From Synechococcus sp. NB0720_010 (GTDB lineage: Bacteria; Cyanobacteriota; Cyanobacteriia; PCC-6307; Cyanobiaceae): a stretch of DNA of 64,000 nt. Location of the stretch: positions 2,234,045-2,298,044 of the forward strand of contig NZ_CP090898.1 in assembly GCF_023078835.1 (NCBI RefSeq), written 5' to 3'. Made by a program: the position numbers and the translations under genes. Position 1 is the stretch's first letter, and each line of letters begins with the position of its first letter. Positions 1-64,000 of the stretch are shown here, in pieces. The notes under the pieces were generated by a model that was not told where the DNA came from, made no database searches, and saw only the letters and a program-made list of their open reading frames with translations.

Positions 1-2002
1 CGCCCAGTGTCAGCTGGTTCTGCAGAACCAGCCATGCCCCCACGGTGATCACCAGAATGTTGCTGCTTTTATTGATCAACTGCAGGGCGTTGGAGCTGGC
101 CGTGTTGGCTAGAACCGAGCGAAATCCCTTGTTGATGCCATCGAGGTGCCGGTCTTCCCAGTTCCGCCTTGTCGTCAACTCACTGTTTTGCACCTTCACG
201 GTCTGGATGCCGTTTAGCACTTCCACCATGTAGGACTGGGTTCTTGAGTACGCCTCAGCACGCTGCCGGATCAGGTGCTGGGTAATCGGTGTCAGGCCAA
301 GGATGACTAGCAGTAGTAGTGGAATACTTCCAAGGATGATGCCGGCAAGAATCGGCGAGTAGAAAAACATCACCCCGAAGTAGAGCATCGCAAACAGTGC
401 ATCGAGGACCACCGTGAGTGCAGTGCCAGTAAGGAAGCTCCGAATCTTGTCGAGTTCATTGAGGCGGCTGGCCAGCTCGCCTACGGGATGCTTTTCGAAA
501 TAGCGAATATTGAGCCTCAGTAGGCGAGAAATAATTGCCGAGCCCAGGCTGATATCAACCCTGTTGGAGATCTCCATGAACTGGAAGGTGCGCAGATTAC
601 TGAAGATCAGTTCCAGAACCATTAGCAGCACCATCACCACCGCAAAGCCGCCGAGCGCATTCACCGAACCCTGGCCAATGACCCGGTCGATGATCTGTTG
701 AAAGAGCAGTGGTGTCGCCAGGGCAAAGAGTTGCGCCAGAAAGCTCGAGATGAAGACCTCCACAAGTCCAACCTTGTAGCGGCTCAGGAAGGGCAGCACC
801 CAGCTCAGGCCAAAGCGCTGCTGTGGTGTATGCCGGCCCGCGCTGATGGTCACAGCCTTTAGATCCGAACCGAACCGCTCGCTCAGGACCTCACCATTGA
901 GTCGTTCAGCCTTGGTGTTGGGGTTGAGAATTAACAGGCCGGATCCATTGGCTTCAATAATGAGGCTCGGATTTTGCTGGGGATCCAGAATCACGGCAGG
1001 CGTGGGCAGACGGCTGGCATCGGCAGCCCGAAACGTCACGATTCGCCCGGCCAGCCCGAATTGATCCGCCACGCTCACCAGCTTTTCCAGGCTGAGGTTC
1101 TGTTCGCTGGCGGCGAGAAAATGTCCTGCTTTGCGCAGGTTGTCTCTCCGCATGGGTAGCCCGTAGAACTGGGCCAGCATCGTGAGCACAGCGGTATGGC
1201 ACTCCGCCGCCGTACCGCCACCCACGGGGCGAAACCCGAGTTGTCGGATCTGCTGAGCAAGGCTTGGTTGCTGTTGCTCCAGTGCTGTGGTCTGGCTGTC
1301 GGGCGCTGCGTTGGTCGGGGCGTCCCCACGGTCAATCGGTCGTAGCCCGGCGGTGCGTCTGGAGTGCTCTTCCTTGGGATGTTCAGCGTCGCTCCAGATC
1401 AGAACGCGCGGCTTCTCCTCACCCAGGAAGCAGCGAATCGCCTCCGATGTGACCAGCTGTCCGTAATGAAACCCTTTTGTGGAGCGATCGGCATAAATTA
1501 GTGGTCCTTTTGGTTCGCTTTTTGGTGGTGGATCTCCTGTGGGCAATATCTGCCAGCGCCGCAGGTAGATCTCCGGAGTCTGCTGGTCCTCTGGCACATT
1601 GATCCCGTAGCCCTGGATGTATTTCTGGATCAGCGGTAGTTCACTCGGGGAGAGGCCGCTGCGTAAATGATCTAGAACTGCTTCCTCCAGTTTTGGATCC
1701 AAGGGCAGCGTGCCGAGCACGATGGCTTCGCAGTCTGTGGAGGCCATCAGCTCCTCCCCCAGGTCGCTGTTCAGCAGGGTCAGGGCACCGCAGAGATAGG
1801 GACTCTCCGGTCGCAGCACGGTGTGGCTGCCGAACCAGCGATCGGGATCCAGCAGCCGGCAATGCCCTTCCACCACCAGCAGCACTTCGGGACTTGAGCC
1901 ACTGGTCTGCAAGACCGATCCTGCGGGGAATCGGCGATGGTCACAACCCAGTTGTTGTGCCAGAGCGCGCAAGGCATCTGCATTTGCCGTTGTGAGTTGC
2001 AT
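1..2002 (-). CDS. Type I secretion ABC exporter, cNMP-binding-like and C39-like N-terminus (partial)
   Basis: This frame is open from an ATG at 2002 to the left window edge, giving 667 residues, so the ATPase domain lies outside. Residues about 1-100 resemble a cyclic-nucleotide-binding domain (VLLVVEGHCRLLDPD). Residues about 255-375 resemble a C39 peptidase domain: the Cys is kept at 268 in AECHTAVLTML, but the His position reads NPSLII and the Asp-Pro reads NPN, so proteolysis is doubtful. From about residue 395 there is an ABC type-1 membrane domain (RYFEKHPVGELASRLNELDKI). Known family role: export of large unprocessed substrates such as RTX proteins through a HlyD/TolC channel; a HlyD partner would be expected past the left edge. 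It overlaps the upstream parvulin gene by 62 bp. A weak AGGG lies before the ATG, and the frame stays open further upstream, so the start is uncertain. Confidence 0.85.
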   Translation of the reverse strand, partial: MQLTTANADALRALAQQLGCDHRRFPAGSVLQTSGSSPEVLLVVEGHCRLLDPDRWFGSHTVLRPESPYLCGALTLLNSDLGEELMASTDCEAIVLGTLPLDPKLEEAVLDHLRSGLSPSELPLIQKYIQGYGINVPEDQQTPEIYLRRWQILPTGDPPPKSEPKGPLIYADRSTKGFHYGQLVTSEAIRCFLGEEKPRVLIWSDAEHPKEEHSRRTAGLRPIDRGDAPTNAAPDSQTTALEQQQPSLAQQIRQLGFRPVGGGTAAECHTAVLTMLAQFYGLPMRRDNLRKAGHFLAASEQNLSLEKLVSVADQFGLAGRIVTFRAADASRLPTPAVILDPQQNPSLIIEANGSGLLILNPNTKAERLNGEVLSERFGSDLKAVTISAGRHTPQQRFGLSWVLPFLSRYKVGLVEVFISSFLAQLFALATPLLFQQIIDRVIGQGSVNALGGFAVVMVLLMVLELIFSNLRTFQFMEISNRVDISLGSAIISRLLRLNIRYFEKHPVGELASRLNELDKIRSFLTGTALTVVLDALFAMLYFGVMFFYSPILAGIILGSIPLLLLVILGLTPITQHLIRQRAEAYSRTQSYMVEVLNGIQTVKVQNSELTTRRNWEDRHLDGINKGFRSVLANTASSNALQLINKSSNILVITVGAWLVLQNQLTLG

Positions 2003-2840
2003 CACGGAATTGACCCTGCAACCAGCTCGAGAGCTGTTGCAGCTCGGTCTTGAGATCGCCGCAGATCCTCGACTTGAAATTCATTTCCTCGAGAAAGTTT
2101 TGCGTATGTGCGTCGTATACGCTGTCGAACCGGTACTCCAAGCGCAGCAGCGTGTGCCACTCAGCGGCTTCAAACGGGCCGATCAACTGGCCGGCCTGAG
2201 CCGTGCGCAACCGGCCGGCGATCTCCGGATGGGGGGTGGTCAAGTCAACAGGGCCGACAATGCCCTGCGTTTTTGCCTCCGGACCCCGTGAATGGAGACG
2301 TGCCGCCTCACCGAAGCTGATCTCGCCAGCTTCGATGGCATAGAACAGTTCGCGGCAGAGGCCCGCATCATCTACGCGAATCAGGCTATACAGCACCCTG
2401 TCTAGATTGTCCTTGTAGCGCAGGTAGAGTGATTCGACGTTGCCACAGAATTGCTCGCGGAGTTCTGTGCGGCGCCAGTCATGAATGGCCTCGGAGATGA
2501 GATCAGCCCTGCTCATGCCACGTTGAAGGCACCATTGCTGCTGCTCCTCCTGGTTTTTTAGACCGTGTTTGCTGCAGTATGTCTTCGTGGCATCTTCGGC
2601 AACCTTATTGGGGTCTGACAGGTTGTTGTGTTCAAAGACCAAGGCTCTTTCTTTGAGTTGTCTCAGGAAGGGTTCTGCCAACTCGAAGCGAAATAGCAGT
2701 GAAATTAGCTCCACACTGCTGGCATCCTTCAGCGCTGTAAGAAGCGACTCGGCCGTCAATGTCGAAGGCTCTGCTGTATTCATGATTGGCGAGTTGTTGA
2801 TTGCCATGTTCGTGATCGCAGTCGGTCTGGCAGTGGTCAC
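1941..2840 (-). CDS. Parvulin-like peptidyl-prolyl isomerase of the secretion locus
   Basis: Up to 299 aa. Residues about 150-260 fit a PpiC/rotamase domain: FGEAARLHSRGPEAKTQGIVG, then a DLTTPHPEIAG segment and GQLIGPFEAAEWHTLLRLE. The N-terminal 150 residues are charged and helical, without a signal peptide. Parvulins catalyse cis-trans isomerisation of prolyl bonds; related proteins are common next to type I exporters in cyanobacteria, which suggests a chaperone-like role for the large substrates here (inference). The listed start is a GTG; ATGs at 2807 and 2783 are equally possible, and none has a good ribosome-binding site. It lies 29 bp after the cohesin-like gene and its end overlaps the exporter by 62 bp, so the three genes probably form one transcript. 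Confidence 0.72.
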   Translation of the reverse strand: MTTARPTAITNMAINNSPIMNTAEPSTLTAESLLTALKDASSVELISLLFRFELAEPFLRQLKERALVFEHNNLSDPNKVAEDATKTYCSKHGLKNQEEQQQWCLQRGMSRADLISEAIHDWRRTELREQFCGNVESLYLRYKDNLDRVLYSLIRVDDAGLCRELFYAIEAGEISFGEAARLHSRGPEAKTQGIVGPVDLTTPHPEIAGRLRTAQAGQLIGPFEAAEWHTLLRLEYRFDSVYDAHTQNFLEEMNFKSRICGDLKTELQQLSSWLQGQFRDATHNGKCRCLARSGTTTGL

Positions 2841-2869
2841 GGCGATACTGTTGGTTGTGTTTGATGTGT

Positions 2870-5800
2870 TCAGCCCTTCTGAGGCATCAGTCCCAGCTGC
2901 ACCTGGCAGTTGAGGAGTTCACTGACCATCAGGGCATCAGCCATGGCCTGATCAATGTCTTGCGCCAGCAGTAGCGATTGCTTCAACTGCTGCAGTTGGA
3001 TTCGCTTCTGAGGGTTGGCTGGCGGATCGCGCTGCCATGCCAGGTGATCCAGCCAGCTGCCCCAATTCAGGTCCTCCTCCTGGTGGTCCAGGACGCGTTC
3101 GATCATGCGGCTCACATCAGCCAGTAGTGCGCCTGGATGGCTACTGCTGCAGATCAACTGCCACAGAGAGGCCTGCTGATCCAGCTCACGGGTGACCAAT
3201 AAGGTGTTCGGCGCATGGATCTGATTGGCCTGCAGGCTGATGCGGCCGTGCTCGATCAACAGCTGAAGTGGCATCGGAGTACCTCTAACGGGGTAAAGCC
3301 GCAGATGCCATGCAGCTTTCAGCTCGGGATTACGCCGCTGCAGCTGAATCGCTCGGCCGAGCTTCGATTTGAGCAGCAGGGAGCGAAGACCACGCTCACC
3401 ACCGGCGGGCATCGTCATCATCGTGATCACGAGGCCCGCCAGGCTCGCTGGATGCTGAAAAAACTCGAGCAGATTCCCTAGCAGGCTGCGGAAGTCATCG
3501 GGCTGCTGAGTTTCCATTCGCCGCCTCTGCTGCCAGGTGTCCATGGCTTCGCGTCCCTGCTCGTCAGGCTCGTTGCCTTGCCGCAGGCGTCCGCGTTTCA
3601 GCGCTGACTCGCTCAGAGGAACTTCGGTTTCATCCGTCGGTGCTGCCGGGTGCCCTGCCGCTGTCACGGTTAGAAGAAGTGGTTGGTCGTTGCCCCGCAG
3701 GTCAGCACCCACTCTTCCGACGTAGAGGGTCGGAACTTGTGCTGTGCGTGTCTCTGGCCCAGACGGTCCTGATAGATCGAGCTGCAGAGCACTGGCTGAT
3801 TCGCCGCGCAGCGATGGGCTCTGCGATGGGCTCGTCTCGACGACGATGCGAATGCCGACACCGCGGACCCTGTTGGCTTTCTCCTGTCCCTCGCGAATCA
3901 ATCGATCAATCAGTGTCTGAGCGCTGAGCGACTTGATTTCCAGTTGCCGTGCTGCATCGCTGCCATCGGCCATGGCGAGTCCCAGTCCACCCGCTGACTC
4001 CTCATTGAGCATCAGATCCAAGCGGATCGGAGCCGATGGATCCGTGAGCTCAAAATCAAGGACAAGAAACGTCTCGGCAGGCTGGTCACCAAGCGCCTCA
4101 CCCAGGCCGAGTTCCGGCAGGCTGGCAGCGCTGAAGCGCAGGCGGTTCTCGTTAAGACGGCTTGGATCGACCTGCCGAAACAGAGGGAAGACCGCAGTGA
4201 TCGATTCGTCGAGGGGGCGATCGGCTGGCTGTCTCAGCTGCAGACCTGTCCAGTGCAGATCCAGATCAAGCCCGATCACCCCTGGGTTGAGGCTGCTCTG
4301 CCGCTGATCAGTCAGTTCCACACGCATGGACAGCTGAGTACCAGCGGGCAGGGTCCCAAGTTGCTCCGTCCTGATCCGCTCGCCGCTCCCTGAGAGATAG
4401 AGGCGGGGTTCAATGCTGAGCAGGTTGTCCTCACCGCGGCTCTGCTTCGTGCCACCCTTCTGGTCAGCTGTGATGACATCGAGGTTGAGTTGATAAAGGC
4501 TGATCGCACCACTGCGATCCGTTGCAGTCAGGGTCAGTCTGTGTAAGCCTTGGTCGCCTTCACCTGGTGAAAATCTCAGTTCGCCGGTGTCAGGATCAAA
4601 AACCAGGTTGCTCTCGCGGTTTTTCTGCAGGCCGAAACTGAGTTTGTCGCTATGAATCTGATCGAGATCTCCAAATAGATCCCTGGCTTCCAACCATACA
4701 TCGCTGTTGATGAGGATGCGGCGCTCGTCAAACGCCCCATCCAGGTAGAAGGGGGCTTGGTTGCTATTCTCAACCTGCAGCAAGAAACGCTTCTCTGCTA
4801 GGGCTCCAGCTTGATCAATCGCCTTCAGTCGGATGCGATGCTCGCCCACTGAATCGTTATCTGTGCTACCGCTAAGTCTGTTTCGCTGTGGATCAACTTC
4901 AAGCCATCCTGGAGCATCCACTTCAAACCGGAGCTGGTCGCCAATCAAGATGTCGTCGTCCTGAAAAAGCACCCCATAATCCAACTGGAATGTATCCCCT
5001 TCCTGCAGGATGATCTGCTCCAGCTCTGGACCAATCCGATATGGACTGCGGTTGAAATCCCTATCCACTACTTTGAGTCGCAGTGGCACAGCTGCTGACT
5101 CACCGGCAAGATCGGTGGCAACCAGTTTGATGTTGAGCAGTTGTGTTTCGCCTGCTGGAATCAGGCCGCTAATCGTCCCCCTCTCTGCATCGATTGTCAG
5201 CAGCGAAGCAAGCTGCTCAGCATTCTGTAGATCCAAGCTGTAGCTCAGCTGATCTCCGGCATCCACATCGCTGATGCTTTGCTCCGGCAGCCTGATTTCG
5301 AATGGACGGTCCTGCCGGACCCAGATCTCTGGGAGAGGTTGCCCATTCCAGAGCGGCGCATCGTTGGTGTTGATCACCACCAGCTTCACGGTCTGCTGTG
5401 TGGTCGCTCCACTCTGATCCTGTGCTTCCACGCCGATCTGCCAGTGGCCCACCTCGCTATTGCTTGCCTGCCCACTGAGCAAGCCGCTTCGTTCATCCAG
5501 CACCAACCATTCCGGTGCTCCTCTGCTCAGCTGATAAGTCAGGCTGTCGCCGACGCTGACATCGTCATCCTGGAAGGCATCGGCCAGATTGATCGTGAAT
5601 GCTTCGTCTTCCAGGATCTCGATTGGGTCGATTGCAATGGCCTTGGGGGAGTCATTGACATTGAGAACGTTGAGAAGCAGCGTCTGCTCCCACGCTCGAC
5701 CTGAGTTGTCGATGGCTTGCAGCAGCAGTCGGTGCTCTCCCACCTGTGCTTGCTGGGCAAGGCCGAACAGCACGGGAATGGGTCGGCTCTGGCTGTCGAC

Positions 5801-6703
5801 GACCACCACCTGCTCGGCAGAGAGGGCGGCGTTGCCGCGTGCGGGATAGTTGCGGGGAATGATCGTGAGATCGGGCCCTTCTTCCCCATTCGTGAGCAGT
5901 CGATAGTTGAGCTGAGCAAAGCTTTCTCGCCAGCTGTCGCCCAGAATTTCACCATTACCACTGCTGGGCAGGCTTGCGGCCACCAGACCACTGAGGCTTC
6001 CTGCTGCTGCATCGAGGTTGCCCGTATCACGAAACAGCGGCAGTGATGGTGTGAGGTTGACCTGCTCCAGCTCCACTGCATCGGACTTCCAGAGCAGATC
6101 CAGCTCCAGGCCGATCAGGCCGAGGCCTGCATGGCGCGTGTCTGTGACCACCACATCCAACTGCATCCCATCGCCTAAGGGATCTTGGAACAGGCCTTCA
6201 ATCACCACCTTCTCCGCCAAGGTGGCATCGGGTAATCGCCACTCGTAAGTCAGCCAGTCGATGGGCTGACCGTCTGCCTGATTCAGGATCTGGAGCTGCT
6301 CCACGTTCTGCGCTTGCGGCAACAGGCTCTGAAGCTCAAGGCTGAAGGGGCGGTCTTCAAGCACCAGTCTCTGTTGCAGCGCCAGCGGCTGATAGGTCAG
6401 AAACGCGTCCTGGCCAATGGCTGATTGCAGAAGGGGGGGGGTGCTGACCTCCGTGGGACCTGTCAGTTGATCCGGGACGGTGGTTGTTGTGATCTCTCCT
6501 CCAAGGGCCGCGATGGCTGTATCCAGCTGATCGAACTGCTCTGGTGATCGGACTGGAGGTGTGCTGTCCAGAACTCCCAGCGTGTTCATCACATCGCTGG
6601 CTGTCTCAATGGGTTCGCTGAGCGGTGACGTCAGTGGCTCCTGTAGATCAACAGAGGCGCTGAAGTTGCTGTCGGTCTGCAGAGGATCGCTTGTGAGTGC
6701 CAT
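2870..6703 (-). CDS. Large surface protein with two cohesin-like and about four cadherin-like (CADG) domains
   Basis: 1277 aa with no N-terminal signal peptide. Residues about 174-300 and 767-895 share a cohesin-like pattern: GLIGLELDLLWKSDAVEL versus GVIGLDLDLHWTGLQL, each followed by a LPLFR segment, an AASLP segment and GE.LGD. Between them, residues about 355-745 hold four cadherin/dystroglycan-type repeats with signatures such as EDEAFTINLADAFQDDD, VGEHRIRLKAIDQAGA and NDSP/NDAP linkers. Residues 920-1075 are low complexity; a short hydrophobic stretch at about 1087-1100 (LAGLVITMMTM) precedes a 177-residue C-terminal region I do not recognise. Such domains bind calcium or protein partners at cell surfaces. 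Export by the adjacent type I exporter is inferred. A run of nine C (coding strand) at 6433-6441 lies in codons 88-90. Confidence 0.75.
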   Translation of the reverse strand: MALTSDPLQTDSNFSASVDLQEPLTSPLSEPIETASDVMNTLGVLDSTPPVRSPEQFDQLDTAIAALGGEITTTTVPDQLTGPTEVSTPPLLQSAIGQDAFLTYQPLALQQRLVLEDRPFSLELQSLLPQAQNVEQLQILNQADGQPIDWLTYEWRLPDATLAEKVVIEGLFQDPLGDGMQLDVVVTDTRHAGLGLIGLELDLLWKSDAVELEQVNLTPSLPLFRDTGNLDAAAGSLSGLVAASLPSSGNGEILGDSWRESFAQLNYRLLTNGEEGPDLTIIPRNYPARGNAALSAEQVVVVDSQSRPIPVLFGLAQQAQVGEHRLLLQAIDNSGRAWEQTLLLNVLNVNDSPKAIAIDPIEILEDEAFTINLADAFQDDDVSVGDSLTYQLSRGAPEWLVLDERSGLLSGQASNSEVGHWQIGVEAQDQSGATTQQTVKLVVINTNDAPLWNGQPLPEIWVRQDRPFEIRLPEQSISDVDAGDQLSYSLDLQNAEQLASLLTIDAERGTISGLIPAGETQLLNIKLVATDLAGESAAVPLRLKVVDRDFNRSPYRIGPELEQIILQEGDTFQLDYGVLFQDDDILIGDQLRFEVDAPGWLEVDPQRNRLSGSTDNDSVGEHRIRLKAIDQAGALAEKRFLLQVENSNQAPFYLDGAFDERRILINSDVWLEARDLFGDLDQIHSDKLSFGLQKNRESNLVFDPDTGELRFSPGEGDQGLHRLTLTATDRSGAISLYQLNLDVITADQKGGTKQSRGEDNLLSIEPRLYLSGSGERIRTEQLGTLPAGTQLSMRVELTDQRQSSLNPGVIGLDLDLHWTGLQLRQPADRPLDESITAVFPLFRQVDPSRLNENRLRFSAASLPELGLGEALGDQPAETFLVLDFELTDPSAPIRLDLMLNEESAGGLGLAMADGSDAARQLEIKSLSAQTLIDRLIREGQEKANRVRGVGIRIVVETSPSQSPSLRGESASALQLDLSGPSGPETRTAQVPTLYVGRVGADLRGNDQPLLLTVTAAGHPAAPTDETEVPLSESALKRGRLRQGNEPDEQGREAMDTWQQRRRMETQQPDDFRSLLGNLLEFFQHPASLAGLVITMMTMPAGGERGLRSLLLKSKLGRAIQLQRRNPELKAAWHLRLYPVRGTPMPLQLLIEHGRISLQANQIHAPNTLLVTRELDQQASLWQLICSSSHPGALLADVSRMIERVLDHQEEDLNWGSWLDHLAWQRDPPANPQKRIQLQQLKQSLLLAQDIDQAMADALMVSELLNCQVQLGLMPQKG
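6433..6441. repeat. Nine-base homopolymer inside the cohesin-like gene
   Basis: The plus strand has nine consecutive G (nine C on the coding strand), encoding the Pro-Pro of STPP near residue 88 of the cohesin-like protein. Slippage of one base would truncate the protein close to its N-terminus. Confidence 0.85.
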
Positions 6704-6969
6704 ACACCAACCAAGACCTCAGCCATGGTGATCAGCCGGTTTGTGAATGGCCTGGCTCAGGCATTGGAACGTCGCTTTTGGGACAAGCCTGCGTTTTGTG
6801 CTGCCTGAGTGCGCAGGTTTGTCCGATTTACGCGGTTCTGGCGTTCTGACCAAGAAGGTCGCTGATCAGCTCGTCATGGTTATGGAGGTCATAGCTGGAA
6901 AGGCCTCAGGTTTCGTAGGCCTCCCTTGGCTATGTCACTTCCTCCTGTGCACTTCCTCGGACACAGTTC
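6704..6969. promoter_or_regulatory. Divergent intergenic region between cohesin-like gene and giant peroxidase gene
   Basis: This 266-bp gap separates two genes transcribed away from each other, so both promoters must lie here or further inside the genes. I see no clear -35/-10 pair, riboswitch or strong operator. The shared promoter region would permit coordinated expression of the presumed anchor and enzyme. Confidence 0.4.
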
Positions 6970-9900
6970 ATGGCCAGTTCATTCCACGTTAATTACGCCG
7001 ACTTACAACGGATTCTTGAGAATATCAAGATTGCCGAGCGCGAATCTGCCGGTGAGAACCTGCTCGACATCATTACAGAGGTAGCCACTGGCTCCCCTGC
7101 GATCACGGGAACAACCTTTGTCAATGCGGCGAATCTTCCCCTGGGCCTGCGCCATGTTGATGGCAGCTACAACCAGCTGATTCCTGGATCGCCAGACGGG
7201 GTTCTCACGGGCGCGGCTGATCAATCATTTGCTCGCCTGGTTGATCCCAGCTACATCAGCGAGACCGGAAGCCCCAGCCTGGATCTCAATCCTGATCCCG
7301 CCAGTTTCCTTGAGGTCACGAACAGCAGCTATGACCCAGAGTCTCCCAACCCTCAGAACGATCCGGGCATTCATCCCAACAGTGTTGTTGATGCATCTGT
7401 TCGCACCATTTCGAATCTGATCGTTGATCAGACCATCAGCAACCCTGCTGCTATCGCATCCGCTCTACGTTTGGCGGGTCACGAGGATCCTGATGGCCAG
7501 GCGCTCATCCTGCATGAGCAGGCGCGTGTGCTCCTTGATCCTTTGGCCGCCGAGGCGGACCAGGCTGATGCGCGAACGGCATTAACGAATGCCCTGGCTG
7601 AAACCGGTGTCACGATCACGTCGGATGGCTCCATTGTTGTGGAGCATCGCAGCGCTGATATCGGCCTTTCGCCGGGTAACAGCAGCTGGATGACGATCTT
7701 TGGTCAGTTCTTCGACCACGGACTTGACCTGCTTGCCAAGGGTGGCCAGGGAACGGTGTACATCCCGCTTCAACCTGATGACCCTTTGTATGTGGAGGGC
7801 AGCTCTTCCAATTTCATGGCTCTCACTCGAGCCGCTGGCAACCCTGGCACGAATCTGATTACACCCTGGATTGATCAGAACCAGACCTATACCTCCCATC
7901 CCTCGCATCAGGTCTTCCTGAGGGAGTATCAGCGCATTGATCGTCAGACGGGTGCTCTTCTGACTGATCCTACTCAGACTGAGTGGGAGGCCGGTCTCAC
8001 CGTTGCCACAGGCCGCTTGCTGAACGGTGCGCAAGGTGGTGTTGCGACTTGGGCTGACGTGAAGGCCCAGGCCCTCACCTACCTCGGCATTGCTCTGGAT
8101 GACCGGGATGTGCTCAAGATCCCTCAGGTTCTGACCGATCCTTACGGTCGCTTCATTGCGGGCCAGAACGGCTATGCCCAGTTACTCGCTGTGGATCCAC
8201 AGGGCCAGCCGATCACGGTGGAGGGCACTGCTGAAGGTGTGATTCCATCTGAGCTCAATGTGAGCCGGATTGCCCAAGCTTTCCTGGATGACATCAACCG
8301 GGCCGCTGTTCCCGTGATCGTTGATGGACAGCTGCTGCAGGATGCCGACATGGCTGTTGGCCTCTCTGACGCGGTGCCGGATGGTCGGGGTGGCTTCACC
8401 ACGTACGACAACGAACTACTGGATGCTCACTATGTGACCGGCGATGGTCGTGGCAACGAAAACATCGCCCTCACGGCCATCCATAGTGTTTTTCATGGCG
8501 AGCATAACCGTGTGCTTGAGGCCAACAAGCTCACGATTCTGCGCAGCGGTGACCTGGAGGGTATCAACGAGTGGTTGCGTAGACCCCTCGCTGATGATGT
8601 TGCTCTCCCGTCCTCTCAGGCCAGTGATGCTGATCTGACTGCTTTCGCGGCTGGGCTGCAGTGGGATGGTGAACGCCTATTCCAGGCGGCAAAATTCTCT
8701 ACCGAGATGCAGTATCAGCATATCGTCTTTGAGGAATTCGCTCGTCGGATCCAGCCAAATATCGCTCCATTCGTGTTTACTAACTCGGCAGATCTTGATG
8801 CTCGTATTGTTGCCGAGTTCGCCCATGCGGTCTACCGCTTTGGTCACTCCCAGCTGGGTGATGGAGTCGCCAGATTGGAAGCGGATCTGGCTTCTAGAGA
8901 TCTGGGCCTGATTCAATCCTTTCTCAACCCGCTGGAGTTTGCCAATAGCGGCCTCGATGCCGAGGCGGCTACAGGTGCCATTGCCCGCGGGATCACGCGT
9001 GTGGTGGATCAAGAGATCGACGAGTTCATTGTCGAAGCGCTGCGCAACAACCTGCTAGGGGCGCCGCTTGACTTGGCCAGTCTCAACTTGGCCCGCGGAC
9101 GTGACCTGGGTGTCCCGTCGCTCAATCAGACCCGGGCTCAGCTCTATGCGATGACCGGGGCTGTTCAGCTCAAGCCCTACACCGGTTGGACGGTTGATCC
9201 AAATCAAGCTGATTCCCATGGTTTCTTCCAACATCTGAAGAATCCGATGTCGGTGGTGAATCTCATCGCTGCCTACGGCACACACCACACCATCACAGAG
9301 GCTACAAGCATTGAGGCCAAGCGTCGTGCTGCGATGTTGATTGTCTTCAACACGCCGTTTGATGGTCAAGAGCCGCCCGCTGATTCTCTGGACTTCCTGA
9401 GGGGTACGGGTGCGTATGCCGACCAGGAGACCGGCATCAATGATGTGGACCTTTGGATCGGGGGTCTGGCAGAGCAGGTGAATGAATTCGGCGGCCAGCT
9501 GGGAGAAACCTTCAACGCAGTCTTCCAATACCAGATGGAGCAGCTGCAGAACGGAGACCGCTTCTATTACCTGAGTCGTACACAGGGGATGAACCTGCTG
9601 ACCCAGTTGGAGGCCACAACCTTCTCCGATCTGGTGATGCGGAACTCGGATCTTGGCGATCCGCATGCGACTCACCTGTCTGCGCACATCATGGGTGTGC
9701 CGGATCTCATTTTAGAGCTCGATCTCAATACGGCTCAAGCCAATTACAGCGGTGATCAAGAGCTTGATGCTTTGGTTGGAAGCGAAAATACAGCTGAGCA
9801 ACGGGGCTCTCTAGACCCCACGGCATCCACGCTCTTCGATTTCCTCCTGGGGGGTGCGGCCACGAGCAAAGTTGTTCGTCAGTACGGATCTTTAGATCTT

Positions 9901-12900
9901 GACGGTAACGGTTTTGTGGATGGCAACGTCTTGCGCTTCACCGGCGGTGAACATGTCGTTCTGGGCGGAACAGAGGGGAATGATGCCATCTATGGCGACA
10001 AGGGCATCGATACGCTATGGGGCGATGGCGGTGATGACTATCTCAATGCCGGCATGGAGTCTGATCAGGTCTTTGGTGGCGACGGCGATGACATTATTAT
10101 TGATCCCTTCGGTGATGATTTTCTCCGTGGTGAAAATGGAGATGACGTAATCGTCAATGGTGCTGGCCTTGACGTTGATTTTGGCGGTGCGGGTCAAGAC
10201 GCGATGTTTGCCGTCGTTGATAGCACTGAAATGTTTGCCGGTGAGGATAACGACTTTATGCGTGGCGGTTCAGCTCCTGATCTCATGATGGGAGGTGAGG
10301 GCGACGACTGGATGGAGGGTGGCGAAGGCTTTGATTACATGGCCGGCGAAAATTCGGAGCTGTTCTTTAACAGCCCAATTGTTGGTCATGACATCATGAA
10401 TGGCCAAGGTAACGATACTGATTATGACGGTGAAAATGGTGATGATATTATGGTACAGGGCGTAGGCATTCAGCGCAACAATGGTATGAATGGCTTTGAC
10501 TGGGCTATTCACAAAGGTGACCCTGTTGCGGCTGATACGGACCTCACGCCGCAGATCCCAGGTCTGGTTGAAATCCCAGATGCTGCCTTGGCGGTGATAC
10601 TACGTGACCGTTTTGATTCTGTTGAAGGCTTATCGGGCTGGAAGTATGACGACTATCTGAGGGGATCTGTTCGTTCCATTGACCAGAATCCCTGGTTCCA
10701 GAACCAGCTCACACAGGCTGGTGTCGACAGGATTCGTGGCCTGCGCGCTGTGCTTGGTGGTGAAGATCTTGCTGATCCAGATGCTGTTGCCTTCGGTGAC
10801 CCCAATATCGATGGGAATTCGGATGGCCAGATCTTCCTCGGCGGAGACGGTAGTGACACCATCATGGGCGGAGTTGGCGATGATCTCATCGATGGCGATG
10901 CCTGGCTGAATGTTCGCATCGAAGGGACTCGTAAAGACGGTTCTTATTTTACGGTCGACAGCCTTAGTGACTTGTTCGTTGATCTCGTCTCAGGGGCTAT
11001 TGATCCTGGTGAGATCCATGCTGTGCGTGAGATTCTGTATGACGATCGCGCTGACGGCTCTAACCCCGATGATGTCAATCTTGATGTCGCTGTCTTCCAG
11101 GACCTGAGGGGCAACTACGACATTGCTTTTGACGCGGACGGTTCTGTCACTGTGTCGCATCTGACCGTTTCAGACGGCCTGCAGAGTGACGGGATCGATC
11201 GACTTCGCAATATTGAGGTCGCACGTTTTGCCGATCAGGATCTGCGGCTGGTTAATGATCCTGCACTGTCTTCGGGTTTGCTGGCAACCACGGAGCTCTC
11301 CACAACGGGCTTTTTCGGTTTCTTCGGTGCCGCTAACCGCGTTGGCCTTGCCGCTCCAGCCCTCTTTGACGCGAATAACGTCACACCTGATAACCCGCTA
11401 GGGCTTGTTGATCCAAGCTCGGTTTCTGTTTCCTTCTTTGATGCCGCTGATTCTGCCACTGCGCTGCCGCTCTCGGCGGCCGGTGAGCTGGTGTTGGCCG
11501 CCACGCCCGGCCGGCAGCTGTCGATGACAGCCAGCTATATCGATGCAGCTGGTTTCACCAATACCTTTGAGGCACCCATCTTCAATGCGATTGTTGGCAC
11601 TGCTTTGGCCAATACGCTGACGGGTACGGCTGATCTGGATTATATCTTCGGTGGTGGTGGAGCTGATGTTCTGCTCGGTAATGGTGGTGATGACTATCTC
11701 TCTGGTGGTGTGGGTTCCGATCTGCTCAATGGCGGTGACGGTGTTGACCTTGCCAACTTTGCCGGAGTGGCCACTAGTCTTTTCAACGCGGCTAATCCTC
11801 CAGCACAGGCAGTTGTGGATGCCAGATTCGACCTGAATGGTGTCAACCTTACGGTCTCAACTCTCACCGGCGGTCTTGACACGCTTGTATCGATTGAACG
11901 CCTGCGCTTCAGTGATGGCGTCTTTGATCTTGTCGCTGGTGCCACCAACGCTGCTGATGATCTGATTTATAGCGGTGAGCAGCGTGCGTTGCTGTTTGGT
12001 GGTGGTGGTGATGACCATCTGCGTGGCGGAGCTGACGATGATGTTTTCACCTACACCGCAGCCGGCACGATTGTCGAGAACGCCAGTAGCGGCGGCGGCC
12101 GCGATTCTGTTGACGGTGGTGCTAACCGTGAGCTTGGTGATCGCCTGGTGATTCAAGGTGATAACACCACAGAGACGTTCCGTGTGATTGCCGTGGCAGG
12201 GGATGTCAATGCATCACACCGTGCTGAGTTAACGGCAGCGGGCTTTGCCGCCATCGCTGAGACTACCGAGATCGTGATTCTCCGGGGTACCGGTAATCTG
12301 TCTGCTATTGCGCCACTGACGACCGATAACTTTGCCGTCATCGCTGAAGTGATAGAGATTGAAGAGTTAACGATTAATGTGAGTGGTGCTGGCCGAACTG
12401 GTACCCAACGTGTTCAGGTGATTGGTGACTTTAATCCCACCAGCCTGCGCACCAACACCATCACGATCAGTAGTGATGGCACTGGCGTTGATGTTGATGT
12501 GACCAGCCTTGAATCCGATCACCGTGTTGTGCTTGATGCCGGCACGATCCTTGGTCAGCGCCCTCAGGATGTTGTTCAGACAGCTGCGAACGAAATCATG
12601 AAAGCTGATCCCATGACGCCTGATCAGAACAATGAACTTGCTGATGGCAACGTGTCTGCATCGCTCACCTTGCGAGACGCCCAGGATCTTCTTGATCTTG
12701 TGCGTGGGATTGCCCCAGAGCGTCTCGATCCCGAGAATGCCGATGCGGTTGGTGTTCGTGATCTGGCTGGCGCTGAGAACAATCGCGCCAATGCCACCTT
12801 CGGTGCAGCGAACGAACCGTTCATTCGTCTCACTGAAGCGCGATTCGGCGCTGTTGACCCCGACTCTGGCACCGCTGAGATCAACCCGATCTTCGCTGGG

Positions 12901-15900
12901 CTCGACCCCCGCCAGATTTCCAACAGTGTGGCGACCCAGCAGCCGCAGACTCCCCCCAGCAGACAGGCGAACCTGTTCTGGATGTCCTTTGCCCAGTATT
13001 TCGACCACGGCCTCGACTTCGTTGTGAAGGGGGGTAATGGGACCATTCCCATCGGCGGCGTCGGTTCTGGTGGTGCTGATAACCCTGCAGATCTCACGCG
13101 GGCAACGATCACCGGTTGGGATGCTGATGGCCCGCAGCACCTCAACCAGACATCCCCCTTCGTTGATCAAAACCAGGCCTATGGCTCCACTGCCCTGGTT
13201 GGTCAATTCCTGCGTGAATCCGACGGCGCGCGTGGCTTGGGATCTCATTTGATGTCAGGTGGCGATGATCCTTCCGCTCCCGGATTCAAGTTGCTGCCGA
13301 CACTGCGCACACTGCTGGACCACCACATCGCAGCCCAAACTATTTTCACTGGCACCAAGCTTGGTGACTTAACCCTGACGGAGTACTACCCCGCTCTGAT
13401 CAAAGCTGACACCTCTGACTACGACCCGGCTGTCATCGCTGAGCTGAACCGTGATTTTCTCGGATCGGGTTACTCCTTGCTTGTTGATCTCAATCCGTTT
13501 GTCTCGCCTCTTGAGCATGTTGTAGCTGGTGACGGCAGGCCGAACGAGAATGTCGCCCTCTCTTCGATTCACTCGATCTGGGCGCGTAATCACAACTATC
13601 ACGTTGACCAACTAACGGAGCTTTACTCAGCGGCTGGCCTTGATGTGACCCCGGAGGAAGTCTTCCAGGCAGCCAAAATCATCAACGAGACGGAGTATCA
13701 GCGCGTCATCTTTACGGAATTTGCCCAGGTTCTGTTGGGGAGTGCTGGGATTCGTGGTTATGGCGAGCACGGCTTCGATGACTATCAACCGGCTACGGAC
13801 GCTCGCATTAGCCACGAGTTTGCAGCCATGGCCTATCGCGTGGGCCACACCATGATTGCTGACGACTTCACGATCCTTGATGCTGATGGGCAGCCAGTGC
13901 GCGTGCCCCTGGTGGATCTTTTCCTCAACCCCACCAATGAGGCGGGGGCCTTCACGTTTGACCCTGATGGTCCAGGACCTGCGGCGCCCCTCAACGGCGA
14001 TGCCGCGCTGAGTGTCTTGGCCTCTAGGGGGTACACCCCCGTTCCTGGCTATGAGCAGCTAGGCGTTGCCCGCATCCTCGGGGGTATGGCCCTCCAGCCT
14101 GCTGAGGAGGTTGATCCCCAGGTGGTCGATGCCGTTCGCAACGATTTGGTTCGGGTGCGTGCTGATCTGGCTGCTTTCAACATCGCCAGGGGCTGGGATC
14201 TTGGTCTCGGCACGCTTAATCAGGTCAAGGCCGGCCTGCTGGCTTCCACCAACCCTTATGTCCAGGAAGCCCTCAGCTATGTGGGCCTCGAGAACATGAC
14301 CCCCTATGCCAGCTGGGAGGACTTCCAGCTGCGTAATGGTCTTGCCGATGCGGAGCTGGAGCGGCTTCGTGCCGCCTATCCCGATCTTCACCTCGAGTCC
14401 CCCGCTGTGGAGGTGTTCCGTCAGTTCAATCCTGATGTGCAGCTATCGGTCCAGGGCGATGGCAGCGCCGTGGTTTCGGGCATCGATCGCGTTGATGCCT
14501 GGGTGGGTGGTTTAGCTGAGCAGAAATTCGAGGATTCACTGCTGGGCACCACCTTCTGGACGATCATCCATGAACAGCTGGATCGCCTGCAGGAGGGTGA
14601 CCGCTTCTACTACCTCTCCAGGGTCGATGACCTGGACTTCTATGAGGCCTGGGCCAAGGAACAGAGCTTTGCCGACATTGTTGAGCGCAATACTGGCCTC
14701 ACAGGTCTACCCAAAGATATTTTTGCAGTCTCTGATTCCGAAGTATTAGTTGGATTGCCTGCTGCGGATGGGGCTCCGGCAGACGGTGGCGCTCCTGCTC
14801 CTGTCGATCCTGACCCCGCCGATGGGCTTTTGACTGACGCTGAATCCGACGTTGTGGCTAAGGCATTGCACCTGGGCCTGAGTCTGCACAAGCTTCCGGA
14901 TTTCACCGGTGATGAACCGAATGAGCTCGTGCTGCGCCCCTTTGGTTCACCGGCAGAGCGATCTGCTCAGTTCTACCTGATGCTCACGGCAGAGTCGCTG
15001 CGCGATGCCAGCATCGACACCCTGGATGTCACCTTCGATCTTGGAGAGGACTTCGTCAATGTTTTTGAGCTGAGCGGGGAGCAGATCTTCTTCTCCGATG
15101 ACCTTGCTCTCCAGCGTCGCGTACAGATTGATGGCAGTAAGCTTCGTTTTGAAGGTGCCGGGCTGGGTGCACTTGGCGCTGGCCAGGGTGTTTCAGAAAA
15201 GGCCCCCATTGCGGTGATTGCTCTCACCCCGCGAGAAGACATTGATGAGCAGATTCTTGCGGCGCGCCTGGCCGATCGCTATGGCTTCACCAATTCTGAA
15301 TCCTGGCAGCAATCGCTCCAGTTCAGTGTTGATGCCAATGTCCATGAGATCATGTTCTCTGATCTCATGTCGCTCGGTGATCTCGGCGGCGAGGCGGCAT
15401 TGCTCACCGACGAGCTTCAGGTGCTTGCCCGTGCTGCTCAGGTGGATCTGCTGACGGACGACGTCTTCGCCTTGGGCACAGAACGCCAGGTGCTCAAACC
15501 GGGTGAAGGAGGAATCACCAACCTGATCCGCTCAGGAGACACCCTGGAGCGCACCACCCAGTGGCAAAACGGCGGTGAATTCACCCTGCAGGACCTGTCG
15601 ATCACCGACCTCAATCAGGCGGGTGTTGCCACCTCCAAGAGCTCGATTGCAGGTGGTTCGGATGCCTTGGCTGTTGGTGCGACAGCCGACATCACCACAG
15701 AGATCAGTGTGTACGGTCCTGCTGGTTCGGTTCTGGACAGCGCAGCCCTCGGCTTCCAAATTGATGCCCTCGGTGGCTATCACTGGGATACGGCTGCCAT
15801 GCCTACGTTCCAGCAGAAAAATCTGGTCACCTACCAGGCCGACCTCAACTATGACGGTCGTGTCAGCATGAAGGACTTGGCCTTCCTGAATGCCGGTGTG

Positions 15901-16233
15901 AGCCGTGGTTACAGCCGTGATGTTGATGCCAACTATGATGGGACACTCGATATCAAGGACCTCGCGGTGATTGATGCCGAATGGGGGCAAAGTCTCCATC
16001 AGGGTGAAGGTCAGTTCCTGGGTTCTGATTTCATGTCTATGGCGGATCTGTCTCAGCAGGGCCTGCAGCAGTGGGACAGCTCCGCCTTCATCGCTCAGAA
16101 TGCAATCGAAGCGGAGCAGCAGGTTTCGAATCCTGTTGCTGAATCCGGTGGCACATTCGTCACGGTGCAGGGCTTTGAGGCGCTTCTTGCTCAGCTCGAG
16201 CAGCAGCAAACCCAGCAGTACGACCTGACCTAA
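6970..16233 (+). CDS. Giant bi-domain animal-type haem peroxidase with RTX-like repeats and C-terminal dockerin-like domain
   Basis: 3087 aa, no signal peptide, so type I export is likely. The first peroxidase domain (about 150-900) has GQFFDHGLD (Gln246, Asp249, distal His250), GDGRGNENIAL (Arg494, Glu497), EHNR, VYRFGHSQL (proximal His626) and LNLARGRDLGVPSLNQTRA. The second (about 1930-2560) repeats the set: AQYFDHGLD (His2013), GDGRPNENVAL (Arg2190, Glu2193), AYRVGHTMI (His2293) and FNIARGWDLG. Glycine/Asp-rich calcium-binding repeats lie between. Residues about 2640-2900 look like a beta-rich, possibly cohesin-like region. The C-terminus carries two loops, DLNYDGRVSMKDL (2958) and DANYDGTLDIKDL (about 2986), typical of dockerin/EF-hand. 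Family reaction: hydrogen peroxide-dependent oxidation of halides or organics; substrate here unknown. GC is lower than in neighbouring housekeeping genes. Confidence 0.88.
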   Translation: MASSFHVNYADLQRILENIKIAERESAGENLLDIITEVATGSPAITGTTFVNAANLPLGLRHVDGSYNQLIPGSPDGVLTGAADQSFARLVDPSYISETGSPSLDLNPDPASFLEVTNSSYDPESPNPQNDPGIHPNSVVDASVRTISNLIVDQTISNPAAIASALRLAGHEDPDGQALILHEQARVLLDPLAAEADQADARTALTNALAETGVTITSDGSIVVEHRSADIGLSPGNSSWMTIFGQFFDHGLDLLAKGGQGTVYIPLQPDDPLYVEGSSSNFMALTRAAGNPGTNLITPWIDQNQTYTSHPSHQVFLREYQRIDRQTGALLTDPTQTEWEAGLTVATGRLLNGAQGGVATWADVKAQALTYLGIALDDRDVLKIPQVLTDPYGRFIAGQNGYAQLLAVDPQGQPITVEGTAEGVIPSELNVSRIAQAFLDDINRAAVPVIVDGQLLQDADMAVGLSDAVPDGRGGFTTYDNELLDAHYVTGDGRGNENIALTAIHSVFHGEHNRVLEANKLTILRSGDLEGINEWLRRPLADDVALPSSQASDADLTAFAAGLQWDGERLFQAAKFSTEMQYQHIVFEEFARRIQPNIAPFVFTNSADLDARIVAEFAHAVYRFGHSQLGDGVARLEADLASRDLGLIQSFLNPLEFANSGLDAEAATGAIARGITRVVDQEIDEFIVEALRNNLLGAPLDLASLNLARGRDLGVPSLNQTRAQLYAMTGAVQLKPYTGWTVDPNQADSHGFFQHLKNPMSVVNLIAAYGTHHTITEATSIEAKRRAAMLIVFNTPFDGQEPPADSLDFLRGTGAYADQETGINDVDLWIGGLAEQVNEFGGQLGETFNAVFQYQMEQLQNGDRFYYLSRTQGMNLLTQLEATTFSDLVMRNSDLGDPHATHLSAHIMGVPDLILELDLNTAQANYSGDQELDALVGSENTAEQRGSLDPTASTLFDFLLGGAATSKVVRQYGSLDLDGNGFVDGNVLRFTGGEHVVLGGTEGNDAIYGDKGIDTLWGDGGDDYLNAGMESDQVFGGDGDDIIIDPFGDDFLRGENGDDVIVNGAGLDVDFGGAGQDAMFAVVDSTEMFAGEDNDFMRGGSAPDLMMGGEGDDWMEGGEGFDYMAGENSELFFNSPIVGHDIMNGQGNDTDYDGENGDDIMVQGVGIQRNNGMNGFDWAIHKGDPVAADTDLTPQIPGLVEIPDAALAVILRDRFDSVEGLSGWKYDDYLRGSVRSIDQNPWFQNQLTQAGVDRIRGLRAVLGGEDLADPDAVAFGDPNIDGNSDGQIFLGGDGSDTIMGGVGDDLIDGDAWLNVRIEGTRKDGSYFTVDSLSDLFVDLVSGAIDPGEIHAVREILYDDRADGSNPDDVNLDVAVFQDLRGNYDIAFDADGSVTVSHLTVSDGLQSDGIDRLRNIEVARFADQDLRLVNDPALSSGLLATTELSTTGFFGFFGAANRVGLAAPALFDANNVTPDNPLGLVDPSSVSVSFFDAADSATALPLSAAGELVLAATPGRQLSMTASYIDAAGFTNTFEAPIFNAIVGTALANTLTGTADLDYIFGGGGADVLLGNGGDDYLSGGVGSDLLNGGDGVDLANFAGVATSLFNAANPPAQAVVDARFDLNGVNLTVSTLTGGLDTLVSIERLRFSDGVFDLVAGATNAADDLIYSGEQRALLFGGGGDDHLRGGADDDVFTYTAAGTIVENASSGGGRDSVDGGANRELGDRLVIQGDNTTETFRVIAVAGDVNASHRAELTAAGFAAIAETTEIVILRGTGNLSAIAPLTTDNFAVIAEVIEIEELTINVSGAGRTGTQRVQVIGDFNPTSLRTNTITISSDGTGVDVDVTSLESDHRVVLDAGTILGQRPQDVVQTAANEIMKADPMTPDQNNELADGNVSASLTLRDAQDLLDLVRGIAPERLDPENADAVGVRDLAGAENNRANATFGAANEPFIRLTEARFGAVDPDSGTAEINPIFAGLDPRQISNSVATQQPQTPPSRQANLFWMSFAQYFDHGLDFVVKGGNGTIPIGGVGSGGADNPADLTRATITGWDADGPQHLNQTSPFVDQNQAYGSTALVGQFLRESDGARGLGSHLMSGGDDPSAPGFKLLPTLRTLLDHHIAAQTIFTGTKLGDLTLTEYYPALIKADTSDYDPAVIAELNRDFLGSGYSLLVDLNPFVSPLEHVVAGDGRPNENVALSSIHSIWARNHNYHVDQLTELYSAAGLDVTPEEVFQAAKIINETEYQRVIFTEFAQVLLGSAGIRGYGEHGFDDYQPATDARISHEFAAMAYRVGHTMIADDFTILDADGQPVRVPLVDLFLNPTNEAGAFTFDPDGPGPAAPLNGDAALSVLASRGYTPVPGYEQLGVARILGGMALQPAEEVDPQVVDAVRNDLVRVRADLAAFNIARGWDLGLGTLNQVKAGLLASTNPYVQEALSYVGLENMTPYASWEDFQLRNGLADAELERLRAAYPDLHLESPAVEVFRQFNPDVQLSVQGDGSAVVSGIDRVDAWVGGLAEQKFEDSLLGTTFWTIIHEQLDRLQEGDRFYYLSRVDDLDFYEAWAKEQSFADIVERNTGLTGLPKDIFAVSDSEVLVGLPAADGAPADGGAPAPVDPDPADGLLTDAESDVVAKALHLGLSLHKLPDFTGDEPNELVLRPFGSPAERSAQFYLMLTAESLRDASIDTLDVTFDLGEDFVNVFELSGEQIFFSDDLALQRRVQIDGSKLRFEGAGLGALGAGQGVSEKAPIAVIALTPREDIDEQILAARLADRYGFTNSESWQQSLQFSVDANVHEIMFSDLMSLGDLGGEAALLTDELQVLARAAQVDLLTDDVFALGTERQVLKPGEGGITNLIRSGDTLERTTQWQNGGEFTLQDLSITDLNQAGVATSKSSIAGGSDALAVGATADITTEISVYGPAGSVLDSAALGFQIDALGGYHWDTAAMPTFQQKNLVTYQADLNYDGRVSMKDLAFLNAGVSRGYSRDVDANYDGTLDIKDLAVIDAEWGQSLHQGEGQFLGSDFMSMADLSQQGLQQWDSSAFIAQNAIEAEQQVSNPVAESGGTFVTVQGFEALLAQLEQQQTQQYDLT
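9955..10335 (+). repeat. RTX-like calcium-binding nonapeptide repeats, main block
   Basis: Inside the giant peroxidase gene, residues about 996-1120 carry repeated GG-x-G-x-D-x units (LGGTEGNDAIYGDKGID, GGDGDDIII, RGENGDDVIV, GGEGDDWMEGGEGFD). Smaller blocks recur at about 10837-10900, 11640-11750 and 11995-12055. Such repeats fold into a parallel beta-roll on calcium binding outside the cell and mark type I secretion substrates. The spacing is looser than in classic RTX toxins. Confidence 0.85.
15838..15990 (+). other. Dockerin-like calcium-binding domain of the giant peroxidase
   Basis: Two 12-residue calcium loops about 26 residues apart, each followed by a KDL helix start (DLNYDGRVSMKDL and DANYDGTLDIKDLAVI). 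This is the layout of a type I dockerin duplicated half. Divergently transcribed cohesin-like domains next door offer a possible partner. Confidence 0.72.
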
Positions 16234-16555
16234 CGGCAATTGCCCCTCAGCCTTTGGCTGAGGGGCTTCTTGTCTCTAGAAGCTGGTCAAGAGATCGATG
16301 CAAGAGGGTGGCGTCTCTTGCATCGATTGTTTCGTGTCATGGAGTGGTCGATCCGCTTGGGAGAGTTCAGTGAGGGGAGCGCTGTTAGCGCTCTGCCGGT
16401 TTAATGGTGGTGCGCAGTTATTCAGTGCCTCAGAGTTGATCCGATAGCTAAAGCGGAGTGCCATGCGGTCTACGCGCTGCGTTTAGACGTCTAATTTCTT
16501 TGCAACCGCTAGTGATCAACTGCCGCGGATTTGCCCCGCTGCTGCATCAGCGCTC
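16234..16555. repeat. Intergenic region between convergent giant peroxidase and polA; 13-bp inverted repeat at 16294-16327
   Basis: The 322-bp gap holds the terminator and a second perfect 13-bp inverted repeat (atcgatgcaagag at 16294-16306, its complement at 16315-16327, 8-nt loop). It could terminate polA transcripts from the other side or be a protein-binding site. The rest contains only a short unconvincing minus-strand ORF. Confidence 0.6.
16242..16266 (+). terminator. Hairpin terminator after the giant peroxidase gene
   Basis: Perfect 11-bp stem (gcccctcagcc / ggctgaggggc) with a ttt loop, eight bases after the stop codon, followed by a T-rich stretch (ttcttgtct). Confidence 0.8.
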
Positions 16556-19513
16556 TCATTTCGCTTCCATCCAGTTGGGGCCAACGCCGGTCTCCACCAC
16601 CAGGGGCACAGACAGGGTCACCGCGCGCTCCATGGTTTCACGCGTGAGGTTGAGCACCGTCTCCAGGGCCTCGGGGGCGGCTTCGAGCACCAGTTCGTCA
16701 TGGACCTGCAGCAGTAGCCGGGCGGGCAGGGCGCTCTCAGTGAGCCGTTGCTGCAGCTGCACCATCGCCAGCTTGATGATGTCGGCGCTGGAGCCCTGGA
16801 TCGGGGCGTTGGCGGCGGCGCGCAGTTGCTGGGCTTCCATGCCGCCGCGGCGGGCGACATCCAGTTCGATCTCCAGGGGGTCCTTGCCCAGGTGACGTCC
16901 CAGGCCGCTGGGGTCAAAGGCAAAGGGTCGCCGGCGCCCCAGGATCGTTTCGACGTAGCCGCGGCTGAGGGCGAGCCGCTCCTGCAGCTCCAGAAAGGCG
17001 AAGACCTTCGGGTAGCGCTGCTTGTACTTGCTGAGGAACTCCTTCGCTTCGGCCTGGCTGACCCCCGTTTCCCGGGCGAAGCGCTGCACGCCCATCCCGT
17101 AGATCACCCCGAAGTTGATCGTCTTGCCCAGGCGGCGCTCGTCGCTGCTGACCTCGTCTTTTTCAAACAGCAGCCGGGCGGTGAGGGCGTGGACGTCATC
17201 ACCGCTTTGATAGGCCTTCACCAGCACCTCCTCGCCGGAGAGGTGGGCCAGGATCCGCAGCTCGATCTGGGAGTAGTCGGCGCTGATCAAGGTCCAGCCG
17301 GCCTCCGGCAGGAAGGCCTTGCGAATCCGCCGAGAGAACTCCGTGCGTACGGGAATGTTCTGCAGGTTGGGGTTGCTGCTGGAGAGCCGTCCGGTGGCGG
17401 TGACGGCTTGGTTGAAGTCCGTGTGAACCCGTCCGGTTTCCGCCTCCATCAGGGCGGGAAGGGCATCGACATAGGTGCTCTTGAGCTTGCTCAAGGTGCG
17501 GTGCTCCAGCACCAGGGGCACCACCGGGTGGGCGTCCTCCAGCTTCTCGAGCACCGTCGCGTCGGTGCTCCAGCCGGTCTTGGTCTTGCGCGACTTCTTG
17601 CGATCGAGCCCGAGGGTGTCAAAGAGCAGCTCACCGAGCTGCTTCGGTGAGGCCAGGTTGAAGTCCGTGCCGGCGGCCTGCTTGGCGTCGCTCTCCAGTC
17701 GCTCGAGGGTGGTCTTGAGTTCCCGGCTGAGTTCGCCGAGGTAGTCGGTGTCGATGCGAATGCCGGTGGCTTCCATTAGGGCCAGCACCGGCTCCAGGGG
17801 CAGCTCCACCTGATCGAGCAGCGCCGTGAGGGGTTCACCCAGGAGCTCAAGTTGGCCGCGCAGCAGTGGGGTCAGGCGGTAGGTGACATGGACATCCATG
17901 CCGCAGTAGAGGGCGGCCTGGGCCATGGGGACGGCCGAGAAGTTGGAGCCCTTGGGGACCAGCTCGCTGTAGCTGGTGGGTAGGAAGCCGAAATTCCGCT
18001 GGGCCAGCAGCTCGAGGCCGTGCTTGGCGTTGGCATCCCGCAGGTAATCCGCCAGGAGGGTGTCCATGACAACGCCCGCCAGGGGCAGACCATGGCGCAG
18101 CAGGATCAGCCGGTCGTACTTGGCGTTCTGCAGCGTTTTGGGGTGCGCGGCGCTGCTGAGCCAGGGAGCCAACGCCCCCAGTACTTGGTCGAGGGGGAGT
18201 TGCGCTGGATCGCTCAGTTCCGCTTGATGTCCCAGGGGGATGTAGGCCAGCTGATCGAGCCCCTCGCCCCAGCAGACTCCGAGGCCAACCAGTTCGGCCT
18301 GGAAGGGGTTGAGGCTGGTGGTTTCAGTGTCCAGTGCCACAGGGCTCTGGCGGTCGCAGCAGCCCAGGAGCCTCTGCACCAAGGCCTCGAGTGCCTCGCT
18401 ACTGGTGATCAGTTGGGGCGTAAGGGCCGGCGGCGCAGCGTCGCGGGCGTCTCCGTTATCGGCGGCCGGATCGCTGAGCGCTTCGGCTTTTGCTTCTGCT
18501 TTGGCTTCGGGTTCGGCGGCGGCGACGGCCGGGGGTGGTTCGTTGGAGAAGACCGTGGCGAAGCTGTTGACCTGGCGCCGCAGGCTGAAGAGTTCCAGTT
18601 CCTCCAGGCTTTCGGCGAGGGAGTCGCTCTTGACCGCACCGAGGGGCAGACGCGGGTCCGTCGGCAGCGGAATGTCCACCAGGATTTCCGCCAGCATCCG
18701 CGAGCGGTAGGCGTTCTCTTTGTCCGTGCTGAGCTTGCCCAGCAGCGCCCCCTTCAGGGCTCCCTTGGGATCTTTGGCCTTGGGGCCCGCGGCTTCGAGT
18801 TGCTCCAGCGCGGCATAGATCCCATCGAGGTCGCCGTAGGCCTGCAGCAGGTTGATGGCGGTCTTGGGACCGACGCCTTTGACCCCCGGGATGTTGTCGC
18901 TGCTGTCGCCCGTGAGTGCCTTGAGGTCCACGACCTCTTCGGGGGTGACCCCCAACTTGGCCACAACACCATCGCGGCGAATCTCGAGCGGTCCGCTGCT
19001 CTTGGCATAGGGCCCACCCCCCATATAGAGGACAGCGATGTCGCGCTCGTCGTCCACCAGCTGGAAGAGGTCACGGTCACCCGAGAGGATGCGCACCCGC
19101 CAGCCATCGTTGGCGGCTCGATTGGCCAGGGTCCCCAGGACATCGTCGGCTTCGTAGCCGGGAGCCATGCAGAGGGGAATGTCGAGGGACTGCTCGAGGA
19201 TCTGCTGCAGGTTGCCCAGATCCTGGAAGAAGTGTTCTGGCGCTACGTCACGATGGGCTTTGTAGGCCTCGTCAGCTTCATGGCGGAAGGTGGGTTCAGC
19301 CGTGTCAAAGGCGATGACCACCCCCTGGGGGGCCAGGCCTTTGCAGTTGTCCAGCAGGGCCTTGAGAAAGCCATAGGTGACCGAGGTGGGAATGCCCTCT
19401 TTGGTGCTCAGTCCCCCCTCGCCCCCTTTGCTGAAGGCGTAGAAGCTGCGGAAGGCCAGGGAGTGGCCATCCACCAGCAGCAACAGGGGTTTGAGGGTGG
19501 TGCCGCCGGTCAA
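16556..19513 (-). CDS. polA: DNA polymerase I
   Basis: 985 aa from a TTG at 19513 (protein begins near TGGTTLKPLLLLVDGHSLAF); the frame runs further upstream but that part is non-homologous and overlaps the divergent gene. Domains in order: 5'-3' exonuclease with LLVDGHSLAFRSFYAF and GYEADDVLGTL; 3'-5' exonuclease with LDTETTSL, NAKYDRL and YCGMDVHV, so the proofreading DEDD residues look intact; polymerase with SADYSQIELRILAHLSGEE, KTINFGVIYGMG and QVHDELVLE. It fills gaps and removes RNA primers during replication and repair. A 51-bp divergent gap separates it from the DUF1643 gene, which also appears to use TTG. Confidence 0.95.
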   Translation of the reverse strand: MTGGTTLKPLLLLVDGHSLAFRSFYAFSKGGEGGLSTKEGIPTSVTYGFLKALLDNCKGLAPQGVVIAFDTAEPTFRHEADEAYKAHRDVAPEHFFQDLGNLQQILEQSLDIPLCMAPGYEADDVLGTLANRAANDGWRVRILSGDRDLFQLVDDERDIAVLYMGGGPYAKSSGPLEIRRDGVVAKLGVTPEEVVDLKALTGDSSDNIPGVKGVGPKTAINLLQAYGDLDGIYAALEQLEAAGPKAKDPKGALKGALLGKLSTDKENAYRSRMLAEILVDIPLPTDPRLPLGAVKSDSLAESLEELELFSLRRQVNSFATVFSNEPPPAVAAAEPEAKAEAKAEALSDPAADNGDARDAAPPALTPQLITSSEALEALVQRLLGCCDRQSPVALDTETTSLNPFQAELVGLGVCWGEGLDQLAYIPLGHQAELSDPAQLPLDQVLGALAPWLSSAAHPKTLQNAKYDRLILLRHGLPLAGVVMDTLLADYLRDANAKHGLELLAQRNFGFLPTSYSELVPKGSNFSAVPMAQAALYCGMDVHVTYRLTPLLRGQLELLGEPLTALLDQVELPLEPVLALMEATGIRIDTDYLGELSRELKTTLERLESDAKQAAGTDFNLASPKQLGELLFDTLGLDRKKSRKTKTGWSTDATVLEKLEDAHPVVPLVLEHRTLSKLKSTYVDALPALMEAETGRVHTDFNQAVTATGRLSSSNPNLQNIPVRTEFSRRIRKAFLPEAGWTLISADYSQIELRILAHLSGEEVLVKAYQSGDDVHALTARLLFEKDEVSSDERRLGKTINFGVIYGMGVQRFARETGVSQAEAKEFLSKYKQRYPKVFAFLELQERLALSRGYVETILGRRRPFAFDPSGLGRHLGKDPLEIELDVARRGGMEAQQLRAAANAPIQGSSADIIKLAMVQLQQRLTESALPARLLLQVHDELVLEAAPEALETVLNLTRETMERAVTLSVPLVVETGVGPNWMEAK

Positions 19514-19564
19514 AACGCCCTGGAGATCAAGTGGGCCCAGCCTGGCAGAACGGGCCGGGCTGCT

Positions 19565-20065
19565 TTGAGTTCCTGCGGCCGTTATCGCTGGTGGCTCGAG
19601 CGGCAGTGGCAGCCGCAGGCCCCGCGGTTGCTGTTCGTCGGGCTGAATCCTTCCCGCGCCACGGCCGAACGTGATGATCCGACCCTGCGGCGCTTGATCG
19701 CGTTTGCCCAGGCCTGGGGCTACGGATCGCTGGAGGTGCTGAACCTGTTCGCCCGCATCTCGGCCAGTCCGGCGGTGCTGCGGCGCAGCGCCGATCCGAT
19801 CGGCCCGCAGACCGACCAGTGGTTGCGGCGGCGCTTGGGCGTCCTGGCGGACGCGCCCGGGGCCGCGGTCTGGCTGGGCTGGGGCAACGGCGGCCGCTGG
19901 AGGGACCGGGACCAAGCGGTGTTGCGCCTCTTGCGGCAGCAGGGTGTGCCGCTGCTGGCCCTCGGGCTGACCGCGAGTGGCCAGCCCCGGCATCCGCTCT
20001 ATGCCGCCAAGGCTGCGCAGCCGCTGCGTTTGACCCATTCTGGGGAAGAGCTTCGGCCTGGTTGA
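19565..20065 (+). CDS. DUF1643 family protein
   Basis: 166 aa from a TTG at 19565; no ATG or GTG is available in frame nearby. Signature segments are RLLFVGLNPSRATAERDDPTL and LEVLNLFARISASPAVL, typical of DUF1643, a family of unknown function. The ORF is open for several hundred codons upstream but only as the antisense of polA, so a start just past the polA start is chosen. The following gene begins nine bases downstream, suggesting one transcript with it and the antiporter. Confidence 0.8.
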   Translation: MSSCGRYRWWLERQWQPQAPRLLFVGLNPSRATAERDDPTLRRLIAFAQAWGYGSLEVLNLFARISASPAVLRRSADPIGPQTDQWLRRRLGVLADAPGAAVWLGWGNGGRWRDRDQAVLRLLRQQGVPLLALGLTASGQPRHPLYAAKAAQPLRLTHSGEELRPG

Positions 20066-20073
20066 GCGCCTCG

Positions 20074-20325
20074 ATGACCCGCACCCCCAGCCGCTATGCG
20101 ATCCATCTGCTGCTCTCCGGGGGGCATGAGCAGGTGGTGCACTTCCCCAGCCTCGATGCGTTCCAGCAGTGGTACGGCACGGTCCTGAACGCCGGCCCGG
20201 CCGATGCCTTCATCAACGTGCCGATCACGGAGTTGCCCGATGAGTACCTGGTGGTGCGCCCCAGCGCCGTGAAGGGGATCCGAGTGGAGCCGGTCTTCGG
20301 TGCCCTCGATGACGATGACTTCTGA
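20074..20325 (+). CDS. Conserved cyanobacterial hypothetical protein
   Basis: 83 aa beginning MTRTPSRYAIHLLLSGGHEQ and ending in an acidic GALDDDDF. No membrane segment or catalytic motif is visible; the pattern suggests a small alpha/beta protein. It resembles short proteins I associate with picocyanobacteria but I cannot name a function. It overlaps the antiporter start by 17 bp, which implies translational coupling. Confidence 0.7.
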   Translation: MTRTPSRYAIHLLLSGGHEQVVHFPSLDAFQQWYGTVLNAGPADAFINVPITELPDEYLVVRPSAVKGIRVEPVFGALDDDDF

Positions 20326-21592
20326 GCTGATCTGGGGCTTTTCGTTTTTTGCCGGTGCCCTGGCCCAGCTGATCGCACGCCTGAGTGGCTGGCCTTCGGT
20401 GGTGCTGCTGCTGGCGTCGGGGCTGCTGATCGGTGATGCCGGACTGGATTGGGTGCAGCCCGAGCGCCTGGGGGGAGGGCTGGAGTCCTTGGTGGGCTTG
20501 CTGGTGAGCTTGGTGCTCTTTGACGGTGGCCTGAATTTGCGTCTGGCTGGCCGCGACCTGCAGCGCACGGTGCTGCAGTTGGTGCTTACCCGTGGTCTGC
20601 TCGGGCTGGTGGGCGGAGCCCTGCTGGCCCATGAGCTGGCGGGGTTGTCCTGGCCCTTGGCCTGGGTGTTTGGGGCCATCGCCCTGGGGACAGGGCCCAC
20701 GGTGATCACGCCCTTGGTGCAGCAGATGCGTCTGGTGCCGCGCCTTTCGGCGGTGCTCGAGGCTGAAGGCCTGATCCTGGAGCCGGTGGGGGCCGTGCTG
20801 GCCTTGCTGCTGCTGCAGTTGGCCCTGGGTGATTTGTCCCAGTGGGATCAGGTCCTGCCGCTGTTGCTGCTGCGCCTGGGCGGTGGGGTGTTGATGGGTG
20901 GTTGTTGCGGCTGGCTGCTGGTCCTGGTGCTGCAGCGTCTGCCGAGTGAGGCCGAGGGACTCCGGTTGCAACTGAGCTTGGGGGTGCTGTTTTTGTTGGT
21001 GAGTGGCACCCAGGTGCTCTTGCCGGAGGCGGGGCTCCCGGCGGCGGTGTCGGCGGGGATCGTGGTCGGCCTGCGGCTCAAGGACGAAGCGAGCAACCTC
21101 GATGACCTGATTGCCCACCTGGCGCAGCTGGCGATCACGGTGCTCTTTCCCCTCTTGGCCGCGGATCTCTCCTGGGCTGAGCTCTCGCCCTTGGGCTGGG
21201 GTGGTGTCAGCTGTGTGGCCGCCCTGATGCTGTATCGCTGGCTGGTGGTTCAGGCCGGTTCGCTGGGCCTGCCGGGATTGAGTTGGGGCGACAAGTTGAT
21301 GCTCAGCTGGGTGGCGCCACGGGGAATCGTGACGGCGGCCGTGGCCAGCTTGTTTGCCCTGAAATTGAGCGCCGCCGGGGTGAGTGGCGGCGGTGCGCTG
21401 AAGGGCCTGGTGTTCCTGACGATCTTGATCACCGTGGCGGTGCAGGGGCTGTCCGCTCCCCTGCTGGCACGGCGCTTGGGGCTTGTGGAGAGCGACCTAG
21501 AGGCTGCGCTCGATGCGAGCCCTGGCCTCGCCACTGGGCTGGAGCAGCAACCAGGTGGTGAGCAGGTCGGGACCTTGAAGGCTGCCGAGTAG
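20309..21592 (+). CDS. CPA1-type cation/proton antiporter (NhaP-like)
   Basis: About 427 aa of almost continuous transmembrane helices. Family-like segments include [34 protein letters not shown], a [11 protein letters not shown] segment and [21 protein letters not shown]. These transporters exchange Na+ or K+ for H+ in the inner membrane and support pH or salt balance; the ion cannot be told from sequence. Start candidates are ATG 20309 and ATG 20315, both inside the previous gene. Its 3' end overlaps the convergent gltX gene by 96 bp. Confidence 0.85.
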
Positions 21593-22933
21593 GGCGGCCC
21601 GCAGGGTCTTCATCAGGACGCCTTTCTTGACGCCGGCATCGGCCACGGCCTTGCCCAGCAGTTCTTGGGCGGTCTCGGCTGTCAAAGCGCCCTCGGGCAG
21701 ATGCTCGAGCAGGGCCTTCAGGGCCGGTCGGGCACCGTCAAGCTCGAGTTGCTTGAGGGCGGCCTCGCTGAGTTCGGGGCGCTCAAAGAAGGGACGGGCC
21801 TGCTCGATGCCGTCCTTGAGGGTGACCAACGAGGGACCGAGCAGGGCGCAGAGTTCCTGGAGCCAGCTGGCGTCGCTGTGGCTCCAGCCCAGGGCCTTCC
21901 ATTGGGGCTCGAGTTCAGCCAGAAGTTGCTCGGGGCTGCGCTCGTGGAGCACCTGGCTATTGAGCCAGTTGAGCTTGTCCCAGTCGAAGCGGGCTCCAGC
22001 TTTGTTGACCCGATCAAAGCCAAAGACCTGGGCCGCGTCGCTCAGGCTGAACCGCTCTTCCATGCCCTCCGGCGGCGACCAGCCCAGCAGGGTCATGTAG
22101 TTCGCCAGGGCCTCAGCGGTGTAACCCTGCTCGCGGAAGTCATTGACCGAGGTGACGCCGTCGCGCTTGGAGAGCTTCTTCCCTTCCTTGTTCAGGATCA
22201 GAGGGGTGTGGGCAAATTCGGGGACGGGTGCACCGAGGGCTGCATAGAGCAGCAGCTGCTTGGCGGTGTTGGCGATGTGGTCTTCGCCGCGGATGACATG
22301 GCTGATGGCCATGGCGGCGTCATCCACAACCACCACCAGGTTGTAGAGGGGGTCGCCGATTTGATCGGCCGGAGCACGGCGGGCAATGACCATGTCGCCG
22401 CCCAGGTCGCTACCGGACCAGCGCATGGCGCCGCGGACCAGGTCGTTCCAGGTGATGACGGCCTCGTCATCAATGCGAAAGCGGATGGTGGCCTCGCGGC
22501 CCTCGGCGATGTAGGCCTGCTCCTGCTCGGGGCTGAGGTCGCGGTGGCGGTTGTCGTAGCGGGGGGCGCGGTTGGCGGCAGCCTGCTGCTCCCGCATTTC
22601 AGTGAGCTCTGCTTCGCTGGCATAGCAGCGATAGGCCTTGCCGGAGTCCAGTAGCTGCTGAATGGCGGCGCGATGGGCCTCGATTCGCTCGCTTTGGATC
22701 ACGGGCTCCGCGTCCCAGTTGATCCCCAGCCACTTCAGCCCTTCAAGGATGTTGGCGGTGTATTCCGGCTTGCTGCGCTCCTTGTCGGTGTCTTCGATCC
22801 GCAGCAGGAACTCCCCACCGAGGTGACGGGCGAAGAGCCAGTTGAAGACCGCCGTGCGAGCGGTACCGATATGAAGCGTTCCAGTCGGGCTGGGGGCGAG
22901 ACGCACACGGACCGCCGCTCCAGTTCCAGTCAC
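21497..22933 (-). CDS. gltX: Glutamyl-tRNA synthetase
   Basis: 478 aa from a GTG at 22933 that has a GAGG about nine bases upstream; a TTG at 22948 is the alternative. Class I synthetase motifs are clear: [18 protein letters not shown] (HIGH-like) and KLSKRDG (KMSKS-like), with [10 protein letters not shown]. It charges tRNA-Glu with glutamate in the cytoplasm, feeding translation and, in cyanobacteria, the C5 pathway for tetrapyrroles. A tRNA-Asp gene lies just upstream on the same strand. The last 96 bp overlap the convergent antiporter gene, so the C-terminal tail is constrained on both strands. Confidence 0.96.
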
Positions 22934-22956
22934 TGGCGTTGACCTCAAGGTGGAAA

Positions 22957-23030
22957 CGGGACTGACGGGATTCGAACCCGCAACTTCCGCCGTGACAGGG
23001 CGGTGCTCTAACCGGTTGAACTACAGTCCC
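22957..23030 (-). tRNA. tRNA-Asp (GTC)
   Basis: A 74-nt cloverleaf is readable on the minus strand: acceptor gggactg/cagtccc, T-arm ggttcgaatcc, anticodon GTC at 22994-22996 within cctgtcacgg, discriminator G. No CCA is encoded. Confidence 0.96.
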
Positions 23031-23184
23031 TTGAGCGCTCTAAGAGCTCTCTCCGTCTGGGATTTCAAGGCCCCAGCCGTGTCGCGTTTGCGACCTCAAA
23101 AGTATCCGTTGTCGCCCTGCCCTCCGTCAACACACTCAGGGCCTGAGCCGGCCAACCTTGTGAACTGGCCCTGGTTTTGGGCAC

Positions 23185-23208
23185 AAAAAAACCCGCCAAG
23201 GGCGGGCT
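23185..23208 (-). terminator. Rho-independent terminator after hcp
   Basis: On the minus strand the stem cccgcc/ggcggg with a 3-nt loop is followed by seven T, about 30 bp past the hcp stop codon. Confidence 0.85.
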
Positions 23209-23237
23209 TGAGATGGTGATGAGCGGAGCTCAGACGA

Positions 23238-23426
23238 TCAGGGGCGGAAGCCGGCGGGTTCGATCAGGCGGACCTGATTGCCACGGGCGGTGAACTCACG
23301 GCCTTGGTCGCTCTGGACGACGACACGACCGCCGGATTTGACGCGGATCACCCGGGCACGAACCCAGCCGAGGGCGGCGGATTCCAGAACCTTGACCACA
23401 TCACCGGGCTGTAGATCCAACTCCAT
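23238..23426 (-). CDS. hcp: Hyper-conserved picocyanobacterial protein HCP
   Basis: 62 aa beginning MELDLQPGDVVKVLESAALG and ending LIEPAGFRP. From memory this matches the HCP reported as nearly invariant across marine Synechococcus and Prochlorococcus, also 62 aa and located near translation genes. Its function is unresolved; a link to ribosome or tRNA processes has been proposed. The pattern of short beta strands (VRARVIRVKSGGRVVVQSD) suggests a small KOW/SH3-like barrel (inference). The ATG at 23426 is chosen over upstream codons because it gives the exact known length. It sits between tRNA-Trp and tRNA-Asp. Confidence 0.9.
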   Translation of the reverse strand: MELDLQPGDVVKVLESAALGWVRARVIRVKSGGRVVVQSDQGREFTARGNQVRLIEPAGFRP

Positions 23427-23463
23427 GTCCGGAAACGAGAGACTGCAGGTAGGGGACATCGAA

Positions 23464-23536
23464 CGCGCCGTGGAGGACTTGAACCCCCGACATCAGGTTT
23501 TGGAGACCTGCGTTCTACCAACTGAACTAACGGCGC
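23464..23536 (-). tRNA. tRNA-Trp (CCA)
   Basis: A 73-nt cloverleaf on the minus strand: acceptor gcgccg/cggcgc, anticodon CCA at 23501-23503 within gtctccaaaacc, T-arm gggttcaagtcc. No terminal CCA is encoded. Confidence 0.95.
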
Positions 23537-23557
23537 AGGGCCGATGTCCCCTCTTCA

Positions 23558-23582
23558 AAGACTTCTGCTGAGCAGAGGTCTT
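23558..23582 (-). terminator. Possible hairpin between rplS and tRNA-Trp
   Basis: An imperfect inverted repeat (aagac-t-tct with its complement aga-g-gtctt) lies downstream of rplS; a second weaker one is at 23587-23611. The T-run is poor, so this may be an RNA-processing signal before the tRNA instead. Confidence 0.4.
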
Positions 23583-23631
23583 CAGTGGCCACTCCTGGGA
23601 GAAGTGGCCGATGTGCTGGAGGCGGTGAGCC

Positions 23632-24135
23632 TCAGCGATCGAAGCGCTGCTTGACGCGAGTGGCTTTGCCCACCCGGTCGCGCAGATAGAAGAGCTTCGC
23701 CCGACGCACCTTACCGCGGCGCTCCACCTTGATGGAAGCCACTTGGGGGCTGTGGATCATGAAGACGCGCTCCACGCCGACGCCCTGGAAGATGCGGCGA
23801 ACGGTGATGGTCTCGTTGAGGCCGCCGTGGCGCTTGGCGATGATCACGCCTTCGAAGGGCTGGATGCGCTCCTTGTTGCCCTCGGTGATGCGCACGCCGA
23901 TCCGGACGGTGTCGCCGACGTAGATGTCGGGGAGCTCCTTGGGGTTCTTGGCGATCTGCTCGGCCTCAAAGGCCTGCATCAGGGCGTGGGCGCTGAGCTT
24001 GCCCACAGTGGCTTTTGCAGCAGCAGGCTTTTCGGCCACAGCTACGGCGGAGTCAGTTGCAGCCTCGGTGCCGGCGGCTTCCTGGGTCTCTTCGTTCTTG
24101 ATCTCGTCGGTCATGTCCTTGGAATCCGCTGCCAT
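23632..24135 (-). CDS. rplS: 50S ribosomal protein L19
   Basis: 167 aa. The conserved L19 core starts near [20 protein letters not shown] and includes [31 protein letters not shown] and a basic C-terminus ([20 protein letters not shown]). L19 sits at the 30S-50S interface. A 45-residue Ala/Glu-rich N-terminal extension ([19 protein letters not shown]), common in picocyanobacteria, precedes the core. ATG 24135 is chosen because GGAG lies six bases upstream; ATG 24114 is the alternative. It heads a minus-strand cluster of rplS, tRNA-Trp and hcp. Confidence 0.95.
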
Positions 24136-24179
24136 CCCAGCTCCGTTAAAACGCCTGGCCAAACAACCAGTGTACTGGC

Positions 24180-24485
24180 TCAAGGTGCCCCCGAATTCCG
24201 GGGGCGCAGACGCCACAGCCGGCGGATTGCCAGGGTGGTGCCTGTGACCAGCATCCATAGCAGACCGAGCCCGTTGAGCAGCACGTAAATCGGCTCCGCG
24301 GTGGTGCCCAGCCATTCCCCTTCGTGCAGCACCATCAGCCAGTGCACCTGGTCCCGGCCGAAGCCTCCCCAATCCTTCAGAAGCCGATAGGCCATTCCGC
24401 TGCAGACGGTCAGCAGCAGCGGCAGCACCACCAGCGGAGCGATGGCGGCATGGAGGCGCCGCATCCAGGCCAGGGTTGCTTGCAT
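24180..24485 (-). CDS. Small PepSY-associated-like membrane protein
   Basis: 101 aa with two hydrophobic segments: [20 protein letters not shown] after [13 protein letters not shown], and [22 protein letters not shown]. The pattern R-x-x-H-A-x-I-A-P-x-V-x-x-P then a second helix ending [11 protein letters not shown] resembles the first and last helices of PepSY-associated membrane proteins, shortened. Function unknown. It is 45 bp upstream of rplS on the same strand and divergent from map. Confidence 0.7.
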
Positions 24486-24542
24486 GCGGCACAGTTCAGG
24501 GCTCAGGTTCTAACTTGCAGAGAGCAGGCCTGCACTGGCGCG

Positions 24543-25409
24543 ATGAACCTCTTTGCTGATTTGCTGGCCGCCACCCAGAAAGAACAAGGTCAGGTGCCCC
24601 AGTCGGCGGTGACCCAGACCGGCCCCCGGATTCAGAAAAGTCGCCGCGGTGTCGAGGTCAAGAGCGCGCGTGAGATCGAGACGATGCGCCAGGCCAGCCG
24701 GATCGTGGCCACGGTCCTGCGGGAGATCATGGAGTTGGCCCAACCGGGCATGACCACAGGGGATTTGGACGCCCACGCGGAGAAGCGCATTCGCGAGATG
24801 GGTGCGACGCCCAGCTTCAAGGGCTACCACGGCTTTCCCGCCAGCATTTGCGCCTCGATCAACAACGAGGTGGTCCACGGCATCCCCAGCAACAAGCGGG
24901 TGATTAAGGCCGGTGACCTGGTCAAGGTCGACACCGGCGCCTACTTCGACGGCTACCACGGCGATAGCTGCATCAGCCTGTTGGTCGGTGAGGGTGCTTC
25001 CCAGGAGGCCCAGGACCTGGCGCGGGTGGCCCAGGAATCACTGATGAAGGGCCTGGCGACGGTCAAGGCGGGCAGCACCCTGCTGGATCTGGCCGGTGCG
25101 GTTCAGGACCACGTCGAGGCCAACGGTTTTGCGGTTGTGGAGGACTACACCGGCCATGGCGTGGGCCGCAACCTGCATGAGGAGCCCTCGGTTTTCAACT
25201 ACCGCACCCGGGAGCTGCCGAACATGAAGCTGCGCCCGGGCATGACCCTCGCGGTGGAGCCGATCCTGAACGCCGGCAGCAAGGTTTGCCGCACCCTGAA
25301 GGACCGCTGGACCGTGGTGACCGTTGACGGCAGCCTCTCGGCCCAGTGGGAGCACACCATCGCGGTGACCAGCGACGGCTGCGAGATCCTGACCGACCGC
25401 GACTTTTAG
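24543..25409 (+). CDS. map: Methionine aminopeptidase, type I
   Basis: 288 aa. It removes N-terminal Met from nascent proteins. Metal ligands are visible in [15 protein letters not shown] (two Asp), [13 protein letters not shown] (His), AVEPIL (Glu) and AQWEHTIAV (Glu). An N-terminal extension of about 45 residues (to [14 protein letters not shown]) precedes the catalytic domain, as is common for one of several cyanobacterial Map paralogues. ATG 24543 gives a compact start; further upstream the frame is antisense to another gene. Its last bases overlap the convergent SDR gene by 4 bp. Confidence 0.93.
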
Positions 25410-26152
25410 GGCCGGCTGCTGACCAGCCGGAAGTAGGCCCAGCGACTGAGGGTCGCAAGGGGCATCAATAGATAAGTCAAGGGGTTTGGTGTGACGATCA
25501 CCAACCCCAATCCCCAGTGGGTCTGCCGCAGGATTTCCCGGGCGACAAACGCCGCAGACATCAGCCCGATGGGATTGAGGGCGGAGCGAAATGGGCCGAG
25601 GACCAGCCGGCGGATTCGGAAGGTCTCAGTGGCCAGGTCCAGGCTCCGCAGGCTCAGCAGTTGGCCCTGCAGCCGTTTGCTGATCTCATAAAGCGGGCTA
25701 ACCGCCGCTTGGATCTCGGCCTCGGAAGTGTTGATCCAGGCCTCCCGTTTTCGCGTGCCGTCGTCCTGCTGGGCGAAGAGCTCGAGCAACCTCCAGCTGC
25801 TGAGGGCATTGACCTCGAGCGATCGCACGATCGCTTCGGGGCTGCGCTCGCCATGGCAGTTCACGCCATGGTTGATCACCAAGATGTCGGCCCGCGCTAG
25901 CACGTCGCTCAGGGCCTGCTCCTGGCCCACGCTCCAGCGCACCTGTTCGAGGGGGATGGGGTCACCATTGGCCCGCTCAATGCGTAGCGGTCGATCGCTG
26001 CTGGTCAGGGCGATCAGCAGCGCTCCCTCCGCGTCGAGCTGCTGCAACAGGGCTTGGCCCAGGCTGCCGCTGGCTCCAGTGAGGGCAACGGTGCGTCCTT
26101 GAAAGCGCGGCAGTCCCATGCAGCGGTGGGCGATGGCCTCAGCTTGCGCCAT
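25406..26152 (-). CDS. Short-chain dehydrogenase/reductase
   Basis: 248 aa. An N-terminal Rossmann fold is shown by [18 protein letters not shown], an NHGVN segment stands for the usual NNAG, and the catalytic pattern is [18 protein letters not shown] (Tyr-x-x-x-Lys). The C-terminal hydrophobic stretch ([21 protein letters not shown]) suggests membrane association. It is an NAD(P)-dependent oxidoreductase of unknown substrate. Starts at ATG 26152 or ATG 26119; the second removes an 11-residue tail that is not needed for the fold. Confidence 0.82.
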
Positions 26153-26178
26153 CCTCGGTGCAGAGGACGGTGCTTGGC

Positions 26179-26565
26179 ATGTCGGCGGGGCTGGTGGCCT
26201 TGTTCGCTCCCTATTGCCAGGGGAGCGCGCGCCCGGCGGAATTGGAGCGTGCCCTGGAGACCTTGGCCCGTGGCTCCTGCTCTGGGGTGCGTCAGCTCAA
26301 GCCCGCTGGGCAGCGGCCCTTTGAGCTGCGCTGGCGTGCGGGGGTGGCCCCTTCGGAGCCGGCGCAGTTGGAGTTGGTGGTGGAGGCGGACCCGACCCGT
26401 CCGTCGCCGGCACTGCCTGGGGCGAGCTACGCCTGTTCGGTGGCCACCTCTCAGCTGGTGCTCTGGCTGATGGATTGCAGGGAGCAGGACGGTTCGATGG
26501 ATCTGCCTGAGAGCTTCTGGCAATGGTTGTTGCTTGGACTCGATCCGCCCCCCGGCACCCCTTAG
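26179..26565 (+). CDS. Conserved hypothetical protein
   Basis: 128 aa from ATG 26179 (a GTG at 26158 would add seven residues). No known motif. It starts with a short hydrophobic stretch (SAGLVALFAPYCQG), then alternating beta-like segments, with four Cys. Divergent from the SDR gene and 24 bp upstream of the BioD/DRTGG gene, so probably in the same transcript. Confidence 0.6.
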   Translation: MSAGLVALFAPYCQGSARPAELERALETLARGSCSGVRQLKPAGQRPFELRWRAGVAPSEPAQLELVVEADPTRPSPALPGASYACSVATSQLVLWLMDCREQDGSMDLPESFWQWLLLGLDPPPGTP

Positions 26566-26589
26566 ATTCGATTGAACAACTGGGTTGAC

Positions 26590-27696
26590 ATGGGCCAGGG
26601 CAACGCGGCGAATCACGCTTGTTCCCCCGCCCTGCTGATCGGTTCCTGTGCGCCCTTCAGTGGCAAATCGGCGGTGGTGCTGGGCTTGGCCCGCCAGCTG
26701 CTGCAGCGTGGAGTGAGCGTTCGGCTGGGCAAACCCCTGGCCGATAGCGCTGAGGGCTCAGACCCGCTGATCGACGATGACGTGCGCTTCGTCGGCCAGA
26801 TCCTGGGACTCAAGGATGACCAGCTGGTCCCTTCGGTTCATCTCAAGGACGCCGAAGCAGCTCGGGCGCGTCTGCTGGATGGCAACCTCCAGCCAGGGGC
26901 TGGATTCCAGCGGCTGCAGCAGCAACTGCAGTCTTCGAGCGAGGGGCTGACCTTGATGGAGGCCTCAGGAAGCCTCAACGATGGCCGTCTCTATGGACTG
27001 AGCCTGGCCCAGGTGGCCGAGGGCTTGCAGGCGCCAGTGCTGCTCGTCCACGCCTGGGACGACAGCAGCAGCGTTGAGCCCCTGCTCGCCGCGCGCGATC
27101 AACTGGGTGAGCTGCTGGCTGGGGTGGTGCTCAATGGAGTGCCCCCCGCCCAGGTGACGGCCCTGCGCGCTGATGTGGTCCCCGCCCTCGAGCGGCTTGG
27201 CCTGCCGGTGCTGGGGGTGATGCCCCGCTCGCCGCTGCTGCGCAGCGTCACCGTCGAGGAATTGGCTCGCCGCCTCGATGCCCGGACCCTGTGTTGCCCT
27301 GAGCGCCACGATCTTCTGGTCGAGACCCTGTCCATTGGTGCGATGAACGTGAACTCCGCCATGGAGTTCTTCCGTCGCCGCCGCAACATGGCTGTGGTCA
27401 CGGGTGCGGACCGTACCGATATTCAATTGGCTGCGCTGGAGGCCTCGACCCAGTGCTTGATCCTCACGGGTGCGGGTGAACCGTTGCCCCAGTTGATCTC
27501 CAGGGCTGAAGAACTTGAGGTTCCCTTGCTGAAGGTCGACCACGACACCTTGACGACCGTTGGGGTGATCGAAAACGCCTTCGGTCAGGTCCGACTGCAT
27601 GAATCGGTGAAGGCCACCTATGCCTTCCGCCTTGTGGAAGAGCATTGCGATTTTGAGCGGCTTTTCAGTCGCCTACGGCTGCCAGTCCCTGCGTAA
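26590..27696 (+). CDS. BioD-like NTPase with DRTGG domain (phosphotransacetylase-like family)
   Basis: 368 aa from ATG 26590. The N-terminal half is a P-loop domain of the dethiobiotin synthetase/CobB type (GSCAPFSGKSAVVLGLARQL, with LMEASGSLNDGRL and LLVHAWDD). The C-terminal third is a DRTGG domain (VVTGADRTDIQLAALEAST). The combination equals the N-terminal region of long phosphotransacetylases but no Pta catalytic domain follows, so acetyltransferase activity is not expected. Probably nucleotide-sensing. It precedes a DprA-like gene by 37 bp. Confidence 0.78.
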   Translation: MGQGNAANHACSPALLIGSCAPFSGKSAVVLGLARQLLQRGVSVRLGKPLADSAEGSDPLIDDDVRFVGQILGLKDDQLVPSVHLKDAEAARARLLDGNLQPGAGFQRLQQQLQSSSEGLTLMEASGSLNDGRLYGLSLAQVAEGLQAPVLLVHAWDDSSSVEPLLAARDQLGELLAGVVLNGVPPAQVTALRADVVPALERLGLPVLGVMPRSPLLRSVTVEELARRLDARTLCCPERHDLLVETLSIGAMNVNSAMEFFRRRRNMAVVTGADRTDIQLAALEASTQCLILTGAGEPLPQLISRAEELEVPLLKVDHDTLTTVGVIENAFGQVRLHESVKATYAFRLVEEHCDFERLFSRLRLPVPA

Positions 27697-27733
27697 TCAC
27701 TGCTAGTTTCGAAACGTCAGCTGGTGTTATGCG

Positions 27734-28246
27734 TTGACCCGGTCTCTTGATTTGCCGGCCCTCGACCGGATTGACACCCTGGCTCAAGAGCTGGCGATGC
27801 TCCAGGACCGGAGTAAGCGTCGCATTGCCATTCTCGGCAGCCGCCATGTGCCGGTGGTTTCGGTCCACCTGGTGGAGTTGGTGGCCCGCTCCCTGGCCCA
27901 GGAGGGGCACAGCTTGATTACTTCGGGCTCCCAGGGCGTGAATGCCGCTGTGATTCGCGGTGTCCTGGAGATCGACCCGTCACGGTTGACGGTGCTGCTG
28001 CCGCAAAGCCTGGATAGACAACCCCGGGAATCCCGCGAGCAGCTCGATCGGGTTCTGCACCTGGTCGAGAAACCTGAGAACGACGAACTGCCGTTGCCGA
28101 TGGCCAGCAGCCTCTGCAACCAGGAGATCATTCGCCGCTGCGATCAGCTGATTTGCTTTGCCTTCCACGACAGCGAGACCCTGCTGGCCAGCTGCCGAAC
28201 CGCAGAAGACATGGGCAAGGTGGTCAGCCTGATGTTCTTCGACTGA
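27734..28246 (+). CDS. DprA/Smf-like Rossmann protein
   Basis: 170 aa from a TTG at 27734. The core reads RRIAILGSRHVPVVSVHLVE, then SLITSGSQGVNAAVIRG, as in the nucleotide-binding fold of DprA/Smf and related LOG proteins. Cyanobacterial homologues are annotated as DNA recombination-mediator protein A-like. Full-length DprA carries extra domains that are absent here, so a role in natural transformation is only a possibility. It follows the BioD/DRTGG gene and converges on a MAPEG gene. Confidence 0.7.
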   Translation: MTRSLDLPALDRIDTLAQELAMLQDRSKRRIAILGSRHVPVVSVHLVELVARSLAQEGHSLITSGSQGVNAAVIRGVLEIDPSRLTVLLPQSLDRQPRESREQLDRVLHLVEKPENDELPLPMASSLCNQEIIRRCDQLICFAFHDSETLLASCRTAEDMGKVVSLMFFD

Positions 28247-28255
28247 CCCACCTGC

Positions 28256-28672
28256 TCAGTTAGCCGCGGCAATGACGGCCTGCAGTCCCTCCCAATAGAG
28301 AAGACCGGCGCAGGTCATGGCACCGGCCCAGCAGAGGGAGCGAACGGGCGGAAGGTTGGCGACGTAGGCGGCGATGTAGCCCAGCCGTAGGGCGGGATAG
28401 ATCCAAGCGGCGGCGATGGCCACCGGCGAGCTGACGCCGGCCATCAGACAAATCAGCGCGGCGGGGGCGTAGAGGGTGAAGGCCTCAAAGCTGTTGAGGT
28501 GCGCCCAGTTGGCCCGCTTGCCCCAGTCCGGCAGCCGCTCGGCCATGGCCCGGGGGGCGGCCAGGTCGCTCAGTTGGAAGTCGGCCTTGGAGCGGGCCGC
28601 GCCGAGGGGCACCAGGCTGGAGACCACAACACCGGCGCTGAGGAAGAGCGACCAGGCAAAGGCGGGATGCAT
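28256..28672 (-). CDS. MAPEG family membrane protein
   Basis: 138 aa from ATG 28672 (MHPAFAWSLFLSAG). Four hydrophobic segments are visible, with RANWAHLNSFEAFTLYAPAAL after helix 1, which is the conserved N-x-x-E-x-F pattern of MAPEG proteins (microsomal glutathione transferase-like). Eukaryotic members use glutathione; bacterial roles are poorly known. Convergent with the DprA-like gene. Confidence 0.8.
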   Translation of the reverse strand: MHPAFAWSLFLSAGVVVSSLVPLGAARSKADFQLSDLAAPRAMAERLPDWGKRANWAHLNSFEAFTLYAPAALICLMAGVSSPVAIAAAWIYPALRLGYIAAYVANLPPVRSLCWAGAMTCAGLLYWEGLQAVIAAAN

Positions 28673-28736
28673 CGGGGCCAACGGGCTTGGGTTGCCTCCT
28701 TTTCTAGGCTGAGACTGGTTCACCCCGCGCGACCGC

Positions 28737-29228
28737 ATGGCCTCCAGCTACTCCTTCGACGTCGTCTCCGATTTCGATTGGCAGGAATTGGTGAACACCC
28801 TGGACCAGGTGCGCCGCGACGTCTCGACCCGCTACGACCTCAAGGATTCGGGCACCGAAGTGGACCTGGAGGAGACCAGCCTGACGATCACGACCGCAAG
28901 CGATATGACGCTGCAGGCGGTTGAGGATGTGCTGCGTCAGAAGGCGACCAAGCGCAACCTCTCGCTCAAGATCTTCGACTTCCAAACCCCTGAGCCCGTC
29001 GGCGGCAACAAGGTCAAGCAGGTGGTCAAATTGCGCAAAGGGCTCAGTCAGGAGCTGGCGAAAAAGCTCAGCAAAACCATTCGCGACGAGCTCAAGAAAG
29101 TCACTGTCGCCATTCAGGGTGATGCCCTGCGGGTGACCGGCAAAAGCAAAGATGACCTTCAGGCGGTGATTCAGCTGCTGAAGGACCAGGACGTCGAAGT
29201 GCCCCTGCAGTTCCAGAACTACCGCTGA
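28737..29228 (+). CDS. YajQ family nucleotide-binding protein
   Basis: 163 aa, full length for the family. Conserved features: MASSYSFDVVSDFDWQELVNTLDQ, RYDLKDSGTEVDL and VAIQGDALRVTGKSKDDLQ. Two ferredoxin-like domains are expected. Some homologues bind cyclic di-GMP and act in transcription control; that is not demonstrable here. It stands between a divergent MAPEG gene and a convergent LysR gene. Confidence 0.92.
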   Translation: MASSYSFDVVSDFDWQELVNTLDQVRRDVSTRYDLKDSGTEVDLEETSLTITTASDMTLQAVEDVLRQKATKRNLSLKIFDFQTPEPVGGNKVKQVVKLRKGLSQELAKKLSKTIRDELKKVTVAIQGDALRVTGKSKDDLQAVIQLLKDQDVEVPLQFQNYR

Positions 29229-29235
29229 GTGCTGG

Positions 29236-30108
29236 TTAGCAAAGGAGTCGAATTTCTGGCCAGCGCTGCTTCATGGCCCGCAGTGGTTCCTGGAATCGTT
29301 CAAGCAGTGGTGTGACCTGAGGCCGTTCCGCGAACCCACGCTTGAGTACAAGCGCATCGCCGGACTCCAACGGCAGGCTGAGCGGCAGTTTGACCATGCT
29401 TCCTCCCAGCAGCTCCAGACTCATGGCGGTGGCATAGCCAATGGTCAGCTCTGTTTCGCTGCGACCCTCCCATTTCTTGAAGTCGTAGCGCTGCATCCGC
29501 ATCGGAGAAGACCAGAGGCCAATGTTCTTAAGCGCCGCCTCCACTTGCGGATAGGCCCCTTCTGGCAGGGCCAGGCTGGGGTAAGCCGTGAGGTCCTCAA
29601 ACGTCAACGCCCCCTGTCGCAGCAGTGGATGGCTGGGGGTCACCACGCAATGCACCGGCATGGCAGAAAGAGGCAGGCTGATGAACTCGGGGTCGTGAGC
29701 TGCCGGTGCGTCTGGCATGGGGCCCACCCATGCATCAACGATCCCCAGGCGCAGCAACTCCAGGTTGCGGGGTACGCCGACGATGTCGCAAAGCCCGACC
29801 ATCCAGCCCGCTGGGGGCGGATCAGTGATCAGCGGCCGCCACCAGTAGGAGGCCTCGAGTCGGAGAGGGGCTAGCCCCTTCCAACGGGCCATTTGATGCA
29901 CGCTGCGCTCGGCATTCAGCAAGAAGGCATCGCTTAAGAGATCCCATTCCCCATCGATTTTCTGGCTGCAGACCCCAAAGATGGTCTGCGCCTGTTTGGC
30001 GCGGCGCGAGACGCTCGATTGACTGAGGGCCAGCTTTTCGGCGGCTGCCTCTCCGGTCCTGAGCCAGAGCAGTCCGTCCAGTGCCGCCAAGGTTTCCAGA
30101 TCGACCAT
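29236..30108 (-). CDS. LysR-type transcriptional regulator
   Basis: 290 aa. The N-terminal helix-turn-helix is LRTGEAAAEKLALSQSSVSRRAKQA, somewhat divergent from standard LysR; a periplasmic-binding-like effector domain follows (GIVDAWVGPMPDAP, MPVHCVVTPSHPLLRQG). It is divergent from the hydantoinase/oxoprolinase gene, separated by about 59 bp that must hold both promoters. That arrangement is typical for a LysR regulator controlling its neighbour, so regulation of the glutathione/5-oxoproline cluster is inferred. Confidence 0.85.
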   Translation of the reverse strand: MVDLETLAALDGLLWLRTGEAAAEKLALSQSSVSRRAKQAQTIFGVCSQKIDGEWDLLSDAFLLNAERSVHQMARWKGLAPLRLEASYWWRPLITDPPPAGWMVGLCDIVGVPRNLELLRLGIVDAWVGPMPDAPAAHDPEFISLPLSAMPVHCVVTPSHPLLRQGALTFEDLTAYPSLALPEGAYPQVEAALKNIGLWSSPMRMQRYDFKKWEGRSETELTIGYATAMSLELLGGSMVKLPLSLPLESGDALVLKRGFAERPQVTPLLERFQEPLRAMKQRWPEIRLLC

Positions 30109-30167
30109 GGGCGAGCGGCTAGCTAGGCGTTTTTAAAATTCTCGTGGATTGTGTTTCCCGTCAGCCC

Positions 30168-33100
30168 ATGACCCGCTCAGGCTGGCGTTTTTGGATCGAT
30201 CGGGGCGGAACCTTCACCGATGTGGTGGCCTGCAGGCCGGATGGGGAGCTGGAGGTCTTCAAGGTGCTCTCGGAGCAACCCGACCATCCGGGGGATCCGG
30301 CGGTTCGGGTCATTCGTCAGTGCCTGGGACTGGGGACGGAGCAGCCAGTCATTCCTCCGGGGCTCGTGGCCGAGGTGCGGCTGGGGACCACGGTGGCCAC
30401 GAATGCCTTTTTGGAGCGAGGCGGTGCGCGCACCCTGTTGCTGATCAACCGGGGATTCGCTGATCTGCTGACGATTGGAGATCAGCATCGGCCTGATCTC
30501 TTCGCCTTGGCCATTCACCGTCCGCAGCCGTTGCAGGGCCGGGTGATTGAGGTTCAGGGCCGCTTAGCGGCTGATGGCCAGGAGCTTGAGCCCCTGCTGT
30601 TGGATCAGGAACTGCGGGCTGCCGTTCAGGCGGCGAAGGAGGACGGCTACAGCAGTGTTGCCGTGGCCCTGCTGCATAGCACCACCAATGGGAGCCATGA
30701 GCAGCAACTTGGCTCCTGGTTGGAGCCATTCGGCTTTGAGCAGATCGCGCTCTCCCATCAGGTCAGTCCCCTGCCGCGCCTGGTGCCGCGGGGGCAGACC
30801 ACGGTGCTGGAGGCGTCTGTGGGTCCGGTGCTGCAGGGTTATCTGCAGCAGGTGCAAGAGGCCCTGGGCCGCCATGTGCCGCTGCGGGTGATGCAGTCCA
30901 GTGGTGTCTTGGCTGCCCCAGCAGCGCTGCGCGCCAAGGACACGATCCTGTCGGGGCCGGCCGGGGGGCTCGTCGGTGCGGTGCGCACGGCGGCGGAGGC
31001 GGGCTTTGGCCGCATCGTCGGTTTTGACATGGGCGGAACGTCGACGGACGTTTGCTACTGCGATGGGCACTGGCCCCGCTTGGAGCAGGTGGAGCTCGAG
31101 GGGCTGTCGATTCAGGCGCCGATGCTGGCGATTCACACCGTGGCCGCCGGCGGTGGATCGCGCCTCCAGTTCGATGGTGTGCGCCTGCGGGTCGGTCCCG
31201 AGTCGGCGGGGGCGGATCCCGGTCCGGCTTGCTATCGCCGCGGTGGGCCCCTGACCATCACCGACGCCAATCTGTTGCTCGGGCGGCTGCAGAGCGAGCA
31301 GTTCCCCGCGGTGTTCGGCCCCAAGGCTGATCAACCGTTGGATGGGAGTGTTGTGCGGTCGCAGTTCGACGCCCTTGGCGAGCGCTTGGGCTGCTCCGCC
31401 GAGGCGGCGGCCGAGGGGGCTCTGGACTTGGCCTTGGAGCGGATGGCCGAGGCGATTCGCCGCATCTCGATCCAGCAGGGCCATGACGTGCGTGAAGCCG
31501 TGCTCTGCTGCTTCGGTGGGGCTGGCGGCCAACACGCCTGTGCCCTGGCGGAGCGGCTGGGGATGCAGCAGGTGCTTCTGCATCCCTTCGCTGGTGTGCT
31601 GTCGGCCTACGGCATTGGCCTGGCGGATGAGGGGCAGGTGTGGGAAAAGTCCTGGGGGCGTCCGCTCTCAGCAGGCGGCTTGGCTGCACTGGAGGCGATC
31701 ACGGCTGAACGGATCCGTGCCGTTCCCGCGTCTCCCCAGCTGCAGCGGACCCTTCAGTTGCGCTTGCCAGGCCGGGACCAGTGCCTAGCGGTGCCTTGGC
31801 CCCAGCCCTGCCCCGGACCTGAGCGGCTGCGGCAGCAGTTCATCGCCCAGTTCCAGCAGCGCTACGGCTACCTCCCCAGCGGCGACCGGCCCGAGATCGT
31901 CGTCGATCGCCTCAGCCTGGAGTTCAGCTGGCCCGGTGCCATGGCTCGCCCCCGCTCCAGCTATGCCGTCGCAGCCGAACCCCAAGGGCCCGGGAGCATC
32001 TCGGTCTTCCTGGATGGCGCCTGGAGGTCCGCCGCCCTCTGGCAGCGCGCCCAGATCGCCCCGGGTCAGTGCATTGAGGGTCCGGCCTTGATCTGCGAGG
32101 CCACAGGCACCAACCTGCTTCCCGCGTCCTGGCGTGCTCGCTGCCTGCCTGGGGGCGAATTGCTCTTGAGCCGTGAGGCTGCGGCTGGCCTGCAGCCCAG
32201 CAAGGCTCAGACCACTGATCCTGACCCGGTCAATTTGGAGTTATTCGGCCATCGCTTCATGGCGATTGCTGAGCAGATGGGCACCCGTCTGCAGCAGACC
32301 AGCGTCTCGGTGAACATCAAAGAGCGTCTGGATTTCTCCTGTGCCCTCTTTGACGGGCGGGGACGTCTGGTGGCCAATGCGCCGCACATCCCCGTTCACC
32401 TGGGCTCCATGGGGGAGAGCGTGTTGTCCCTGATGCGGGCCGTTCAGCAGGGGGAGCTCGAGCCCCTGCAGCCCGGGGATGCGGTCGTCTCCAACAACCC
32501 GTTCAATGGCGGCACCCATCTGCCGGACCTCACGCTGATCACGCCGCTGTTTTCCCCCTCAGGCGGTGACCAGCCTGTGGCCTTCGTCGCCTCCCGCGGC
32601 CACCACGCCGATGTGGGAGGGATCACGCCTGGATCCATGCCATCCAGTAGTCGTTCGATTGCGGAGGAGGGACTGCTGTTCGACAACGTCCCGCTGGTGC
32701 GGGGCGGCCGGCTGCTGGAGCAGGCCTGGCGGGAGCGGCTGGCCCAGGGGCCCTGGCCGGCTCGCAACCCCGATCAGCTGCTGGCGGATTTGCAGGCGCA
32801 ACTGGCGGCCAATGACCTCGGGATTCAGCGTCTGTTGTCCTTGATGGATGCGGTGGGTGAAGCTCGGATGCTGTCCTACATGGGGCACGTCCAGGATCAG
32901 GCGGCCGCAGCTGTGCGTCAGGTCCTCAGTCGACTGTCCGATGGCGAGGCGCGGGTTCCGCTGGATGCCGGCCCTGAGATCGTCGTTCGCCTGTCGGTGG
33001 ATCGACAGCAGCGCCGCGCTCGGATTGATTTCAGCGGGACCTCCGCTCAGATTGAGGGCAATCTCAACGCCCCCTTGGCGATCACCAAGGCTGTGGTGCT

Positions 33101-33773
33101 CTATGTCTTCCGCTGCCTAGTGCAGGAGCCGATTCCCCTCAATGCCGGCTGTTTTGATCCTTTGGAACTGGTGGTGCCGGAAGGCTGTCTGTTGAACCCC
33201 CGGCCCCCAGCCGCCGTGGTGGCGGGGAACGTTGAGACCTCCCAAGCGGTGGCCAATGCCCTGTTTGCCGCGGTGGGGGCGCTGGCGGCCTCCCAGGGGA
33301 CGATGAATAACTTGAGCTTTGGCAATGCCCATTGCCAGTACTACGAGACGGTGTGCGGCGGAACCGGAGCTGGCGAGGGGTTTGCGGGTGCCGATGCGGT
33401 GCAGAGCCACATGACCAACTCCCGCCTGACGGATCCAGAGATCCTGGAGCAGCGCTTACCGGTGCGGCTTGAGCACTTTGCAATTCGTGCCGGCAGCGGG
33501 GGCATCGGCCGCTGGCCCGGTGGCCATGGCGTGGTGCGGACCCTGACGGCTTTAGAGCCCTTGACCGCCTCCCTGCTCAGCGGCAGTCGCCTGGTGCCCC
33601 CCTTCGGTCTGGCCGGTGGCGGCGCTGGGGCCTGCGGTCAAAACAGCCTGCGGCGGGCAGGCACTACGCAGCTGGAGCCCTTGCCGGGGTCTGCGCTGCT
33701 GGAGCTGCAACCCGGCGATCAACTCCAGATGGCGACCCCCGGTGGCGGCGGCTATGGAGCAATGAAGCCATGA
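30168..33773 (+). CDS. Fused hydantoinase A/B protein, probable 5-oxoprolinase
   Basis: 1201 aa from ATG 30168 (GTG 30144 possible). The HyuA half (residues 1 to about 680) shows WIDRGGTFTDVVA, VRLGTTVATNAFLERGG, FDMGGTSTDVCYCDG and the GGAGGQHACALAE segment. The HyuB half (from about 688) starts NLELFGHRFMAIAEQMG and includes FNGGTHLPDLTLITPLF and RGHHADVGGITPGSMP. The single-chain fusion is typical of ATP-dependent 5-oxoprolinase, which turns 5-oxoproline into glutamate; hydantoinases are the alternative. The next gene, ggt, overlaps by 4 bp, which favours a glutathione-related role. Confidence 0.88.
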   Translation: MTRSGWRFWIDRGGTFTDVVACRPDGELEVFKVLSEQPDHPGDPAVRVIRQCLGLGTEQPVIPPGLVAEVRLGTTVATNAFLERGGARTLLLINRGFADLLTIGDQHRPDLFALAIHRPQPLQGRVIEVQGRLAADGQELEPLLLDQELRAAVQAAKEDGYSSVAVALLHSTTNGSHEQQLGSWLEPFGFEQIALSHQVSPLPRLVPRGQTTVLEASVGPVLQGYLQQVQEALGRHVPLRVMQSSGVLAAPAALRAKDTILSGPAGGLVGAVRTAAEAGFGRIVGFDMGGTSTDVCYCDGHWPRLEQVELEGLSIQAPMLAIHTVAAGGGSRLQFDGVRLRVGPESAGADPGPACYRRGGPLTITDANLLLGRLQSEQFPAVFGPKADQPLDGSVVRSQFDALGERLGCSAEAAAEGALDLALERMAEAIRRISIQQGHDVREAVLCCFGGAGGQHACALAERLGMQQVLLHPFAGVLSAYGIGLADEGQVWEKSWGRPLSAGGLAALEAITAERIRAVPASPQLQRTLQLRLPGRDQCLAVPWPQPCPGPERLRQQFIAQFQQRYGYLPSGDRPEIVVDRLSLEFSWPGAMARPRSSYAVAAEPQGPGSISVFLDGAWRSAALWQRAQIAPGQCIEGPALICEATGTNLLPASWRARCLPGGELLLSREAAAGLQPSKAQTTDPDPVNLELFGHRFMAIAEQMGTRLQQTSVSVNIKERLDFSCALFDGRGRLVANAPHIPVHLGSMGESVLSLMRAVQQGELEPLQPGDAVVSNNPFNGGTHLPDLTLITPLFSPSGGDQPVAFVASRGHHADVGGITPGSMPSSSRSIAEEGLLFDNVPLVRGGRLLEQAWRERLAQGPWPARNPDQLLADLQAQLAANDLGIQRLLSLMDAVGEARMLSYMGHVQDQAAAAVRQVLSRLSDGEARVPLDAGPEIVVRLSVDRQQRRARIDFSGTSAQIEGNLNAPLAITKAVVLYVFRCLVQEPIPLNAGCFDPLELVVPEGCLLNPRPPAAVVAGNVETSQAVANALFAAVGALAASQGTMNNLSFGNAHCQYYETVCGGTGAGEGFAGADAVQSHMTNSRLTDPEILEQRLPVRLEHFAIRAGSGGIGRWPGGHGVVRTLTALEPLTASLLSGSRLVPPFGLAGGGAGACGQNSLRRAGTTQLEPLPGSALLELQPGDQLQMATPGGGGYGAMKP

Positions 33774-35584
33774 GACGACACTCCCCCTTCGCCATGGGTT
33801 TGGCCTGCCTCGCCCTGGCCTTCCCCAACGCGGCCGGGGCGAACCTCTTGCAGGAGCGCAGTCAACGTTTCCATCCCGTTGAGTCCTCCGCCGGAGTCGT
33901 GGCAGCCCAGGAGGCCCAGGCCGCGGCGGTGGGTGCTGAGATCCTGCGCCGGGGCGGTAATGCCGTCGATGCGGCCGTCGCGACGTCCTTTGCCCTAGCG
34001 GTGACCCTGCCCCAGGCGGGCAATTTGGGCGGCGGCGGCTTCCTGTTGCTCTGGCTGCCCAAGCGGGGGCCGATTCGCACCTGTGCCGCGGTAGCCCGGG
34101 GACCGGAGCTTCCCCAGGCCATCAGCCTGGGCCGAGGCGAGGCCGTGGCCCTGAACTTCCGCGAGAAGGCTCCGCTGGCGGCCCGGGCGGATCTGTTCTT
34201 GAACCCCGACGGCACGGTGAATCGTCAGCGGGCCCTGCGCAGCCTCCTGAGCACGGGGGTCCCCGGCACGGTGGCTGGCTTGACCCAGGTGCAACGCCGC
34301 TATGGCTGCCTCTCCCTCGCCCAGGTGATGCAGCCGGCGATTGACCTGGCTGAACAGGGAGTTCTGGTGGGGCCGGAGTTGAGTGACTCCCTCCAGGCGG
34401 CGGCGCCGTTGCTGAAGGCTGATCCCACGAGCCGTTCCCAGTTCTTCAAGCCCGATGGGGCCCCCTACCTGAGCGGCGAGCGCCTGAAGCAACCGCTGCT
34501 GGCGCGCAGTCTGCGCTGCATTGCTGAGCAGGGCGCCCGTTGCTTCTACAGCGGTCCCTTGGCCGAGAACCTGGTCGCTTTGATGCAGGCCCAGGGCGGT
34601 CTGATCAGCCTGGAGGATCTCAAGCGCTATCAAGCCCCCTGGATGCGTCCGCTGCAGGGGGAACTCCGGGGCTATCCCGTGCTGACGATGCCCCCTCCCA
34701 GCGGGGGCGGGGCCACCCTGCTGCAACTGCTCAAGGTCTTGGAGCCGCTGCAGCTTCAGCGCAGCGGTCTGAACAGCGCCGCGACGATTCACCGGATGGT
34801 GGAGGCCATGAACCTGGCCTACCGGGACCGCAACCGACTCCTCGGCGATCCGGACCAGGTGGCGATGCCGCTGGGTCGTCTCCTCAGTGATCGCTATGCC
34901 GATGCCCAACGGCAACGGATTCGGCTCGATCGTCACCGCCCTGCCGCTGAGCTGGAAGCCGAGGTCCTGCCGGCCCAGGGCGGCACCAATACGACCCACC
35001 TCTCGGTGGTGGACCGCGATGGCGGGTTGGTGAGCACCACCACCACCTTGAACACGGCCTACGGCAATGGCATCAGCGTTCCTGGCGCCGGGTTCCTGCT
35101 CAATAACGAGATGGACGACTTCACGGCCAAGCCCGGAGCGCCCAATGCCTACGGCCTGCGCCAGGGCAGCCAGAACGCCATCGCCCCAGAACGCCGTCCC
35201 CTCAGCTCAATGACCCCGACCCTGGTGTTCCACGCCGATGGCAGGCCCCTCTTGGCCACGGGCAGCCCCGGCGGAAGCCGGATCATCACCACAGTTCTGC
35301 AGGTGCTGCTCAACCGGTTGGTGCATGGCCTTAACCTGGCCTCAGCGGTGGCAGAGACCCGGATCCACAGCCAACTCTGGCCTGATCAAATCAGCACGGA
35401 GCAGGGGTTGAGTCCCGACACCTGGAGGCTGCTGGAGCAGCGGGGCCATGAACTCCAGCTGCGCCCAGCGATGGGGTCAGCGAACTCCGCGGAAGTCCGC
35501 TACGACGCCGAGAGACTCCTTGGCAGTTGGGGTGTGGCTGACCCCCGTCGACCGGATGCGGCGGCGGCGGCTGAGCACCCCTAG
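33770..35584 (+). CDS. ggt: Gamma-glutamyltransferase
   Basis: 604 aa with an N-terminal signal peptide (MGLACLALAFPNAAGA), so periplasmic. The family core is present: GAEILRRGGNAVDAAVATSF, GNLGGGGFLLLWL and the autoprocessing site GGTNTTHLSVVD (catalytic Thr408), followed by LNNEMDDF and GSPGGSRIITTVLQ. It cleaves the gamma-glutamyl bond of glutathione and related peptides. ATGA overlap with the oxoprolinase gene shows an operon. The last 4 bp overlap the convergent dctM gene. Confidence 0.93.
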   Translation: MRRHSPFAMGLACLALAFPNAAGANLLQERSQRFHPVESSAGVVAAQEAQAAAVGAEILRRGGNAVDAAVATSFALAVTLPQAGNLGGGGFLLLWLPKRGPIRTCAAVARGPELPQAISLGRGEAVALNFREKAPLAARADLFLNPDGTVNRQRALRSLLSTGVPGTVAGLTQVQRRYGCLSLAQVMQPAIDLAEQGVLVGPELSDSLQAAAPLLKADPTSRSQFFKPDGAPYLSGERLKQPLLARSLRCIAEQGARCFYSGPLAENLVALMQAQGGLISLEDLKRYQAPWMRPLQGELRGYPVLTMPPPSGGGATLLQLLKVLEPLQLQRSGLNSAATIHRMVEAMNLAYRDRNRLLGDPDQVAMPLGRLLSDRYADAQRQRIRLDRHRPAAELEAEVLPAQGGTNTTHLSVVDRDGGLVSTTTTLNTAYGNGISVPGAGFLLNNEMDDFTAKPGAPNAYGLRQGSQNAIAPERRPLSSMTPTLVFHADGRPLLATGSPGGSRIITTVLQVLLNRLVHGLNLASAVAETRIHSQLWPDQISTEQGLSPDTWRLLEQRGHELQLRPAMGSANSAEVRYDAERLLGSWGVADPRRPDAAAAAEHP

Positions 35585-36951
35585 ACGCGCAGCATCGACG
35601 GCAGCCAGTTCACCAAGGGCGGGAAGCAGACGATCAGCAGCAAGACCGCGAGTTGAACGCCGATGAAGGGCCAGGCACCGCGGTAGATCGACTGGGTGCT
35701 GACCTCGTCTGGAGCCACCCCGCGGAGGAAGAACAGGGCAAAGCCGAAGGGGGGCGAGAGGAACGAGGTCTGCAGGTTCGCGCCGATCAGCACCCCAAAC
35801 CAGAGCAGGGCCTCAGGTCCCAGCAACTGACGCGCGCTGGGCAGCAGCAAGGGCAAGACGATGAACGCGATCTCAAAAAAGTCGATGAAGAAGCCCAGGG
35901 CAAAGATCACGGCCATGCTCACCAGCAAAAAGCCCGCCTTGCCCCCCGGCAGGTTGAGCAGCAGATCGCTGATCAGCTGATCGCCGCCCACGCCGCGGAA
36001 GACCAGGCTGAAGGCTGTGGATCCCAACAGAATTGCCATCACCATCGCGGTGGTGCGCAGGGTGTCGTCGCAGACCTGACTGAGGCCGCGGCGATTCAGT
36101 CCCCCCTCCAGTGCCGCCAGGGCCATGGCTCCGATCGCCCCAATCGCTCCAGCTTCGGTGGGGGTGGCCAGGCCAAAAAAGATGCTGCCCAGCACCAGCA
36201 GGATCAAGCCCAGGGGCGGCAGCAGCACCTTCAACAGTGCCCCGCCGCTGGGCTGGCTGGAGCCGGCCTCGGCGGTGAGGGCTGGTGTCAGTTCCGGCTT
36301 CAGGCTGCTGATGACCAGGACGTAGAGCGCGAAGCCCGCGGTCATCAGTACCCCGGGGATCAGCGCCCCCAGAAACAGGTCGCCAACGGAGACCCCCAAC
36401 TGGTCGCCAAGTACCACCAGCACGATGCTCGGCGGAATGATCTGGCCCAGGGTGCCGGAGGCGGCAATGACTCCCGTTGCCAGGGAGCGGTCGTAGCCCG
36501 CCCGCAGCATCACCGGCAGGGAGATCAGTCCCATTGTGGTGACCGTGGCGGCGACGACACCGGTGGTTGCGGCGAGGAGCGCCCCCACCAGCACAACCGC
36601 CAGGGCCAGGCCGCCGCGGACTCCCCGCAGCAGTTGGCCCATGGCCACAAGCAATCGTTCGGCGATGCCCGAGCGCTCGAGCATGGCCCCCATGAACACG
36701 AAGGCCGGAATCGCCAGCAACGTGAAGTTGCTCATGATCCCGAAGATCCGCTGGGGCAGCGCCGTCAAGAACTGCGGTTCAATCACCCCAACGGCCATCC
36801 CCAACAGGGCGAACAGCACCGAGATGCCGCCCAGGCCGAAGGCCACCGGGTAGCCGCTCAGTAACGCCAGCACCAGGGCGATGAACATCGCGGGCCCCAG
36901 GACCTCGCCGGGGAAAAAGGTGATGACGTAGCCGAAGGCCTCCAGTTCCAT
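35581..36951 (-). CDS. dctM: TRAP transporter large membrane subunit
   Basis: 456 aa, about 12 hydrophobic helices with family-like segments (IPAFVFMGAMLERSGIAERLL, ASGTLGQIIPPSIVLVVLG, ATPTEAGAIGAIGAM, GFFIDFFEIAFIVLPLLLP). DctM is the ion-coupled permease of tripartite transporters that import organic acids with Na+. It overlaps dctQ by one base and is last in the hemL-dctP-dctQ-dctM unit. The symbol denotes the family, not dicarboxylate specificity. Confidence 0.92.
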   Translation of the reverse strand: MELEAFGYVITFFPGEVLGPAMFIALVLALLSGYPVAFGLGGISVLFALLGMAVGVIEPQFLTALPQRIFGIMSNFTLLAIPAFVFMGAMLERSGIAERLLVAMGQLLRGVRGGLALAVVLVGALLAATTGVVAATVTTMGLISLPVMLRAGYDRSLATGVIAASGTLGQIIPPSIVLVVLGDQLGVSVGDLFLGALIPGVLMTAGFALYVLVISSLKPELTPALTAEAGSSQPSGGALLKVLLPPLGLILLVLGSIFFGLATPTEAGAIGAIGAMALAALEGGLNRRGLSQVCDDTLRTTAMVMAILLGSTAFSLVFRGVGGDQLISDLLLNLPGGKAGFLLVSMAVIFALGFFIDFFEIAFIVLPLLLPSARQLLGPEALLWFGVLIGANLQTSFLSPPFGFALFFLRGVAPDEVSTQSIYRGAWPFIGVQLAVLLLIVCFPPLVNWLPSMLRV

Positions 36952-37457
36952 CAGCGCTCACGCCTCAGGCGCAGCGCCTGGGCCAGGCCCTGCAGCGCCA
37001 ACAAGCCAAAGCCCAGGGGGATCAAGCTTTTGATCCAGTAGCGCGGCAGGCCGTTGGGATCCGGCGACTGCTCCCAGATCTGCCAGGACTGCAGGGCGGG
37101 CAGTAGCGAGACCAGCAGCACCATGACCGCGAAGGGCAGCAGCAGCAGCAACGTCCCGCCGAGTTCAATCCGCCGTTGTTTGCGGGCGGACCAGCGGCTG
37201 TGGAGCACATCCACGCGGACATGGCCATTGCGCTGGAGCGTGTAGCCCAGCCCCAGCAGGAAGGCGATGGAAAACAGGGCCCACTGGGCCTCGATCAGGG
37301 CGTTGGAGCTCAGGCTCAGTCCCAGGGCCAGGCCGAGGTGGCGCCCGACCACATTCCAGGCTCCGACCACCAACATCAGCAGGATGGCCCAGCGACCAAT
37401 CCAGGCGGCAGCCTGGTTCAGTCGATCGATCTGATCAGGCCAGTCCAAGCGCGCCAT
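36951..37457 (-). CDS. dctQ: TRAP transporter small membrane subunit
   Basis: 168 aa with four hydrophobic segments, such as WAILLMLVVGAWNVVGRHLG and ALFSIAFLLGLGYTLQRNGHVRVDV; the latter is the hallmark of DctQ proteins. It pairs with DctM in the membrane. Overlaps with both neighbours by one base indicate co-translation with dctP and dctM. Confidence 0.9.
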   Translation of the reverse strand: MARLDWPDQIDRLNQAAAWIGRWAILLMLVVGAWNVVGRHLGLALGLSLSSNALIEAQWALFSIAFLLGLGYTLQRNGHVRVDVLHSRWSARKQRRIELGGTLLLLLPFAVMVLLVSLLPALQSWQIWEQSPDPNGLPRYWIKSLIPLGFGLLALQGLAQALRLRRER

Positions 37458-38572
37458 CAGCGGGGTTGGCCGTAGCTGAAGCTGGCGTAGGAGAGCTGAT
37501 TCACCCGGTTCCAGGCCCAGATCTGCTCACGGAAGGTCTGCCAGCCGGCGTAGAGGGTTTTGAAATCCTGGTTCGTTCTCGCCGTGTCGGCGTAAAGCTG
37601 GTCGCTGGCTTCGCGGGCGGCCGTCAGGATCGCTTCGTCGTAGGCACGCAATTGGGTTCCGCCTGTGATCAGGCGCTGCAGGGCCTGACCGTTGAGGCTG
37701 TCGTAGCGGCTCAGCATCGAGAGGTTCGCTTCGTAGCAGGCCGTGCTGAACATCGCCTGATAGTCCGCCGGAAGGGCGCGCCAGGCGCTCTGGTTCACCA
37801 GGGCCGCGAGGGTCGGACCTGGTTCCCACCAGCCTGGGTAGTAGTAGAAGCGGGCCGCCCGGGGGAGGCCGAGCTTCTCGTCGTCGTAGGGGCCGGTCCA
37901 CTCCGCCGCATCGATGGCGCCACGATCAAGGGCCAGGTAGATCTCGCCGCCGGGTAGGACCTGAACGTTCACCCCGAGGGCGGCCATGACCTTGCCCCCC
38001 AGGCCGGGGATGCGCATCTTCAGGCCCCTCAGGGACTGCAGTCCCTCCAGTTCCCGTTTGAACCAGCCGCCCATTTGGGCTCCGGTATTCCCCGCCGGGA
38101 AGCTGATCACACCGAAATCGGCGTAGAGGCGATTGATGGCCTCATTGCCGCCACCCTCATAGAGCCAGGCGTTCTGCTGCTGCGCCGTCAGGCCAAAGGG
38201 CACGGAGGTGCCGAAGGCCAGCGCGGGGTTCTTGCCGACGTAGTAATAGCTGGAGGTGTGGCCGCATTCGACGGAGCCGTTTTGCACGGCGTCGAGCACT
38301 TCCAGGCCCGGCACTAGTTCCCCGGCGGCATAGGGCTCGATCTGGAAGCTGCCCTCGCTCAGTTCCGCGACCCGGCGGCTGATGGTCTGGGCGCCGCCAA
38401 AAATCGTGTCCAGGGAGTGGGGCCAGCTGGTGGCCATGCGCCAGCGCACCTGGGGCCGTGCGACCCCGGAGGCATCACCGACTTTGCGGATGCGGCAGGC
38501 ACCCAGTAAGGAGGCTGCTCCCGCGGAGCCCGCCGCTGTGGCCGCAGCCCGCAGCAGGCCCCGCCGCTGCAT
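37457..38572 (-). CDS. dctP: TRAP transporter substrate-binding protein (2-oxoacid/glutamate-type)
   Basis: 371 aa from ATG 38572. The N-terminus combines a twin-arginine start ([18 protein letters not shown]) with a lipobox (LLGAC), so a Tat-exported lipoprotein is likely. The binding domain resembles the TakP group ([37 protein letters not shown]), whose members bind 2-oxoacids; cyanobacterial relatives serve glutamate uptake. The start lies two bases after the hemL stop. Substrate is not decidable from sequence; glutamate or 5-oxoproline would fit the neighbours. Confidence 0.88.
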
Positions 38573-38574
38573 CG

Positions 38575-39891
<1,317 letters not shown>

Positions 39892-40005
39892 AACGGAATC
39901 CGCAGACTGGATTGGGGCTCGAGACCCCAAATGGGCCTTAAGCGTCGCCCATCCTTACGCAATCACCGCCCAAGCGGTCGAGACCGTGCCAGCTCGTTAA
40001 GGTCG

Positions 40006-41499
40006 TTGGGCATCCCCACAATCGCTGTGAATCCAGACTGGGGCTTGGTTGAGCGCCGATTGAAGGCCCTGCTGCCGGCGCGCTCGGTGGTGGCCAAGCG
40101 TCAGGAGTTGCTGGCCTACGACTGCGATGGTTTGACGCTGCATCGCCATCAACCGCCCTTGGTGGTTTTGCCGGAGACCACCGCTGAGGTGGCGGCGGTG
40201 GTGCGCCTTTGCAACGAGCTTCAGGTTCCATTCATCGCCCGAGGCAGCGGCACGGGCCTCTCGGGCGGAGCCTTGGCGGAGCAGCCCGCGCTGGTCATCG
40301 CCACCAGCCGCATGCGCCGGGTGATCGCCATTGATCTCCCCAATGAGCGCATCACCGTGGAGCCCGGGGTGATCAACAGCTGGGTGACGAGGGCGGTCGC
40401 CGGTGATGGCTTCTATTACGCCCCCGACCCCTCCAGCCAGGTGGCCTGCAGCATCGGCGGGAACGTGGCGGAGAACTCCGGCGGGGTGCACTGCCTGAAG
40501 TACGGCGTGACGAGCAACCACGTCCTGTCGATGGAGGTGGTCCTCCCCGATGGCAGCGTGACGACCCTGGGTTCGGGCATGGCGGAGACCCCCGAGCTGG
40601 ACCTGCGTGGGGTGTTCATCGGTAGTGAGGGAACCCTGGGGATTGCGACGGCCATCACCCTGCGCCTGTTGCGGCAACCGGCCTGCGTGGCGGTGCTGTT
40701 GGCGGACTTCGCCTCGATGGAGGCGGCGGGCGAGGCCGTGCGTCTGGTGACCGCCGCTGGGGTCCTGCCGGCGGGCATGGAAATCATGGATCGCCGCTGC
40801 ATCCATGCGGTCAATGACTTCTTCGGCGTGGATGAGTACCCCCGCGAGGCCGCAGCTGTTCTGTTGGTGGAACTCGACGGGCACCCCCTGGAGGTGCAGG
40901 AGTCGGTGCAGATGGCCGCGGAGCTCTGCCGGGAGGCAGGAGCCGGTGGGGTCCGTGAGGCCTGGAGTCAGGAAGAGCGCGATCGCCTTTGGAAGGGCCG
41001 CAAGAGTGCGATTTCAGCCCTGGGCCGCCAATTCCCCAACTACTACTTGCAGGACGGGGTGGTGCCGCGGACTGCCCTGCCGCGGGTCTTGGCGGCGATT
41101 GAACGATTAAGTGAGGAGCACGGTCTGGCGGTGGCCAACGTCTTCCACGCCGGTGATGGCAACCTCCACCCCTTGATCCTGTATCGCGCCGATGAGCCCG
41201 GCGTGAACGAGCGGGTCACGGCCTTGGGGGCAGCCATCTTGAAGCTCTGCCTCGATGCTGGCGGCAGCATCAGTGGTGAACACGGGGTGGGCAGCGACAA
41301 GCGCTGCTACATGGACTGGATGTTCAGTCCCGATGACCTCGAGACGATGCAACTGGTACGGCGGGCCTTTGATCCAGACGGCCTGGCCAACCCCGGCAAG
41401 ATCTTCCCCACCCCGAAGAGCTGCGGAGAATCGGCCCGTCGCTGGATGGAGCTAAAGGAGGAGGGCCAGCGCCTACCCGAGGGGGTCGAGCTCTACTAG
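40006..41499 (+). CDS. glcD: Glycolate oxidase subunit GlcD-like FAD-linked oxidase
   Basis: 497 aa from TTG 40006, or 490 from GTG 40027. FAD-binding type 4 domain: PFIARGSGTGLSGGALAEQ and CSIGGNVAENSGGVHCLKYG; C-terminal oxidase domain with NVFHAGDGNLHP and GEHGVGSDKRCYM. Cyanobacterial GlcD oxidises glycolate (or D-lactate) from photorespiration without releasing peroxide. GlcE and GlcF are not in this window. It is divergent from hemL and convergent with xthA. Confidence 0.9.
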   Translation: MGIPTIAVNPDWGLVERRLKALLPARSVVAKRQELLAYDCDGLTLHRHQPPLVVLPETTAEVAAVVRLCNELQVPFIARGSGTGLSGGALAEQPALVIATSRMRRVIAIDLPNERITVEPGVINSWVTRAVAGDGFYYAPDPSSQVACSIGGNVAENSGGVHCLKYGVTSNHVLSMEVVLPDGSVTTLGSGMAETPELDLRGVFIGSEGTLGIATAITLRLLRQPACVAVLLADFASMEAAGEAVRLVTAAGVLPAGMEIMDRRCIHAVNDFFGVDEYPREAAAVLLVELDGHPLEVQESVQMAAELCREAGAGGVREAWSQEERDRLWKGRKSAISALGRQFPNYYLQDGVVPRTALPRVLAAIERLSEEHGLAVANVFHAGDGNLHPLILYRADEPGVNERVTALGAAILKLCLDAGGSISGEHGVGSDKRCYMDWMFSPDDLETMQLVRRAFDPDGLANPGKIFPTPKSCGESARRWMELKEEGQRLPEGVELY

Positions 41500-42317
41500 G
41501 GCCAGCTGTCCTCGTCTTCGTCCTCTTCCGGCGGCCAGGCCAGGTTCACCACCACCGGGGCATGGTCACTGGGTTGGACATTGCCGCGGGGCTGTTTGTC
41601 GATGACGCAGCCGGTGGCGCAGCCCAGGAGCTCCTCTGAGAGATAGATGTGGTCGATGCGCCAGCCCAGGTCCCGGTCCCAGGCCCCGCTGCGGTAGTCC
41701 CACCAGCTCCAGTGCCCACTGCCCGGTTCAAAGACACGAAAGACATCCGTGAGGCGATCGGCGAGGGCGGCGCGCAGGGCTGTGCGCTCTGGATCGCTGG
41801 CCATGATCGTGCCGCTGAGGCGTTGCGGGTCCGGTAGATCCCGGTCCTCCAGACCGATGTTGAAGTCCCCCACCATGCAGAGCGGATCCCCCTGCTCCTC
41901 CTGCACCGCCAGGTAGCGCTGCAGGCAGGCCAGCCACTCAAGCTTGTAAGGGTATTTCTCGCTCTTGAGGGAGCTGCCATTGGGGACGTAGAGGTTCAGG
42001 ATCCTCACCCCATCGACCAGTCCGCTGATCACCCGTTTTTGTTCGCTGAGCGGCCCCGCGTCCGGGAGCAGGGCGTCGAAGCCCACCTGGACGTCCTCCA
42101 TCGGCTCTCGGCTGATCAGGGCGACGCCGTTGTAGGCCTTCTGTCCGCTGATGGCGCAGTGGTAGCCGATCTGCTCAAAGGCCTGCAGCGGGAACAGGTC
42201 GTCGCTGACCTTGGTCTCCTGCAGGCAGAGCACATCCGGTTCATGGGTCTGCAGCCAGGCCAACACTTGATCCAGGCGGGTCCGCACGGAATTGACGTTC
42301 CAGCTGGCGATGCGCAT
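41496..42317 (-). CDS. xth: Exodeoxyribonuclease III
   Basis: 273 aa from ATG 42317 (MRIASWNVNSVRTRLDQVL). AP-endonuclease family motifs: LCLQETKV (catalytic Glu), LNLYVPNGSS, VGDFNIGLEDRDL and a C-terminal GWRIDHIYLSEEL plus SDHAPVVV. It cleaves abasic sites in base-excision repair and has 3'-5' exonuclease activity. Acidic C-terminal tail PPEEDEDEDSW. Overlaps the glcD end by 4 bp. Confidence 0.93.
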   Translation of the reverse strand: MRIASWNVNSVRTRLDQVLAWLQTHEPDVLCLQETKVSDDLFPLQAFEQIGYHCAISGQKAYNGVALISREPMEDVQVGFDALLPDAGPLSEQKRVISGLVDGVRILNLYVPNGSSLKSEKYPYKLEWLACLQRYLAVQEEQGDPLCMVGDFNIGLEDRDLPDPQRLSGTIMASDPERTALRAALADRLTDVFRVFEPGSGHWSWWDYRSGAWDRDLGWRIDHIYLSEELLGCATGCVIDKQPRGNVQPSDHAPVVVNLAWPPEEDEDEDSWP

Positions 42318-42378
42318 CGATGGGAGGTGGCTTGGGGCTGCTCCTAGCATTCCCGCCAAGCTGTTCGATCGAAGTGCC

Positions 42379-42696
42379 ATGTACCGGGGACTCACCGCGG
42401 CCTTGATCGCGGCCGCCGCAGTGCTGCCCCTCGCGGCTCGCGCCCAGTCCGGCAACACGAACCTCGCTCCCGAGCCGAGCGTTTTTGATCAGGGCCCCGG
42501 TGGCACCAGTCGGAAGGGCGGGTCGCTGCTGGACAGCACGAATCCGATCGACCTGATGAACAAGCTGCGGCGCAGCTCGGCGATGGATGACGCCACCGAC
42601 CCCGGCGACGCCATTGACGCGGCACTGCGTCAGCTCGACAGCCAGCCTGCTCCCCCTAGCTCTGGGGCTTCTTCTCCGCTGGTGACGGCTCCTTAG
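42379..42696 (+). CDS. Small exported protein of unknown function
   Basis: 105 aa from ATG 42379 with a clear signal peptide (YRGLTAALIAAAAVLPLAARAQS). The mature part is Pro/Ser/Asp-rich (LDSTNPIDLMNKLRRSSAM). No catalytic motif. Its last 41 bp overlap the convergent TPR gene. Divergent from xthA with a 61-bp gap. Confidence 0.72.
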   Translation: MYRGLTAALIAAAAVLPLAARAQSGNTNLAPEPSVFDQGPGGTSRKGGSLLDSTNPIDLMNKLRRSSAMDDATDPGDAIDAALRQLDSQPAPPSSGASSPLVTAP

Positions 42697-43492
42697 CGCT
42701 CTTTTTGTTCTCCCTGAGGCTGTCGAGTCCCCAGCTGGCGGCGACACGATCCAGGCGTGGGTCTTTCTTTTCCGGTTGCCTGGCCTGGGCGTCCGCCAGG
42801 GCCTGACCAGCTCCCGCGAGGTCGCCTTGGTCTTGTTTCAGCAAGGCAATGGCAAGAAGAGGTCTGGGGTCTCGCGGGAAATCTTTGGCGAGCTGTCCAT
42901 AGAGGGCTAATGCGTCCGCGCTCTTTCCTTGCCGCTGGCGCAGATCACCCAGCAGCAGGCCAAGCCCCAGCTTTTGTGGCTGGGGGGTGGGTTTACTGCT
43001 GGCCTCCAGCAGGGTCTTGAGCTGGGCCTCGGCTTCGGCGCCGCGCCCCTGCTCCAGTTGGATCAGGGTGAGCAGTTGCAGCGCTTCAATCCGATCGGGC
43101 TTGAGGTTGAGGATCTGGCGTAACTCCCGCTCAGCCCCGGGGCGGTCGTTGTTGTCGCGGCGGAGCTCCGCCAGCAGCAGACGCAGCTGCCAGTTCTGAG
43201 GCTGCTGATCGGCCAGGCGCTCCAGCACGAGGCTGGCCTCCTGGGATTGACCTTGCTGAATCAACAGATCGATGAGCCGCTGCTGATCCGCGTTGCTGGC
43301 GGATCCGTCGCCGAGGCGGGCTTGCAGCAGGGCAATTTGGCGCTCATTGCTGCCCTCGGGGCTGCCCTGGGCTTTGAGGGCTTGGTGCTGACCCAGCAGC
43401 CAGCCGCCGGTGAGTGACACCGTCACCAGCCCCGATGCCACCAGGGCGATGAGCACGCCATCGCGCTGGTTGGTGCGGCCGCGTGCCGGCAT
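42656..43492 (-). CDS. TPR-repeat membrane-anchored protein
   Basis: 278 aa. One N-terminal membrane helix (GVLIALVASGLVTVSLTGGW) then about five TPR-like repeats (ASLVLERLADQQPQNWQLRL, AERELRQILNLKPDRIEALQ, AEAQLKTLLE, ALALYGQLAKDFPRDPRPL). Gln and Ala rich, ending in a Lys/Glu tail. Probably a scaffold at the membrane, facing the periplasm or cytoplasm. Confidence 0.8.
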   Translation of the reverse strand: MPARGRTNQRDGVLIALVASGLVTVSLTGGWLLGQHQALKAQGSPEGSNERQIALLQARLGDGSASNADQQRLIDLLIQQGQSQEASLVLERLADQQPQNWQLRLLLAELRRDNNDRPGAERELRQILNLKPDRIEALQLLTLIQLEQGRGAEAEAQLKTLLEASSKPTPQPQKLGLGLLLGDLRQRQGKSADALALYGQLAKDFPRDPRPLLAIALLKQDQGDLAGAGQALADAQARQPEKKDPRLDRVAASWGLDSLRENKKSAKEPSPAEKKPQS

Positions 43493-43595
43493 CGAGGAAC
43501 CTGCAAGTGGGCCTCAGTCTGGGCCCTTTTTGCAAGCTCGGTACATTGTCCAGCGGGCGATGGATTTCACGAGCGCCCAGAGGGTTTCAGCCACG

Positions 43596-44207
43596 ATGCG
43601 TCAACACCCCATTTCCCCGGTCACAGAACCGATGCAGTACCGCGCCATCGGCGTGGTGCGGGGGACTTACGTGCCGGCTGATGCAGATCAGCTCACCCGT
43701 GGAGTGATCCAGACCGAGGACGGCTCAGAGATTGATGCCGTTGTCCTTGGCCGCGTGCTGACGCTGATGCGTCGTCACTTGGACCTGAGCAAGCCCCACC
43801 TCTGGGTGGCCTATCCCCGTTTCCGCGATCCTGATCAGCTCCATCTCCAGCTGGTGGGGGTCTGGGAACCCAGCACCCTCTCCCCCGAGGAGAGTGCCGA
43901 TGAGGGGGATGACCTGCCCGAAGGCGATGGTTATTTCTCGGTGCGCGGCGAGTTGATCTACACCCGTCCAGAGGACGGTGATCTGGTCGTCAAGATTCGC
44001 CAGCAGCCCAGGCCTGACGGTCGCCGCCCAACCCCATTCAAGCTCCAGCTGAAGGGCCAGGTGGATCCTGCCCATCTGCGCCACTTCGTTTCATTGGATC
44101 TGCGCCGCGAGGGTCAAACCCTGCAGGTTGAGAACCACGAAGTCATTGCTCCTGTGCCCCAACGGGCCGGCCGCGGTCGCGGCGGTCCCCGCGGTGCTCG
44201 CCGCTAG
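43596..44207 (+). CDS. Conserved cyanobacterial protein of unknown function
   Basis: 203 aa from ATG 43596; ATG 43560 and ATG 43632 are possible and none has a clear ribosome-binding site. It reads like a soluble beta-rich protein (MQYRAIGVVRGTYVPADAD, DAVVLGRVLTLMRRHLDL, KPHLWVAYPRFR) with a Gly/Arg-rich tail (PQRAGRGRGGPRGARR) that could bind nucleic acid. The next gene starts with GTG on the base after its stop. Confidence 0.7.
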   Translation: MRQHPISPVTEPMQYRAIGVVRGTYVPADADQLTRGVIQTEDGSEIDAVVLGRVLTLMRRHLDLSKPHLWVAYPRFRDPDQLHLQLVGVWEPSTLSPEESADEGDDLPEGDGYFSVRGELIYTRPEDGDLVVKIRQQPRPDGRRPTPFKLQLKGQVDPAHLRHFVSLDLRREGQTLQVENHEVIAPVPQRAGRGRGGPRGARR

Positions 44208-44852
44208 GTGCGTCTGGCCAGCTCCGATCAGGGATCAACGGCGGCCTTGCGGGCCGGCGTTGCCGTGGCGGGGATCAGTGTTGTCTCCGTTGTGGGCCCT
44301 GTGCTGGGCCTCTCCCCCTGGCTGATTGCCGGAGCGGCCGGTGGGGCACTGACGGCCCTGACGCTGGATGCGGCCCGCTTCGGTGGCCTCGGCGGACATC
44401 TGCTGGCGGAGGCCTTGCCCTTTGGTTTGGGTCGCGCCCGGCTGCGGCGCATTGCTGTGCATGAGGCTGGGCACCTGCTGCTGGCCGCAGAGAACCAGTT
44501 GCCGGTGAAGCAGGTTCTGGTGGGCAGCCGCGCCTGTTTGCGCCATGGTTTGCGCGTGAACGGCAGCACCGAATTGGAACCTCCTGCCCAGGTGAAGATG
44601 CCGCTGGAGGATCTGCGGCGTTGGAGCCGGGTGCTTCTGGCCGGGATGGTGGCCGAGGTTGTCGAGTACGGCGGCTCCCGCGGCGGCGCCGATGACCGGG
44701 CTCTGCTGGGACGGCTCTGGGGTCTCTCTGGCCACGATGTGATGACGGCGCAAAACGAGCAGCGTCGTGCCCGCCGCGAGGTGCAGCAGTGGCTGGAGCA
44801 GCACCGTGAGCAGCTTCAGGCCAGTGCGGAGCAGCTTCTGCAGGAGGCCTGA
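44208..44852 (+). CDS. M41-like membrane metalloprotease without an AAA domain
   Basis: 214 aa from GTG 44208. Two N-terminal hydrophobic segments (VAVAGISVVSVVGPVLGLS, WLIAGAAGGALTALTL) precede RRIAVHEAGHLLLAAENQLP with the zinc motif HEAGH at residues 85-89. GGSRGGADDRALLGRL near residue 156 matches the region of FtsH holding the third zinc ligand (Asp). No Walker motif is present, so unlike FtsH it lacks its own unfoldase. It could be an ATP-independent protease or an FtsH partner. TGATG overlap with larC. Confidence 0.78.
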   Translation: MRLASSDQGSTAALRAGVAVAGISVVSVVGPVLGLSPWLIAGAAGGALTALTLDAARFGGLGGHLLAEALPFGLGRARLRRIAVHEAGHLLLAAENQLPVKQVLVGSRACLRHGLRVNGSTELEPPAQVKMPLEDLRRWSRVLLAGMVAEVVEYGGSRGGADDRALLGRLWGLSGHDVMTAQNEQRRARREVQQWLEQHREQLQASAEQLLQEA

Positions 44853-46051
44853 TGGGATCCCTGGCGGTGGTGGATTGCCCGACGGGATTGGCCGGGAACA
44901 TGCTCCTGGCGGCCCTGTTCGACTGCGGACTGCCTGAGGAGGTCGTCCACCAACCCCTGGCGGCCTTGGGTTTGGCTGGGCTCTATCGCCTGCAGCTGGA
45001 GGAGCGCCGCAGCGCAGGACTGCGTGGCTTGCATCTGGAGGTGGAGCTGATGGAGCGGCAGCCCCCCCATCGCCACTGGGCGAGCCTCAAAGAGCAGATT
45101 CAGGCAGCCGATTGGCCGCAGGCACTCCGTGAGTCGGTGTTGAGGGCCTTTGGGGTGCTGGCGGAGGCGGAAGGCGCGGTCCATGGCCACCCGCCCGAGC
45201 AGGTGCATTTCCATGAGGTGGGGGCTCTGGATGCCCTGGTGGATGTGGTCGGCGTCTGCGCTGGCTTGCAGCACTTCGGGGTTGAGCGCCTGATCTGCAG
45301 TCCTCCACCCGCTGGCCATGGCCAGGTCAAGAGTGCCCACGGCCTGCTGCCGGTGCCGGTGCCCGCGGTGCTGGAGCTGGCCACGCGCCATGGGGTTCCG
45401 CTCGCCACGAGTGCGGGCTTTCCTCCAGCGGAATTGACGACGCCGACGGGATTGGCCCTGATGGTGGCTTGGGCAGAGTGCTTCGCGCCGGCGCCGTCCC
45501 TGCGTCCGAGCCGGCTGGGGATCGGGCTGGGCACACGCGAGTTGGATCGCCCGAATCAGTTGCGCCTGCTCCTGGCTGAGGCGGATGTCCCCGCTAGCAG
45601 CGCTCCCGAGTTGCAGACCGTTGTGCAGCAGCAGGCCCAGATCGACGATGCCACCCCGGAGGATGTGGCCTTCCTCCAGGAGGCCCTGCGGGAGGCCGGG
45701 GCGTTGGAGGTCTTTGCCCAGCCGGTCGTGATGAAGAAGGGACGCGCGGGCAGCTTGATCACAGCATTGGCCTGGCCGGAGCAGGCGGAGGCCCTGCGGG
45801 CGATCTGGTGGCGCTATGGCAGCAGCCTGGGGGTGCGTGAGCAGCAGCAGCAGCGCTGGGCCCTGCCTCGGCAGATCGAGCAGCGGCAGACGCCCTGGGG
45901 GCCCGTGCGCTTCAAGCGCTCCATCCGACCCGATGGCAGCGTGCTCTGCAAGCCGGAACTGGAGGACTTGATTCCCTTGGCGCAGCAGCGGCAGCTGCCC
46001 CTGGATCAGCTGCGTGCAGAGCTGCTCCGCTGGTTGGAGGAGCAGCCGTGA
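44852..46051 (+). CDS. larC: LarC, nickel-pincer cofactor biosynthesis protein
   Basis: 399 aa in a single uninterrupted frame. Family features: DCPTGLAGNMLLAALFDCGL, VHFHEVGALDALVDVVG and TTPTGLALM. LarC inserts nickel into the pincer cofactor used by lactate racemase LarA; in some lactobacilli it needs a ribosomal frameshift, which is absent here. No larA, larB or larE lies in the window, so its client is open. Overlaps both neighbours (TGATG before, 4 bp after). Confidence 0.88.
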   Translation: MGSLAVVDCPTGLAGNMLLAALFDCGLPEEVVHQPLAALGLAGLYRLQLEERRSAGLRGLHLEVELMERQPPHRHWASLKEQIQAADWPQALRESVLRAFGVLAEAEGAVHGHPPEQVHFHEVGALDALVDVVGVCAGLQHFGVERLICSPPPAGHGQVKSAHGLLPVPVPAVLELATRHGVPLATSAGFPPAELTTPTGLALMVAWAECFAPAPSLRPSRLGIGLGTRELDRPNQLRLLLAEADVPASSAPELQTVVQQQAQIDDATPEDVAFLQEALREAGALEVFAQPVVMKKGRAGSLITALAWPEQAEALRAIWWRYGSSLGVREQQQQRWALPRQIEQRQTPWGPVRFKRSIRPDGSVLCKPELEDLIPLAQQRQLPLDQLRAELLRWLEEQP

Positions 46052-46986
46052 TCCAGCGGCTGAGGGGGTTCTCTCTGCCTGGGGGTGCCCGGCTTTGGGT
46101 GAGTGCAGCGAGCTTTGCTTTTGTTCTGACGGCTGTGGTCTCCCACGGCAGCCAGCTCTTGCAGCTCAGCCTGGATCGTCAGTCCTGGCTCTGGCTTGCC
46201 TTGGGCCTCGGGCTGAGTGCCTTGAGCCTGGTGGTCAATGGCTTGGCGTGGGGAGTGGTGCTGCGCTGGTTCGGTGCGGCACCGCGCTGGACGCCTGTGC
46301 TGCTGCTCTTCCTCGAGTCGAATCTGCGCAAGTACCTGCCCGGTGGGGTGTGGCACCTGGTCACGCGGGTTCGGGCCCTGCGCGCTGGTGGACCGTGTCG
46401 CCAACCCCTGAGTGGTCGGCAGGCTCTGGGGACCGTCCTGCTGGATCCGCTTTTGATGGCGGCGGCGGCCTTGGCCCTGGTGGCCCTGGGGGGAGGGCTG
46501 GGTCTGTTGGGCCTGCTGCCTTTGCTGGCCTTGGTACCGCGTTGGTTGAACCCTCTGCTGGAGGGTCTGGAGCGCCGCCGCGCCCAAGCCCTGGAGGTTG
46601 ATCCCGCCGGCCTGAACCCAGGGAGCCTGCGCTTGCCGGGCTATCCCTGGCTGCCCCTGCTGGCGGAGTTGGTCTTTGTTCTCTGCCGCTTTGGAGGCTT
46701 CGCCTGCTGCGTTCAAGCCTTTGACCTCAACGTTCAACTGAGCTGGTGGGGCTGGTTGTCCGGGTTCGCCCTGGCCTGGACGGCTGGGCTGGTGGTGCCT
46801 GCTGCCCCTGGGGGGCTGGGGGTGTTTGAGGCGGTGTTGGTGCTGCGCCTGGCGGTGTCGGTCCCCGAGGCCCCCCTGCTGGCGGTGGCCCTGAGCTACA
46901 GGCTCGTGGTGTCCCTGGCGGATTGTCTGATGGCCGCCGCTGCCCGCCGGGACCTGGCGGCACTTCGCAACAGTGGGTATTGTTGA
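46048..46986 (+). CDS. LPG-synthase-like transmembrane protein (UPF0104)
   Basis: 312 aa from GTG 46048, about 7-8 membrane helices. Characteristic pieces: SNLRKYLPGGVWHLVTRV and WTAGLVVPAAPGGLGVFEAVLVLRL, as in the flippase domain of lysylphosphatidylglycerol synthases and AglD-type proteins. No soluble synthase domain follows. Probably a lipid or glycolipid flippase (inference). In operon with larC. Confidence 0.8.
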   Translation: MIQRLRGFSLPGGARLWVSAASFAFVLTAVVSHGSQLLQLSLDRQSWLWLALGLGLSALSLVVNGLAWGVVLRWFGAAPRWTPVLLLFLESNLRKYLPGGVWHLVTRVRALRAGGPCRQPLSGRQALGTVLLDPLLMAAAALALVALGGGLGLLGLLPLLALVPRWLNPLLEGLERRRAQALEVDPAGLNPGSLRLPGYPWLPLLAELVFVLCRFGGFACCVQAFDLNVQLSWWGWLSGFALAWTAGLVVPAAPGGLGVFEAVLVLRLAVSVPEAPLLAVALSYRLVVSLADCLMAAAARRDLAALRNSGYC

Positions 46987-47007
46987 GAAGTGCCCTGAGA
47001 GAGCGTC

Positions 47008-47481
47008 TTGCCCGCTGGTCCCGTCTCCCCGGTGCAGGCCGATGCCTTACGCAGCTCGCTGCATGACCGCGGACAGCGTCTAACGCCCCAGCGGCAACGG
47101 GTCTTGGCCCTGTTTGAGCGCCTGGGTGAGGGGAGTCATCTCAGTGCCGAGGAGGTGCATCAGCGCCTGCTGAAGGCGGAGGAGCGGGTCTCCCTGGCCA
47201 CGGTGTATCGCACCTTGCGGCTACTGAGTTCGATGGAGCTGCTCTGCGAATTGGAGCTGCCCGAAGGGGGCCGGCGCTTTGAGCTGGCCAGTGATGAGGC
47301 CCACCGGGACCACCACCACTTGGTCTGTGCCCGCTGCGGACACACCGAGGAGTTTGAAAGCGAAGCGGTGCTTCAGGCCGGCGGTGAAGCAGCGGCTCTA
47401 CACGGCTTTCAGCTGCTCAACTGCGTCTTGAACGTGCGGGCGCTCTGTCCCGCTTGTTCCCAGCAGGACGACGAGGTTTGA
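47008..47481 (+). CDS. Fur family transcriptional regulator
   Basis: 157 aa from TTG 47008 or 149 from GTG 47032. The winged-helix domain (LTPQRQRVLALFERLGEG, VSLATVYRTLRLLSSMELL) and dimerisation domain (HRDHHHLVCARCGHTEEF, ALCPAC) are complete, including both CxxC pairs. Cyanobacteria usually have Fur, Zur and PerR. A separate Zur-like gene exists at 52929-53330, so this one is Fur or PerR; I cannot decide between them. Confidence 0.88.
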   Translation: MPAGPVSPVQADALRSSLHDRGQRLTPQRQRVLALFERLGEGSHLSAEEVHQRLLKAEERVSLATVYRTLRLLSSMELLCELELPEGGRRFELASDEAHRDHHHLVCARCGHTEEFESEAVLQAGGEAAALHGFQLLNCVLNVRALCPACSQQDDEV

Positions 47482-47622
47482 TCAGCGGCGGTTGACCCGG
47501 ACCGGCACGAGCGACGGTTGCATCAAACCGCCGCCGCCGTTGTCATCGTCCGAGTCGGTGGCAAGCCAAAAAATTAGACCGACGAGCCCCAGAACCGTTG
47601 TGAGTGCAGTGAACTCGGCCAT
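47482..47622 (-). CDS. Small single-pass membrane protein
   Basis: 46 aa: MAEFTALTTVLGLVGLIFWL, an acidic ATDSDDDNGGGG stretch, then a basic tail ending VRVNRR. One predicted helix with a strongly acidic then basic cytosolic or lumenal segment. Its stop lies next to the convergent fur stop. No homologue known to me; size resembles small photosynthesis-complex subunits, but I do not recognise it as one. Confidence 0.55.
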   Translation of the reverse strand: MAEFTALTTVLGLVGLIFWLATDSDDDNGGGGLMQPSLVPVRVNRR

Positions 47623-47687
47623 CCGGGGGATGCGGTTCGACACACCATAACGGCGTTTTTCGCTTCTGCTGTCGCGGATGCTGCAGC

Positions 47688-48263
47688 TCAGAGGGGTGCA
47701 ATCGCCAGCAGCCCGCCGGCCAGCACCAGCAGCCCGGCCCCGAGGCTGGCCAGGTTGCGGTCAAGCCGCTGGCTCAGCCAGGCGCTGCCGCCCACCACCG
47801 CAGCGGAGCTCAGCAGGGCGCCAATCCACCAGAAGGAGCTGCCACTGGATTCCAGGCCGTGGAGCATGGCGTGCAGGGCGACGGCCCCGCCAACGGTGAG
47901 GGCCAGGATCGAACGGCCGCAGTGACCGCGCAGCACCAGAACAAGCACGGCAGCAACAGCCGAGATTGCCAGTGCTGCCAGCACTTCAGCCCCGGGTAGT
48001 TGTCCGCCAAAGCTGCCCACGATCGAACCCAGCAGCGCGCCAGCAACGGCAGTCGTCAGCAACGGGCGCCCGGCCTGGGCAACGCAGAGACCGACGGTCA
48101 CCAGCATTAGCAGGTGATCCAGTCCCAGCAGGGGGTGCAGGGCTCCACCCATCACGCCATGGTCGGCGCTGCCATGGGCACCGGCCGGGAGCATGGAGAG
48201 CAGGCTCAGTCCCAGTCCAGCTGCAGTGCTGCTCAGCAGCGATCGGGTCAGTTTTGAGTTCAT
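47688..48263 (-). CDS. hupE: HupE/UreJ family metal transporter, probably cobalt
   Basis: 191 aa from ATG 48263. A signal-peptide-like N-terminus (SSTAAGLGLSLLSMLPAGAHG) is followed by GGALHPLLGLDHLLMLVTVGL, the metal-binding H-P-x(5)-D-H signature, and about six helices. HupE/UreJ proteins move nickel or cobalt. A cobalamin riboswitch lies directly upstream, which argues for cobalt, since cobalamin-regulated hupE genes are known in cyanobacteria. Confidence 0.88.
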   Translation of the reverse strand: MNSKLTRSLLSSTAAGLGLSLLSMLPAGAHGSADHGVMGGALHPLLGLDHLLMLVTVGLCVAQAGRPLLTTAVAGALLGSIVGSFGGQLPGAEVLAALAISAVAAVLVLVLRGHCGRSILALTVGGAVALHAMLHGLESSGSSFWWIGALLSSAAVVGGSAWLSQRLDRNLASLGAGLLVLAGGLLAIAPL

Positions 48264-48292
48264 GGCAGATCCGGTCCGCGCCGGTGCTGAGG

Positions 48293-48307
48293 TTTTTTTT
48301 GGGGGGG
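48293..48307. repeat. Homopolymer pair in the hupE leader (8 T then 7 G)
   Basis: On the plus strand eight T are followed by seven G; as RNA this is seven C then eight A between the riboswitch and the hupE start codon. Replication slippage could change leader length. Confidence 0.85.
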
Positions 48308-48437
48308 TGAGGGCGGCGAGCGTTCTGACTGAGGAGCGGGCGCTCCCATCACAGCTGCGGGACAGTGCCGGAGTCACACCGAACTTTCCTCGTTGCCTTC
48401 CTGGGCTGGTTCCAGGAAACCGCTGCTCGGATTATCG
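48308..48437 (-). promoter_or_regulatory. Cobalamin (AdoCbl) riboswitch upstream of hupE
   Basis: On the minus strand the core motif reads ggaaagttcggtgtgactcc, then ggcactgtcccgcagctgtga, followed by agtcagaacgctcgcc, matching the conserved B12-riboswitch core and the B12 box. It ends about 45 bases before the hupE start. Effector-bound RNA is expected to switch hupE off. Confidence 0.9.
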
Positions 48438-48439
48438 CT

Positions 48440-49591
48440 TCAGGAGAAGCCCTTGCCGGCATCTTTGGCGACGCAGGCCTGAAGTTGCTTGCGGATCTTG
48501 GCGTGGTCGAGGTTTTTGCCGATCACGACCAATTGGTTTTTGCGGTCGCTGGGCTTGCTCCACTCGCTGTCGTCGATGGAGAAACGCTTGCCGGCCAGGT
48601 GGAAGACGTGGCGCTTGCTGCTCTCGTTGAACCAGAGGATTCCCTTGGCCCGGAAGACCCCCGCAGGCAGCTGGTTGTCGAGGAAGTTCTGAAACTTCCG
48701 CAGGGAAAAGGGCCCCTCGGCATTGAAGGAGAGGGACGTGAATCCCTCGATGGCGAGGTGATCCGCGTGGGAATGGTCGTGGGAGTGCCCGTGATCGTGA
48801 CTGTGGTCGTGTGAATGACCGTGGTCGTGCTCGCAGTGCCCGTGGTCGTGATCACAGTTGCTGTGGTCCTGGTGGTCGTGGGAATGATCGTGGTCGTGCT
48901 CATGGACGCAGTGACCGTGGTCGTGGTCGCAGTCGTCGTGGTTTTGCTGCGCAGCCACCTTGTCGCTTTCGAAGAGGCCCACGCTGAGCAGCAGCGGCAG
49001 ATTGACCTCCCCTTTGACCGAGCGCAGGATCCGCGCATCGGTTTTGATCTCCCGCAGCTTGTCTTCCACCGCAGTGAGGCGCTCCTCGCTCACGAGGTCG
49101 CACTTGTTAAGCAGAAGGATGTCCCCATAGACCACCTGGGCCCGGGCCACCTCCCCATCGAGGATCTCGTCGCTGAAGTTCTCAGCATCGACCAGGGTGA
49201 TGATCGAGTCGAGCCGGGTCTGATCCCGTAGATCGCTGCCGAGGAAGGTCATGGCCACCGGCAGCGGGTCAGCCAGTCCAGTGGTCTCCACCACCAGATA
49301 GTCGACCGGATCTGGGCGATCGAGGATCCGGTAGACGGCGTCCAGCAGCTCTCCATTGATGGAGCAGCAGATGCAGCCATTGCTGAGTTCGACCATGTCC
49401 TCGCCAGTCGCGATGATCAGGTCGTTGTCGATGCCGATTTCTCCAAACTCGTTGACCAGCACAGCGGTTTTGACGCCCTGCTGGTTGCTGAGGATGTGGT
49501 TGAGCAGCGTGGTTTTTCCTGCGCCAAGGAAGCCCGTGAGGATGGTCACGGGAAGCCCGCTAGGGGCCTGTTCCATCAGGCTGCTGCTCAT
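48440..49591 (-). CDS. COG0523 (CobW-like) GTPase metallochaperone with His-rich linker
   Basis: 383 aa. G3E-family GTPase: Walker [10 protein letters not shown] (residues 20-28), the metal-binding GCICCS (72-77), [13 protein letters not shown] and LNKCD. Residues about 218-278 form a His/Asp repeat (HDHGH, HDHSH) with about thirty His. The C-terminal CobW domain follows. These proteins deliver zinc or cobalt to client enzymes. Zur-regulated znu genes on one side and a B12-controlled hupE on the other leave the metal open; the neighbourhood and His-rich insert favour zinc. Confidence 0.9.
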
Positions 49592-49652
49592 GGTGAAGGC
49601 GGCTTGCTGCGGCTGGGATCGATCCCCTCAGTCTGGGACGTGGCCTGCAGCT

Positions 49653-50165
49653 TTAGACGCTGCTCAAGCCACAGGCCTTCAGATAGGCCTGGTCGATGGT
49701 TTGGCTTTCGGCTGAGCTCGTGAGGTCCTTGTAGGTCTTGGCGGCAGCCTTGGCTCCAGCGCCATCGCCATCGGAGAGGGCATCGAGCATCGCGTTAATC
49801 ACGCCGAGTTCCTGTTGCTCGAGCTTGAGGTAGGCCGCTTGGGCGCTTTTGCAGGGGCCATCCTTGAGATCGGCCTGAATGCTCTGCAGAGCGTCGGTGT
49901 AGCTCGTGGCGGTCGCCCGGGTCTGTTTGATCAGGGCCTCATGGTCGTGGTCATCTTCAGGATCAAAGCGATCGGGAGAGAGCTCGATCGCGGCCAGGAG
50001 ATGGCCTTCCAGGGCTGTGATGGCTCCCTCGTTGTAGGCATAGACCTCTTTTTGCGGGCCGCTCATTGCGGACTGGTCTGCGCTGGGCGATTGGCAGGCG
50101 GCGAGGGCGAGTAGGCCGCTGGCGAGTGCCGCGGCATGGACGGCTGAGCGACGTGGGAAGGACAT
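49653..50165 (-). CDS. Helical lipoprotein of the zinc island
   Basis: 170 aa from ATG 50165. Lipoprotein signal MSFPRRSAVHAAALASGLLALAAC with Cys24 as lipid site. The rest is helical and contains FDPEDDHDHEALI, a possible metal-binding cluster. No family name known to me. It diverges from znuA across the candidate Zur box and precedes the COG0523 gene by 61 bp, so co-regulation with zinc uptake is likely. Confidence 0.7.
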   Translation of the reverse strand: MSFPRRSAVHAAALASGLLALAACQSPSADQSAMSGPQKEVYAYNEGAITALEGHLLAAIELSPDRFDPEDDHDHEALIKQTRATATSYTDALQSIQADLKDGPCKSAQAAYLKLEQQELGVINAMLDALSDGDGAGAKAAAKTYKDLTSSAESQTIDQAYLKACGLSSV

Positions 50166-50246
50166 CGGCTCTCGAGAGGGCGGGGAGTTGGTTTCAGGCT
50201 GATCAGGAATGGCCAACACGGCAACGGGCCAACCCTTAACCGAGAC

Positions 50247-50261
50247 TGAGAACCGTTATCG
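50247..50261. promoter_or_regulatory. Candidate Zur box
   Basis: tgagaaccgttatcg is an imperfect 7-1-7 palindrome resembling the cyanobacterial Zur site TGATAATnATTATCA. It lies 17 bp before the chosen znuA start and 82 bp before the lipoprotein start, where it could repress both. Confidence 0.55.
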
Positions 50262-50277
50262 TTTCCGGAGCTGCGGG

Positions 50278-51207
50278 GTGGGTTTGGCGCGTTCTTTGGC
50301 GCTTGCGGCTGTTGCAAGTGGATTGACGCTCGTTGCTCCGCAGGCCAGTGCTGCACAGGCCTCCCCCTCGGTTGTTGCAGCGAACGGCATTCTTTGCGAC
50401 CTCGTTGGTGTGCTGGCGGGATCGAGTGCTTCTGTCGCCTGCCTGGTGCCCGCTGGAGCCGATCCACACGACTACCGCCTGAACGCCAGGGACCGAGCAG
50501 CGATTCAGTCGGCCTCTCTGGTCTTCTTGAACGGCTATCGGTTAAGTCCTGCCCTCGAGCGTGTCGGGAAGCTCAAGCGCACGGTCAAGGTGGCCGAACG
50601 GGCGGTCCCCTTGAGTCCATCGCGTGATCCGCATGTCTGGCACAACCCGCTCCAGGCGGTGGCGATGACGAGGGCGGTCTCCTCTGAACTCAAGACTTTG
50701 GTGGCGGCCCCTGCCCGCCCGGCGATTGAGGCACGCGCGGCTCGAGTGGCCTCCGTGCTCCAGCAGTTGGATCGATGGGCTGCCGTGCAATTCGCGACGG
50801 TGCCCAAGGGGCATCGTGTGGTGCTGACTGAGCACGATGCGATTGCCGCGTTGGCCCGGCGCTACCAGGTTCGCTATGTGCCCTTGATGCGCTCCTTTGC
50901 CTCAGGCGGCCCGCTGCGTCCCAGCAGTTTGGGTGAGATCACACAAGCGGTGAAGGGATCGGGAACGAAGTATCTGTTCTCGGAGTCCAAGGCCAACTCA
51001 AAAACCTTGCGCCGCATCAGTAAGACCTCGGGGATTCCGATTTATCGCCAGCACTTGGTGGTTGATGGAGTCGCCAAGGGACAGACCTACGTCGCCACGT
51101 TCGTCTCCAATGTCTGCACCTTGGTTGATGCCCAGGGTGGACGCTGTGACCGCTCCGCCGCTCACGCACTCGTCGTCCGTTGGAAAGCGATTCGCTCGTC
51201 TCGCTGA
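50278..51207 (+). CDS. znuA: Zinc ABC transporter substrate-binding protein
   Basis: 309 aa from GTG 50278 with a GGAG seven bases upstream; this places the Zur box outside the gene, unlike the ATG at 50209. Signal peptide ARSLALAAVASGLTLVAPQASA. Cluster A-1 features: VPAGADPHDYRLNARDRAA, VFLNGYRLSPALE, DPHVWHNPLQA (metal His), VLTEHDAIAALARRY. It captures Zn2+ in the periplasm for ZnuBC. It lacks the His-rich loop of many ZnuA. Confidence 0.88.
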   Translation: MGLARSLALAAVASGLTLVAPQASAAQASPSVVAANGILCDLVGVLAGSSASVACLVPAGADPHDYRLNARDRAAIQSASLVFLNGYRLSPALERVGKLKRTVKVAERAVPLSPSRDPHVWHNPLQAVAMTRAVSSELKTLVAAPARPAIEARAARVASVLQQLDRWAAVQFATVPKGHRVVLTEHDAIAALARRYQVRYVPLMRSFASGGPLRPSSLGEITQAVKGSGTKYLFSESKANSKTLRRISKTSGIPIYRQHLVVDGVAKGQTYVATFVSNVCTLVDAQGGRCDRSAAHALVVRWKAIRSSR

Positions 51208-51236
51208 CTGTCGAATCCTCGCTTTGATCTCCTTAG

Positions 51237-52190
51237 ATGATTGGCCCCCGTTCGCTGTTCTTGCCCTTGAGGTGCCTCCCCTTTGGTGTGGGCTGTGCTC
51301 TGTTGCTCTCGGCCCCCGCTTTCGCCCACGGCGGCGCGACTGGCGAGGAGCTAAAGCCTGGCGAATTCAAGGCCTCCCCTGTGATCACCATCGAGGGACA
51401 CGGTGGTCTGGAGAACAATTTGCAGGGGCCGCCCAGGCACTACGCCATCGATGGTCTTTATGGAACGGTTTTGGAGTGGGGGCTCAAGAACCAGGGCAGT
51501 TTTGCGATCGAGGCGGCGATTGGTCCAGCCTTTGTCTGGGGTGAGGCTGAGCATTTTTATGGCCAGGTTCATGCCCATGGGGGGCATGCTGATGAAGAGC
51601 ACGAGGGTGAGTCCTTTACCTCTGCCAGTCCATGGCGCAGGACGGACATTAAGGGCTATCTCACCGCTCGCTATCAACCCTGGAGCAACCTTTCCTTCCA
51701 GGCAACCTGGAAGCCGTACTACATCACTCGAACTGAAACCCTGGATGGTCTAGAGGATCAGTTGGGTTTGAGGAATGAGATTCAGGCGGGTGTGCTCTAC
51801 GCCTTTGGTGATGGCGACGTCAATTTCGCCTTGGGTGATGGCCTGGAGAGTGTTGTGGATGGACTGTTTGTGTCTGCAGTCAACAACACGGGCTGGGATA
51901 GTGATGGAACCTATTTGGGCAACTACACCGATACCTGGGGTGGGTTTGGTTTTAACTACGACCTGCTGAATGTGACGCTCTCAGCTGGTCCACGGTTCTA
52001 CACACCCGGCCGCTACGCCAACCTTCCGCAGCGTACGGATTGGGGTGGAGAGATTGAGTTCGAGTATCCCTTCACCACGTCAGTCGTTGGCTTTGCCCAC
52101 TGGCAGGCCGTGTACAGCACCCAGGCTGGTGAAGGCTGGGGAATTGGATTTCAGCACCACATCGGTACTGGTGTGACTTTCCGCTTCTAG
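51237..52190 (+). CDS. Outer-membrane beta-barrel protein of the zinc-uptake operon
   Basis: 317 aa with signal peptide (GVGCALLLSAPAFAHGG). The mature protein has alternating amphipathic strands and ends in GVTFRF, a C-terminal Phe typical of outer-membrane barrels. A His/Glu-rich loop (VHAHGGHADEEHEGE) could bind zinc. It lies between znuA (29 bp) and znuC (43 bp), so it probably provides the outer-membrane step for zinc. Not a TonB receptor: no plug domain. Confidence 0.78.
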   Translation: MIGPRSLFLPLRCLPFGVGCALLLSAPAFAHGGATGEELKPGEFKASPVITIEGHGGLENNLQGPPRHYAIDGLYGTVLEWGLKNQGSFAIEAAIGPAFVWGEAEHFYGQVHAHGGHADEEHEGESFTSASPWRRTDIKGYLTARYQPWSNLSFQATWKPYYITRTETLDGLEDQLGLRNEIQAGVLYAFGDGDVNFALGDGLESVVDGLFVSAVNNTGWDSDGTYLGNYTDTWGGFGFNYDLLNVTLSAGPRFYTPGRYANLPQRTDWGGEIEFEYPFTTSVVGFAHWQAVYSTQAGEGWGIGFQHHIGTGVTFRF

Positions 52191-52233
52191 GGGCTTTTCT
52201 AGCGATCCGACTAGCTTGAGCTCTAGAGGCTGG

Positions 52234-52932
52234 ATGGCTTTGCTTCGCGTTCAAAACCTCTGCGTTCATCGCGGCCAGCAACTGGTTCTCGATGACGTCT
52301 CTTTCACGATCAAGTCCGGCTCGTTAACGGCTTTGGTTGGCCCCAATGGAGCAGGCAAGAGCACGTTGTTGCATGCCCTAGAGGGGCAACTTCCAGCCAC
52401 CTCCGGCCTCCTGGAGTTGGCTGGTTTGGCCCTCACCCCTGCATTGGCCCGTCGAGAGATTGCGCTGATGCCGCAACGCGGAGCCATTGATTGGAGTTTC
52501 CCAATCACGGTCCAGGAGTTGGTTGCCCTGGGGCGTCTTCTCGGGCGTCGACCGGGCTGCTGCGATGTGGAGGCGGTTTTACAGCGGGTGGGTCTGGCTG
52601 GCTTGGGTTCACGACGGTTGGATGAACTCTCCGGCGGTCAGCAGCAGCGGGCGCTGCTCGCGCGCACGTTGTTGCAGCCAGCCCAGCTCTTGCTCCTCGA
52701 TGAGCCCTGCGCTGCGATTGATCCCCCATCGCGCACCAATTTGTTGCGGGTCATGCGTCAGCTCTGCGATGCGGGATTGACCCTGCTGGTGAGCAGCCAT
52801 GACTGGGGAACTGATCTGGATGCCTACGACGAAGTGCTGGTCCTGGATCGAGCGCTGCTTGCCCAAGGTCCGCCCGAGGCGGTACGGCGCTCCTTGGGCG
52901 ACCTCAGGGTTGGGCATCAATGCTGTGGTTAG
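52234..52932 (+). CDS. znuC: Zinc ABC transporter ATP-binding protein
   Basis: 232 aa from ATG 52234. Walker A GPNGAGKSTLL, Q-loop LMPQRGAIDWSFP, signature LSGGQQQRALLARTL, Walker B LLLLDEPCAAID and SSHD. The PQRGAIDWSFP segment is characteristic of Mn/Zn-type importers. It works with ZnuA and ZnuB in the inner membrane. Its last 4 bp overlap the convergent zur. Confidence 0.92.
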   Translation: MALLRVQNLCVHRGQQLVLDDVSFTIKSGSLTALVGPNGAGKSTLLHALEGQLPATSGLLELAGLALTPALARREIALMPQRGAIDWSFPITVQELVALGRLLGRRPGCCDVEAVLQRVGLAGLGSRRLDELSGGQQQRALLARTLLQPAQLLLLDEPCAAIDPPSRTNLLRVMRQLCDAGLTLLVSSHDWGTDLDAYDEVLVLDRALLAQGPPEAVRRSLGDLRVGHQCCG

Positions 52933-53330
52933 TCGCTTTGACGGGACTGGCAGCTCTCGCACAGTCCGAAGAACTCCAGGGTGTGAAAGATCAACGAAAA
53001 CCCTTTGCTGTCCTCGGTTTCGAGGTCAACGTGATGAACAGGACAATGGTTGAGGACCGCGGTGGCGCCGCAGTCCACGCAGGTTATGTGATGCTCGTCC
53101 CGCCCCAACGGAGCGAAGAGGGCTTCGCCGCTGGGCAGATGCCGACAGCGGATCAGTCCCCGTTGCTGGAGTTGGCGCAGGTGCCTGTAAACCGTCGCCA
53201 GTCCCATGGGGCTGTGGCTGCTCCGCAGCTGGGCATGCAGCTCCTGTCCCGACAGTTCTTGCTCGGCGTCCTCCAGGTGCTGAATGATCAGCTGCTGCCG
53301 CTCCGTGATGCCGGCAACCTGGGGGGGCAT
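52929..53330 (-). CDS. zur: Zinc uptake regulator Zur
   Basis: 133 aa from ATG 53330. Winged helix GLATVYRHLRQLQQRGLIRCR and the C-terminal domain with EHHITCVDCGATAVL and LCESCQ (two CxxC for structural zinc). The Fur-family member embedded in a znu operon is expected to be Zur: zinc-bound, it represses uptake. It lies antiparallel between znuC and znuB, overlapping znuC by 4 bp and facing znuB across 31 bp. Codons 2-3 include a run of seven C. Confidence 0.88.
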   Translation of the reverse strand: MPPQVAGITERQQLIIQHLEDAEQELSGQELHAQLRSSHSPMGLATVYRHLRQLQQRGLIRCRHLPSGEALFAPLGRDEHHITCVDCGATAVLNHCPVHHVDLETEDSKGFSLIFHTLEFFGLCESCQSRQSD

Positions 53331-53361
53331 GCGCGTCCAGTTTGGATGGGGTCCAGATCCT

Positions 53362-54153
53362 ATGGCTGACGCCTGGTGGCTCTTGCCCTTCAGCATCGCC
53401 CTGGTGGTGGGCGTGCTCTGTCCCCTGGCCGGAACGGCTCTGTTGGTGCAGCGCCGGTTGTTCCAGGTCAATTTGATCTCCCATGCGGTGCTGCCAGGAC
53501 TGGTACTCGCCGTGTTCTGGGGGCTGGAGCCAAGCCTCGGCGGATTAATCAGTGGCGTGGTGTTCGCGCTGCTGGCTGAGCGGCTCACGGGGCTTCTGCC
53601 CCAGGGCGATCGCAATCGGGAGGCCGTGCTCAATGCCGTCTTGGCGGGATCGCTGGGGCTGGGGGTCCTGCTGATTCCCTTGCTCGGGGTCCGAGTGGAT
53701 CTCGAGGCGATCTTGTTTGGGGATCTTCTGGCGGCTGGTCCAAGGGAGCTCTTGCAGAGCCTCATTGCCTTGGTCCTGATCGTCGGCGTGCTCGCCGGCC
53801 GCTATCGCCAGTACGTCTATCTCGGGGTGGATCCCGTTGGGGCCCAGGCTGCTGGGCTGCGTGTCTCGGCCCTGCGCTTGCTGTTGACACTGGTCACCGC
53901 GCTGGCGGTGGTGAGCGCGATTAGCGCCGTGGGCATTGTCTTGGTGGTGAGCCTGATGGCAGCACCTGCTCTCTTGGCCTTGCCGAAGGCCAGGAGTTTG
54001 CGGCAGGCCCTGCTGCGCTCCTCCTTGTGGGGACTGCTCCTCTGCGGGGGAGGATTTCTGTTGGCGGTTCAGGATGCAGTCAACCTGCCGCCGGGTCCTG
54101 TGATCGGTGTTGTCTGTCTGGCCACCCTGCCGTTGCCACTCTTGCGCCGCTGA
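53362..54153 (+). CDS. znuB: Zinc ABC transporter permease
   Basis: 263 aa from ATG 53362, about eight helices. ABC-3 family features: QRRLFQVNLISHAVLPGLVLAV, LEAILFGDLLA and VVSAISAVGIVLVVSLMAAPALLAL. It forms the membrane channel for ZnuAC. It is separated from znuC by the antiparallel zur, so it needs read-through across zur or its own promoter in the 31-bp gap. Confidence 0.92.
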   Translation: MADAWWLLPFSIALVVGVLCPLAGTALLVQRRLFQVNLISHAVLPGLVLAVFWGLEPSLGGLISGVVFALLAERLTGLLPQGDRNREAVLNAVLAGSLGLGVLLIPLLGVRVDLEAILFGDLLAAGPRELLQSLIALVLIVGVLAGRYRQYVYLGVDPVGAQAAGLRVSALRLLLTLVTALAVVSAISAVGIVLVVSLMAAPALLALPKARSLRQALLRSSLWGLLLCGGGFLLAVQDAVNLPPGPVIGVVCLATLPLPLLRR

Positions 54154-54170
54154 TCAACGGGCGGGGGCTT

Positions 54171-54629
54171 TTAGTCTTGCTTCACCAGGGCGGCCGGTGA
54201 ACCACCGGTCCCTGTGAGGCTGGCCGCAGGCTTGGCTTGCTCCTGCGCGACCTCGCTATAGAAGCTGGTGTCCAGGTTGCTCAGCAGTGCGGGGCGGTTG
54301 GTCTCGAAGTGCAGGTGGGGCCCGGTGGTCCAGGCGCCGCTGTTGCCGCAATGGCCAATCAGGTCGCCCCGCTTGTAGGTCCCGGGCGCTTGGGCGCTGT
54401 GCAGATGGCTGTAGCTGGTCTCTAGACCGTTGTTGCCCACGAGCACCACGGTGTTGCCGTGGGTGTGGCTGCGGATCACGCTGGCCACTCCGTCGTGGGC
54501 GGCGCGCACCGGTGTTCCGACCGCACAGGCGATGTCCAGGGCCGGGTGCTCGGCGTGGGCGTCTTGGGTCACAACCCCTGGCATGGGATTCAGCAACTGC
54601 AGCGCGGGGACCAGGAGTGCGACGGGCAA
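54171..54629 (-). CDS. M23-family metallopeptidase
   Basis: 152 aa from TTG 54629. LytM/M23 motifs: HPALDIACAVGTPV (H-x3-D), HTHGNTVVLVGN, TSYSHLHSA and GPHLHFE (HxH). It probably cuts peptidoglycan cross-links. The frame is open 12 codons upstream with no ATG/GTG (IRFLFHESFFLPVALLVPAL); an ATT at 54659 would give a better signal peptide. Convergent with znuB with a 17-bp gap. Confidence 0.8.
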   Translation of the reverse strand: MPVALLVPALQLLNPMPGVVTQDAHAEHPALDIACAVGTPVRAAHDGVASVIRSHTHGNTVVLVGNNGLETSYSHLHSAQAPGTYKRGDLIGHCGNSGAWTTGPHLHFETNRPALLSNLDTSFYSEVAQEQAKPAASLTGTGGSPAALVKQD

Positions 54630-54712
54630 GAAAAAGCTTTCGTGAAATAGAAAGCGAATCTTAAGTTACGACCCCTGAGACTTGAATGTCGTCTATGCGA
54701 CAGGTTCGGGTT

Positions 54713-55141
54713 TCAGTCCGGATGTGCGCTGCAGGGCATCCAGAGGTCTCCCATGGCATGGGCTCCTTCGCAGCCCAATTCATGGGCTTTCTCCAGGGCA
54801 ATCTGCCGGCTGGGGTAAGCCATCAACTGTTCCTGCGGGGGCGTGCTGCTGTGGTGTTGATGCCCGCTGCTCGGGCTCAACGTCCAAATCCCCATGGCGC
54901 TCAGACCTGCCACGGCGACACCCATCCCCACCACGCAGGCGTTCACAACGCCCATGCCAACAACGCCGAGACTCAGAACGCCCATCGGCACAACGCCGAT
55001 GCTGACGACGCCCATGGGCACGATGCCGATGGAGATGATCCCCAACGGGGCAATCCCAACGGCCACCAGTTTTGGCGTTCCGCCGCATTGGGAGCCCTGG
55101 TCGATGGCCAGCTTCTCTTTGATCAGTGTTGGGGTGGCCAT
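54713..55141 (-). CDS. DUF3721 protein with eleven hydrophobic pentapeptide repeats
   Basis: 142 aa. Residues 29-83 form eleven tandem pentads of the type G-V/I-V-x-M/I (GIAPL, GIISI, GIVPM, GVVSI, GVVPM, GVLSL, GVVGM, GVVNA, CVVGM, GVAVA, GLSAM); S-I and P-M endings alternate early on, giving a 10-residue period. After a linker GHQHHSSTPPQ the C-terminus is a DUF3721 unit (AYPSRQIALEKAHELGCEGAH then MGDLWMPC). Function unknown; the repeat could be membrane-embedded or a beta-helix. Starts at ATG 55141, 4 bp after the next DUF3721 gene. Confidence 0.75.
   Translation of the reverse strand: MATPTLIKEKLAIDQGSQCGGTPKLVAVGIAPLGIISIGIVPMGVVSIGVVPMGVLSLGVVGMGVVNACVVGMGVAVAGLSAMGIWTLSPSSGHQHHSSTPPQEQLMAYPSRQIALEKAHELGCEGAHAMGDLWMPCSAHPD
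54893..55057 (-). repeat. Fifteen-base tandem repeats encoding hydrophobic pentads
   Basis: Eleven imperfect 15-bp units within the DUF3721 gene. On the plus strand the sense-complement shows recurring cccatgggcac and ccgatg patterns, so repeat expansion by unequal exchange is plausible. Confidence 0.75.
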
Positions 55142-55145
55142 TGGT

Positions 55146-55373
55146 TCAGTGGTTCATCGGCTGTTTGTTCCCTGATGGGTGCTTCTCACAGGGCATCCAC
55201 TGATTACCCATGCGGTGGGCACCGCTGCAGTTGAAATGCTCTTTGGCGGCCTGCTCAGCGGCTTCACGGGTTGGATAGAGCGCTGGCACTCCTTCTGCCC
55301 CAGCTGGGTCAGGGATGGCCAAGGTCAGCAGCAATCCGCAGACCAGTTGGATGCGAAGAAGGCTTGGCCGCAC
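55146..55373 (-). CDS. Small exported DUF3721 protein
   Basis: 75 aa from GTG 55373. Signal peptide LVCGLLLTLAIPDPAGA, then the DUF3721 unit: YPTREAAEQAAKEHFNCSGAH and MGNQWMPCEKH, with two Cys likely disulfide-bonded. The domain has no known function. It lies directly before the longer DUF3721 gene, a tandem pair. Confidence 0.8.
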   Translation of the reverse strand: MRPSLLRIQLVCGLLLTLAIPDPAGAEGVPALYPTREAAEQAAKEHFNCSGAHRMGNQWMPCEKHPSGNKQPMNH

Positions 55374-55432
55374 TTCAGGGATTGCGCCAGACGCTGGACC
55401 CTAAAGGCAATCCATGGGGCTGGATGGTCGTC

Positions 55433-55897
55433 TTAAGCAGTCCGAAACCAAGTGGGGACTGCGGCGTAGCAGGCGGCGTTCTTCTCGTTTTCACGGGCCT
55501 CGACCTTCCAGCAACAGCTGCGGCCGCCATCACGGGCCTTCAATAGCTTGTTGGCCCAGTCCCAGACCAGGGCAGCGCTGGCTTCCATGCCGACGTTCTC
55601 CATGACCCGTAGATCCAGGGCCCCCTGCTCATGCAGGGATTGCCATTGCGCCAGCAGCGGGTCGTCCGCATTGACCAAAAAGGTGTGGTCAAACTGCTGC
55701 CTCAGTTGCTTCTCCAGTTCGCTCAGGCTGGAGAAATCCACCACGAAGCCGTTTTCATCCAGCTCCTCGGCCTGGAACCAAAAACAAAAGCTGCGGCTGT
55801 AGCCGTGCACAAAGCGGCAATGGCCGCTGTGCCTCCACTGCCGGTGGCAACAGGGGTAGCCGCTAAAGGTTTTGCTGCAGGTGTAGGCGGCGGTCAT
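55433..55897 (-). CDS. 6-pyruvoyl/6-carboxytetrahydropterin synthase-like protein
   Basis: 154 aa of the QueD/PTPS family. The zinc region reads CCHRQWRHSGHCRFVHGYS: His18, Cys27 and His31 are kept, but the usual HGH is HGY, so the third zinc ligand is Tyr33. FSSLSELEKQLRQQFDHTFLV (with catalytic Asp-His) and AALVWDWANKLL follow. QueD makes the queuosine precursor; the altered ligand suggests a divergent subfamily. Confidence 0.82.
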   Translation of the reverse strand: MTAAYTCSKTFSGYPCCHRQWRHSGHCRFVHGYSRSFCFWFQAEELDENGFVVDFSSLSELEKQLRQQFDHTFLVNADDPLLAQWQSLHEQGALDLRVMENVGMEASAALVWDWANKLLKARDGGRSCCWKVEARENEKNAACYAAVPTWFRTA

Positions 55898-55942
55898 CCC
55901 CGGTGAATGCTGGATGTGGGTCTTGAGGGAGGATCGGGGTAG

Positions 55943-56638
55943 ATGGATCGGCAGCCCTTGCAGGCATCATTTCAGGCCCCAGATCCGGCCTTCATTCGCT
56001 CCCTTCGTTTTAACGAGGCCGGCCTGATCCCGGCGGTGGCTCAGGACTGGCTCGACGGGGCGGTCCTGATGGTCGCCTGGATGAACCACGAGGCGATTGA
56101 GCGCACCTTCGCCACGGGCGAAGTGCACTACTGGAGTCGCTCCCGCCAGGAGCTTTGGCACAAAGGTGCCACCAGTGGCCATACCCAGGCCCTGCGCGGC
56201 CTGCGCTACGACTGCGATGCCGACGTGCTGCTGCTCACGATCGAGCAGCGCGGCGATGTGGCCTGCCACACCGGAGCGCGCAGTTGCTTCTATGACGATG
56301 GACCGAGCCCGACGGCTGGTGGTGCCGGCGCCGCTCCCCCGCCCGCCGATGTCTGCACGGAGTTAATGCGGGTGATCGAAGGACGCCGTGACCAGCCGGA
56401 ACCCGGCAGCTACACCAACAAGTTGCTCGAGGGCGGCGATAACCGGATCCTCAAAAAAATCGGTGAGGAGAGCGCCGAGTTTGTGATGGCCTGCAAGGAC
56501 AACAGTCCTGAGGAGATGGCGGGTGAGGCGGCCGACATCGTCTTTCACCTGCAGGTTGCTTTGGCCCATCACGGCGTGAGCTGGCGCCGGGTGCAGGAGG
56601 TGTTGGCCTCCCGCCGGGGTGCTCCGCGCCGCGACTAG
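55943..56638 (+). CDS. hisIE: Bifunctional phosphoribosyl-AMP cyclohydrolase/phosphoribosyl-ATP pyrophosphatase
   Basis: 231 aa. HisI domain: [43 protein letters not shown] and [10 protein letters not shown] with the zinc Cys residues. HisE domain: [20 protein letters not shown] and [15 protein letters not shown]. It performs steps 2 and 3 of histidine synthesis. A Pro/Ala-rich linker joins the domains. Last 4 bp overlap the convergent RND adaptor gene. Confidence 0.95.
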
Positions 56639-57720
56639 GGCTGTTTGAGACGAACGGGGGTCCCATGGCGGAGCCCGCTGCCGTTGCTCAGGATCACCCG
56701 ATCGGTGGCCGAGAGGCCTTTGAGGACCGGATAGCGATCCCCCTGCAGGGGGCCCAGGGTGACGCTGCGCTGGAGCGCCACGTTGCTGCCCGCCGGTAGG
56801 CGCTCAATGGTCGCCAATGGCGTCTTGCCCGGGTCTTTTTTCCATTGGGCAGGGGTGCCAACGACGAAGACGAAGGTCTGGCCAAATTGGCGCGTGACCG
56901 CCTCAAACGGAATAGCCAGGTGACGCTCCGCGCCAATGATCAAACGGGTTCGCAGGCGCTGCCCGTCGCGAAGCATGCCCTGAGGATTCTCGATCTTGGC
57001 CTTGGCCAGCAGGGTCTGACTTTTGGCGTTGATGTTGGGATCGATCATCGTCACCCTCCCCTTGGCGACGGGGCGCTGCCCTTGACCATCGAGTAGTTGC
57101 ACCAGCTGCCCGCTGGCGAGCCGGTTCGCCTGGCCGGCCGGCACGTCGATCCGGGCCTGCAGGGCTTCGTTGCGGATGATCCGGCTAAAGGGGCTTCCGG
57201 CCTGGAGGACATCCCCTGCTTTGACGCTCAGATCACTGATGACCCCAGCGATGGGGGCCCGTACATCCTTGTAGGAGAGGTCCGCCAACTTTGCCGTCAG
57301 GGCTTGGCGCGAGCCGATCGCTTTGGCTTCGAATTCATCGCGCTGTAGCGCGGTTGCCGCCCCTTCCTGGGCCAAGCCGGCCAGTCGCTCAAAGGCCAGT
57401 TGATCGCTCTTGCTTTGGGCCTGCAGGGCTGAGACGTCCGCCTTGAGCTGGGTTTGATCGAGGACCAGCAGCAGTTGCCCGGCCTCAACGGACTGACCGG
57501 ATTGGACCAGGACCCGTTGGATTCGTCCACCGGCCTGGGCCGCCAGCTCGATTTCATCGGTGGCCTCCAGGGTGCTGACGGTGTCGATGCTTTGCACGAA
57601 CACCTCCCGCTCAAGTGGAGCGGCCGTGACCTTCTGCGGCGGACGCCCAGTCGAGCTGCCGCAGCCGCAGAGTGCGAGTAGTCCAAGGGCGGCCAGACCT
57701 GGCCAGAGTGCTTTAGCCAT
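56635..57720 (-). CDS. RND efflux periplasmic adaptor (MFP) lipoprotein
   Basis: 361 aa. Lipoprotein signal ([12 protein letters not shown]). Adaptor features: [41 protein letters not shown], a short coiled-coil hairpin, [21 protein letters not shown] and [10 protein letters not shown]. It links the inner-membrane pump to an outer-membrane channel. ATG 57720 overlaps the pump gene by 8 bp. Confidence 0.92.
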
Positions 57721-60700
57721 GGCTCCTCCGGGCTTTGAGCTCGAGCTCCCAGCCCTTGATCAACCTGTAGCTACTGGGCACGACAAATAGGCTCAAAACG
57801 GTGGCCACCAGTAGGCCAAAGAACACCACAGTGCCGATGCTGATGCGGCTGCTGGCGCTACTGCCGCTGGCCAGCAGCAGGGGCAGAAACCCCGCCAGGG
57901 AGGAGATGGCCGTCAGCAGGATCGGCCGCAGCCTGGAGCGGGCGGAGTCGCGGATGGCCTGGTCCAGGTTCAGTCCCTCCCGCAACCGTTGATTGGCAAA
58001 TTCCACGATCAAGATTCCGTTTTTGGCGGCCAGGGCCACCAGGACCAGCAGTCCCATCTGGCCATAGACATCCAGGGGCAGACCGCGCAGCACCAGGCCG
58101 CCCAGTGCTCCAAGCAGGGCTAGGGGAACGGTGATCAAGATGATGAACGGGTCCAGCAGGTTCTCGTAGAGGCCGGCCAGCACCAGCGCCATGACCAAGA
58201 CCGCCAGGGAAAAGACCCGGACGGTGCTGCCGCCGGAGCGTTTCTCTTCCTCCGCTAGACCGGTCCAGGCCAGGTCCGTGCGCCGTCCGCCCAGTTGCCC
58301 CTGCAGCCGCTCGAGCTCAGCCATGGCTTGGCCGGTGCTGACCCCCGAGGCTGGTAGGGCACGAATGCTGATGGAGCGCACCAGGCGGCTGTGGTTGATC
58401 GTGCTGGCCCCACTGGAGGCCTCCACGCGCACCAACTGGCCAACGGGGATCAGGGTTCCTGATTTGGCGCGCACCTGCAGGGCGAGGACGTCGTCGAGGT
58501 TGCGCCGGCCCTCTCCATCCAGCTGCACAATCACCCGGCGGACCTGATCGCCCTCAAAGCTGTCGTTGACGTAGCTGCTGCCCAGGCTGGCCTGCAGGGT
58601 GCTGACCAGTTGGCTCAGTTCCACGCCGAGGGAGGCCATCTGCAGGCGATCGGGCTCCAGCCGCAGGAGCGGGGAATCGGCGCTGAAGCGGGTGGAGACC
58701 CGCTCAAACAATCCGCTGGCATTGGCCGCTTGGATCAGGCGTTGGGCCTCGCCCGCAAATTGCTGCAGCGAGAACTGCCCGTTGCTGGTGTCCAGCAGCT
58801 CGAGCTCCAATCCCCCTTCGCTGCTGAAGCCGCGCACGCTGGGGGGCTGGCTGACGATCACCGTGGCCCCGGAGATCGTTTTGCGCAGTTGGCGGTTGAG
58901 CCGTTGGGCCACCGCCTCGGTGCTGGGGCGTCCAGGCCCCCGCTTGCCGATCGGCTGAAGCCGCAGGAAGAGCAGTCCCTTGTTGGGGGTGCTGTCCCCA
59001 AAGGAACGGCCGGCATAGAAGTTGCCGGTTCGAATCGCGGGGTCCGCCTCCGCCAGCGCTTGGACCTGTTGCATCACCGCCTCGGTGCGCTGCAGGGAGA
59101 GCCCCTCCGGCAGCACAACGACCCCCCGTAGTTGGCCATTGTCCTCCTGGGGAATGAAGGCCGTCGGTCTCCAGCTCAGCCCCAGGGCGGTCACCAACAG
59201 GCCCACCAGGACGCTGGCCATGACGCGGCGCCGCAGCTTGAGGGAGCCCTCCAGCCAGCGGCCGTAGGGGGCCTCCAAGGATTCCAGCCAGCGCCGGGGC
59301 GGATCAATCCAGCGCAGCAGCCAGGCGGGCTCGCGTTGTTCCGCGTGGAGCAGGCGGCTGGCCGCCACCGGCGTGAAGCTGATGGCGTTAAACGTCGAGA
59401 CCGCAATGGCGGCACTGATGCTGATGGCGATGGGCGCGTAGAGCCGGCCCACGCTTCCCTCCAGCCCGATCACCGGCAGGAAGACGACCACCAGCACCAG
59501 GGAGGTCGCCACCACCGCCCCACCGAGCTCCGCCATGGATTCGCGGGCGGCGGCCAAGGGGGAGGCCCCCGCTTCCAGCCGCCGTCCGATGTCCTCACTA
59601 ACGACGATGGCGTCGTCGACCACCAGGCCCGAGGCCAGCACCATCCCAAACAGGCTGAGGGTGTTGATGGAGCCGCCGGCCAGCTTGATCAGGCTGATCG
59701 ACCCCAACAGAGAGACCGGAACCGCCAGGGCGCTGATCAGGGCTAGACGGCTGTTGCCAAGCCCCAGCAGCAGGGCAAGAAACACCAGCAGTACCGCATC
59801 CCGGAGGCTGCCGGCGGTCTCACCAATGCTGGTGCGAATCGTCTCGGCTTCGTTGACGATCAGCTGCAGATCAATGCCAGGGGGAATGTCCGGCTGGAGC
59901 TCCGCTAAGGCCTGCTCCACCGCCTCACTGACCGCCAGGGCATTGGTGCCATCCCGCTGGTAGACGCCAATGGCCACAGCGCTGCTGCCCTGGAGGTTCG
60001 TGGCGATGGCGTCATAGCTCTCACTGCCCAGACCCACGCGGCCGATGTCCCTCAGCAGCACGACTCCGCCTTCGGGGCCCTCGCCGACCACCAGTTGTTC
60101 GAGTTCTTCGCTGCTGCGCAGCCGGCCCTCCATCTCGAGCGGGAGGGTGGTGGCCTGCCCCGGGGGCATGGGCGCTTCGCCGGTTTGTCCCAGTGCGGCT
60201 AGGACGTTCTGGGCCTGCAGGGCCCGCTCGACATCGTTGATTGTCAGTTGACGCTCTAGCAGTGCCGCGGGGTTGAGCCAGAGCCGGAAGGCCAACGGGC
60301 TTCCGCCAAACAGACGCACATCGCCAACCCCCTCGACCCGCTGGAGCCGCTGCTGCACCACCTGGCTGACCCAGCCATTGAGGAACTGCGGGGTGTAGCG
60401 CTTCGGATCTGCGCTGAAGCTCAGGACCATTAAGAGGTCATCGGAGCTGCGCCTGACCTGCACGCCCAGGCGAGCGACCTGGGCTGGTAGCCGCCGCAGC
60501 ACCTGGGCGATTTCGTTTTGGGTGTTGACCTGATTGAGTTCGGGGGAGCCGCCGCGGAAGTTCAGCCGGATGCTGCTGCCACTGCTGCTGCTGCTGGAGC
60601 GGATGCTCTCGAGCCGCTCGAGTCCGTTGAGCTGCTGCTCGATTAAGGCGGTCACCCCCTGCTCCACCACCTCGGGGCTGCCGCCGGGGTAGGAGCTGCG

Positions 60701-60856
60701 GACACTGACCCGTCCGGGGGCAATGCTCGGCAGGTTCTCGACCTGCAGGCCGCTCAAGCTCAGGGCTCCCATGAGCAGCAGCAGCAGACTCAGCACCAAG
60801 CTGAATACGGGCCGTCTCAAGAACAGGTCTGAGAGGGTCCGCCTGGGCGGAGTCAT
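57713..60856 (-). CDS. RND efflux permease (AcrB/MexB-like)
   Basis: 1047 aa, about twelve helices and two large periplasmic loops. Family features: FLRRPVFSLVLSLLLLLMGAL, SSYPGGSPEVVEQGVT, TNLQGSSAVAIGVYQ, the helix 4 segment ASGLVVDDAIVVSEDIGR with paired Asp for proton flow, and ALAAKNGILIVEFANQRLREG. The FxGNxxK metal motif of heavy-metal pumps is not seen, so an HAE1-type drug or metabolite pump is more likely. Overlaps both neighbours. Confidence 0.93.
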   Translation of the reverse strand: MTPPRRTLSDLFLRRPVFSLVLSLLLLLMGALSLSGLQVENLPSIAPGRVSVRSSYPGGSPEVVEQGVTALIEQQLNGLERLESIRSSSSSSGSSIRLNFRGGSPELNQVNTQNEIAQVLRRLPAQVARLGVQVRRSSDDLLMVLSFSADPKRYTPQFLNGWVSQVVQQRLQRVEGVGDVRLFGGSPLAFRLWLNPAALLERQLTINDVERALQAQNVLAALGQTGEAPMPPGQATTLPLEMEGRLRSSEELEQLVVGEGPEGGVVLLRDIGRVGLGSESYDAIATNLQGSSAVAIGVYQRDGTNALAVSEAVEQALAELQPDIPPGIDLQLIVNEAETIRTSIGETAGSLRDAVLLVFLALLLGLGNSRLALISALAVPVSLLGSISLIKLAGGSINTLSLFGMVLASGLVVDDAIVVSEDIGRRLEAGASPLAAARESMAELGGAVVATSLVLVVVFLPVIGLEGSVGRLYAPIAISISAAIAVSTFNAISFTPVAASRLLHAEQREPAWLLRWIDPPRRWLESLEAPYGRWLEGSLKLRRRVMASVLVGLLVTALGLSWRPTAFIPQEDNGQLRGVVVLPEGLSLQRTEAVMQQVQALAEADPAIRTGNFYAGRSFGDSTPNKGLLFLRLQPIGKRGPGRPSTEAVAQRLNRQLRKTISGATVIVSQPPSVRGFSSEGGLELELLDTSNGQFSLQQFAGEAQRLIQAANASGLFERVSTRFSADSPLLRLEPDRLQMASLGVELSQLVSTLQASLGSSYVNDSFEGDQVRRVIVQLDGEGRRNLDDVLALQVRAKSGTLIPVGQLVRVEASSGASTINHSRLVRSISIRALPASGVSTGQAMAELERLQGQLGGRRTDLAWTGLAEEEKRSGGSTVRVFSLAVLVMALVLAGLYENLLDPFIILITVPLALLGALGGLVLRGLPLDVYGQMGLLVLVALAAKNGILIVEFANQRLREGLNLDQAIRDSARSRLRPILLTAISSLAGFLPLLLASGSSASSRISIGTVVFFGLLVATVLSLFVVPSSYRLIKGWELELKARRSHG

Positions 60857-61506
60857 GGCTGGGTGCTGGGCTGATCAGCCTGGGTCAAACCGGGCTGTTC
60901 TTGCAACCACTTCAGGGTGGCTTGATCCCTGGGGCTCAGCTGCAGGACCGGGACCGCTCCGGCCTTGACCGCCAGCGCATCGCCGGCTTGGTCGCTATGG
61001 CCCCAGAGACCAAAGGCGTGGCCCAATTCATGCAGGCTGGTGGCCTGAATGGCCGTTTGCGCTTGCCCGGGGCTGATCAGCACGGTCACCAGCGGCTCGA
61101 GGGACCAGCGCTGATCCCCGCGGACCTCACGCAACTGAAGCAGGGCCCGTCCATTGCTGGCGCGGTTATTGAGCAGGGGAGGCCGACGCCGCTCCACCAG
61201 AACGTGGGCCCGCAGCGGCTCGGTGACCAGGTGAATCGGCAGCTGGTCTTGCCAGGTGCGCAGGGCAGCCTGCACCGCCTGATGCCAGCGCTGCTGCCAA
61301 ATCGCCCCAGGCCCCTGGGTGGTCACGGGCTCCACCCAGACGCACCACTGCTTGCGATGGGGCCAGCCTGCGGGTGTGGTCTTGAGACGACTGCTGTAGC
61401 CAGCGCTGCTGGCGGTGGTCTGGACCGGCTCGATCAAGAGCGGCCCCTGGCCGGACCAGGGGCGCACCTCAGAGGCCAGGGGGCAGGCTGGAGGCGGTAG
61501 CTCCAT
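60853..61506 (-). CDS. Metzincin-like zinc protease linked to the RND pump
   Basis: 217 aa. The zinc motif is SLHELGHAFGLWGHSD (His159, Glu160, His163, His170); the third His is one residue further than in the classic HExxHxxGxxH. A beta-sheet half precedes it (WCVWVEPVTTQ, VTVLISPGQAQ). No obvious signal peptide. Cyanobacterial relatives are annotated as matrixin-like peptidases. It overlaps the RND gene by 4 bp and would be translated before it. Confidence 0.78.
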   Translation of the reverse strand: MELPPPACPLASEVRPWSGQGPLLIEPVQTTASSAGYSSRLKTTPAGWPHRKQWCVWVEPVTTQGPGAIWQQRWHQAVQAALRTWQDQLPIHLVTEPLRAHVLVERRRPPLLNNRASNGRALLQLREVRGDQRWSLEPLVTVLISPGQAQTAIQATSLHELGHAFGLWGHSDQAGDALAVKAGAVPVLQLSPRDQATLKWLQEQPGLTQADQPSTQP

Positions 61507-61514
61507 TGCTGGGG

Positions 61515-62012
61515 CTAACCAGGCAGGCCGACGCCCCGGGCCATCAAGGTGGCCAGGAAAGGAATCAGGGCAAAACCCACCAGTTCAATGTTGAGGATCC
61601 AGGCCAGCCGCTTGGCCAGGCCTTCGCTGACCTGGGGCAGTTCCCCTTTGCGCAAAGGGATGGCCCAGGTGATGTAGGTGATCGTGGGGTAGAGGGAGAG
61701 GCCACCCACGGAGAGGTAGAGGCCGACCTTCCACCAGAACAGAGGGTTCTCCGTATAGAACTCTGAGCCCTGTCCGAAGTACATCACCCGCAGGATCCCG
61801 CTCACCAGGAGGGCGAGGGCCGCCATTCCGTAGACCACATCGGTGATCACCATCAAGGTGGCGTCCTTGCGGTTGGGGTTGGGCTGGATCAGGCGACGCT
61901 CCAGCACGAGGGCGCCGAAGCAGAGCATGAAGCTCAGGTAGTGGACGTAGGCCACGCCCGCTCGGGTGAGAACGGTCGGTGCGATGTCGGCGATCAGAGC
62001 CGGGGCGGGCAT
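61515..62012 (-). CDS. DUF2214 family membrane protein
   Basis: 165 aa with four helices (VAYVHYLSFMLCFGALVLER, MVITDVVYGMAALALLVSGIL, FWWKVGLYLSVGGLSLYP, WILNIELVGFALIPFLATLMA). The HYLSFMLCFGALVLE segment with helix-embedded His is typical of DUF2214, unknown function. Nine bases before the metzincin gene, so likely first gene of the RND operon. Confidence 0.82.
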   Translation of the reverse strand: MPAPALIADIAPTVLTRAGVAYVHYLSFMLCFGALVLERRLIQPNPNRKDATLMVITDVVYGMAALALLVSGILRVMYFGQGSEFYTENPLFWWKVGLYLSVGGLSLYPTITYITWAIPLRKGELPQVSEGLAKRLAWILNIELVGFALIPFLATLMARGVGLPG

Positions 62013-62206
62013 TGCCTTGGACTGGATGGGGCCTCAGACCGTAGCGAGCGAGCGACTGAGCTGGTTTTGTTCAGGCTTTGGAAGCCAATCTGCAATTGGG
62101 AAATAAGTCTGAATTTGGGAAGCAATTTTGAAAGTTGGAAGCTTTTTAGTGGCTTTCTTTTTTGAGTCAAAAACCCCTTAGGTTCAAATCAGCAGAACGC
62201 GCAAAC
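62013..62206. promoter_or_regulatory. AT-rich divergent promoter region upstream of the sigma factor gene
   Basis: A 194-bp gap, markedly AT-rich from 62080 (gaaataagtctgaatttggg, ttttgaaagttggaagc). A ttgaaa at about 62128 could be a -35 element, but no convincing -10 is visible. Confidence 0.4.
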
Positions 62207-63142
62207 ATGGCCAGCTCGCTGAGTGCTTTCTTGGGTGAAATTGGTCGTCACCAGTTGTTGACGCCAGAGCAAGAGCTGATGCTTGGCCGCAAGGTACAAG
62301 CCATGGTGCAGCTGCACGAGCGCTGCACCATGGCTGGTGGTGTTGGTGAAGCCTGCAGCTACAACGACATCGAGAAGCGCACGATGCGTGTGGGCGAGCG
62401 GGCTAAAGATCAGATGATCACGGCCAACCTGCGCTTGGTGGTCAACCTGGCAAAGCGTTACCAGGGCAAGGGACTTGACCTGTTGGACCTGATTCAAGAG
62501 GGGACCCTGGGTCTGACCCGAGCCGTTGAGAAGTACGACCCCACCCGCGGCCACCGCTTCAGTACTTATGCCTACTGGTGGATTCGCCAGGGACTCAACC
62601 GTGCGCTCTCGACCCAAAGTCGCACGATTCGTATTCCTGTCAATGTCAACGAAAAACTGACACGTTTGCGGGCTGCAAAGGCGCGTTTGATGCAGCGCAA
62701 TGGCATGGCGCCTAATTCACAACAGCTGGCCACAGCGTTGGGTTTGCCGCTCGATGAAATTGAGGATTTGCTCGGTTGTGAGCTCCGCAGCGTCACCGTC
62801 AGCCTGCAGGGCATCGTCAAATCCAAATCCGATCCCACGGAACTGGTGGATGTGCTTCCTAGTGAGGATCTGCCTCCCATGGAGCGCTGTGAACTGGCGG
62901 AGCGCAATGCCGCGGTTTGGAAGCTTCTGGATCAGTCCAACCTCACGCCGAAAGAGCGCACTGTCGTGATGCTGCGCTTTGGTCTCGATGGCAGCCATGA
63001 GTGGCGCACCCTCGCTGAGGTGGCCCGTCTCCTGGGCTGCAGTCGGGAGTACTGCCGTCAGGTGGTCCAGCGGGCCCTGCGCAAGCTGCGCAAAGTGGGC
63101 ATCCAGAGCGGATTGGTCGACGTCAGTTCTGTCGTTCAGTAG
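62207..63142 (+). CDS. Group 2 RNA polymerase sigma factor (RpoD-like)
   Basis: 311 aa from ATG 62207 (a TTG at 62162 adds 15). Region 1.2 SLSAFLGEIGRHQLLTPEQE; region 2 ANLRLVVNLAKRYQGKGL, DLIQEGTLGLTRAVEKYD and FSTYAYWWIRQGLNRAL; region 4 TPKERTVVMLRFGL with the helix-turn-helix LAEVARLLGCSREYCRQVVQ. Lack of region 1.1 and of an extended N-terminus separates it from the housekeeping sigma; cyanobacteria carry several of these stress or circadian sigmas. Confidence 0.93.
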   Translation: MASSLSAFLGEIGRHQLLTPEQELMLGRKVQAMVQLHERCTMAGGVGEACSYNDIEKRTMRVGERAKDQMITANLRLVVNLAKRYQGKGLDLLDLIQEGTLGLTRAVEKYDPTRGHRFSTYAYWWIRQGLNRALSTQSRTIRIPVNVNEKLTRLRAAKARLMQRNGMAPNSQQLATALGLPLDEIEDLLGCELRSVTVSLQGIVKSKSDPTELVDVLPSEDLPPMERCELAERNAAVWKLLDQSNLTPKERTVVMLRFGLDGSHEWRTLAEVARLLGCSREYCRQVVQRALRKLRKVGIQSGLVDVSSVVQ

Positions 63143-63156
63143 GTCGGCCTTCAGAA

Positions 63157-63182
63157 TGGTGTCACCGCTTGAGGTGACACCA
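63157..63182 (+). promoter_or_regulatory. Ten-bp hairpin directly before the DUF1232 gene
   Basis: Perfect stem tggtgtcacc (63157-63166) with its complement at 63173-63182 and a 6-nt loop. It ends four bases before the ATG at 63187 and has no T-run, so it may mask the translation start or shape processing, not terminate. Confidence 0.55.
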
Positions 63183-63186
63183 GCCC

Positions 63187-63552
63187 ATGGCTGTCGATCC
63201 TGCTGCTCAACCCATTGATGCCCAAGTGCTGGGCAGCACCGAGGTCGATGAGGGCGCGCTGCGACGCCTCCTGCGTCGTGCAGGTCGCGCGATCGCGCGG
63301 CCTGCCATCGAATGCCTCGAGTTGTTGCTGGATTCCGGCACCCCGCCACAGGTTCGCCTGACGATGCTGGCGGCCCTGACCTATCTGCTGGTTCCGGTTG
63401 ATTTGATCCCGGACTTCATCCCGGCGGCGGGCTTCAGCGATGACCTGGTGGCCTTGACCGCCCTGCTCGGTCTCTGCTCGAGTCACATGAGCGAACCCAT
63501 TCGGATGCGGGCGCAGCGCAAACTGGATCGCTGGTTTCCTCCGACGCGCTGA
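63187..63552 (+). CDS. DUF1232 (YkvA-like) membrane protein
   Basis: 121 aa. The DUF1232 signature is LTMLAALTYLLVPVDLIPDFIP then GFSDDLVALTALLGL. Proteins of this kind have one or two membrane helices and unknown function. ATG 63187 sits just behind a perfect hairpin. The stop overlaps the next start by one base. Confidence 0.85.
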   Translation: MAVDPAAQPIDAQVLGSTEVDEGALRRLLRRAGRAIARPAIECLELLLDSGTPPQVRLTMLAALTYLLVPVDLIPDFIPAAGFSDDLVALTALLGLCSSHMSEPIRMRAQRKLDRWFPPTR

Positions 63553-63881
63553 TGGCTGCTCTGACCTCTGAGCAGTTAGACGAACTGCAATCGTTCATCA
63601 AGGATTGGCTCCGCCACAGCGGCCGGACCCAGTCGGACCTGCGGCGAGCCCTGCGGGCAAGCTCGATTCGGATGCCGGTCCTTCTGGATGAGTTGGACCG
63701 CACCTACCGCCGTGACGGTTTGGTGGGCCTGGCTGAACGTCTCTGTGCCATTGAGGCGGTCTGGCAGAGCGAGGACCAAGGCGGGGTTGGTTCCGCCGAT
63801 GCCGCTCCAGCCGTTGAGGACTCCCTTGGGCAATTGGATCTGCTCCTGGAAGAAATCCGACTGGAAGTCGGAGACGGCTGA
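63552..63881 (+). CDS. Conserved hypothetical protein, helical
   Basis: 109 aa, soluble and helix-rich: LTSEQLDELQSFIKDWLRHS and GRTQSDLRRALRASSIRMPVL resemble a DNA- or protein-binding helical bundle. The tail is acidic (LGQLDLLLEEIRLEVG). No known motif. Co-translated with the DUF1232 gene. Confidence 0.65.
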   Translation: MAALTSEQLDELQSFIKDWLRHSGRTQSDLRRALRASSIRMPVLLDELDRTYRRDGLVGLAERLCAIEAVWQSEDQGGVGSADAAPAVEDSLGQLDLLLEEIRLEVGDG

Positions 63882-63928
63882 CGGAGGCCTGCACTCACGT
63901 CACAGTGGGTGCACGTTGCACCGTTGAG

Positions 63929-64000
63929 ATGACCTGCGCGCGTTGGCTGGCTTGGGCGTCCGTTGCGGCCCTGGGTGCTGCAATGCCTTCGGCCGTTCAT
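63929..64000 (+). CDS. Start of an exported protein (partial)
   Basis: 24 residues are visible from ATG 63929: MTCARWLAWASVAALGAAMP then SAVH. This is a plausible signal peptide cut by the window edge. Nothing more can be said. Confidence 0.5.
   Translation, partial: MTCARWLAWASVAALGAAMPSAVH

Follow-up and report, generated by a model that had tools for sequence, protein, structure and literature searches.

A methionine-ladder repeat fused to DUF3721 in Cyanobiaceae: a candidate copper-handling protein very probably related to Slr0601

The 142-aa protein encoded in the window (the whole 64,000-nucleotide stretch of Synechococcus sp. NB0720_010 DNA that was analysed) may be a copper-handling protein of cyanobacteria in which a repeat of the Slr0601 family is joined to a putatively metal-binding DUF3721. 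Both halves have relatives whose neighbors are copper genes, which argues that the fused protein probably handles copper too, a role to which we give about an even chance from the comparison of sequences and gene neighborhoods; the relatives themselves are linked to copper by their genomic context and by a published regulon. The product runs from a short N-terminus carrying C19 and K24 through a decapeptide repeat and a His-containing linker to DUF3721, in which the motif C-x-G-A-H-x-M-G-x-x-W-M-P-C-x-x-H is found, whereas the partner protein consists of a signal-peptide-like N-terminal stretch and one DUF3721 (Table 1). Both DUF3721 copies match Pfam PF12518, a family without a described function, over its full length and pass its curated cut-off of 27 bits (53.4 bits for the fused protein and 52.5 bits for the partner), with one of the two here fused to the repeat. 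The initial annotation had placed eleven uncharged pentads at 54893-55057, which matches residues 29-83 exactly, and residues 25-87 are free of D, E, K, and R. It had also described a DUF3721-only tandem partner that follows; the partner is there, but it lies upstream in the direction of transcription (55373..55146, minus strand).

Table 1. Coordinates of the gene pair, its parts, and the neighboring metal genes (window positions unless another locus is named).
Feature	Position	Strand	Basis or remark
Zinc/manganese-type ABC uptake and FUR region	50209..54153		Context for the gene pair
ZnuA	50209-51207	+	
ABC ATPase	52216-52932	+	
FUR-family regulator	about 52932-53498	-	
ABC-3 permease	53284-54153	+	
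Fused-protein gene	54713..55141	-	ORF 55141..54713, 142 aa; Pfam and 78-sequence alignment
DUF3721 of fused protein, residues 109-141	54719..54817	-	Pfam E 2e-14; pLDDT about 82-92
Uncharged repeat, residues G29-M83, eleven pentads, better described as decapeptides	54893..55057	-	Sequence, shuffles, Pfam GLTT PF01744
Methionine ladder M43, M53, M63, M73, M83	54893..55015	-	Exact ten-residue spacing
Partner gene, 75 aa, 4 bp upstream of fused gene	55146..55373	-	ORF and Pfam
DUF3721 of partner, residues 33-66	55176..55277	-	Pfam E 4e-14
Copper cluster with third DUF3721 copy	L225:4743-7885 (own genome, contig C1, about 281-284 kb)		

The eleven pentads of the fused protein are GIAPL, GIISI, GIVPM, GVVSI, GVVPM, GVLSL, GVVGM, GVVNA, CVVGM, GVAVA, and GLSAM, ten of them starting with G and one, at C69, being the exception. 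Of 13 glycines, 11 share a phase of five, and the five methionines of the repeat (43, 53, 63, 73, and 83) share a phase of ten, neither of which was equaled in any of 100,000 shuffles. The units can be written as G-h-h-[SN]-h / G-h-h-[PG]-M, with a mean hydropathy of +1.9 over the repeat. The same alternation is found in the relatives outside Cyanobiaceae, where 217 of 228 decapeptides carry M or H at position 5 and position 10 of the same units is mostly I, F, V, or A, i.e. aliphatic or aromatic; the residues preceding each Gly in the repeat-only relatives alternate strictly, e.g. HIHIHIMFMSMFM. Because position 5 is so constrained and position 10 differs from it, the true unit is ten residues long and carries one soft metal ligand, so that the five-residue period originally proposed gives way to one in which alternate pentads end in Met, a ladder that the first reading had missed. 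Within Cyanobiaceae (390 decapeptides), position 5 is M in 312 units and L in 78, the L cases being the first unit. An exchange of Met for His at a fixed position fits Cu(I) ligation.

Searches with the GLTT profile and then with a profile of our own revealed that many other families of cyanobacteria encode repeat-only proteins, about 100-130 aa long, in which the repeat follows a basic N-terminus and usually precedes a His-rich tail; the window protein matches the latter profile with an E-value of 4e-34, being itself a row in it. One of these genes (L196) allows the repeat to be connected with Slr0601 of Synechocystis sp. PCC 6803. The gene upstream of it encodes a protein that shares about 96% identity with Synechocystis Slr0600 (PDB 5jri), and a ~138-aa ORF and the split-intein DnaE lie downstream; with this order on both sides, the L196 repeat gene is slr0601 by position, and its product is very probably a Slr0601 relative, an identity that comes from synteny and not from the Slr0601 sequence. 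No tie between slr0603 and dnaE was found in the literature search. The L196 protein shares the decapeptide repeat with the window protein, at 48% identity over 63 residues, but unlike the fused protein, it lacks DUF3721 and has a C-terminal tail containing His and Met. In Synechocystis, slr0601-slr0602 belongs to the PetRP copper regulon together with plastocyanin and cytochrome c6 (PMC12382314; PMC7896320), a regulon that encodes only four proteins (PMC7896320). Independently of this, seven of the 46 genomes compared (G354, G583, G399, G582, G679, G629, and G577) have the BlaI/PetR-type gene, which is single in nearly all of the 46, within 4 kb of the repeat, against 0.09 expected, these seven carrying six genus labels and four family labels and not being fully independent. 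In three loci (L199, L202, and L203), a gene for a PepSY-like membrane protein, recognized by eye, adjoins the repeat gene and is also near the BlaI gene; it is possibly a further member of the copper set.

Being regulated by copper need not mean binding it, and the strongest rival to a copper-handling role is that the Slr0601 family is copper-regulated but helps build or rearrange electron-transfer complexes at the switch between plastocyanin and cytochrome c6, with the repeat as a membrane scaffold. Six photosynthetic proteins, plastocyanin among them, are reported to interact with Slr0602, whose gene adjoins that of Slr0601 (PMC7896320), Slr0601 falls along with cytochrome c6 at high pH (PMC12382314), and cytochrome c genes are next to the repeat gene in one genus, all of which would suit such an assembly factor. 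We nevertheless consider it somewhat unlikely, as it accounts neither for the ladder of Met and His nor for the tails rich in His on the repeat-only proteins, nor for the Cys/His domain to which the repeat is fused in Cyanobiaceae.

Copper handling is the reading toward which the neighbors of the relatives point. In genus g106, the order cytochrome c, repeat, DUF1775 recurs in the loci read, followed in L144 by CopC/CopD, and DUF1775 adjoins the repeat gene in all six genomes that have DUF1775, these DUF1775 copper operons belonging to one genus only. A multicopper oxidase and a DUF411 protein are encoded 1-3 kb from the repeat gene in L157; no plastocyanin gene was found near the repeat gene. 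The DUF3721 half has comparable company, for the third DUF3721 gene of the genome of the window has a DUF305 (CopM-like) gene immediately on one side and a PepSY_TM-like gene on the other, MerR and multicopper oxidase genes being next to them, and a similar cluster was seen in four further genomes, all of this one genus, DUF411 being part of it in one of them. CopM-type DUF305 proteins and CopC/CopD are Met/His-rich periplasmic copper proteins, and the likeness here is one of genomic company, with neither the repeat nor DUF3721 giving a Pfam match to the DUF305 or CopC/CopD families.

Closer to the fused gene itself, the metal context is a different one, and in Cyanobiaceae the metal that the protein handles might be zinc or manganese instead of copper. 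The window pair is next to ZnuA, ABC-3, and FUR genes, and in another genus, DUF3721 genes are found beside ZnuA/ABC-3 operons, in one genome also beside cytochrome c. Furthermore, although Slr0601 is PetR-controlled, PetR (BlaI family) was absent from all 61 Cyanobiaceae genomes tested, that of the window included, so PetRP control does not apply there and PetR control of the window gene is ruled out. The missing PetR and the zinc-type neighbors make zinc a fair rival in this family. On the other side stand the third DUF3721 copy of the same genome, within a multicopper oxidase/DUF305 cluster, and the failure to find a Zur-like palindrome near the gene pair with one assumed consensus and up to three mismatches; Met is also a poor zinc ligand, and on balance, we regard zinc or manganese as unlikely. 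Beyond the partner gene, the Cyanobiaceae neighborhoods contain no metal gene that is conserved family-wide. Between the ZnuA and ABC ATPase genes, the window also encodes, at 51237-52190 on the plus strand, a 317-aa secreted-looking protein with His-rich stretches and no Pfam match.

The AlphaFold model of the fused protein was poor (pLDDT 60.6), with the repeat as low-confidence strands and DUF3721 predicted confidently (about 82-92 over residues 111-140), and neither a fold search with this low-confidence model nor a PDB sequence search with the fused protein gave a meaningful match or any match, respectively. For a repeat-only relative, one of five models was good, with pLDDT 86-92 over most of its core and nearly continuous beta structure, which makes a beta-helix plausible; the structural matches of this model were mostly beta-helix proteins and all weak (E >0.3, TM about 0.1-0.2). 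A beta-solenoid is thus a plausible form of the repeat as far as the model goes. The initial annotation had suggested a membrane beta-helix or pore, of which the first part finds backing in the model of the relative and the pore in none of the results. A protein that forms a membrane beta-helix or pore and plays no part in metal handling would agree with the uncharged, hydrophobic repeat, with its hydropathy, and with the continuous beta structure, but it does not account for the strict Met/His ladder or the copper-gene context, and no sign of a lumen or an oligomer was seen, which leaves it very unlikely.

Returning to copper, we infer that the uncharged repeat would form a beta-solenoid in or on the membrane, its hydropathy making membrane association probable, with one column of soft ligands (Met, or His in relatives), one per ten residues, that may bind Cu(I) and either hold it or pass it along. 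DUF3721 would supply Cys, His, Met, Cys, and His ligands, and the DUF3721 of the fused protein could swap metal with the secreted DUF3721 partner, accepting or donating it on the secreted side. In the genus of the window, the metal bound and transferred between both proteins would be copper. The fullest version, in which a membrane-embedded beta-helix conducts or stores Cu(I) along its Met/His column, delivers it to or from DUF3721 and the partner, and feeds plastocyanin or other copper enzymes, seems to us quite improbable in all its parts together.

How new this architecture is depends on the part considered. Databases already contain its pieces: GLTT, DUF3721, and a regulon member whose role is unexplained. 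The repeat matches GLTT (PF01744) in three stretches at 42.2 bits, above the cut-off of 21, and shares its five-residue periodicity; however, XGLTT, which we take to be the five-residue consensus of that family, is absent, with no GLTT anywhere in the sequence and a ten-residue M/H unit in its place. The likeness to the nematode GLTT proteins is one of profile score and does not imply common ancestry. Of the two outcomes that the initial annotation had named as telling against it, a match to a described family therefore did occur, to a GLTT model that carries no function, whereas loss of the frame in relatives did not, the protein being encoded at 352 loci. Its distinction from the A(D/N)LxX type of repeat holds, since the A(D/N)LXX pentapeptide families gave no Pfam match at E up to 10 and no such pattern is present; five-residue spacing and a possible beta-solenoid are common to the window repeat and to these quadrilateral beta-helix proteins, but the window repeat is uncharged and hydrophobic. 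The literature search returned nothing on DUF3721 (PF12518) or the GLTT repeat (PF01744) and no description of the ladder, the fusion, or the link between Slr0601, GLTT, and DUF3721. What is new in the architecture is thus the fusion, which exists, is conserved, and is not mentioned in the literature searched, and what is not new is the repeat, which matches a known family; a copper conduit would be categorically new but is unproven. From a physiological point of view, how copper reaches cyanobacterial plastocyanin is understood only in part, and half of the four PetRP regulon proteins have no assigned function. Placing Slr0601, very probably, in a Met/His-ladder family gives the repeat and DUF3721 a specific candidate function in abundant marine phototrophs. 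The ladder repeat occurs in many genera of cyanobacteria and, in Prochlorococcus and Synechococcus relatives, is joined to a domain resembling a metal site.

The fused protein is conserved across Cyanobiaceae. From the 352 loci of the genome-contig search, 80 were kept, all cyanobacterial by title, and 78 sequences were aligned, in which G29, P32-G34, M43, G44, M53, G54, M63, G64, G72-G74, M83, and G84 of the repeat and C124, G126, H128, M130, G131, and W134-C137 (W134, M135, P136, and C137) of the DUF3721 part are invariant. In 82 of 107 usable loci, a DUF3721 ORF of the same strand ends about 60 bases or less before the fused gene begins; this partner is missing at that place in several Prochlorococcus-type genomes, and the gene pair is kept down to Prochlorococcus. 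Of 291 cyanobacterial genomes sampled, 35 carried DUF3721, each of them from Cyanobiaceae, as did 173 of 201 genomes in a wider Cyanobiaceae sample, and no relative was found in phages. Such conservation contradicts the idea of a low-complexity sequence with no specific function, which is extremely improbable despite the biased composition and the generic Gly-pentad repeats that occur elsewhere, e.g. without a Met/His ladder in an XRE-annotated Firmicute protein. The latter, with a hydrophobic Gly-pentad repeat, is encoded on a Pusillibacter plasmid (L243:561-1208). Additional repeat-only proteins, of 65-85 aa, are encoded directly downstream of the fused gene in two loci (L092:1663-1899 and L093) and also in L125 and L133 of another genus.
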